Below are positions 1-36,317 of a stretch of 36,317 nucleotides of DNA, in pieces (position 1 is the stretch's first letter; each line of letters begins with the position of its first letter). The stretch covers positions 1-36,317 of the forward strand of contig JACDOI010000024.1 of assembly GCA_017656145.1 (NCBI GenBank). Direction: 5' to 3'. The translations under genes and the position numbers were made by a program. Below the pieces are notes generated by a model. It was not told where the DNA came from. It made no database searches and was given only the letters and a program-made list of their open reading frames with translations. Source of the DNA: Bacillota bacterium (GTDB lineage Bacteria; Bacillota; Limnochordia; Limnochordales; ZCTH02-B6).

Positions 1-44
1 GTCTGTCAATTTCCCTGTTCTTCCCAGGGTCTGCCCCAGAACTA

Positions 45-73
45 TTGACTCATACGTATCGCCGGGCTAAACT
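45..73 (+). promoter_or_regulatory. sigma-A type promoter for nth
   Basis: A -35 box TTGACT (45-50) and a -10 box TAAACT (68-73) are separated by exactly 17 bases, a near-consensus housekeeping promoter. Transcription would start near 80, leaving a leader of about 80 bases before the nth ATG at 159. The -35 box contains a TTG that would otherwise serve as an upstream start for the same frame, so the promoter argues against the longer reading. Confidence 0.7.
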
Positions 74-158
74 GGACAAAGTGCGACGGCGGGCGCTGTG
101 CGCGCGGCGAGCCTGGCGCCGGAGTTCATGGTATACTGGTGGGCGGAGGCGAACACGT

Positions 159-818
159 ATGGCCAAGCCCAGCCCCACAAGCGCATCCCCAGACCGCGTG
201 CGCGCCATCCTCGAGCGGCTGGCGGAGATGTACCCCGGCGCCCGGTGCGAACTGAACTATTCGACGCCGTTCGAACTTTTGGTGGCGTGCATTCTTTCTG
301 CTCAATGTACCGACCGGCGGGTCAACATCGTCACCGCTCGCCTGTTTCCCCGCTACAACAGTCCGGAGCACTTTGCAGCCCTCGCTCCCGAACAGCTGGC
401 CGAGAAAATCCGGGACTGCGGCCTGTATCGCAACAAGGCCCGGCACATCGTGGAGCTTTCCCGGAGGCTGCTGGAGGATTACGACGGCAAGGTGCCCACG
501 AGCCGGGAAGAGCTGATGAAACTGCCGGGCGTCGGCCGCAAGACCGCCAACGTCGTGCTGAGCAACGCGTTCGGCGTTCCCGCCATCGCGGTGGACACGC
601 ACGTGTTCCGGGTAGCCAACCGTATCGGCCTGGCTGAGGCTTCCGATCCCTTGTCCACCGAACTCCAGCTCATGGATGCCATTCCGAAGGAGCTCTGGAG
701 CCAAGCCCACCACTGGCTCATCCACCACGGGCGGGCGCTGTGCTCCGCTCGCCGGCCCCAATGTACGGCGTGTCCCATCCGCCCCTACTGCCGCTTTGCC
801 AATTCCCAATCCGCGTGA
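159..818 (+). CDS. nth: endonuclease III (DNA glycosylase/AP lyase)
   Basis: This base-excision repair enzyme removes oxidised pyrimidines and cleaves the abasic site. The 219-residue protein has the helix-hairpin-helix LPGVGRKTA with catalytic Lys128 and the following VDTHV with catalytic Asp146. Its C-terminal 4Fe-4S ligand set is C195-x6-C202-x2-C205-x5-C211. All key residues are present and the length is normal for the family. The ATG at 159 follows GGCGGAGG (143-150) at good spacing; the frame stays open upstream to a TTG at 45, but that stretch is basic, low-complexity and overlaps the promoter. It appears monocistronic. Confidence 0.95.
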   Translation: MAKPSPTSASPDRVRAILERLAEMYPGARCELNYSTPFELLVACILSAQCTDRRVNIVTARLFPRYNSPEHFAALAPEQLAEKIRDCGLYRNKARHIVELSRRLLEDYDGKVPTSREELMKLPGVGRKTANVVLSNAFGVPAIAVDTHVFRVANRIGLAEASDPLSTELQLMDAIPKELWSQAHHWLIHHGRALCSARRPQCTACPIRPYCRFANSQSA

Positions 819-867
819 CAGCGGGCCAGGCTCCCGCCGGGAGCCCGGTTGCTCGCCAGCCCGCGCG

Positions 868-1003
868 CGATTTGTCGTCGATTTGTCGCGTCCAGCGCGC
901 CGGAAGGATCCGACTCAGCGTCCTCCGAACTGGGTGAACGAATCACAGGCTGTCCCCAGAATGTACAAAATCTGTCCACAGTTTGTCCACAGGCTGTGGA
1001 TAA
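868..1003. promoter_or_regulatory. DnaA-box-like cluster with phased repeats
   Basis: The 212-base gap between nth and the HTH gene holds several related motifs. A perfect DnaA box TGTGGATAA (reverse of TTATCCACA) lies at 995-1003. Three bases before it, in opposite orientation, is TTGTCCACA (983-991), one mismatch from consensus, so the pair forms an inverted repeat. A second TGTCCACA at 973-980 sits one helical turn (11 bases) upstream of the first. Further up, CGATTTGTCG occurs twice (868-877, 879-888), also with period 11. It may be a DnaA-binding cluster or an operator for the downstream HTH gene; no origin genes such as dnaA or dnaN are nearby. Confidence 0.45.
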
Positions 1004-1030
1004 CGGGCGACCTACGGAGGCATCCGGCCG

Positions 1031-1282
1031 GTGCAAATCGAGATTCGCGGGGTAGAACGGTTGAGCTTTCGGGAACGGCAGGTCGTGGCCTTGAAGGAGC
1101 TGGGACACAGCAACCAGTCGGTGGCCCGGCGGCTGGGTGTGTCGCCGGCAACCGTTGCCACACTGTACAACCGGGCCAAGGCCAAGGGCTTTCAAGTCGT
1201 GCTGGTGCTCAGCGGGGACCCGCTGAACCTGTTTGCAGGAGATGACGAACCGGCCGAACCAAGCGAGCCGGACGGCGCGTAA
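1031..1282 (+). CDS. small helix-turn-helix protein (LuxR/sigma region 4-like)
   Basis: This 83-residue protein is mostly one DNA-binding domain. LSFRERQVVALKELGHSNQ followed by SVARRLGVSPATVATLYNRA (about residues 11-49) has the spacing of a GerE/LuxR or sigma-70 region 4 helix-turn-helix. A short beta-like stretch and an acidic tail follow. There is no receiver or ligand domain, so its signal is unknown. The GTG start at 1031 follows GGAGG (1016-1020). The inverted DnaA-box-like repeat lies just upstream of the ribosome binding site and could be its own operator. A hairpin terminator follows. The fold is clear; the target is not. Confidence 0.75.
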   Translation: MQIEIRGVERLSFRERQVVALKELGHSNQSVARRLGVSPATVATLYNRAKAKGFQVVLVLSGDPLNLFAGDDEPAEPSEPDGA

Positions 1283-1322
1283 AGGCAAGACCGCAAACAA
1301 AGGCGAGTGCCAGCAAGCAGGC

Positions 1323-1352
1323 AGCGGAGGTCACACGACCTCCGCTCCTTTC
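1323..1352 (+). terminator. rho-independent terminator after the HTH gene
   Basis: A perfect 9-bp inverted repeat AGCGGAGGT (1323-1331) and ACCTCCGCT (1338-1346) encloses a 6-base loop and is followed by CCTTTCT. It lies 40 bases after the HTH stop and overlaps the 3' end of the convergent nicotinamidase gene, so the two genes share it. The T-run is short, and the reverse direction has an even poorer one. Confidence 0.6.
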
Positions 1353-1924
1353 TGCCGCATTTCCTCGACGGCTTGCGCCTCATCATCCGGCCGCACGTTG
1401 ACGGCCCGGGCCCCGTCGCGGATCAAGACAGCCGCAAACCCATGGCGCAGGGCATCGAGGACGGTAGCCCGTACGCAATAATCGGTAGCTAATCCGCCGA
1501 CGTAGACCTTCCTCACCCCGCGGGCTTTGAGCCAAGAGGCTAGATCCGCATCCTCCCGGATCCCCTCGCCCTCCGCCAGGCGTCCCTCGAATCCGCTGTA
1601 ACCTTCCTGATCCGGGCGAAACGCCTTGCGAAACGCCGGGCCTTCAACTTTTAGGGCCGGATGAAACTCTGCGCCGCTTGTCCCTTGTACGCAGTGGGGC
1701 GGCCACGGACCGCCCCGGGCCTCAAACGAGCAGTGGTCTTCCGGGTGCCAGTCCTGGGTGTAGACAACCGGCAGGCCCGCCTCGCGGAACCGCTCGATCC
1801 ATCGGTTCAACACGGGCACCACCTGATCCCCGTCCCGCACCGCCAAAGCGCCTCCGGGACAAAAATCGTTCTGAACGTCGACGATGATAAGGGCTGCTCC
1901 GGCTTCGGGAACGCGGACGTCCAT
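1331..1924 (-). CDS. pncA: nicotinamidase (isochorismatase-like hydrolase)
   Basis: This cytosolic enzyme hydrolyses nicotinamide to nicotinate for NAD salvage. The 197-residue protein shows the cysteine hydrolase triad: Asp16 in IIVDVQNDFCPGG, Lys100 in the FRKAF segment and nucleophile Cys150 in LATDYCV. The metal-site pattern Asp58 and His60 (QDWHPEDH) plus His77 (WPPHC) fits nicotinamidases rather than isochorismatases. The ATG at 1924 follows GGGAGGG. It lies 78 bases downstream of the frameshifted NADH dehydrogenase gene on the same strand, so the two may be cotranscribed. PncA rather than a related amidase is supported by the metal-ligand spacing. Confidence 0.88.
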   Translation of the reverse strand: MDVRVPEAGAALIIVDVQNDFCPGGALAVRDGDQVVPVLNRWIERFREAGLPVVYTQDWHPEDHCSFEARGGPWPPHCVQGTSGAEFHPALKVEGPAFRKAFRPDQEGYSGFEGRLAEGEGIREDADLASWLKARGVRKVYVGGLATDYCVRATVLDALRHGFAAVLIRDGARAVNVRPDDEAQAVEEMRQKGAEVV

Positions 1925-2002
1925 CCCGTCACCCTCCCAGGCTCCGTCATCACCTCCAACCTACCACCCAGGCACCAGGATTGGCAAGGGCCCAGCGCAG
2001 CA

Positions 2003-3225
2003 CTATGCCCGCGCGAGGGACCCGGGCGCCAGGCGCAACAGAAGTTTCATAAACAGCCGCATTCCGCCCAAGGAGTACACATACCGCCACGAGTTGACAT
2101 CCTTCAGCACCGCGGGCAGGCGCCCGGCAAGCTTGAGATCGCCGATCCGGGCGATTCCCATGTCCCGCCCTACGGTGGCCACGACACCGAGACTTGCTCC
2201 CGAGTAGGACCGCAGCGGCCGTCCGGACGCGGAGGCCCAGATGTTATATGCCGCAAGCCGGCCCTGGCCGACCGCATGCTGCGCGGTGGGAGCCACCGGC
2301 TGTCCTGTCCTGGGATTGATCGCCAGCGCCGCGTCGCCGACAATGTATACATCCGGGCTGTCCACGGACTGCAAATACTCGTTGACCACCGCCCGCCCCC
2401 GGGCCCGCGCGGTGAAGCACCGTTCCACCAGCCGGTTTGCCCGCACTCCCCCCGTCCAGATGACGGTCCGGGCCTCGATCCTCTGCCGTCCTGCAACACC
2501 ACGGCCCCCCGTTCCACCGCGGCGATGGGAACGCCCATCATGAGGCTGACACCTTTGCGCACCAATGTGTCCACAGCCGCCTCAACCAGCGGATCGTCAA
2601 ATCCCGGCAAAATGTCGGGCGCGGCCTCCACGGTGATGATGCGAACCTCCCGGGCCGGTGCGCCGGTCCGGCGGGCCAGCCCCCGCACCCGGTCCGCGAG
2701 CTCGCCTGCGAACTCGACGCCGGTGAAACCGCCGCCGGCTACGACGACGGTCAAGTACGGGCGGCGATCCCGGACCGACGGTAGCCCGGCGGCCTCCCGA
2801 AACATGGATGCGATGTGGCGGCGGATGACCCCGGCGCTGTTGAGGCTCCGGATGGTCAGACTGTGCTCGGCCATTCCCGGGATGGAAAAATACTCGGGCT
2901 CGCTTCCCAAGGCCACCACCAATCGGTCATACCGGAAGACCCGCTCGCGGTCCAAGACGAACTGGTGGGCGGTCCAGCGGATGTCGGTGACCGTACCGCG
3001 GATCAGCTCAACGCCGGTGCCGGCGAAGATGTCCCGCAACGGGATGGCGAGCGCCCGGCCGGTGACCGAGCCGGCGGCCGGCCGGTGGAGCTCGGTGACC
3101 AGTTGGTGGTACCCATCCTGGTTGATGAGGCTGATACGGACATCCCTGCGCCCGCGAAACCGCCGAGCGAGGTCGAGAGCGGCCCGCACGCCCGCGTACC
3201 CGGCACCGAGAACCCGGATCTTCAC
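2003..3225 (-). pseudogene. ndh: type II NADH dehydrogenase (NDH-2), frameshifted
   Basis: NDH-2 enzymes oxidise NADH and reduce membrane quinone without pumping protons. The N-terminal part has the FAD-binding GAGYAG (residues 7-12) and a second nucleotide fold with VVVAGGGFTGVEFAGEL (161-177). After residue 247 (VVLQDG, base 2485) homology moves to another frame, where RIEARTVIWTGGVRANRL continues the protein through DVYIVGDAA and the quinone-site-like TAQHAVGQG to a hydrophobic basic tail. Adding one base near 2482-2488 (GGCAG to GGCCAG) restores about 407 residues, the usual length. It is either a recent mutation or a sequencing error, since the downstream part is not decayed. The GTG start at 3225 is 43 bases after the TPR/HD-GYP gene. 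Confidence 0.85.
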
Positions 3226-3268
3226 GCCAACACCCCCGCACGGGTATTGTGGCCTGCCGGGCTTGCGG

Positions 3269-4867
3269 TTAGGCGCGCCCGAACGTTCTCACGCCCTGCG
3301 CCCCCAATCCGCCTGCGCCGGGCAACGGAGAAGGGCCGCTTGCTCCCGTTGCCCGGGGATTGCAGGCACCCTCATGCAGAGCGATGAAGTGGTCCACCAG
3401 CACCGGGTCCAGAGCTCTCCCTCGCTGCCGGACGAGATTCTCCATCGCGTGCCGGTGGCCCCATTCGACGGCATCGTGCACGTACGTGCTGGCGACGGCG
3501 ATGATCCGGGCCAAATGCGGGATATCCTCGCCCGCCAGCCCGTCCGGATAACCCCGGCCGTCGTATCGCTCGTGATGATGTCTGATCGCGTCCCGGCACG
3601 CGGCAGGCACCGGGAACAGGCTGACGATCTGCTCCCCGAATGTCGGATGGGCTCGCACCCGATCCTGGGCGGCCCGGCTCAACGGCCGGCTCCCATCCAT
3701 GATCTCGGGTTCTAGGGAAGCGAGTCCGACGTCTTGAAGTTTGGCCGCGTGGGCCAGCGCTTCCCGTTCCTCCTGGTCCAACCCGTAGGCCTCACCCAAC
3801 AGCAGCGCGTACCAAGCGGCAAGCTCCGCCCGAAAACGCAGCTCAGGATAGAGGCTTTCGATGGAGTCCAACAGGTCGAGCAAGGTCGCCAAATAGCGCA
3901 ATCGCTCGTTGCACTCGGGATGAATCCCAGCCCCAGAGACGAACACCTCCTGTGGCCCGGACCGCTGCTCCAGTAGAGCGTCGAGCTGCCGGTTCACCCG
4001 CGACCACTCCCGCCACATGGACGCCTGGGCAAAATAGGCGCTGGCCCTCTGAAGATCGATCAGCGCCGAGTGCCGGTCGCCGACCGCGAGCGCAATGGCC
4101 CCGAAAAGCTCGCTGAGCCTGGCCGCCTCCATCTTGTGAACAGACAAGACGTTGGACCAAAGCAGCCGCAACGCTTCGCTGCCGCAGGCCGCCGCTTTGT
4201 TCACATCGCCGGCAACAAACCACAACCGACCCAATTCTGTATATGTGCACCCCAGGTCCGTTTCTCTCCCTGCGCTTTGCAGGACGTCCCGAGCGTTTTC
4301 CAGATACTGCCGGGCAGTTTCGAAGTTTCCGCGCTCAATCTCGACCGATCCGAGATTGGACAGGAGATGCGCCGCTCGAACCCGGTCGCCGGTTTCCTCG
4401 AACAGCCGCAGCGCCTGGCGGGCCGTGGCCTCGGCCTCTTCCCAACTTCCAAGGGCTACGAGAATAGAGGAGGCAGACTGCTGAACGCGGGCGACCAATT
4501 CCGGATGTACTTGGTCGCAACATCGCTGAGCGGCGAACACATATTGCTTCGCATCCGCCAACCGCCCGCGCCGGAATGCGACGAGGGCCCGGTTCGTCAT
4601 CACCTGGACCCAGTCGACCGGTGTTGCCCCGGGGTCGGATTCGATGAGCCGGGACGCGCTCAGCCACATGGCCTCGGCCTGTTCGAGGCGGCCCAGCGCA
4701 AACTCAACGCACCCCAGCGCATTCAGGCTCCGGGCCTCCTGGAGCCGGCTCCCGGTGCGCCGGGCTTCTGCTCGCCATTGCGACCAGGACTCTTCCGCCA
4801 TGAACAAGAGGCCCCGTTGCCACGCCCACATTCCCCGCTGTTGCAGCAGCTCCCATCCGGCGTCCAT
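3269..4867 (-). CDS. TPR-repeat protein with degenerate HD-GYP domain
   Basis: The 532-residue cytoplasmic protein has TPR-like helical repeats over about residues 35-300 (for example SLNALGCVEFALGRLEQAEA and LSNLGSVEIERGNFETARQY). A C-terminal HD-GYP domain (about 325-470) follows. HD-GYP proteins normally hydrolyse cyclic di-GMP. Here RHHHERYDGRGYPDG (429-443) and His407 (AHP) are intact, but the canonical LHDIGK motif reads LQDVGL (Gln378-Asp379) and the aspartate of VADAF is Ser460. Two metal ligands and the conserved lysine are therefore lost, suggesting a binding or adaptor role. It sits 83 bases downstream of the histidine kinase gene and may share its transcript. Confidence 0.8.
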   Translation of the reverse strand: MDAGWELLQQRGMWAWQRGLLFMAEESWSQWRAEARRTGSRLQEARSLNALGCVEFALGRLEQAEAMWLSASRLIESDPGATPVDWVQVMTNRALVAFRRGRLADAKQYVFAAQRCCDQVHPELVARVQQSASSILVALGSWEEAEATARQALRLFEETGDRVRAAHLLSNLGSVEIERGNFETARQYLENARDVLQSAGRETDLGCTYTELGRLWFVAGDVNKAAACGSEALRLLWSNVLSVHKMEAARLSELFGAIALAVGDRHSALIDLQRASAYFAQASMWREWSRVNRQLDALLEQRSGPQEVFVSGAGIHPECNERLRYLATLLDLLDSIESLYPELRFRAELAAWYALLLGEAYGLDQEEREALAHAAKLQDVGLASLEPEIMDGSRPLSRAAQDRVRAHPTFGEQIVSLFPVPAACRDAIRHHHERYDGRGYPDGLAGEDIPHLARIIAVASTYVHDAVEWGHRHAMENLVRQRGRALDPVLVDHFIALHEGACNPRATGASGPSPLPGAGGLGAQGVRTFGRA

Positions 4868-4950
4868 AGCCGCCCCCCTGCTTGGACCGGTAAAGCGGCG
4901 GGCTGGTCAGCAAAAAGAAGCGCCCGACAAAGCTGCCTGAGGCCCCGAAG

Positions 4951-5703
4951 TCACATTCCTCCCTGGCCGCCGAGATGTTCTTCCAGCGGGATGCCGAACC
5001 GGACCGCGGTTCCGCGGCCCGGAGCGGTGTCCACCTGCAGCCACCCGCCGAGCAGGCTCAATCGTTCCCGCATTGCCCGCAACCCAAACCGGCGGCCGGC
5101 CCGCTGGACCTCCTGACATTCGAAACCCCGGCCGTCGTCTCGGACCTCGACCCGCAGCTCAGCATCGCTGGTCTCGATCCGCACGCTTGCCTGGCTGGCG
5201 CCGGAGTGCTTGGCGACATTGTTCAAGCACTCCTGCACGCTGCGATAGACGGCCAATTTCACATCCGAATCGACGGGCACCGGCGAGGGCGGGAAGTGGA
5301 GCCGAACCGCGATCCCTGTCCGGTCCCCGAATTCCACGGCGCACCGCCGCAACGCTTCCTCTAAGCCGCTCTCCTCCACGACCAGCGGCCGCAAGTCGGC
5401 GATAATCTGGCGGATGTCCCGCAGGCTGGCCCTGAGCAGTTCCTTCACGCGCCGGAGTTCATCCCGTACCCGGTCCGGATCGGTAGCCAGCAGCCGTTCG
5501 CACACTTCGACCCGCAGGACCAGGTTGGTCAGCGTTTGCGCGGCGCCGTCGTGCAACTCCCGCGCGATGCGCCGGCGCTCGAATTCTTGCGCCTGCAGCA
5601 CCGCTTTTCCGTCCGCCAATGACCGGGTTCCCTTCGGGGCATCCATCGCGCGGTATCGTTCGATAGCCGCAGGGAAACCCCTTCCGGGCGAGGTTCTCCT
5701 CAC
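4951..5703 (-). CDS. soluble sensor histidine kinase, NarL/DegS type
   Basis: The protein has a HisKA_3 dimerisation helix with the phosphoacceptor in ERRRIARELHDGAAQTL (His51 counted from the chosen start). A HATPase_c domain follows with N-box ECLNNVAKHS, DDGRGF, and a RFGLRAMRERL G2 region. No membrane segment or recognisable sensor domain is present, so it is a cytosolic kinase like DegS. The GTG at 5703 overlaps the TGA of the upstream MoaD-MoaE gene (GTGA), which implies translational coupling; an ATG at 5646 has no ribosome binding site. No receiver-domain gene lies nearby, so the partner is unknown. The product is about 250 residues. Confidence 0.82.
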   Translation of the reverse strand: MRRTSPGRGFPAAIERYRAMDAPKGTRSLADGKAVLQAQEFERRRIARELHDGAAQTLTNLVLRVEVCERLLATDPDRVRDELRRVKELLRASLRDIRQIIADLRPLVVEESGLEEALRRCAVEFGDRTGIAVRLHFPPSPVPVDSDVKLAVYRSVQECLNNVAKHSGASQASVRIETSDAELRVEVRDDGRGFECQEVQRAGRRFGLRAMRERLSLLGGWLQVDTAPGRGTAVRFGIPLEEHLGGQGGM

Positions 5704-6602
5704 GGGCCTGTCTGGGGCCCCACCCATTCTTCGCCGTCCTCCCAGCGCTCTTTCTTCCAAATGGGGACGATTTCTTTCAGCCGGTCAATGGCGTAGCGGC
5801 CCGCAGCGAACGCCTCAGACCGGTGAGGGGCCGCAGCAGCCACCATGACGCTGGCCTCGCCCGTTGCCAGCCGACCGATTCGGTGGCTGATGGCCAGGCG
5901 GACCCCAGGCCACCGCTCGGCGACCTCATTCCCGATGCGAGCCATCTCCTTCAGCGCCATGTCCCGGTAAGCCTCGTACTCAAGGTGCACCGTACGACGC
6001 CCCCCGGTGAACTCCCGCACGATCCCGGCGAACAGCGTGACGGCTCCGGCCTCCGGATGGCGCACCCGATCGATGAGCCGGTCCGCCGACAGCGGCTCTT
6101 CGGTGATTTCCCACATGCACCCGACCGGGGCGCCGTTGCCGCCTGATACCGGGGGCAGAAAAGCCACCTCGTCCCCGGACTGCAAACGGGCTTGCCACGC
6201 GGCGTACTCTTGATTGAGCGCCGGCAGCACCCGGTTGCGGAACACCTCCAGTTGCGGGAACCGGCGGACCATCTCCTGCCACGCATCGGCCACCGTAGCG
6301 CCCTCGGGCAGCTCCAGCGCCATCGTACGGAAGCCGAGCGCTTCGGCCACCGCCGCAAAGGTTCGAACGGTCACCTCCACGTTCACCGCCTCCCCGTGCT
6401 TCGCGGTCGGGACCCGCAAGCCCCCTTCCGAATCTCCAGGCGCCCGGGAAATCGGATCAAAGCCGTGGTTCACCGGCCGGCCGCGTTCTTCACCCTCTAT
6501 GGCCAAAAACGGCTTACCGCAATACGGGCATTCCCAACGCTGGGTCTCAGCTATAGAGGAATAGCTCGGCTTGCAGCAATAGGGGCAGATCTTCTTGTGC
6601 AT
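5700..6602 (-). CDS. moaE: zinc-ribbon/MoaD/MoaE fusion (molybdopterin synthase)
   Basis: Molybdopterin synthase transfers sulfur to precursor Z to make molybdopterin. From the ATG at 6602 the 300-residue product has a zinc ribbon (CPYC at 6-9, CPYC at 25-28) and a linker. A MoaD ubiquitin-like domain then runs from about 75 to 155, ending at VSGG (154-155), followed by a MoaE domain with FAGIVREFTGG and VPIWKKERWEDG. MoaD needs a free C-terminal Gly-Gly, so the fusion would have to be cleaved, as known for mycobacterial MoaX. A second start, GTG at 6380, follows a perfect GGGGAGG (6389-6395) with 8-base spacing and would give MoaD-MoaE alone. The ATG at 6602 also has a G-rich site. Its stop overlaps the kinase start. 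Confidence 0.85.
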   Translation of the reverse strand: MHKKICPYCCKPSYSSIAETQRWECPYCGKPFLAIEGEERGRPVNHGFDPISRAPGDSEGGLRVPTAKHGEAVNVEVTVRTFAAVAEALGFRTMALELPEGATVADAWQEMVRRFPQLEVFRNRVLPALNQEYAAWQARLQSGDEVAFLPPVSGGNGAPVGCMWEITEEPLSADRLIDRVRHPEAGAVTLFAGIVREFTGGRRTVHLEYEAYRDMALKEMARIGNEVAERWPGVRLAISHRIGRLATGEASVMVAAAAPHRSEAFAAGRYAIDRLKEIVPIWKKERWEDGEEWVGPQTGP

Positions 6603-6870
6603 GAAACTCGCCCCCCGCGAGGCGTCCCGTTCACTTGCTTTGGACCGTTGCCCTCCCTTCGACGGCACCGGCACCATCTCCTTGGCGCCCGGCCCGGCGC
6701 AAGGCTGGCACTAGTGCCGTTCAAGCGGGAACCCGGCTGCTTGCCGGTCGAGACGGATCCCCATCCGCACGTCCCACAAACGGGGAGCGCATCTGTGTTT
6801 GTGAGGCGCAACGGGGCGATCCGGAGAGGCCCTCGGAGAGCCGGTTTCCGGAGGATGGCTCCGGTTTCGA

Positions 6871-7512
6871 TCAGGGGGAGGCGGGCGACGCGGCGGCAGG
6901 CACCAACTCAAACGTCTCGGGAGGGCGGAGAATGGCCATGTCCGAAATGGGCCAGTAGCGCCAGATCGCCCTCCCGACCAGGTTCTCCCGGGGTACGAAT
7001 CCAACCCGCCGGTCCCGGCTGTCCTCGCTGTTGTTGCGATTGTCCCCTAGAACAAAGTACCTGCCCGGGGGCACCACAACCGGCCCGAACGAGCCAAACA
7101 TGGGCCCAGCCAGGTACGGCTCTTCCAGGGCGACGCCGTTCACGAACACTCGCCCCCGGGAAATCCGGATCTCGTCTCCGGGAAGCCCGATGATGCGCTT
7201 GATGAAATGCTCCCGCGGGTTGGCGGGATACCGGAAGACGACGACGTCTCCTCGCTGGGGCTCCCGAAACCGGTACGTCAGCCGGTCGACCAGGAGCCGT
7301 TGTCCATCCTCCAGCGTCGGCATCATCGACGGCCCCTCGACCGTAAATGCCCTGGCCACGAAGGTCATGATGAACACGGCGAGTACCGCCGCGCCGACCA
7401 AGGTTTCGACGTACTCGCGCAACGGCGACTTGCGGGGACGGGTCTCGGGGACGGACCGCAACCTGCGCCCACCTCCGCGTTTGAAACCAATGCTAAGAAT
7501 ACGGAGTGCCAT
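6871..7512 (-). CDS. lepB: signal peptidase I
   Basis: This membrane peptidase removes signal peptides from secreted proteins. The 213-residue protein has one N-terminal membrane segment (about 38-56). The family boxes follow: Ser62 in EGPSMMPTL, Lys105 in IKRIIGLPGD, and GDNRNNSEDSR near residue 157. The Ser/Lys dyad is intact and the length fits Gram-positive SipS-type enzymes. The ATG at 7512 has no good ribosome binding site; a TTG at 7461 preceded by GGAGG at 10 bases would remove 17 residues without touching the membrane anchor. It lies on the same strand as the YpiB-like gene, 115 bases away. Confidence 0.93.
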   Translation of the reverse strand: MALRILSIGFKRGGGRRLRSVPETRPRKSPLREYVETLVGAAVLAVFIMTFVARAFTVEGPSMMPTLEDGQRLLVDRLTYRFREPQRGDVVVFRYPANPREHFIKRIIGLPGDEIRISRGRVFVNGVALEEPYLAGPMFGSFGPVVVPPGRYFVLGDNRNNSEDSRDRRVGFVPRENLVGRAIWRYWPISDMAILRPPETFELVPAAASPASP

Positions 7513-7627
7513 ACTTCACGCGACTTCGGTTGCGGGCCGCAAAAATCCTCCTCTGCTCCCTGTGGATCTTTGCCCCAACCCGGTGCCGGAGGATGACTCG
7601 CCGGATCACCCCCACGCCGGCCGCCGG

Positions 7628-8290
7628 TCAAAACTCCCACAGGCAGCGATTGACCACTTCCCGATACAGAGCTACCCGCCGGGAGAAGGCCGCTTCGTCC
7701 CGGCGCGCCAGGGCCTGGTCGATCTCTTCGTGCAGGACGATGGCCAGCAAGGCCAAATCGATCTGCTCCCGGATGATCTCATCCAGTAGTTGATCAACGC
7801 TCTCCTTGGCTTCGGACTGCGGCGCCAAAGCCGGGTTGGGCTCCACCACCGCCCGGTACCACGCCGGCGGCTCCCCCGCAAAGCAAAACATCACGTAGAG
7901 GCGGCTGCGGAACTCCCTCAGCGCTTGCAACGCCTCCAGAGGATCATGCAAACGCAAGGAGCTGCTGCGGTGGACCTGTCGCACCAATCGACCGTTGACG
8001 ATAGAGACCTCCTCCCGCTGGCACGCCCCCAATTCGAGTTCGAAGCCGACCCGGTCGCTGCCCTGCTCCGACACGACCATGGTGTTGGCCAGGAACTCCC
8101 GGTTGGCTACGAACGTGATGCGGTTCACGAACTCGGGATCGTCCAGGAGCGCCTGAAGAATCACTTTGCTCACCGGAACTTTCAGCGGCAGCCGAGCGAA
8201 ACGAGCTATGGCCTCCATCTTGGACGTCACGGCCATCACCCCGGCTAGCTGTGGATCCTCGTCCCGCAACCTGCGGTTCGACACCATCAT
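7628..8290 (-). CDS. YpiB-like protein (UPF0302 with IDEAL-like tail)
   Basis: The 220-residue soluble protein matches the general plan of Bacillus YpiB. A central region runs from about residue 55 to 155 and includes LYVMFCFAGEPPAWYRAVVEP, resembling the UPF0302 segment before an acidic NP. A C-terminal helix follows, IVLHEEIDQALARRDEAAF (184-202), with the spacing of the IDEAL domain. The first 40 residues are less typical. Function is unknown here; YpiB of Bacillus subtilis is reported as a regulatory adaptor linked to respiration and lipopolysaccharide-like proteolysis families, which I cannot confirm for this protein. No strong ribosome binding site supports the ATG at 8290; an ATG at 8236 is possible. 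Confidence 0.5.
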   Translation of the reverse strand: MMVSNRRLRDEDPQLAGVMAVTSKMEAIARFARLPLKVPVSKVILQALLDDPEFVNRITFVANREFLANTMVVSEQGSDRVGFELELGACQREEVSIVNGRLVRQVHRSSSLRLHDPLEALQALREFRSRLYVMFCFAGEPPAWYRAVVEPNPALAPQSEAKESVDQLLDEIIREQIDLALLAIVLHEEIDQALARRDEAAFSRRVALYREVVNRCLWEF

Positions 8291-8358
8291 ATGCAGGCCG
8301 TTTTGGACGTCATGAGGGTCTCACGATCCCCTCCACGAGAGGTGGTGCTATATATTCG

Positions 8359-8386
8359 GTCATAGCTCCACTATTCCTCCCGTCAA
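8359..8386 (-). promoter_or_regulatory. possible promoter for the YpiB-like gene
   Basis: On the minus strand TTGACG (8381-8386) and TATGAC (8359-8364) are separated by 16 bases, about 70 bases upstream of the YpiB-like start. The boxes are good but the spacing is one short of optimum. This local stretch is unusually AT-rich for the window. The rest of the 280-base divergent gap up to 8570 shows no gene. Confidence 0.35.
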
Positions 8387-8570
8387 TGACAACACGCAAA
8401 ATTTCCCACTCCTGGATCTCGCTTGTCAGTAGAAAAACCCGGGCGGCCCGGCAAAACCGTGCGGACCAGGGCAGGAAACCCGCTCCATGGGACGAAGTGC
8501 TACCCGCGTATGGGGTTGAAACGGTCGGGGAGGCGCGGCGCGGGCTGCGCCGCAAGGAGGCACCCGGCGG

Positions 8571-9284
8571 TTGATGTTTCGTTGGCTGTCCATGATCGAT
8601 AAGCTCTGGCCCTGGGCGACGTTGCTGGCGGTGCTCGGTGCCACGCTGCCGGCCGCGGCGGGCGACGAGCCGTTGCTGCCACCGTTGACCTTGGAAGATG
8701 TCGCGGCGCGGGTGGAAGCGGCCTGGAACGAGATCGACGATCTCGACGTCATCGTGGAATTGGAGCAGTACAACCCGACCGACGGCGCCGTCACTTCCGG
8801 CCGGGGCCGGCTCAGGGCCCTTGTTCCCGACTTGTTCCGGTTTGACTGGCTGTTGCCCGACATGATGGCTGGGTCGATCCTGCTCATCGACCGGGCCCGG
8901 AACGAAGCGCGGCAGTATAACCCCGTCCGGGAGGAAATCATCGTTCAGCAGTGGGACCAGCTCGCCCAGGAACAAAACCTCGGCCAAGACGTGGACCGCT
9001 GGCTCACGTTGCCCGACGCCGGCGACTACGCGCTGGAGCTGGGGAAACCAGCAGTCGAGGGCCATCGGGCGTACTACACGGTCCTGGCCCGCCCTCACGG
9101 GGACCCCGGGCAACTGTATGAATTTCTCGTCGATCCCGAGACTTGGCTTGTGCAAGAGTTCCGCTACTACGATCCAAGCGGCCGCCTGCTTTTGCGGGGC
9201 CGGCTGGCTGACGTCACCATCAACCACGGCGTTTCCGAGGAACGGCTCCGGCGGTTGCCGCCAGCGGCCGTCCGGCACCGGTGA
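8571..9284 (+). CDS. secreted LolA-like protein (COG2834 type)
   Basis: The protein has an N-terminal signal peptide, with hydrophobic core LWPWATLLAVLGATLPAAAG and cleavage likely after the alanines near residue 30. The 200-residue mature part has alternating beta pattern: IDDLDVIVELEQYNP, GRGRLRALVPDLFRFDW, AYYTVLAR, YEFLVDPETWLVQEFRYYD. This is the pattern of outer-membrane-lipoprotein-sorting (LolA-like) and related half-barrel proteins. There is no lipobox. The TTG at 8571 lies 10 bases after AAGGAGG (8554-8560); the adjacent ATG at 8574 is the alternative. It ends 36 bases before the RND gene, so both are probably one operon, with this protein serving as the periplasmic or extracellular partner. 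Confidence 0.65.
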   Translation: MMFRWLSMIDKLWPWATLLAVLGATLPAAAGDEPLLPPLTLEDVAARVEAAWNEIDDLDVIVELEQYNPTDGAVTSGRGRLRALVPDLFRFDWLLPDMMAGSILLIDRARNEARQYNPVREEIIVQQWDQLAQEQNLGQDVDRWLTLPDAGDYALELGKPAVEGHRAYYTVLARPHGDPGQLYEFLVDPETWLVQEFRYYDPSGRLLLRGRLADVTINHGVSEERLRRLPPAAVRHR

Positions 9285-9320
9285 TCGGCCGGTCCGCCCG
9301 CTGCCTAAGGAGAAGCACCC

Positions 9321-12300
9321 GTGAGGTTGTCTGAATGGGCCGTCCGGCATCCGGTCACGGTCAGCATGTTTGCCATCGGCGCCGTTTTGCTCGGCGTCGC
9401 GGCCTGGCAAAACCTAAATCTGGAACTGTACCCCGACCTGCAACTTCCTTATGTCACCGTGGCCACCGTTTATCCGGGCGCCGATCCGGCGACCGTTGAG
9501 GAAGAAATCACCGGTCCCATCGAAGGCCTCCTGACGACGACCCCGGGCCTGCGGCGCATCGAGTCGCTCAGCATGGAGAACTTGTCGCTGGTGTTTGGCG
9601 AGTTCCGGTGGGGTACCCCGCTTGGCGACACCATCGAGGAAATCCGGACCAAACTGGCGGCCCTGGCCCTCACGCTTCCTGCGGAGGCGCAGGCGCCGGT
9701 GGTGATGCGGCTTGATCCGAACCACTTTCCTTCCCTCCTCATAGGCGTCGCAAGTCCCCAGGGACCGGAGGCGGCCACCGAGGCGGCTTTGCAGATCATA
9801 CGGCCGCGCCTGGCCCGGATCACCGGCGTGGCCCAGGTAACCGTTCTCGGCGGCGTCGAGCGGGAGATCCAGGTTCGGTATGACAGCGAAAAGCTCCAGC
9901 AGCACGGGTTGACCCCGGCCCGGCTCGAGCAGCTTTTGGCCTTGCAAAACGCCACGATCCCAGCAGGGACCCTCGAAGACGGGGGCACCCGCTATCAGCT
10001 GCGGGTGGGCAACCACTTCTCCGGAGCGCAGCAAATCCGGGATCTGGTCATCGGCGAAAACCGGTTGCCGGTTCAGGGCCTGGCGGCCCTTTGGCCCCCG
10101 TTGCTTCACGTCAAAGATGTGGCCGAGGTGGTGGACACCCTCCGGCCTCCGACCGGGTACGCCCGCATTGACGGCCAGCCCGCGGTGTTGTTGCAGGTTC
10201 TAAAGCAATCGGACGCGAACACCGTGGCGGTGGCCGACGCGGTGCGCCAGGCGCTCGGCGAACTGGAAGCGGAACTTGCAGACGTGAGCCTCACGGTCAT
10301 CATGGATCAATCGAAAACCGTCCGCCTTCACCTCTCCAACCTGGCGACCACGGGCCTTTACGGGTGCCTGGTGGCGGTATTCGTGCTCTTGGCGTTTCTC
10401 CGCCACTGGAAAAGCAGCTTCGTCGTAGCCCTTTCCCTACCCTTGTCGGTTTTGGCGGCGGTCATCGTCCTCTACCTCCTCGGACTCGATCTGAACCTCA
10501 TGACCATCGGCGGTCTTGCCATGGGAATCGGAATGGTCGTCGACAACGCGATCATCGTCCTCGAAAGCATCGCCCGGCACCGGAGCCTGGGCAAATCTTC
10601 GGTCGACGCGGCCATTGACGGCAGCCAGGAAGTGATCGGTGCGGCCGCGGGCGCCACCTTGACCACTGTAGCGGTCTTTTTGCCCCTCTTGTTTCTCGAT
10701 GGATTCGCGGGGCGACTGCTCAAGGACTTGGGCTTGACGGTGTCGCTCTCTTTGGTCGCGTCGCTGGCCGTCGCGGCGACCGTCATTCCGGCCGCGGCAG
10801 CTCGGCTGGTCGGCGCCGGGAACGTTGCGGCAGGGGATTCTTGGGACCGGGGAGTGCTTGCCCGCTCCTACGTCCGGTTTCTTGAGAAGGCGGTTTCTCG
10901 ACCCGGAACCGTGCTGGTTGTTGCCGCACTCGCGGTGATCGCCACCGCGTCCCTGGTGCCCGGTCTTGGCATCGAGTTCCTGCCCCGGATGCACACGCGA
11001 ACGCTGCATGTGACGCTGGAGATGCCTTCGGGCACGCCGTTGTCCGAAACCGACGCGGCGGCCCGGGAGGCGGAACGCCGTCTGTTGCTTGTGCCCGAAG
11101 TTCGCTCGGTAGCCGCGCAAGTGGGCGAGCAGCGCCAGGAAGATCTCATCTCGCTTTTGGGCGAGTATCGGCCCAACACCGCGCAGTTGACGCTGTTCCT
11201 CGCGCCGCCGTCTGAGCAGCGGGATATGGCGGCCATCGTCGCTGACATCCGCAATGCCCTCGCGGATTTGCCCGCAGCCCGCATCTCGGTCCGGGAGGAA
11301 TGGAGTTCCACCAGCAGTGTCCTCTCCAACGAGATCGTGCTCCAGGTTCAGGGGCCCGACCTCGAAACCTTGCACCGGCTGGCCGAGGAGCTGGCCCGCC
11401 GCCTGCGGCAAAGCGACGCGGTGGCCGATGCCTACGTCCCCTTAGGCCAGCCCGAGCCCGAGCTGTACCTGGCGGTCAACCAGTCCCGGGCTCTGATCGG
11501 GGGGATGACGACGGCCCAGGTGAGCCTGGCCGTCCGCAACGTCCTGTCAGGCGTCGAAGTAACCCAGGTGCGGGAAAACGGGCGGGTCATCCCGGTCGTT
11601 TTGCGTCCCAAACCCGAGGAGATCACAGACCTGGACGGACTGCTCAACCACCGGATCTCTTCGCCTGTGGTCGTAGACGCAAGCGATGCCACCGCGATCC
11701 GGCTGGCCAATGTGGTGGAGGTGGTGGAAACCACCGGCCAGCAGGCCATTCGCCGCATCGACGGCGTCCGGGCGGTGGAAGTGCGCGTCCAGCCGGCCGG
11801 GTCCGACATGCGCCGGGTCAATCAGGCGGTGGACGCGGCCGTGTCGAGCCTTGAGGTGCCGCCGGGCTTTGAGATACGCACCGCAGGCATGCGCCAGCTC
11901 ATCGCTGAGTCGACCAGCGACTTGTTGAGGGCCTTGGCGTGGGCCTTGACGCTGGTGTTCATGGTGATGGCGGCCAAGTTCGAATCGTGGCGTCATCCCT
12001 TGATCATCATTGTCACCGTCCCCCTCGCGGGCATGGGCGCGGTCTGGGCCCTTCGCCTCACCGGCCAAAACCTAGGCGTCGCGTCGCTCTTGGGCCTCAT
12101 GGTGCTGGGCGGTATTGCGGTCAACAACGGCATCGTTCTGGTGGACCGGATCAACCAGCTCCGCCGGGACGGCGTCCCCCTCCTAGCCGCGGCCGTGGAT
12201 GCCTCCGTAACCCGCTTGCGGCCGGTGCTCATGACCGCGGGCACCACGGTGGCAGGCTTGCTGCCGCTCGCGCTGAGGCGGGGCGAAGGCACCGAGTTCC

Positions 12301-13403
12301 AGGTTCCCGTCGCCATCACGGCCATCGGGGGTCTCATCGCTTCGACGCTGCTCACCCTCTTGGTGGTGCCGGCCATGTACGTGCTGATGGAGGGACGCCG
12401 GCCCCATCGCCCGGACCTCCGGGGACAGCTCGGCGCGCGGGTCGGGGCAGCCCTCGTGGCGCTGGGTGTGAGCTGGCTTTTCCCTGCCGGGACCGCGGCC
12501 CAATCCGGCGGGGAGGGAATCCAATTGCTGGCCGGCGTAGGCTACGCCGGCGGCATCCCTCAGCCGGTGTACGTCATCGGCGCCGGGTGGGACGGCCGGA
12601 TCAAAGATGTGGAGTGGAAACTGGCCGCCGCGGTCGGCATCGGGCCGGACGGCCGGGCGCCCTTGCTCGCGGCCGGCGCCTCCGCCCGATGGTTTCAACC
12701 GGTGTCCTTCTTCGGCTATTATGAGCTGGCCGGCAAACTGGACTGGCGCCAGACGGGCAGCGGGCCCATGGTGCCGGCGATCTCGGTGACGGGGCGCGGG
12801 GTGCTCGGCAACGTCACCGGGGCGGTCGAATTCGACACGCTCGCGCCGGGTTTTCCGTCCGTCCCCTGGGACGATCCGCTACGCGCGGAACTGTCCCGTG
12901 GGGGAACGGGCGGCTCCCGGTTTTGGGCCGAAATCCGGGAACAACCCAACCGGGAACTCATCCTCATCCGGGAATTCGAATGGTCTGACCGGCCCGGGCC
13001 GGCTGGCGCCACCGGCGTCCTGTTTGCGGGCGGCGCCGAAGTGCGGGCGGGAGACGGATGGCTGCTCAGCAAGGCCGGGGCCGCGGTGATGCGGGGCGAA
13101 GTGCGGGCCGTGTTCGGCACTGCGTACCGCTTCCGGCCAGGGCCGTACTCCCAATTGTCGATGACCGTTGCGTCGGTCGCGGGCCCGGGATTTGAGCCCC
13201 GCATGGCGCTCGACTATGAGCTGCTCAATGATGACCTGTCCCTTACGGTGAGCGTGAGCCTCCGCCAGCCGGATCCCGGCAGATGGCTTCCCGGCCTGTT
13301 TGTGCGGGCCGAACCTCACGCCGGCGGGCCCAGCTGGCAAATCGTCTGGGGCAGCCCGGGGTCGGACGTCACGCCGTCGGTAGGCGTGTTCACCGAGTTT
13401 TGA
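9321..13403 (+). CDS. RND transporter (HAE family) with beta-rich C-terminal extension
   Basis: Residues 1-1024 form a complete RND permease. They include TM1 near 12-30 with LNLELYPDLQLPYVTV, the porter loops, the TM4 segment GMVVDNAIIVLE with Asp408 and Asn409 in place of the Asp-Asp pair of AcrB, and the second half with its own loop and TM set ending LVVPAMYVLMEG. An extra 336 residues follow. A signal-peptide-like helix with an Ala-rich end lies at about 1036-1062. The rest is a Gly- and aromatic-rich region with many alternating strands, ending in Phe (SVGVFTEF). The GTG at 9321 follows AAGGAG (9307-9312). No membrane fusion protein or TolC gene accompanies it; the substrate is unknown. 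Confidence 0.88.
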   Translation: MRLSEWAVRHPVTVSMFAIGAVLLGVAAWQNLNLELYPDLQLPYVTVATVYPGADPATVEEEITGPIEGLLTTTPGLRRIESLSMENLSLVFGEFRWGTPLGDTIEEIRTKLAALALTLPAEAQAPVVMRLDPNHFPSLLIGVASPQGPEAATEAALQIIRPRLARITGVAQVTVLGGVEREIQVRYDSEKLQQHGLTPARLEQLLALQNATIPAGTLEDGGTRYQLRVGNHFSGAQQIRDLVIGENRLPVQGLAALWPPLLHVKDVAEVVDTLRPPTGYARIDGQPAVLLQVLKQSDANTVAVADAVRQALGELEAELADVSLTVIMDQSKTVRLHLSNLATTGLYGCLVAVFVLLAFLRHWKSSFVVALSLPLSVLAAVIVLYLLGLDLNLMTIGGLAMGIGMVVDNAIIVLESIARHRSLGKSSVDAAIDGSQEVIGAAAGATLTTVAVFLPLLFLDGFAGRLLKDLGLTVSLSLVASLAVAATVIPAAAARLVGAGNVAAGDSWDRGVLARSYVRFLEKAVSRPGTVLVVAALAVIATASLVPGLGIEFLPRMHTRTLHVTLEMPSGTPLSETDAAAREAERRLLLVPEVRSVAAQVGEQRQEDLISLLGEYRPNTAQLTLFLAPPSEQRDMAAIVADIRNALADLPAARISVREEWSSTSSVLSNEIVLQVQGPDLETLHRLAEELARRLRQSDAVADAYVPLGQPEPELYLAVNQSRALIGGMTTAQVSLAVRNVLSGVEVTQVRENGRVIPVVLRPKPEEITDLDGLLNHRISSPVVVDASDATAIRLANVVEVVETTGQQAIRRIDGVRAVEVRVQPAGSDMRRVNQAVDAAVSSLEVPPGFEIRTAGMRQLIAESTSDLLRALAWALTLVFMVMAAKFESWRHPLIIIVTVPLAGMGAVWALRLTGQNLGVASLLGLMVLGGIAVNNGIVLVDRINQLRRDGVPLLAAAVDASVTRLRPVLMTAGTTVAGLLPLALRRGEGTEFQVPVAITAIGGLIASTLLTLLVVPAMYVLMEGRRPHRPDLRGQLGARVGAALVALGVSWLFPAGTAAQSGGEGIQLLAGVGYAGGIPQPVYVIGAGWDGRIKDVEWKLAAAVGIGPDGRAPLLAAGASARWFQPVSFFGYYELAGKLDWRQTGSGPMVPAISVTGRGVLGNVTGAVEFDTLAPGFPSVPWDDPLRAELSRGGTGGSRFWAEIREQPNRELILIREFEWSDRPGPAGATGVLFAGGAEVRAGDGWLLSKAGAAVMRGEVRAVFGTAYRFRPGPYSQLSMTVASVAGPGFEPRMALDYELLNDDLSLTVSVSLRQPDPGRWLPGLFVRAEPHAGGPSWQIVWGSPGSDVTPSVGVFTEF

Positions 13404-13584
13404 CCGCCGGGGTGCGCCCACGAATTGTCCTTCCGCGGGGGTATCCGATCCCGGCCTTCTAATAGAATGTAGACAACAGAGATACCCGCCTGCCAGCAGC
13501 TGGAATGAAGTTCCTGCCAATTCCTGTCCGCCGAGCTAGTCGTCGGAATTTTCGGTACCAGTCGTTCTCTGGGAGGGGAGCGCC

Positions 13585-15480
13585 GTGGACTTGTTGGAGC
13601 AGCTCCGGAAGCACCGCCAGCAAGAGGAGAAGCTGGCGTGGGAGGGCACGTTCGTCCAATACTACGAACTCGTCCGGGCCAACCCGCGCATTGCCCAGCA
13701 CGCCCATGCCCGGGTGTACAACATGATCGTTTCTCACGGGGTAGAGGAGGTTGACGGCCGCAAGCGGTACCGGTTCTTCTCGCAAGATCTATTTGGACTG
13801 GACGAAGCGCTGGAACGGCTGGTGGAAGAGTATTTTCACTCTGCCGCCCGACGGCTGGATGTGCGCAAGCGAATACTGCTCCTTATGGGGCCGGTCAGCG
13901 GCGGCAAGTCAACCATCGTTACGTTGCTTAAGCGGGGTCTAGAGGCATATTCCCGCACCGACGAAGGGGCGGTATACGCCATCAAAGGCTGCCCCATGCA
14001 TGAAGAGCCTCTTCACTTAATCCCGCCGGAACTGCGTCCGGATGTCGAGCGGGAGCTGGGCGTCACCATCGAAGGCTCGTTGTGCCCCGCCTGCCGGGTC
14101 ATGGTGGAACAGCAGTACGGCGGCCGAATCGAAGACGTATTGGTCAAGCGGGTCGCCCTGACCGAGGAGAAGCGGATTGGCATCGGGACGTTCCAGCCCT
14201 CGGATCCGAAGAGCCAGGACATCTCGGAGCTCACAGGCAGCATCGACTTCTCGACGATCACCGAGTACGGGTCCGAGTCCGATCCCAGGGCGTATCGCTT
14301 CGACGGCGAGCTCAACATCGCCAACCGGGGCATTCTCGAGATGCAGGAAATGCTCAAGATGGACGAGCGGTTCTTGTGGCACCTGCTCAGCCTATCGCAG
14401 GAAGGAAATTTCAAGGCCGGCCGGTTCGCACTGATTTCGGCCGACGAGGTGGTCATCGCCCATACAAACGAGGAAGAGTACCGCCACTTTGTGTCCAACC
14501 GAAAAAACGAGGCGCTTCATTCCCGCATCATCGTCATGCCTGTCCCATACAATCTGCGAGTCAGCGACGAGGTGCGCATTTACGAGAAGCTCATCCGCCA
14601 AAGCGAGCTCCGCGACGTGCACATCGCTCCCCACGCCCTGCGGGCCGCGGCCATGGTAAGCGTGTTATCGCGCCTCAAGGAGTCGAAGAAGCAGGGCATG
14701 GACCTGGTCAAAAAGATGAAGCTGTACGACGGCGAGGCGGTCGACGGATTCAAGCGGAAGGACGTCGAGGAGCTGAAGCGGGAGTTTCCGGGCGAAGGCA
14801 TGAGCGGCATCGATCCCCGCTACGTGATCAACCGCATTTCCAGCGCGCTGGTCAGCCGCAAGGCCGACTGCATCGGGCCCCTGGACGTGCTGCGGGCCTT
14901 GAAGACCGGCCTGGACCAGCACCCGTCCTTGTCCGAAGAAGAGCGGGAACGGCTGCTCAACTTCATCGCCATCGCCCGCCGGGAATACGACGAAACGGCC
15001 AAAACCGAGGTGCAAAAAGCGTTCGTGTACTCGTACGAAGAGTCGGCCCGGCGCCTTTTCGACAACTACCTGGACCACGTGGAGGCGTACTGCAACTGGC
15101 ACAAGATCAAAGACCCCGTCACCGGCGAGGAAGTCGAACCGGACGAGAAGCTCATGCGTTCCATCGAGGAACAGATCGGGGTGTCGGAAAACGCCAAGAA
15201 AGCGTTCCGGGAAGAGATCCTCATCCGCATTTCCAGCTTCGCCCGGCGTGGAAAGCGGTTCGACTACAACTCCCACGAGCGGCTGCGGGAAGCCATCGAA
15301 CGGAAGCTGTTCGCTGACATGAAAGACGTTATCCGGGTCACTACGTCGACCACCAACCCTGACCCCGACCAGCTGAAACGGCTGAACGAGGTCATCGCCC
15401 GCTTGGTGGAGAGCCACGGCTACTGCGACGTGTGCGCGAACGAGCTCGTTCGCTACGCGGGTAGCCTGTTGAACCGTTGA
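13585..15480 (+). CDS. prkA: PrkA-family serine protein kinase (YeaG homologue)
   Basis: PrkA is an AAA-type ATPase with a C-terminal kinase-like domain, linked to sporulation in Bacillus and to nitrogen or carbon starvation in Escherichia coli (YeaG). The 631-residue length is that of the Bacillus protein. The Walker A motif GPVSGGKST is at 102-110, and the conserved segments KGCPMHEEPLHLIP, IGTFQPSDPKSQDISELTGS and FALISADEVVIAHTNEEEY follow. The GTG at 13585 is preceded by GGAGGGGAG. The 180 bases upstream contain no gene and no promoter I can defend. It heads the prkA-yhbH-spoVR cluster. Confidence 0.95.
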   Translation: MDLLEQLRKHRQQEEKLAWEGTFVQYYELVRANPRIAQHAHARVYNMIVSHGVEEVDGRKRYRFFSQDLFGLDEALERLVEEYFHSAARRLDVRKRILLLMGPVSGGKSTIVTLLKRGLEAYSRTDEGAVYAIKGCPMHEEPLHLIPPELRPDVERELGVTIEGSLCPACRVMVEQQYGGRIEDVLVKRVALTEEKRIGIGTFQPSDPKSQDISELTGSIDFSTITEYGSESDPRAYRFDGELNIANRGILEMQEMLKMDERFLWHLLSLSQEGNFKAGRFALISADEVVIAHTNEEEYRHFVSNRKNEALHSRIIVMPVPYNLRVSDEVRIYEKLIRQSELRDVHIAPHALRAAAMVSVLSRLKESKKQGMDLVKKMKLYDGEAVDGFKRKDVEELKREFPGEGMSGIDPRYVINRISSALVSRKADCIGPLDVLRALKTGLDQHPSLSEEERERLLNFIAIARREYDETAKTEVQKAFVYSYEESARRLFDNYLDHVEAYCNWHKIKDPVTGEEVEPDEKLMRSIEEQIGVSENAKKAFREEILIRISSFARRGKRFDYNSHERLREAIERKLFADMKDVIRVTTSTTNPDPDQLKRLNEVIARLVESHGYCDVCANELVRYAGSLLNR

Positions 15481-15496
15481 AGGAGGCCGCCCGACG

Positions 15497-16654
15497 ATGA
15501 GCAGCCGTATGTTTGCCGTATCTCGGGACGACTGGTCGCTGCACCGCACAGGCCACATGGACCAGCAGCGGCACAAGGAAAAGGTCAAGGAAGCCATTCG
15601 GAACAACCTGGCGGACCTGGTTGCTGAGGAAAGCATCATCTTGTCCGACGGCCAAACGGTCATCAAAGTGCCCATCCGCTCCCTGGAGGAGTACCGGTTC
15701 CGCTACGACCCGGACCGGCGTTCCCGGATCGGCCAAGGGGACGGCAACACCCGGCAGGGCGAAACAATCGGCCGGGCCGCTGCGGGGCCGGGACATGGCT
15801 CGGGCGGCGGCGGTGCGGGCGACATGCCCGGTGTCGACTACTACGAAGCCGAGATCACCGTCGATGAACTGGCGGACCTGATTTTCGCCGACCTGGGGCT
15901 GCCCAACCTGAAGCCGAAGGGCCGCCCCGAAATGCAGCAAGATGCCCCCCGCTTCGACGACGTGCGCCGTCACGGTGCCATGTCCAACTTGGACCGCCGC
16001 CGAACGCTCAAGGAAGCCATCAAGCGAAGCCAGCGCTCGGCGGTGCGCCTTTCCATCACGCGGGATGATTTGCGGTTCAAAACGTGGCAGGAGCACCGGG
16101 AAACCCACGCCAGCGCCGTCGTGCTGGCCATGATGGACACGTCGGGATCTATGGGGGCTTTTGAGAAGTACGTGGCCCGCAGCTTTTTCTTTTGGATGGT
16201 GCGGTTTTTGCGCACCCGGTACCGGACCGTCCAGATCGTGTTTTTGGCCCACGACAGCCGGGCCCGGGAAGTGAGCAAACAGGAATTTTTTACCAAAGGA
16301 GAAAGCGGAGGCACCCGCTGTTCATCCGTATACGAATTGGCCTTATCGATCGCCGGCGAGCGGTATCCTCCGGAAGAGCACAACGTATACGCGTTTCACT
16401 TCTCCGACGGCGACAACCTCCCGTCGGACAACGACCGGTGTGTTGAGCTGGTCGGCCGCCTGCTCAGCCACTGCGCGGCGGTGGGCTACGCCGAGGTCGC
16501 GGCCCACCGGTCGAGCGCGGGATCCACTTTGCGCTCCGCGCTCTCAAGCATCGAAGACCCGCGGTTTACGTGCGTGACCATACGGGACAAAAGCGACGTG
16601 TACCCGGCCCTGAAGGCGTTTTTTCACGGCGGCCCGCCCCAGGGTCCGGGCTGA
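15497..16654 (+). CDS. yhbH: YhbH/YeaH family protein (DUF444)
   Basis: YhbH is a sporulation-associated cytosolic protein always found near PrkA and SpoVR. The 385-residue protein begins with a DWSLHRTGHMDQQRHKEKV segment. A Gly-rich linker (about 79-110) follows, then a von Willebrand A-like fold with a MIDAS motif MMDTSGSMG (Asp214, Ser216, Ser218). The MIDAS suggests metal-dependent protein binding. The ATG at 15497 is 10 bases after AAGGAGG, and the gene starts only 16 bases after the prkA stop, so the two are cotranscribed. Length and domain order match the Bacillus protein (about 392 residues). Confidence 0.95.
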   Translation: MSSRMFAVSRDDWSLHRTGHMDQQRHKEKVKEAIRNNLADLVAEESIILSDGQTVIKVPIRSLEEYRFRYDPDRRSRIGQGDGNTRQGETIGRAAAGPGHGSGGGGAGDMPGVDYYEAEITVDELADLIFADLGLPNLKPKGRPEMQQDAPRFDDVRRHGAMSNLDRRRTLKEAIKRSQRSAVRLSITRDDLRFKTWQEHRETHASAVVLAMMDTSGSMGAFEKYVARSFFFWMVRFLRTRYRTVQIVFLAHDSRAREVSKQEFFTKGESGGTRCSSVYELALSIAGERYPPEEHNVYAFHFSDGDNLPSDNDRCVELVGRLLSHCAAVGYAEVAAHRSSAGSTLRSALSSIEDPRFTCVTIRDKSDVYPALKAFFHGGPPQGPG

Positions 16655-16668
16655 GAGGAGGCGCGCCC

Positions 16669-18075
16669 ATGGACGACCGGGAACTGGCTCAGTTGCTGGA
16701 AGCGATCGAAACCATCCACGAGCACGCCCGTCGCATGGGGCTGGATGGATTTCCCATGCGGTACGAGATCTGCCCGGCGGACGTCCTCTACACCTTCGGC
16801 GCGTACGGGATGCCCGCCCGGTTTTCCCACTGGAGCTTCGGCAAGGCGTTTTACCGCATGAAGACGGAGTACGACTACAACCTCAGCCGCATATACGAGC
16901 TGGTCATCAACTCCGATCCGTGCTACGCATTTCTGTTGGAAGGCAACAGCCTGCTGCAAAACAAGGTGATCGTCGCCCACGTCCTGGCCCACTCGGATTT
17001 CTTCAAGCACAACTACCGGTTCGCCCAAACGTCCCGGAACATGGTCGAAACGATGTCGGCCCACGCGGCCCGCATCCGCCGCTATGAGATGCGCTACGGC
17101 CGCGAGTCGGTGGAAGCCCTGTTGGACGCTGCACTGGCTCTTCAGGAGCAGGTAGACCCGCACCAGGCCCTTCGGCGAGCACCGCCGGTTGAACCGGATG
17201 AGGCCTCTAAGGCGCCGCTTCGCCCTTCAACGCCGTACGACGACCTTTGGGAGCTGGACGAATTGTCAACTCAGGCCCGAGGCGAGCAGACCCGGGTTGA
17301 CGGGAGCAACTCCCGGCCCGGGGAAGGCTGCCGGGACCTGTTGCTGTTTTTGGCCGAACATGCCCGGGGACTGGCCGAATGGCAACGGGACGTGCTGACG
17401 ATAGTGCGGGAAGAGATGCTCTACTTCTGGCCCCAGATGGAGACGAAGGTGCTCAACGAAGGCTGGGCCACCTACTGGCACGCCCGGCTGATGCGGGAGA
17501 TGGAGTTGACTGAGGAAGAAGCGGTGGAGTTCGCCCGCCTGCACGCGTCGGTCCTGGCCCGCTCCCGGACCCACGTCAACCCGTACGACCTCGGATACCA
17601 CATCCTTTTGGACATCGAGCAGCGGTTTGGGGCCAGCGGCCCTGGGATGAGCCAGCCCGGCGATGCGGCCTGGCAGAAACTGTTCGAAATCCGGGAAACC
17701 GAGACCGACTTGTCTCTAGTGCGCAATTACCTCACCCGGGAACTCGTGGAAAAGCTCGATCTTTTCGTCTACCGTCGAGACGGCGACGAGTGGGTCGTGA
17801 CGGACAAAGACTGGCACCGGGTCCGGGACGAGCTGGTGCAACAGATGACCAACTGCGGCGTTCCGGTCATCGTCGTTGCCGACGGCGACTGGCGGGGAAG
17901 CGGCGAGCTGTATCTTGAGCACCGCTACGAAGGTATACAACTCGACCGGGTATACGCGGAAAGAACGTTGCCCTACGTCTTCCGGATATGGGGCCGGCCC
18001 GTTCACCTGGAGACCGTACTGGACGGCAAGCGGGCGGTACTGACCTGCGACGGCGGCCGCGTCGTGTGGAAGTAG
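16669..18075 (+). CDS. spoVR: stage V sporulation protein R
   Basis: SpoVR affects spore cortex formation in Bacillus; homologues (YcgB) also occur in non-spore-formers beside YeaG/YeaH. The 468-residue protein equals the Bacillus length. It contains the family segments FPMRYEICPADVLYTFGAYG, MPARFSHWSFGKAFYRMKTE and LNEGWATYWHARLM, with the conserved histidines and glutamates of the alpha-helical domain. The ATG at 16669 has GAGGAGG (16655-16661) upstream; a longer reading from 16570 overlaps yhbH and lacks such a site. It is the last gene of the cluster, 14 bases after yhbH. Confidence 0.95.
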   Translation: MDDRELAQLLEAIETIHEHARRMGLDGFPMRYEICPADVLYTFGAYGMPARFSHWSFGKAFYRMKTEYDYNLSRIYELVINSDPCYAFLLEGNSLLQNKVIVAHVLAHSDFFKHNYRFAQTSRNMVETMSAHAARIRRYEMRYGRESVEALLDAALALQEQVDPHQALRRAPPVEPDEASKAPLRPSTPYDDLWELDELSTQARGEQTRVDGSNSRPGEGCRDLLLFLAEHARGLAEWQRDVLTIVREEMLYFWPQMETKVLNEGWATYWHARLMREMELTEEEAVEFARLHASVLARSRTHVNPYDLGYHILLDIEQRFGASGPGMSQPGDAAWQKLFEIRETETDLSLVRNYLTRELVEKLDLFVYRRDGDEWVVTDKDWHRVRDELVQQMTNCGVPVIVVADGDWRGSGELYLEHRYEGIQLDRVYAERTLPYVFRIWGRPVHLETVLDGKRAVLTCDGGRVVWK

Positions 18076-18218
18076 CTTTAGGCGGCAACGCCGGGCGCGG
18101 GCGCTCTTGTGAAACGGCGGGCAGATAGGGGCGATCGCAGCCGGCCGAAGCGGGCGCGCATGGGGCCTAGGGCTTCCGGGAACGCTACGCTTGCCGTACG
18201 CCCCGGAGGGATCGTTGA

Positions 18219-18599
18219 ATGGACATTCTCGGCCGCAGCATTTTAGCGTCGTTTCACCGCCGGGAAGACGCGCAGCAGGCGATGCGGGCGCTCCGCCGGG
18301 AGGGATTCACGGTCCAGTTGGATCGGGCAAGCCCTTATCCCGGCGCTGAAACCGGGCAACGGGAACACGCCTTAGCCGGCCAAGTCGGCACCCTGTCGGA
18401 CCCCGCGGCGGTGGGAGACGCCACGGGCGAAGACCCTCGGGCCTTCCTGGATGCTTCGGGTGTCGTTGCGCCGGGACTCGACCGCGGGCTGAATGAGCCG
18501 AGTGCCGGCCAAAACACTTGGCTTGTGACGGTAGTGACCGAGGAAGATCGCGTCAACCGCGCCGTTCAAATACTGGAAGATGCAGGGGGTACCGTCTGA
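18219..18599 (+). CDS. small protein, YflT/general-stress-17M-like
   Basis: I do not recognise this 126-residue protein for certain. Residues 7-35 (SILASFHRREDAQQAMRALR and following) have the beta-alpha pattern of the general stress protein 17M/YflT domain. The end, TWLVTVVTEEDRVNRAVQIL followed by EDAGG, repeats a strand-helix pattern as in a ferredoxin-like fold. The middle is acidic, Gly/Ala-rich and probably disordered. The ATG at 18219 follows GGAGGGAT. It is 143 bases after spoVR, so it may have its own promoter. Its last 34 bases overlap the 3' end of the convergent transporter gene. A stress role is inferred from the weak domain match and from its neighbours. Confidence 0.55.
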   Translation: MDILGRSILASFHRREDAQQAMRALRREGFTVQLDRASPYPGAETGQREHALAGQVGTLSDPAAVGDATGEDPRAFLDASGVVAPGLDRGLNEPSAGQNTWLVTVVTEEDRVNRAVQILEDAGGTV

Positions 18600-19903
18600 A
18601 CGCGTGTGCCCGACCGCACTGCCTGCTCGGGATACCGGGATAAGACCAACATGCCAACCGCCACGAACGCCGCCGCCAGCGGACCCACCGCTACCAGCCC
18701 CGCAGGCCGGTCGGCGGTGAAGCCTAGCGTTTCCATGAGCCATCCGACCAGGAACGAGGACAGACCCATGGCCGCCTTGACCAAAAGGCCCTGGACTCCA
18801 AAGAACATCGCCTCCCGGCGCAACCCATTCAGCCGGTAGTCGTAGTCCGCGATCTCGGCCATCATCGCATTGGGCAGCACAAACAACCCCGCGACGCTCA
18901 AGCCCGCGACAGCGAACACCGCAAGCCCTTGCCCAAACGGCGGCACCGGCAAAGGCAAACGCCCCACCAGGCCCCATCCCAACAAGGCAGCGACCAAAGC
19001 CGCCATGGACCGCTGCAACGCCCCCTTCAGCCCCCGGGCAGCGGACAGTTTGCCGAGAAGCGGAAACGAAGCGACCGCCACCGCGAAGGAAAGCCCAAGC
19101 GCCACCGACGCGTCGGCCTCGGTCCCGCCCATGAGAACGGTCACGAAGTACGGGGCCGCGACGACGACGGCGTTTAACCCGATCCAAAACAGCATCTGGC
19201 TGGCCGCGTAGTACAAAAACGGGCGGTTGCGCAAGCACAGCACCAACGACGGGATAAGCCCCGGCGACCGCGGGCCTGCGGCCGGTTCCTCCCGTACCGA
19301 CGCTGCCGGCACAAGAAACGCAACCAGCGCCAGCGCGGCCAGAACAAGCCCCATGCCACCGAAGCCGAACCGGTCAATGAGCAAGCCCGACCCGATCATG
19401 GCCACGGCCAGGCCGGCGATCTGAAAGACCGCCTGCCATGTGGCCAGCCGCACCCGATCAGCTTGCGTGCGAGCCAGCTCGGGCAAGAGGGCGAGGTACG
19501 GGGCAGTGTAGACAGTAAAGCAGAACAGGAAGAGGGAGACCATGATCCCCAGGTACACGGCCAGTCCAAGCGTCGTCAAAAACGCGGGCGGCCACCAGAG
19601 GAAGAGAAAGCTCAGCGCCAAGGGCAGCGAGCCGAATACCAGGAAGGGCCTGCGGCGGCCCCACCGGGTACGGGCGGCGTCGCTCCAGGCTCCGACCAGC
19701 GGATCTGCCGCCGCGTCGACGATTCGCCCAAGCAACATCGCGGTTCCAACCCAGCCGATGGGCACCAGCGCGGGCAGTCCGGTTTCGGATGGCGGCGCGT
19801 AAAAGTACGCGAGCCAGACCAGGACCGTTTGGGTCACGATGGCAATGCCCGCGTACCCCGCTCCGTAGCGGAGGCTCAGGCTCAGCGACACCCCGGTACC
19901 CAC
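18566..19903 (-). CDS. MFS transporter, GPH (sugar:cation symporter) family
   Basis: The protein has twelve predicted membrane helices and the glycoside-pentoside-hexuronide signature: GRIVDAAADPLVGAWSDAAR with TRWGRRRPFLVFG right after, then a central loop and MMAEIADYDYRLNGLRREA in the C-terminal half. Such carriers import sugars or glycosides with sodium or protons, but many GPH members have unknown substrates. The GTG at 19903 is 8 bases after GAAGGAG, giving 445 residues; an upstream ATG at 19972 lacks a ribosome binding site. It follows the thioredoxin-like gene by 78 bases on the same strand and may share its transcript. The 3' end overlaps the convergent small gene. Confidence 0.85.
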   Translation of the reverse strand: MGTGVSLSLSLRYGAGYAGIAIVTQTVLVWLAYFYAPPSETGLPALVPIGWVGTAMLLGRIVDAAADPLVGAWSDAARTRWGRRRPFLVFGSLPLALSFLFLWWPPAFLTTLGLAVYLGIMVSLFLFCFTVYTAPYLALLPELARTQADRVRLATWQAVFQIAGLAVAMIGSGLLIDRFGFGGMGLVLAALALVAFLVPAASVREEPAAGPRSPGLIPSLVLCLRNRPFLYYAASQMLFWIGLNAVVVAAPYFVTVLMGGTEADASVALGLSFAVAVASFPLLGKLSAARGLKGALQRSMAALVAALLGWGLVGRLPLPVPPFGQGLAVFAVAGLSVAGLFVLPNAMMAEIADYDYRLNGLRREAMFFGVQGLLVKAAMGLSSFLVGWLMETLGFTADRPAGLVAVGPLAAAFVAVGMLVLSRYPEQAVRSGTRVQTVPPASSSI

Positions 19904-19981
19904 GGCCCCCACTCCTTCGCGCAGAGGGGTCCCGCTCCCCACCGCGGCTCGGTTCGGATCGCCGGCGCGCATTGCCTGGCT

Positions 19982-20455
19982 TTACCCGGCACTCTCCACC
20001 CGGGCCCGCTGCTCCTCAAGAAGCTGCCGCCACACCGTTTCCGGCTGCGCTCCCACTATCCGGGCCGTCTCCCGGCCGCCTTCGAACCGGACTACCGTAG
20101 GCGTCGCCCGGATGTCGTACTCCCACCAGACGGACTGGTACCGGTTGACATCGACGACGTACAGGACGACTTGCAGCTCTTCTGTCAGCCTCGCCAGGAC
20201 CGGCGAGGTTCGACGGCAGTAGATTCAGGTCGGCGAATGAAAGTAGACGAGAACCGGCTCCCCAATTTGCACAAGCTCTTGGATCTCGTCTGGCGTGCTG
20301 TAGCGGTAAAACCCGTCCGACCCCGGCGGGCGGTTGGCCAAAAAGAGGAGCAATACGAGCAGGGCCGTCACGCCGATGCCCGCAACCCACGGCCATGGAA
20401 GCCGGGCTCGCCGGGTCGTTTTGGCCTGCGACCGCTTTTTCGGCTTGCCGGCCAC
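19982..20455 (-). CDS. membrane-anchored thioredoxin-like selenoprotein (UXXC), in-frame TGA
   Basis: The frame codes for a basic N-terminus, one membrane helix (PWVAGIGVTALLVLLLFLAN) and an exported thioredoxin-like domain. The fold's features are VLVYFHSPT, an active site read as T-U-I-Y-C, VVLYVVDVNRY, and the cis-Pro motif ATPTVVRF. The TGA at 20225-20227 replaces the first Cys of CXXC. The frame continues for 80 sense codons to TAA at 19982-19984, with no other stop. A SECIS-like hairpin lies 23 bases after the TGA. A product of 157 residues starts at GTG 20455 behind GGGGGTGG; a TTG at 20569 would add 38 basic, low-complexity residues. TGA is a normal stop elsewhere here, so recoding would be local. 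The alternative is a nonsense pseudogene. Confidence 0.8.
20184..20214 (-). promoter_or_regulatory. bacterial SECIS element (selenocysteine insertion signal)
   Basis: Reading the minus strand after the TGA (20225-20227), CCTCGCC (20208-20202) and GGCGAGG (20195-20189) pair perfectly over 7 bases around the loop GGTCCT (20201-20196). A further GTC/GAC pairing extends the stem after a small internal bulge. The GG of the loop lies 23 bases after the TGA. Published bacterial SECIS models ask for a hairpin with G in the first loop positions about 16-37 bases after UGA; the Escherichia coli fdhF loop AGGUCU is very close to this one. SelB would bind the loop and deliver Sec-tRNA. Confidence 0.75.
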
Positions 20456-20596
20456 CGGTCCACCCCCGTTTCGCCCGGCCTCCAAACGGCCTGTCTTGCG
20501 CCGGCCGTCTTTTGGCCGGCGCTTGCCGCCCGGTCCGAAGGGCAGGCCGAATCCGGACGCCAGAGGCAACGGACCGGGTCCATCTTGAGATTACGC

Positions 20597-21010
20597 TTAC
20601 CGCTTGGAAAACTGCGGCGCCTTGCGGGCTTTCTTCAAACCGTACTTGCGCCGCTCCTTCATGCGGGCGTCCCGCGTCAGCAGGCCGGCCTGCTTGAGCG
20701 GTTGCCGGTACGACTGGTCCACCTCAAGCAGCGCCCGCGCGATGCCGTGGCGCACTGCCCCGGCCTGTCCGGTGCAGCCGCCGCCGGTCACGTTTGCGTA
20801 GACATCAAAACGGCCCTCGGTCTCCGTCACCCGCAGCGGTTCTCGCACCAAATGTTCAAGAACCGGGCGACCGAAATACTCGCTTACTTCCCGCCCATTG
20901 ATGATCACGCGCCCGCTGCCGGGCACGAGGCGAACCCGGGCCACCGCTGTCTTGCGCCGGCCGGTTGCAGGGTACTGCTCCAGTTCAGCCGTAGGTGCCG
21001 GTGGGGTCAA
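20597..21010 (-). CDS. rpsI: 30S ribosomal protein S9
   Basis: S9 binds the 30S head and its C-terminal tail reaches the P-site tRNA. The protein shows [21 protein letters not shown] near the start, [20 protein letters not shown] in the middle, and ends in the invariant tail [12 protein letters not shown]. The TTG at 21010 is 8 bases after AAGGAGG and gives 137 residues. A GTG at 21019 is adjacent to the same site and therefore too close to use it. It follows rplM by 54 bases and is transcribed with it, the usual pair. The gene upstream of the thioredoxin-like one, it may read into it. Confidence 0.96.
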
Positions 21011-21064
21011 TCCTGGCACCTCCTTTCCAAACGCGCAGCCTCAAGAAGACATCCACCCAGGCTT

Positions 21065-21508
21065 TTAGCCCAAGGGGAACGGAAACGTTTGGGGCTGTTG
21101 GGCCGAGTGCGGATGATCCGGCCCGGCGTACACCTTCAACTTGGCGAACATCTTCCGCCCCAACCGGTTATGGGGAAGCATTCCCCAGACCGCCTGGCGA
21201 ATCAACATCTCCGGGCGGCGCTGGTGCAATTGGCGGGCCGTAAACCGGCGCAACCCCCCGGGGCGGTGAGACCGCTGAAAGTAATAGATCTTGTCGTCCC
21301 ACTTCTTCCCCGTCAACCGGACCTGGTCCGCGTTGACGACGATGACGAAATCGCCGGTGTCCACGTGGGGGCTAAACTCGGGCTTGTGCTTGCCCCGCAG
21401 CACGTAGGCAATCTGGCTTGCCAGGCGGCCCAGCGTCTTGCCTTTGGCGTCCACCACGTACCACCGGCGCGCCACTTCGCCCTGCTTGGCCATGTACGTC
21501 CGATTCAT
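21065..21508 (-). CDS. rplM: 50S ribosomal protein L13
   Basis: L13 is an early-assembling protein of the large subunit. The 147-residue protein has [40 protein letters not shown] and the typical [22 protein letters not shown], ending in [14 protein letters not shown]. The ATG at 21508 follows AAGGAG at 11 bases. A longer reading from 21553 lacks support. A strong promoter lies upstream within the end of truA, so rplM-rpsI can be transcribed apart from the alpha cluster. Confidence 0.97.
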
Positions 21509-21571
21509 GGCAACTCTAGCTCCTTCCGGCGACGCCCGGCCCCTCCTGGGCACAAGGCGCGACCAAAGTTG

Positions 21572-21600
21572 ATAATAATACAGGCCTATGGCCGTGTCAA
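21572..21600 (-). promoter_or_regulatory. consensus sigma-A promoter for rplM-rpsI
   Basis: On the minus strand a perfect -35 TTGACA (21600-21595) and a -10 TATTAT (21577-21572) are separated by exactly 17 bases. The -35 box overlaps the truA stop codon. The short AT-rich island stands out in this GC-rich window. Transcription would begin near 21565 and give a leader of about 57 bases before rplM. Confidence 0.82.
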
Positions 21601-22352
21601 CCGTAATCCACGCGCAGCAAGCATAAGCCGTGGGCAGGAGCGGTCGGCCCGGCCAGCTCCCTTCGCCGGCTGGCCAGGACCTGGCCGACCCACTCGGGCG
21701 GGCGACGGCCTTGCCCGACGAGCACCAGCGTGCCGACGATGTTGCGGGCCATGTGGTACAAAAATCCGTCGGCCCGGGCGGTGATGACCACCCGCTCGCC
21801 GCCCTCGCCTTGACGCTCCACGTCGAGGTCCATCAGGTGGCGCTCTGTCGACCGCACCGGCGTGCTCCCGGCAGCGCGAAAGGCCGCGAAATCCCGCCGG
21901 CCCACAAGATACCCGGCCGCCCGGCGCATCGCGTCGACGTCCAGGGGCGCCGGCAAATGCCAGGCGTAGCGGGCCCAAAAAGGTGACGGAAACCGGGCGT
22001 TCCATATGGTGTAGCGGTACACCTTCGCGATCGCGTCGCGCCTGGGGTGGAACCCGGGATCCGCCGCGTCGGCCTGTTTGACGGCCACCGCCTGGGGGAG
22101 GCGGGAATTGAGTGCCCACGGCCACCGGTCCAGCGGAATGCGGCTCTCCGTCTTAAAGCTCACAACCTGGCCCAAAGCATGGACGCCTGCATCGGTCCGC
22201 CCGGCGCCCAGCACCCGAACCCGCTCGCCCGTAAGAGCCAGGATAGCCTCCTCCAAAGCCCCTTGCACCGTCGGGCCCCGCGGCTGTCGCTGGAATCCCA
22301 GAAATCCGGTGCCGTCGTACTCGACGACACACCGCACGTGGGTCACCGCCAT
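21597..22352 (-). CDS. truA: tRNA pseudouridine synthase A
   Basis: TruA makes pseudouridine at positions 38-40 in the anticodon arm of tRNAs. The 251-residue protein has the N-terminal [16 protein letters not shown] and the catalytic motif [14 protein letters not shown], with the essential Asp following Thr. [14 protein letters not shown] and [19 protein letters not shown] follow, both family hallmarks. The ATG at 22352 overlaps the ecfT stop by 10 bases and follows GGAG at 10 bases; an ATG six bases upstream is the alternative. This ecfT-truA-rplM-rpsI order is standard for Firmicutes. Confidence 0.96.
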
Positions 22353-23140
22353 GCCCATCCAGCTCCGATCATCACCAAAAGCGATGCGACAAGGACCGCC
22401 CAATCCCGGGCATCGAACCGGCCCGCGCTCCGCCACCGGGTTCGTCCCTCCGCTCCCCGGTAGCAGCGGGATTCCATGGCCACGCTCAACTCGTCAGCCC
22501 GGCGAAACGCGCTCAAAAACAAAGGAACCAGCACCGGGACGAGCGCCCGGGCCCGCCGGAGGGGTCCCCCGGTTTCGAAATCGGCGCCGCGGGCCATCTG
22601 AGCTTTGATGATGCGATCCAGCTCTTCGGCCAACGTCGGGATGAAGCGCAGCGCGATCGTTGTCATCATAGCGATCTCGTGCGCCGGCACGCCCAGGCGC
22701 CGTCCGGGGCCAAGCAGCCACTCGAGCGCATCGGTCATGGCCACCGGCGACGTCGTCAACGTGATGATCGACAAGCCCGCCGCCAGCAGGATGAGCCGCA
22801 CCGCCAGCCGCAAGGCGGTATCCAGCCCTTCAGCGCTCACTTGCACCGGGCCCAAGCGCCACAGGGGCGTTCCCGGCGTAAACAACACGTGTAAGACCAC
22901 CGTCAGGACGACCAGGAAAGCGACGGGCCTAATCCCCCGCAGGACGTACGACAACGGAAGGCCCGACAAGGCGGCGGCAGCCAACACGTACGCCGCCATC
23001 ACCCCGTACCCCGGCCAACCGTCGACAAGAAACACCGACACCGCCAGGGCCATGCCTAAAAGCAGCTTGACCCGGGCGTCGGTGCGGTGCACCGGGGAGC
23101 GCCCCGGCACGTATTGGCCCAAGGTGATGTCTTTAAGCAC
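22343..23140 (-). CDS. ecfT: ECF transporter transmembrane component T
   Basis: EcfT is the membrane scaffold that links the two ATPases to substrate-binding S components for vitamin and metal import. The 265-residue protein begins LGQYVPGRSPVHRTDARVKLL and has about five to six membrane helices. It ends with the coupling motifs RFIPTLAEELDRIIKAQMARG and ESRCYRGAEGRT, which contact the ATPases. The GTG at 23140 overlaps the ecfA2 stop by 8 bases behind a GGGGGGA run. The frame extends upstream without support. No S component lies nearby, as expected for the shared group II system. Confidence 0.93.
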   Translation of the reverse strand: MLKDITLGQYVPGRSPVHRTDARVKLLLGMALAVSVFLVDGWPGYGVMAAYVLAAAALSGLPLSYVLRGIRPVAFLVVLTVVLHVLFTPGTPLWRLGPVQVSAEGLDTALRLAVRLILLAAGLSIITLTTSPVAMTDALEWLLGPGRRLGVPAHEIAMMTTIALRFIPTLAEELDRIIKAQMARGADFETGGPLRRARALVPVLVPLFLSAFRRADELSVAMESRCYRGAEGRTRWRSAGRFDARDWAVLVASLLVMIGAGWAWR

Positions 23141-24035
23141 CGGCAGTCCCCCCCATCGACCCGGGAGCGCCCCGGGCCCGGACCGCCTCAAGAATAGCCG
23201 CGACCGCCTCTTCTTCCAGGAGCACATCGCCGGGGAGATTCCAACCCCGCCGGTTGAGCTCATCCACGAGACGGGCCGCAAGGGGAGCCTCAAGCCCCAG
23301 CCGCTCCAGCTCGCCGCGGCGCCGGGCGGACAGTACCTCCCGCGGCGGGCCGTCCATCGCCACCCGCCCCCCGGCAAGAACCACCACCCGCTCCGCCAGG
23401 CGGGCTACATCCTCCAGGTGGTGGGTGACCAGCACCACCGCGATGCCCCGTTCCCGGTGGAGGCGGGCCACCAGCTCCAGAATCTCCCGCCGGCCGGCCG
23501 GATCCAGTCCGGCGGTAGGCTCATCCAGCACCAAGTACTTGGGCCGCATGGCCAGAACGCCGGCCAGCGCCACCCGGCGCCGTTGGCCGCCGCTCAACGC
23601 GAGCGGCGGCCGGTCCTTGAGCGCTTCGTAGTCGAGCCCGACGGCCTCCATCGCTTCCCGAACCCGGGCCGCCGTCTGGCCCGCGTCCAGTCCCAGATTG
23701 CGGGGGCCGAAGCCGACATCGGCCTGGACGGACTCGGCAAACAGCTGGCGCTCCGGATACTGGAACACAAGTCCGACCCGTTGGCGGACTGCTCGCAAGT
23801 TCACGCCCCGCCCGCCGAGATCTTCGCCGTCCACGAACACCGTGCCCGCGGGCGGGCGCAATAGACCGTTCAGATGCTGCACCAGGGTTGATTTGCCTGC
23901 ACCCATTGGACCGATGAGGCCGACGAATTCGCCGTCGCCGACGGTCAGACTGACGCCCCGCAAGGCAGCAACAGCCACCGGCGTGCCTTCGCCGTACGCG
24001 TAGTGCAAATCCCGGACCACTATCGGCACAGCCAA
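23133..24035 (-). CDS. ecfA2: ECF transporter ATP-binding protein A2
   Basis: This is one of the paired ATPases of the ECF importer. The 300-residue protein has Walker A GPMGAGKST, Q-loop VFQYPERQLF, signature LSGGQRRR, Walker B YLVLDEPTAGLD and switch histidine VTHH. YPERQLF in the Q-loop is typical of A2 rather than A1. The start is TTG at 24035 or GTG at 24029; both lie inside the end of ecfA1 and have weak ribosome binding sites, so translation is probably coupled. The C-terminus extends about 50 residues past the ATPase core, as in other EcfA2 proteins. Confidence 0.92.
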   Translation of the reverse strand: MAVPIVVRDLHYAYGEGTPVAVAALRGVSLTVGDGEFVGLIGPMGAGKSTLVQHLNGLLRPPAGTVFVDGEDLGGRGVNLRAVRQRVGLVFQYPERQLFAESVQADVGFGPRNLGLDAGQTAARVREAMEAVGLDYEALKDRPPLALSGGQRRRVALAGVLAMRPKYLVLDEPTAGLDPAGRREILELVARLHRERGIAVVLVTHHLEDVARLAERVVVLAGGRVAMDGPPREVLSARRRGELERLGLEAPLAARLVDELNRRGWNLPGDVLLEEEAVAAILEAVRARGAPGSMGGTAGA

Positions 24036-24823
24036 TTCACCAGGTCTTCCACCTGCTGGCAGTCTCGGGGCACGTCCAACCCACCGGCCGCAAGCCCCCG
24101 GGCGATGCGGGCCAGTGGGGGCAAATCCAATCCAATCCGCTGTATCAGCGCTTCTTCGGCAAACAGGGCGGCAGGCGATCCGTCGAACACGATCCGGCCC
24201 CGCTCCAGGGCGATGACGCGGTGAGCGCCGGCCACTTCGTCCATGTGGTGGGTAATCAGCATGACCGCCACGCCTTGTTCCCGGCAGAGCCGGCGGCTCA
24301 CCGCCACCAGCTGCTCCCGGGACTTCGGGTCGAGCATCGAGGTGGCTTCGTCGAGCACCAGGCAGTCGGGCTCCATGGCGAGCACCCCTGCAACGGCCAG
24401 CAGCTGCTTTTGTCCTCCCGAAAGGCTGTAGGACGGCCGGTGCCGATGGGCGACCAATCCGACCATTGCCAGTGACCGCTCAACCCGCCGCCCGATCTCG
24501 TCGGGGGCGAGACCCAGGTTTTCGGGACCGAAGGCCACGTCCTCCTCGACGGTGGCCGCCACCAGCTGGTTGTCAGGGTTTTGGAACACCATGCCGACCC
24601 GACGGCGGGCTTCCCAGACGAGGTCGGGATCCGATGTCGGCCGCCCGGCCACCCGCACTTCACCCTCAGTCGGCAACAGCAGTCCATTACACAGACGGGC
24701 CAACGTGGACTTGCCCGATCCGTTGGCCCCAACCACAGCGACGAACTCGCCTCGGTGTATGGTGATGGTTGCGCCGGCTACGGCCGGTTCCTCGCCGTCC
24801 GCATACGTGTAGCCGGCGCCCAA
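24020..24823 (-). CDS. ecfA1: ECF transporter ATP-binding protein A1
   Basis: This is the second ATPase of the ECF module, with Walker A GANGSGKST, Q-loop VFQNPDNQLVA, signature LSGGQKQL, Walker B CLVLDEATSMLD and switch LITHH. QNPDNQ in the Q-loop is typical of A1. The first canonical start after the rplQ stop is TTG at 24823, giving 267 residues that begin GAGYTYADGEEP. The bases just upstream encode IIEL in the same frame, which aligns with the usual MIEL start of the first strand, but read ATC ATC. The true start is therefore uncertain. It lies 30 bases after rplQ and overlaps ecfA2 by 16. Confidence 0.9.
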   Translation of the reverse strand: MGAGYTYADGEEPAVAGATITIHRGEFVAVVGANGSGKSTLARLCNGLLLPTEGEVRVAGRPTSDPDLVWEARRRVGMVFQNPDNQLVAATVEEDVAFGPENLGLAPDEIGRRVERSLAMVGLVAHRHRPSYSLSGGQKQLLAVAGVLAMEPDCLVLDEATSMLDPKSREQLVAVSRRLCREQGVAVMLITHHMDEVAGAHRVIALERGRIVFDGSPAALFAEEALIQRIGLDLPPLARIARGLAAGGLDVPRDCQQVEDLVNWLCR

Positions 24824-24853
24824 AAGTTCGATGATCCCGCTTTCGATACGCCC

Positions 24854-25192
24854 TCACACCAATTCGATGATGGACATGGGCGCCGCGTCGCCCCGGCGAG
24901 GACCCAGCTTCACGATGCGGGTATAGCCGCCCGGGCGCTCCGCGTAGCGCGGGGCCACCTCATTGAACAACCGGCGAACCACCGCGCGGTCCGTAAGAAA
25001 CGCCGCCGCCTGCCGGCGCGCGTGGAGATCGCCTCGCTTGCCCAAGGTGATCATTTTCTCAACCACGGGCCTCACCGCCCTGGCCTTGGCCTCGGTAGTC
25101 GTAATCCTTCCCTTTGCGATCACGGCGGTGGCCAAATGCCGCAGGAGGGCGCGGCGGTGGCTGCTGGTCCGACCCAGTTTCTGCAGTCGCAT
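24854..25192 (-). CDS. rplQ: 50S ribosomal protein L17
   Basis: L17 sits near the polypeptide exit tunnel. The 112-residue protein begins [20 protein letters not shown] and continues with [20 protein letters not shown] and the C-terminal [20 protein letters not shown], all conserved. The ATG at 25192 follows GGGAGGGAG. It is the last ribosomal gene of the alpha cluster, directly after rpoA and before the ECF genes. Its final codons (IIELV then TGA) are in the same frame as ecfA1. Confidence 0.97.
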
Positions 25193-25207
25193 GCCTACTC
25201 CCTCCCC

Positions 25208-26149
25208 TCATTCATCCGGCTGGCGCAACGAAAGGCCGAGCGCGGCCAGTTTCTCCTTGACTTCCTGGAGCGATTTCTTGCCCAGGTTGCGCACTTTGAG
25301 CATGTCCGCCTCCGTCTTGCGGGTCAGCTCCTCGACGGTGTTGATGCCGGCCCGCTTGAGGCAGTTGTACGATCGAACCGACAGGTCCAGCTCCTCGATG
25401 GTCATCTGCAGGGCCCGATCTTTCGGCTCCTCGTCCTTGCGAACGAGGATCTCGACACCTTCGGCCGCCTCCGTCAAGTTCGCGAACAGCCGCAGATGTT
25501 CGATGAGGACCTGGGCCGCCAAGCTCACCGCCTCTTCCGGGTGGATGCTGCCGTCGGTCCACACCTCCATCACCAGCTGGTCGTAGTCGGTCACCTGGCC
25601 GACCCGGGTGTTCTGGACCTGGTAGTTGACCTTCTTCACCGGCGAAAAGATGGAATCGACCGCGATAACCCCGATGGGCTGGTCGGGCTTCTTATTCCGC
25701 TCCGCGGGCACCCAGCCGCGCCCTCGCTCCACCGTCATCTCCATGGACAGCCGTCCGCCCCTGTCCAAGGTGGCGATGTGGAGGTCGGGGTTGAGAATCT
25801 CCACATCGGAGCTGTGCTGGATGTCGGCGGCGGTCACCTCGCCCTCGCCCTCCGCCTCAATGCGCAAGGTCACGGGCCCGTCGGTGTGCATTTTGACCAG
25901 GAGCTGCTTCAAGTTGAGAACAATATCGGTGGTGTCCTCCACCACGCCCGGTATCGTGGAAAATTCATGCAGCACGCCGTCAATGCGCACCGACGTCACC
26001 GCCGCACCCGGAAGCGAGGACAGCAAGATGCGGCGCAGGGAGTTTCCCAGCGTGATGCCGTACCCCCGCTCCAGCGGCTCCACGACGAACTTGCCGTAGG
26101 TGTCCCCCGACTCCACGGTCTCGATGCGCGGCTTCTCGATCTCGAGCAT
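25208..26149 (-). CDS. rpoA: RNA polymerase alpha subunit
   Basis: The alpha subunit nucleates polymerase assembly and contacts promoters and activators. The 313-residue protein has an N-terminal dimerisation domain ([39 protein letters not shown]). A linker follows, then a C-terminal helix-hairpin-helix domain ([28 protein letters not shown]). The ATG at 26149 follows AGGAGGAGGGG; a longer frame upstream runs back to rpsK and is not real. Length matches Bacillus (314). No rpsD lies between rpsK and rpoA, as in Bacillus but unlike many clostridia. Confidence 0.98.
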
Positions 26150-26205
26150 CTGTACCCCTCCTCCTGGCGGGTTTCCCAGCCTCAAGCCCGGCCCGCCGGC
26201 CCGCA

Positions 26206-26601
26206 CTAGACGCGCCGGCGCTTGGGCGGCCGGCACCCGTTGTGGGGGATGGGCGTCACATCCTTGATGAGGCTCACCTCAAGTCCCGCCGCCTGCAGCG
26301 AGCGGATGGCGGCCTCTCGGCCGGACCCGGGTCCCTTGACCCAGACCTCGACCTCCCGCATGCCGTGTTCCATAGCGGCCCTAGCCGCCGCTTCGGCTGC
26401 CTGACCCGCCGCGTAGGGCGTTCCCTTGCGGGACCCCTTAAAACCGGTCACACCCGCGGATGCCCAGGCGATGACATTCCCCTGCTTGTCAGTGATGGTG
26501 ACAATCGTATTGTTGAACGTGGATCGGATGTGCGCCACGCCGCTGGGAATGTTCTTTCGTTCCCGCCGCCGCGGCCGCGCACCTCGCTTGGGCCTGGCCA
26601 C
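26206..26601 (-). CDS. rpsK: 30S ribosomal protein S11
   Basis: S11 lies on the platform of the small subunit and helps select mRNA in the E site. The 131-residue protein has [40 protein letters not shown] and the C-terminal [18 protein letters not shown], all diagnostic. The GTG at 26601 follows TTAGGAGG. It is 56 bases downstream of rpsM and 56 bases before rpoA. Confidence 0.97.
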
Positions 26602-26657
26602 TCCAACCGCCTCCTAATGCCGGCGCCCCAACCGGGCGCCCGGGCTAAGGTGTGCTC

Positions 26658-27029
26658 CTACTTCTTCCGCTTGCCGCCCACGGTGCGCCGGGGACCTTTA
26701 CGGGTACGGGCGTTGGTCCGGGTTCTCTGGCCCCGCACCGGCAACCCCCGGCGGTGGCGCAAGCCACGGTACGACCCGATGTCGATCAGCCGCTTGATGT
26801 TCATCTGCACCTCCCGGCGCAGATCACCTTCCACCTGGTAGTTCTTATCGATGAAATCCCGCAGGCGGCTGACTTCCTCTTCCGTCAAATCCCGCACCCG
26901 GGTATCCGGGTTCACACCGGTCTTCGCAAGAATCTCCTGGGACCGGGTCCGGCCGATGCCGTAGATGTACGTCAACGCGATGACGACCCGCTTGTCCCGG
27001 GGCAAATCAACGCCGGCAATTCTTGCCAT
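26658..27029 (-). CDS. rpsM: 30S ribosomal protein S13
   Basis: S13 is in the 30S head and forms bridges to the large subunit and contacts to P-site tRNA. The 123-residue protein begins [14 protein letters not shown], has [20 protein letters not shown] and [20 protein letters not shown], and ends in a basic tail [13 protein letters not shown]. Start at ATG 27029 behind a GGGAGGTGATGAG region. Neighbours are rpmJ upstream and rpsK downstream. Confidence 0.97.
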
Positions 27030-27052
27030 TGCTCATCACCTCCCGCCCGTCG

Positions 27053-27166
27053 TCAACCCTGCTTCTGCTTGTGCTTCGGATTCTCGCAGATGACCATCAC
27101 GCGCCCGTGGCGCCGGATGATCTTGCACTTCTCACAGATGCGCTTCACCGATGGCCGCACCTTCAT
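27053..27166 (-). CDS. rpmJ: 50S ribosomal protein L36
   Basis: This 37-residue gene is easily missed by length filters. It translates as [20 protein letters not shown] followed by [17 protein letters not shown]. The zinc ligands Cys11, Cys14, Cys27 and His32 of the C+ form are all present. The ATG at 27166 is preceded by GGAGGCGAACGTTC. It lies between infA (13 bases) and rpsM (23 bases), the standard place. Confidence 0.96.
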
Positions 27167-27179
27167 GAACGTTCGCCTC

Positions 27180-27398
27180 CTAACGCTTCCGGTAGGTGAT
27201 CCGGCCCCGTGACAGGTCGTACGGCGACAGTTCCACCGTTACCCGGTCGCCGGGCAGGATGCGGATGAAGTGCATGCGCATCTTGCCCGATACGTGGCAC
27301 AGCACCTTGTGCCCGTTTTCCAGCTGCACGCGAAACATGGCGTTGGGCAGGGGTTCGATCACGGTGCCCTCCAGTTCGATGACGTCCTCTTTCCCCAT
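27180..27398 (-). CDS. infA: translation initiation factor IF-1
   Basis: IF-1 binds the A site of the small subunit during initiation. The 72-residue protein is one OB fold: [39 protein letters not shown], then [20 protein letters not shown] and ITYRKR. This is full length for the family. The ATG at 27398 is chosen over a GC-rich upstream extension that overlaps the KOW gene. It follows that gene by 5 bases, with the ribosome binding site inside its end. Confidence 0.97.
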
Positions 27399-27403
27399 GG
27401 CCT

Positions 27404-27685
27404 CTAGCCCGCCTCCTTCACCTTCGCCGCGAGGAGCTCCAGTGCCGCCCGCACCTCGGCGTCCTTGACCGACTCTCCCCGGGCCCACCGGGCGCCGAGC
27501 CCGTCCGCCACCGCGGAGCAGGCCTCCAAATGCCGGGGATTTTTCCGCTTAGGCCGGGCTACCGGGCGCTTGTCGCCGTCTATCACCAGCACGAACCCGT
27601 CTTCAAGCACCCGGTAAACCAGAAACAGCTTGCCGGCGTCCCTGCCGGCCTTCGACCTGACAAGCCTTCCCGGTTCCAACTGCAC
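27404..27685 (-). CDS. KOW-domain RNA-binding protein (L14e-like)
   Basis: The 93-residue protein begins with a KOW-like SH3 barrel: [40 protein letters not shown], then [12 protein letters not shown]. This is the plan of the L14e/L6e/L27e KOW family seen between map and infA in many Firmicutes. Its second half is a helical region rich in Ala and Glu. It probably binds ribosomal RNA, but no exact role is established. The GTG at 27685 is 13 bases after map behind a GGGAAAGG run. Confidence 0.8.
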
Positions 27686-27698
27686 GGCCTTTCCCGCC

Positions 27699-28445
27699 CT
27701 ACAGCGTCGTCAAAATTTCGGCCTCGCCGGTGCGGACAGCGACGCTGTGCTCAAAGTGGGCTGACAAGCTGCCGTCCGCGGTCACCACCGTCCAATTGTC
27801 CTCGAGCACCCGAACCCGGTAATCCCCGCAGTTGACCATGGGCTCAATGGCCAGCGTCATCCCCTCTTTGAGCCGGACGCCCCGCCCCGGCGGGCCGTAG
27901 TTGGGAATCTGGGGTGCCTCGTGCATCGCCCGCCCCACGCCGTGACCGACGAAGTCCCGGACCACCGAAAATCCGGAAGCCTCGACGTGCTGCTGGATGG
28001 CGTGGCCGATGTCCGACAGCCGCCGGCCGGCCACCGCCTGCTCAATGCCTTTGTACAGCGCCTCCTCGGTGACCCGCAAGAGCTTCTGGGCCAGTTCCGA
28101 CACCGTCCCCACCGGATACGTCCAAGCCGAATCGCCGCAAAACCCGTCGACGAACGCCCCGATGTCCACCGACACGATGTCGCCCTCCACAAGCACCCGC
28201 GAGCCCGGGATACCGTGCACCACCTCGTCGTTGACGCTTGTGCAGCAGCTGGCCGGATAGCCCCGGTATCCTTTGAAGGCGGGAATCGCCCCCCGCTTGC
28301 GCAAAAACTCCTCGACCCAGGCGTCGATTTCCGCAGTGGTTACACCGGGGCGCAGCCGGTCCCGCACAATTCGATGAGCTTCAGCCACCACCCGGCCCGC
28401 CCGCCTCAGCGCGGCGATTTCGGGATCCGACTTGAGAATGATCAT
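27699..28445 (-). CDS. map: methionine aminopeptidase type I
   Basis: This metalloenzyme removes the initiator methionine from new proteins. The 248-residue protein has the five metal ligands in order: two Asp in SVDIGAFVDGFCGDSAWT, His in GHGVGRAMHEAPQ, Glu in AIEPMV and Glu in SAHFEHSVAV. The substrate-site segment SCCTSVNDEVVHGIPG is also present. The ATG at 28445 overlaps the adk stop as TGATG, showing coupling; the longer upstream frame lies inside adk. There is no N-terminal zinc-finger extension. Confidence 0.97.
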   Translation of the reverse strand: MIILKSDPEIAALRRAGRVVAEAHRIVRDRLRPGVTTAEIDAWVEEFLRKRGAIPAFKGYRGYPASCCTSVNDEVVHGIPGSRVLVEGDIVSVDIGAFVDGFCGDSAWTYPVGTVSELAQKLLRVTEEALYKGIEQAVAGRRLSDIGHAIQQHVEASGFSVVRDFVGHGVGRAMHEAPQIPNYGPPGRGVRLKEGMTLAIEPMVNCGDYRVRVLEDNWTVVTADGSLSAHFEHSVAVRTGEAEILTTL

Positions 28446-29113
28446 CAGCCGCCCGAAACCCCCGCGTTGCCCTGCTGCCCCAACGCCCGCAAAATGTCTT
28501 CGAGCACGTCGGGGATCGGCTGCTGGCCGTCGACCTCTACCAGGATTCCCCGTTCCTTGTAATAGTCGACCACCGGGCGGGTCTGGGACAGGTAAACTTG
28601 CAACCGGCGACGAGCCGTTTCCTCGGAATCGTCGGGCCGTTGCACAAGGGGCCCGCCGCACGCGGGACACCGTCCCCCCGACTGCTCAACCTGGGCCTGG
28701 CCGTATGTGGCGCCGCACTGCTCGCATACCCGCCGGGCCGAGACCCGCCGGACCGCTTCCTCCTCCGGCACGTGGATGAACACCGCCGCATCCAGCGGTC
28801 TTCCGATCTGCCGTAGTTTTTCGTCCAGCGCTCGGGCCTGCGGAACCGTGCGGGGAAATCCGTCCAGCACAAATCCGCGGCCGGCGTCGGCCTGGTTCAG
28901 CCGCTCTTCCACCAGCGCCACAGTGAGATGATCCGGAACCAGTTCTCCCCGTTCCACGTATTCCTTCACCTGCCGTCCCAGAGCGGTCTCGGACCGCAGA
29001 ACAGCCCGAAACATATCACCGGTTGAGATGCGGGGAATCGCCAGGCGACGGCCCAGCAATTCCCCCTGGGTGCCCTTCCCCGCTCCGGGCAACCCGAGCA
29101 TCACCAGCCGCAC
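28445..29113 (-). CDS. adk: adenylate kinase
   Basis: Adk interconverts ATP plus AMP and two ADP. The 222-residue protein has P-loop GLPGAGKGT near residue 7, RISTGDMFRA, and FVLDGFPRTVPQARALD. It is the long form with a LID zinc site made by CEQC and CPAC, as in Gram-positive enzymes. GTG start at 29113 with a GGGGGCG run upstream. It lies between secY and map, its usual place in the spc cluster. Confidence 0.97.
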   Translation of the reverse strand: MRLVMLGLPGAGKGTQGELLGRRLAIPRISTGDMFRAVLRSETALGRQVKEYVERGELVPDHLTVALVEERLNQADAGRGFVLDGFPRTVPQARALDEKLRQIGRPLDAAVFIHVPEEEAVRRVSARRVCEQCGATYGQAQVEQSGGRCPACGGPLVQRPDDSEETARRRLQVYLSQTRPVVDYYKERGILVEVDGQQPIPDVLEDILRALGQQGNAGVSGG

Positions 29114-29141
29114 GCAATCGCCCCCATCCAGATCGGGCTCT

Positions 29142-30413
29142 CTACTTCAAGAAACCTTCGTAGTGACGCATGAGCAGCTGCGCCTCGATCTGCTTCATGG
29201 TGTCCAGCGCAACGCCCACCACGATGAGCAGTCCGGTGCCTCCGAAGTACAAAAACGACGTGGGCATCCGGGTGATGGCCGCCATGACATACGGCATAAC
29301 GGCGATCACGGCCAAAAACAGCGCCCCCGCCAGCGTCAACCGGCTGAGGACCCGATCCAAGTATTGGGCCGTCGGCTTGCCCGGTCTAAGACCCGGGATG
29401 AATCCCCCGTACTTCTTCATGTTGTCGGCGACCTCCACCGGGTTCCAGGTCACCGCGGTGTAGAAGTACGTGAAGAAAATCACCAGGATGAAGTACAGCA
29501 CGTTGTAGCCAACCGTTCCAATGCCTATCACCCGATCGACGAACGGGGCGATGGACGGAACGAACTGGGCGATGGTGAGCGGGAAAAACAACACCGACGA
29601 AGCGAAGATGACCGGAATCACGCCCGCCTGGTTGATCCGCATCGGGATGTGGGTGCTGCTGCCGCCATACATCCGCCGCCCGACCACCCGGCGCGCGTAC
29701 TGGACCGGTATGCGGCGCTGTCCCTGCTGAACCATGATCACTGCGGCGATGACGAGCAACCCGGCCACCGCGAAGAACAGCAGGCTAAACGGATTGATCC
29801 CGCCTTCCCCCACCGCCTGGAAAATGTTGAACGCTCCCACGGGCACGCCGGCCACGATCCCTGCGAAGATGAGCAGCGAGATGCCGTTGCCGATCCCATG
29901 CTCCGAAATCTTTTCGCCGAGCCACATGAGGAACGTGCTGCCCGCTGTCAGGGTCACCACGATGGTGATAAATGTCAGCGGATTTGGATCCGAGATCACG
30001 CCCCAGCTACGGGCTAAGGCCGTAATGCCGATGGCCTGCACGATCCCGAGCGCGACGGTCCCGTACCTCGTGTACTGCTGGATCACCTTCCGTCCCTCGG
30101 GCCCTTCCTTAGCCAGTTCCTCCAGCCGCGGGATGACAATGGTCAACAGCTGCAGGATGATGGACGCCGTAATGTATGGGTTGACACCCATGGCGAACAC
30201 GGTGAACCTGCCGAGGGCCCCGCCAGAAAACAGGTTCAGGAAACCGAAAATGTTGCCGCCCGTCACGCCCAGCTCCTGGGCGAGGGCGGCGGCGTCTACC
30301 CCGGGAACCGGCACGAAGGACCCGATGCGGAACACCACCAACAGGGCAAACGTGTACAGGATCTTGCGGCGCAAGTCCGCGATCCGCAGCGCGTTGCGCA
30401 CCGCTTCCAGCAC
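29142..30413 (-). CDS. secY: protein translocase subunit SecY
   Basis: SecY is the channel of the general secretion system. The 423-residue protein has ten membrane helices and the motifs RKILYTFALLVVFRIGSFVP near the start, a plug-region NLFSGGALGRFTVFAMGVNP, the loop RRIPVQYARRVVGRRMYGG and the C-terminal GTGLLIVVGVALDTMKQIEA. The GTG at 30413 immediately follows the rplO TGA with no gap, and the ribosome binding site GAGGTGATC lies in the end of rplO. Confidence 0.97.
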   Translation of the reverse strand: MLEAVRNALRIADLRRKILYTFALLVVFRIGSFVPVPGVDAAALAQELGVTGGNIFGFLNLFSGGALGRFTVFAMGVNPYITASIILQLLTIVIPRLEELAKEGPEGRKVIQQYTRYGTVALGIVQAIGITALARSWGVISDPNPLTFITIVVTLTAGSTFLMWLGEKISEHGIGNGISLLIFAGIVAGVPVGAFNIFQAVGEGGINPFSLLFFAVAGLLVIAAVIMVQQGQRRIPVQYARRVVGRRMYGGSSTHIPMRINQAGVIPVIFASSVLFFPLTIAQFVPSIAPFVDRVIGIGTVGYNVLYFILVIFFTYFYTAVTWNPVEVADNMKKYGGFIPGLRPGKPTAQYLDRVLSRLTLAGALFLAVIAVMPYVMAAITRMPTSFLYFGGTGLLIVVGVALDTMKQIEAQLLMRHYEGFLK

Positions 30414-30857
30414 TCAGATCACCTCGATCTTGCCCCCGGCAGCCTCAATCTTGGCGGCCGCGGACTTGCTGAAGGCGTGGGCGCGAACTACGAGGGCCCG
30501 CGACAATTCTCCCTCGCCCAGCACCTTTACGCCGTCCTTGAGATCCCGCACGACCCGGCGCTCCAACAGCAGCTCAGGCGTGACCACGGTCCCGGCATCG
30601 AACGCATTCAGCGCCTGGACGTTCACTTCCGCCAGCTCGCGGCGGAACCGCTTGTTGTTGAACCCCCGCTTGGGCAACCGCCGTTGCAGCGGCGTCTGGC
30701 CCCCTTCAAATCCAGGACCTTTGCCGCCTCCGGAGCGGGCCAGCTGGCCCTTCGTACCGCGGCCCGCGGTCTTGCCCTTGCCAGAACCGATGCCACGCCC
30801 GAGGCGCTTAGCCTTGCGGCGGGCCCCGGGAGCCGGACGCAGCTCGTGCAGTTTCAT
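30414..30857 (-). CDS. rplO: 50S ribosomal protein L15
   Basis: The 147-residue protein begins [20 protein letters not shown] with the basic, Gly-rich [19 protein letters not shown], and continues [20 protein letters not shown]. It ends with an alpha/beta domain ([20 protein letters not shown]). Start at ATG 30857, one base after the rpmD stop (TGAGATG), which indicates coupling. Its stop is directly followed by the secY GTG. Confidence 0.97.
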
Positions 30858-30858
30858 C

Positions 30859-31041
30859 TCACACTTCCTCCACTTCGACCAGGTGGCGAACCTTAAAGAC
30901 CATCCCCCGCACCGTGGGGGTGTCCTCCTTCACCACGGTGTGGTTCAGCCGCCGCAAGCCCAGCGCGCGGATCGTATCTTTCTGGTCCCGTCCGTAGCCG
31001 ATGGCGCTCTTCTTCCATGTAATCCTCAATTGCCCGGGCAC
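30859..31041 (-). CDS. rpmD: 50S ribosomal protein L30
   Basis: The 60-residue protein [20 protein letters not shown] followed by [20 protein letters not shown] and [16 protein letters not shown] matches bacterial L30 over its full length. GTG start at 31041, 11 bases after rpsE, with a GGGGGG run as ribosome binding site. It lies between rpsE and rplO as usual. Confidence 0.96.
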
Positions 31042-31052
31042 GGAAAGCCCCC

Positions 31053-31562
31053 CTAACCGACGATCTCCTCCACGCTCTTGCCCCGCAGGGCCGCCACCTG
31101 CTCCGCAGTCCGGAGTTCCCGCAACCCCTTGATGGTGGCCCGTGCCACGTTGATGGGGTTGTTGGAACCCAGCGACTTGCTCAAAACGTTCTTGACGCCC
31201 GCAAGCTCAAGCACCGCCCTTACCGGGCCGCCCGCGATGACCCCCGTCCCGGGGGAGGCCGGCTTAAGGAACACGTGCGCACCGCTGAAGCGGCTGTTGA
31301 CCTCGTGGGGCAACGTTCCGCCCACCATGGGCACGGAGATCATTTCCTTCTTGGCGGCCTCAACCCCCTTGCGGATGGCTTCGGACACTTCCCGGGCCTT
31401 GCCCACGCCAGCGCCGACCCGCCCAGCACCGTCGCCGACTACCACCAGCGCCGCAAACCGCCGGGTCCGACCGCCCTGGACCGTCTTGGATACCGGATTG
31501 ATCCAGACGACCCGCTCTTCCAGCTCCTGCCCGCCGTCTCGCCGGGAACGCTCATTGCGCAT
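31053..31562 (-). CDS. rpsE: 30S ribosomal protein S5
   Basis: S5 contributes to decoding fidelity and mRNA unwinding. The 169-residue protein has an N-terminal double-stranded-RNA-binding-like domain ([42 protein letters not shown]) and a C-terminal domain with [20 protein letters not shown] and [21 protein letters not shown] start at 31562 behind GGGGAGG. Neighbours are rplR and rpmD. Confidence 0.97.
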
Positions 31563-31580
31563 CGGCCTGCACCTCCCCTC

Positions 31581-31946
31581 TCAAAAATCCAGTCCAGCCT
31601 CGCGGGCGCCCTCGGCCAGCGCCCGGACCCGACCGTGATACAAATTGCCGCCCCGATCGAACACGACCCGGCGGATTCCCTGCTCCATCGCGCGCCGCCC
31701 GATGAGGCGGCCCACCTCCCGGGCCGCGTCCTTATTCCCCGTGCTGGCCAAGCTCCCGCGGAGCTCGGGATCCAGGGTGGAAGCGGCCACCAAGGTATGT
31801 CCCCGCGTGTCGTCGATGATCTGCGCGTACATATGCTTCAAGCTGCGGTACACACACAGGCGGGGCCGCTCGGGCGTGCCTTGCACCTTCTTGCGCAGGC
31901 GCAAGTGGCGGCGCCGGCGACCCTCACTGCGCGTCAGCCTGGCCAT
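31581..31946 (-). CDS. rplR: 50S ribosomal protein L18
   Basis: L18 binds 5S rRNA. The 121-residue protein has [40 protein letters not shown], then a helix with [20 protein letters not shown] and [20 protein letters not shown]. These are family hallmarks over the full length. ATG start at 31946 with GGAGGG upstream, 18 bases after rplF. Confidence 0.97.
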
Positions 31947-31964
31947 CTACCCATCCCTCCAGGA

Positions 31965-32516
31965 TCAACCCTTCTTGGAGACCTTTCCGGCCTTACCGGC
32001 CTTCCGCCGGATTCGCTCGCCGGCGTACCGCAAACCCTTGCCGAGATACGGCTCGGCGGGCCGCACCCGGCGGATGCGGGCGGCCATCTCGCCCACGAGC
32101 TCCTTGTCCGTACCCCGGATCGAAATCCGGTTGGCTGCGGGCACCTCGATGTCGATCCCCGGCGGTGGGACGATCTCCACCGGATGGGAATAGCCGACGT
32201 TGAGCACCAGCTTGTTGCCCTGCTTGGCCGCGCGATACCCGACGCCGCTGATCTCCAAGCTTTTCTCGAATCCTTCGGTCACACCTTGAACCATGTTGGC
32301 CACCAAGGTGCGCGTCAGGCCATGCAGCGCCCGGTGAGCCGGCTCGTCTGAGGGACGGCGGACGACCACCTTGCCGTCCACCAGCTCCAGCTTCATCGCT
32401 TCATGAACCGCCCGCGAGAGCTCGCCCTTCGGCCCTTTCACTCGCACCACATTGCCTTCCAGCCGCACCTCCACCCCGGCCGGGATGGGGATGGGCTGCT
32501 TTCCGATCCGTGACAC
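31965..32516 (-). CDS. rplF: 50S ribosomal protein L6
   Basis: L6 lies at the base of the L7/L12 stalk. The 183-residue protein starts [20 protein letters not shown], has two repeated alpha/beta domains, and ends [35 protein letters not shown] start at 32516 behind a GGGAGGTAGGG-type site. Length is slightly above the common 178-180 because of a Lys/Gly-rich tail. Confidence 0.97.
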
Positions 32517-32558
32517 CAGCCCTACCTCCCTCGCGCCTCACGTCCGGGCGCGACCAAG

Positions 32559-32957
32559 CTACCAGACGTAGCAGATGACTTCGCCGCCGACGCCCTGCCG
32601 CCGGGCTTCCCGGTCGCTCATGACGCCTCGGGACGTGGAGAGTATCGCCACGCCGAGTCCCCCAAGCACCCGCGGGATCTGATCCCGGCGGGCGTAGACC
32701 CGGCGCCCGGGTTTGCTGATCCGCTTAAGCCCCGAAATGACCCGCTGCTTGTCGGCGCCGTACTTGAGGTACAGCCGGACGATTCCCTGCTTGCCGTCAT
32801 CGATGACGCGATAGTCGCGGATGAAGCCTTCTTGCTTGAGGATCCGGGCCAGCTCCTTCTTGAGATTGGAAGCCGGGACGTCCACCGAGTCATGGTAGAC
32901 CATGCTGGCGTTTCGAATCCGCGTCAGCATATCCGCGATCGGGTCGGTCATCACCAT
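32559..32957 (-). CDS. rpsH: 30S ribosomal protein S8
   Basis: S8 binds the central domain of 16S rRNA and, in some bacteria, represses spc mRNA translation. The 132-residue protein begins [20 protein letters not shown], as in Bacillus subtilis, and contains [20 protein letters not shown] and the C-terminal [18 protein letters not shown]. The ATG at 32957 is only 3 bases from GGAAGG; the ATG at 32951 has better spacing, so either may be used. Confidence 0.97.
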
Positions 32958-32979
32958 TTTCCTTCCACCCCTTCTCCCC

Positions 32980-33165
32980 TCACCAGCTGGCCTTGACCAC
33001 GCCGGGGATCTGACCCCGGTGGGCAAGGGTGCGGAAGCACACGCGGCACATGCCGAACCGCCGCATGTATGCCCGGGGGCGACCGCAGATGCGGCAGCGG
33101 TTGACCCGGCGGGTGCTGAACTTGGGTGGCCGCTTGGCTTTGGCGATCATCGACTTCTTGGCCAT
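32980..33165 (-). CDS. rpsZ: 30S ribosomal protein S14 type Z (zinc-binding)
   Basis: The 61-residue short S14 carries four zinc cysteines in CRIC and CRVC (C-x2-C-x12-C-x2-C). It begins [20 protein letters not shown] and ends [17 protein letters not shown]. This is the zinc-dependent C+ form typical of Gram-positive spc clusters. The ATG at 33165 follows GAGGTG; the longer upstream frame overlaps rplE and is not real. Confidence 0.97.
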
Positions 33166-33178
33166 CTTCTCACCTCTT

Positions 33179-33721
33179 TCACGCCGCCCGGAACGGCATG
33201 CCCAGCTCGGCCAGGAGGGCGTAAGCTTCCTCATCGGTCTCCGCGGTCGTGACGATCACGACGTCAAGACCCCGGATCTTGTCGACCTTGTCGTACTTAA
33301 TCTCCGGAAAGATCAATTGCTCCCGCAATCCGAGGCTGTAGTTGCCCCGCCCGTCGAACCCTTTGGGCGACACGCCGCGAAAGTCCCGAATCCGGGGCAG
33401 GCCGACGTTGATCAGTTTGTCTAGAAAATCGTACATCCGCTGACCGCGCAAGGTCACCTTGCAGCCGATGGGCATCCCAGCGCGGATCTTGAAGGCCGCG
33501 ATGGACTTTTTGGCCCGGGTCACCGCCGGCTTTTGTCCGCTGATGAGCGTCAGATCCTCCATGGCCCCATCCAGGGCTTTGCCGTCCTGGGCCGCCTCAC
33601 CGACGCCCATGTTCAGCACGATCTTTTCCAGCCGGGGCACTTCCATGATGCTCCGATAGCCGAACCGCTCCCTCAACGCGGGCACGACTTGCTGGAGGTA
33701 TTTCTCCTTAAGCCGCGACAA
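33179..33721 (-). CDS. rplE: 50S ribosomal protein L5
   Basis: L5 binds 5S rRNA and contacts P-site tRNA. The 180-residue protein has [20 protein letters not shown], the signature [40 protein letters not shown] and [20 protein letters not shown]. The TTG at 33721 is 7 bases after AAGGAGG; there is no ATG at the expected N-terminus. The longer open frame upstream is a shadow within rplX. Confidence 0.97.
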
Positions 33722-33740
33722 TCTCGCCCCTCCTTTCCGC

Positions 33741-34082
33741 TCAATCGATGGTCTTGCCGCAGCGGGTGCACTGGCGCACCACACCGCTTCCGGTCCGGTT
33801 GCGGCGCATCCGCGCCGGCCGGCGGCAGTGGGGGCAGACCACCAACACGTTGGAGGCGGCGATAGGCCCGGGACGCTCGATGACGCCCCCTTGCGGATTG
33901 GTGCGGGTCGGCCGCATGTGGCGCTTCTGAATGTTGACCCCTTCCACCACGACCCGGTTTTCCCGGGGCCGGGCCTCAAGCACCTTTCCCGTCTTGCCCT
34001 TGTCGTCGCCGCTGATGACCGCCACGGTGTCGTTTTTCTTGACGTGCATCTTCACGGGTTTCGCGTGCTCCCTGGCCGGCAT
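33741..34082 (-). CDS. rplX: 50S ribosomal protein L24
   Basis: L24 starts large-subunit assembly. The 113-residue protein has a KOW domain ([20 protein letters not shown]), [16 protein letters not shown], and a C-terminal zinc-knuckle-like CPHC/CTRC pair present in many bacterial L24 proteins. The ATG at 34082 follows GGAGGAG at good spacing; an internal ATG 11 codons later matches the shorter N-terminus of other species but has no ribosome binding site. Confidence 0.97.
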
Positions 34083-34105
34083 CCCGACTCCTCCCCTCTA
34101 GCCCC

Positions 34106-34474
34106 TCAGAGCACTTCAGGGGCCAGCGAAACGATTCGCATGAAGTCCCGTTCCCGCAATTCCCGGGCTACCGGGCCAAAGATGCGGGTACCCCGCGGAT
34201 TTCCCTGGTCGTTGATGATCACCGCGGCGTTCTCGTCAAACTTGATGGTCGTCCCATCCGGTCGCCGCGTCGCCCGGCGCGTCCGCACAACCACGGCGCG
34301 GACAACGTCCCCCTTTTTGACGATGCCGCCCGGCGTAGCTTCCTTAACCGACGCCACGATCACGTCCCCGATCCGCGCGTAGCGGCGGTAACCGCCGCCC
34401 AAGACGCGAATGCACAGCAATTCCTTGGCGCCGGAGTTGTCGGCCACTTTGAGCCTCGACTCCTGTTGAATCAC
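34106..34474 (-). CDS. rplN: 50S ribosomal protein L14
   Basis: The 122-residue protein is fully conserved: [60 protein letters not shown] and [20 protein letters not shown] followed by PEVL. It has the exact common length. GTG start at 34474, 9 bases after GGAGG. It sits between rpsQ and rplX. Confidence 0.98.
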
Positions 34475-34489
34475 CGCTCTTGGCCTCCC

Positions 34490-34753
34490 TCACTGGGCCC
34501 GGCGAATGATCTCCACGACGCGCCATCGCTTCTGCTTGCTCAAGGGACGAGTCTCCATGATTTTGACCACGTCCCCCGTACGGCACGCGTTTTCCTCGTC
34601 GTGGGCCTTGAACTTCTTCGTCCGGCGCATGGTCCGCTTGTACAGCGGGTGGGTGACCATCCGCTCCACCGCGACCACGACCGTTTTGTCCATCTTATCC
34701 GAGACAACGGTCCCGACCCGCGTCTTCCGTATCCCGCGCTGTGTCTCCGTCAC
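34490..34753 (-). CDS. rpsQ: 30S ribosomal protein S17
   Basis: The 87-residue OB-fold protein contains [40 protein letters not shown] and [20 protein letters not shown], the S17 signature. The GTG at 34753 follows GGAGGAGGG. Neighbours are rpmC and rplN. Confidence 0.97.
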
Positions 34754-34777
34754 CGACGTGCCCTCCTCCGTCCCCCG

Positions 34778-34978
34778 CTAGCGGCGGATGTTCAACTCCC
34801 GCTCCCGCCGGATGGTATGGATGCGCGCGATGTCCTTGCGAACCGCCCGCACCCGCATCGGGTTGTCAAGCTGGCCCGTGGCCAGCTGGAACCGGAGGTT
34901 GAACAGCTCCTCCTTCAGTTCGGCCAGCTTGCGGTCGAGTTCTTCGTTGCTCATCTCCCGGACCTCTTTGGCCTTCAT
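34778..34978 (-). CDS. rpmC: 50S ribosomal protein L29
   Basis: The 66-residue helical protein [60 protein letters not shown] matches L29, which lies at the exit tunnel and helps bind signal recognition particle and trigger factor. Its ATG overlaps the rplP stop as ATGA, so the two are translationally coupled. Confidence 0.97.
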
Positions 34979-35406
34979 GTCGCCTCACCACCCGCGAGAC
35001 GGGCCCGTTCAACGATCTTCGTCTTTACCGGCAGCTTGTGGGAAGCAAGCCGCAATGCCTCCCGGGCCACCTCTTCCGGCACCCCAGCGACTTCCATCAT
35101 CACGCGGCCCGGTTTCACCACCGCCACGTAAAACTCCGGGGAGCCTTTGCCGCCGCCCATCCGGACCTCCGCGGGCTTCTTGGTGACCGGTTTGTGGGGG
35201 AAGATGGTGATCCATACCTTCCCGCCGCGGCGCATGTGGCGGGTCATGGCGACGCGCGCCGCCTCGATCTGATTGCTGGTAATCCATCCCGCGCCCAGCG
35301 CCTGCAACCCGAACTCGCCGTACTGCAGCGTGGAGCCCCGATGGGCCACGCCCCGGCGCCGGCCGCGATGATGCTTTCGGTACTTCAATTTCCGAGGAAC
35401 CAGCAC
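34975..35406 (-). CDS. rplP: 50S ribosomal protein L16
   Basis: L16 helps position A-site tRNA. The 143-residue protein begins [20 protein letters not shown], then [20 protein letters not shown] and [20 protein letters not shown], and [23 protein letters not shown] start at 35406, 3 bases after the rpsC stop, with GGAGGCGAG inside the end of rpsC. Confidence 0.97.
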
Positions 35407-35409
35407 GCC

Positions 35410-36081
35410 TTACTCGCCTCCCTGTGCCGCGGATCCGGCAGCGGCCTTTCGCTCGGGCAGCACCTCGCCCTTGTAGATCCAAACTTTGACACCGATCTGG
35501 CCGTACGTCGTCTTCGCCTCAGCGAAACCGTAGTCCACGTCGGCCCTGAGCGTCTGCAGCGGTATGGACCCTTCCGGCGACCACTCGGTACGAGCGATCT
35601 CGGCCCCGCCCAGCCGGCCTGACACCATCACCTTGACGCCTTGCGCACCCAGCCGCACCGCTCTCTGCATGGCCTGGCGCATGGCCCGCCGGAATGAGAC
35701 CCGCCGTTCGAGCTGGTACGCGATGTTCTCGGCCACCAACTGCGCGTCCAGCTCCGGCACCTTGATCTCAATGATGTTGATCTGGATCTGCTTGCCTGTC
35801 TCCTTTTCCAGATCCTTGCGGAGCCGGTCCACCTCGGCGCCGCCCTTGCCGATGATCATGCCGGGACGGGCCGCGTGGATGGTCAACTTCACCCGATTGG
35901 CCGCTCGCTCGATGTCCACCCGGGATACGCCAGCCGTGTAGAACCGGCGCTTGATGTGGTTGCGGAGGCGAAGATCCTCATGGAGCAAGTCCGCGTAGTC
36001 CTTCTTGTTGGCGAACCACCGGCCTTGCCAGTCCTTGATGATCCCAAGCCGCAACCCGTAGGGGTGCACTTTTTGCCCCAC
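35410..36081 (-). CDS. rpsC: 30S ribosomal protein S3
   Basis: S3 forms part of the mRNA entry channel. The protein begins [20 protein letters not shown], carries a KH domain with [20 protein letters not shown], and ends with the C-terminal domain ([36 protein letters not shown]). The GTG at 36081 is 8 bases after AGGAGG (36090-36095) and fits the usual MGQKVHP start, so I prefer it to the TTG two codons upstream. Product 223 residues. Confidence 0.97.
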
Positions 36082-36094
36082 CGTCAACTCCTCC

Positions 36095-36317
36095 TCACTG
36101 GCGCTCCCGCAACACGACCGTGATGTGGCTCATCCGCCTTTGATACCGGTCGGCCCGGCCGCGGGCCCGGGGCATGATCCGCTTCAGCGACGGTCCCTGA
36201 TCCACGTACGCGGAAGCGATCAACAGCTCGTCGGGGTTCATGTCGTGGTTGTTCTCCGCGTTGGCCGCCGCGGGCTTCACCCCCGTTTCCACTAACCCCG
36301 CCGCCCGCGTCGGGGTG
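36095..36317 (-). CDS. rplV: 50S ribosomal protein L22, C-terminal part (cut by window edge)
   Basis: The frame is open to the window end and codes for [40 protein letters not shown], then [20 protein letters not shown], matching the C-terminal two thirds of L22, whose hairpin lines the exit tunnel. An apparent start at 36292 is internal. The stop lies 13 bases before the rpsC GTG. The rest of the S10 cluster must lie beyond the right edge. Confidence 0.95.

Follow-up and report, generated by a model that had tools for sequence, protein, structure and literature searches.

A predicted membrane-anchored UxxC thioredoxin selenoprotein in a Limnochordales bacterium

An in-frame TGA codon at the active site of a membrane-anchored thioredoxin

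A gene at positions 19982 to 20455 (minus strand) of the window (i.e., the whole 36,317-nucleotide stretch of DNA analyzed here) almost certainly encodes a selenoprotein. Comparative sequence evidence predicts that its UGA codon 77 is translated as selenocysteine (Sec) with the use of SelB, tRNA-Sec, and an mRNA hairpin, yielding a membrane-anchored thioredoxin of 157 residues whose active site has the form UxxC. The gene starts with GTG (20455 to 20453) and ends with TAA (19984 to 19982), and the TGA (20225 to 20227, minus strand) specifies the first residue of the active site. A previous sequence-only reading, which named no strand, had described a membrane-anchored thioredoxin-like frame that was intact apart from one TGA at the first active-site cysteine (FHSPT-U-IYC). 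Both the frame and the position of the TGA (codon 77) were borne out, and the gene was placed on the minus strand. Translation through the TGA (VYFHSPT-TGA-IYCRRTSP) also reproduced the 80 open codons reported to follow it, up to the TAA, together with the rest of the fold, including the cis-proline stretch ATPTVVRF 3' of the TGA. The read-through protein consists of a basic N terminus, one membrane helix, and a thioredoxin domain, in which U77 and C80 delimit the UxxC motif and P119 is the cis-proline. Standard gene callers would cut this gene in half at the TGA.

The upstream neighbor, which served as a synteny anchor, is rpsI (ribosomal protein S9, PF00380; 20597 to 21019, minus strand). 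Downstream, an MFS_2 gene of the sugar transporter type (18566 to 19972, minus strand) starts 9 nt past the TAA, and the two genes are probably cotranscribed. The presence of an adjoining transporter gene had been noted previously, and its match to PF13347 (199.5 bits) indicates that it is real. Elsewhere in the window, the frame of an AcrB-type RND transporter gene (9321 to 13403, plus strand) runs about 340 residues beyond the AcrB domain, and its tail has the appearance of a distinct protein, secreted or located in the outer membrane, that has been joined on in frame.

The read-through protein matched the Pfam thioredoxin family PF00085 with 48.7 bits (cutoff, 23.5), and the match spanned both sides of the TGA. 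The score for PF13098 was also above the cutoff (39.9 versus 27 bits), although PF00085 fits better. Weak matches to disulfide isomerase models were detected as well, but the best family matches were to thioredoxin. An AlphaFold2 model built from a three-sequence input was of moderate confidence (mean pLDDT, 66). Its thioredoxin part (about residues 50 to 154; 19994 to 20308, minus strand) matched thioredoxins in the PDB, with target-normalized TM-scores mostly of about 0.7 to 0.8. The predicted membrane anchor after the basic N terminus corresponds to a model helix of low confidence at residues 26 to 40 (20336 to 20380, minus strand). The protein thus combines a domain match above the cutoff, a UxxC motif, and a cis-proline, as expected of a Sec-containing thioredoxin (PF00085, UxxC).

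Conservation of the TGA codon

Among 73 genomes of the class, thioredoxin matches with an internal TGA were found only in the genome of the window and in two others (G071 and G072). A search of the contigs with the single protein gave no match, and both orthologues were recovered with a profile of the three-sequence alignment. They come from two compost genomes, ZCTH02-B6 and ZC4RG06, which represent a different genus in the family of the window's organism. ZC4RG06 is assigned to GTDB family ZCTH02-B6 in the order Limnochordales (PMC8434746), and the window's organism belongs there too because it shares this family, which occurs in thermophilic compost. The orthologous proteins are 64% and 61% identical to the window protein, and both genes have a TGA at the homologous codon and the same layout, with rpsI upstream and an MFS_2 gene downstream. 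The sequence after the TGA is under purifying selection in the three pairs, with dN/dS values of about 0.16 (0.175/1.07), 0.29 (0.225/0.78), and 0.13 (0.067/0.51). In an alignment of homologues through this position, a check proposed in the sequence-only reading, TGA occupied the codon in the three orthologues, and Cys was found in all 27 aligned thioredoxins of the class and in membrane-anchored forms, with no decay downstream. The pattern expected of a bacterial selenoprotein gene was therefore found, i.e., Sec genes in the genome and a TGA that aligns with Cys and is kept as TGA in orthologues.

Neither tRNA-Sec, SelB above the cutoff, nor the TGA gene was detected in two further genomes of the family (G069 and G070). 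In G070, an unrelated dehydrogenase gene lies between rpsI and the transporter gene in place of the selenoprotein gene. The absence of the gene from G069 weighs less because that assembly is fragmented and rpsI was not found in it either. tRNA-Sec was not found in G072, though this genome has the TGA gene and SelB; its assembly is only about 89% complete.

A predicted SECIS hairpin downstream of the TGA

A predicted bacterial SECIS hairpin (20189 to 20208, minus strand) has a 7-bp stem (CCUCGCC/GGCGAGG) and the loop GGUCCU. A hairpin with this loop and stem length occurs in all three genes; its stem starts 16 nt and its loop 23 nt past the TGA. The constraints on bacterial SECIS elements given in PMC13188914 are a loop of 3 to 9 nt, a stem of 4 to 16 bp, a G in the first two loop positions, a loop placed 16 to 37 nt after the UGA, and a minimum free energy (MFE) of at most -7.5 kcal/mol. 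The hairpin falls within them, with its loop of 6 nt, stem of 7 bp, initial GG, and distance of 23 nt, and the MFEs of 35-nt segments from the three genes were -17.7, -10.3, and -13.5 kcal/mol. One stem pair changed in a compensatory manner between the window (G-C) and the orthologues (U-A); one of the two changes also replaces Ala with Glu. Where residues are identical, the same codon was kept at 5 of 7 positions inside the hairpin; the corresponding figures were 1 of 14 upstream of the TGA and 6 of 27 downstream of the hairpin.

Relative to shuffled sequences, the folding energy was only modestly better in the window, with a z of about -1.9 to -2.7, and showed no clear advantage in the orthologues; the case for a SECIS element therefore rests on its conservation, spacing, and loop. 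An Rfam search of the region returned no match. Of the 863 TGA trinucleotides in the window, 5 have a GGTC hairpin of 7 bp or more located 13 to 30 nt downstream, corresponding to a chance of about 0.6% for a single TGA, a figure that serves only as a guide because the motif was chosen after being seen. The hairpin of the formate dehydrogenase alpha gene (fdhA) in the same genome has a loop with the same GGUC start.

Selenocysteine machinery and the decoding of UGA

The sequence-only reading had pointed to selA, selB, selD, and tRNA-Sec as the genes to be sought, and all four are present in the genome of the window (2.57 Mb; about 99% complete). The tRNA-Sec scored 75.7 bits (cutoff, 47), and ARAGORN agreed on this assignment, with a tca (UCA) anticodon. 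The same contig carries selA (TIGR00474, 581 bits) and selB (TIGR00475, 345 bits), both above their cutoffs. The selB product has the C-terminal winged-helix domains through which known SelB proteins bind their SECIS hairpins. The selD gene (395 bits; contig C17, match at 3017 to 3940, minus strand) has its own in-frame TGA at the usual Sec position (AG-U-GCKIGPEDL); downstream of this UGA, the structure is not the simple hairpin with GGUC found in the other genes. The fdhA gene (contig C8, match at 10280 to 10441, minus strand) likewise has an in-frame TGA at the usual Sec site (HHARI-U-HSSTVPGLG), followed by a hairpin with the loop GGUCU at 18 nt. An fdhD-like gene lies just upstream of fdhA on the same strand. 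The search for other selenoproteins of the genome proceeded family by family only; the TGA codons at the Sec sites of selD and fdhA indicate that at least two classic families in this organism use TGA for Sec.

These data bear on two other explanations of the TGA. A lone stop in an otherwise intact frame is the usual appearance of a recent mutation or a one-base error, and the TGA could accordingly be a nonsense mutation or a miscalled Cys codon in a decaying thioredoxin gene. However, the same TGA recurs in two more independently assembled genomes at 61 to 64% protein identity, the downstream half of the gene is under purifying selection, and the Sec machinery is present, so that a pseudogene or a sequencing or assembly error is extremely improbable. 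The earlier argument that chance nonsense mutation at this codon is unlikely is upheld by the same conservation and selection. We also judge it very unlikely, if marginally less so, that a different form of recoding or a changed code inserts another residue such as Cys or Trp. The conserved TGA and a position that calls for a thiol-like residue would suit such a reading, but TGA is the commonest stop in the window, where it ends 23 of the 39 listed genes, and is thus not generally reassigned. Moreover, the genome has SelA, SelB, SelD, and a tRNA-Sec with a UCA anticodon, and the codon is followed by a hairpin of the bacterial SECIS type. Under the selenoprotein interpretation, SelB and tRNA-Sec would decode UGA codon 77 as Sec under the direction of the hairpin starting 16 nt beyond it.

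Relation to known thioredoxins and selenoproteins

Sec thioredoxin (PF00085, UxxC) is an experimentally verified prokaryotic selenoprotein family according to PMC9312934 and PMC13188914, which agrees with the earlier statement that UXXC thioredoxin-like selenoproteins are an established class. The window protein resembles this family in its fold, its Pfam match above the cutoff, and the use of Sec for the first active-site Cys. It differs in having an N-terminal membrane anchor and an active site of the type TUIYC/TUPFC rather than WCGPC. All NCBIfam models matching the protein scored below their cutoffs. Because of the anchor and the score of 55 bits against the thioredoxin equivalog model TIGR01068 (cutoff, 96.8), the protein is not a plain cytosolic TrxA. 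It shares a T-U-x-Y-C-R-like motif and the thioredoxin fold with the TUGYCR (seleno)protein family NF053656, of which it is not a member (15.4 bits; cutoff, 100). The thiol:disulfide interchange protein PF13098 is another UxxC selenoprotein family in PMC9312934. The window protein, compared with it by profile rather than with a representative sequence, has the UxxC motif, the predicted disulfide exchange role, and a score above the cutoff in common with it, but PF00085 fits better.

The closest profile matches were membrane-anchored Cys-type proteins of the thioredoxin family from other Bacillota (L100 to L104), with 64 to 82 bits, versus 50 bits for the genome's own TrxA. Like the window protein, these proteins have a short N-terminal hydrophobic anchor and a GW..Y/VWW.Y stretch before ATPT. 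In most of them, the active site reads YF[HF]SPTCxxC (YFHSPTC or YFFSPTC), which resembles FHSPT-U-IYC of the window protein. They differ from the window protein in having Cys in place of Sec and a linker that is longer by about 20 residues. For the one of these proteins that was tested, no NCBIfam model scored above the cutoff. In a phylogenetic tree, the Sec group was separate from cytosolic TrxA; the tree contains three groups only, and the nearest kinship of the membrane Cys forms is therefore not shown by the tree alone. Cys thioredoxins encoded a few kilobases downstream of rpsI in related families were considered as orthologues and rejected because they are anchor-less, have WCGPC, and are closer to the genome's separate TrxA.

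The consulted passages of the selenoprotein inventories contain no similar membrane-anchored entry of the thioredoxin type, and no selenoprotein paper on this lineage was found in the literature searched; a prior description in the Haft papers cited by PMC13188914 is possible. The window protein is a UxxC thioredoxin selenoprotein of a known kind, previously unlisted within these bounds and distinguished by its membrane anchor.

Predicted redox role and cellular location

The hydrophobic helix follows a strongly basic N terminus, and the thioredoxin domain is therefore predicted, by the positive-inside rule, to lie outside the inner membrane. Two-partner secretion genes (TPS secretion domain; ShlB/FhaC with POTRA) are located near the tRNA-Sec gene (L009:789-4993, minus strand). 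The presence of such ShlB/FhaC-type genes on this contig suggests an outer membrane, and hence that the space occupied by the Sec thioredoxin may be periplasmic. By analogy with the first Cys of thioredoxins, Sec77 would be the attacking nucleophile, and Cys80 would be the resolving residue. To judge from the sequence, the protein most likely functions as a disulfide reductase that would act on protein disulfides or other oxidized thiols outside the inner membrane. Electrons would be handed across the membrane by a CcdA/DsbD-type protein, which perhaps feeds the reductase. A CcdA/DsbD_TM protein is encoded in all five genomes of the family, including that of the window; no candidate redox partner was found in the operon.

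An oxidase, an isomerase, or a peroxide-reducing protein would be a different kind of selenoprotein from a thioredoxin-like reductase. Each of the four other family genomes carries a VKOR-type oxidase gene, implying an oxidizing route in these relatives. The window protein also has the weak matches to disulfide isomerase models, and selenium is often used in peroxide chemistry. However, VKOR had no match in the nearly complete genome of the window, in which CcdA/DsbD is present, and thioredoxin gave the best family matches. We regard these other activities as unlikely, while giving them real weight. The absence of VKOR and the presence of a CcdA/DsbD-type protein favor the reducing direction without proving it.

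Implications

The gene represents an additional, well-supported selenoprotein that would be truncated by standard gene calling. No new class of biology is opened by it. A broader proposal, which we think somewhat less likely than not, is that membrane-tethered Sec thioredoxins form a distinct subfamily specific to one Limnochordales family. In a Bacillota cell with two membranes, these proteins would work beyond the inner one as part of a dedicated reducing pathway fed by CcdA, and they might serve envelope proteins or the transporter encoded next to them. Together, the Sec form and the membrane-anchored Cys forms of other Bacillota offer a natural setting in which selenium can be compared with sulfur in extracytoplasmic redox proteins of one kind.
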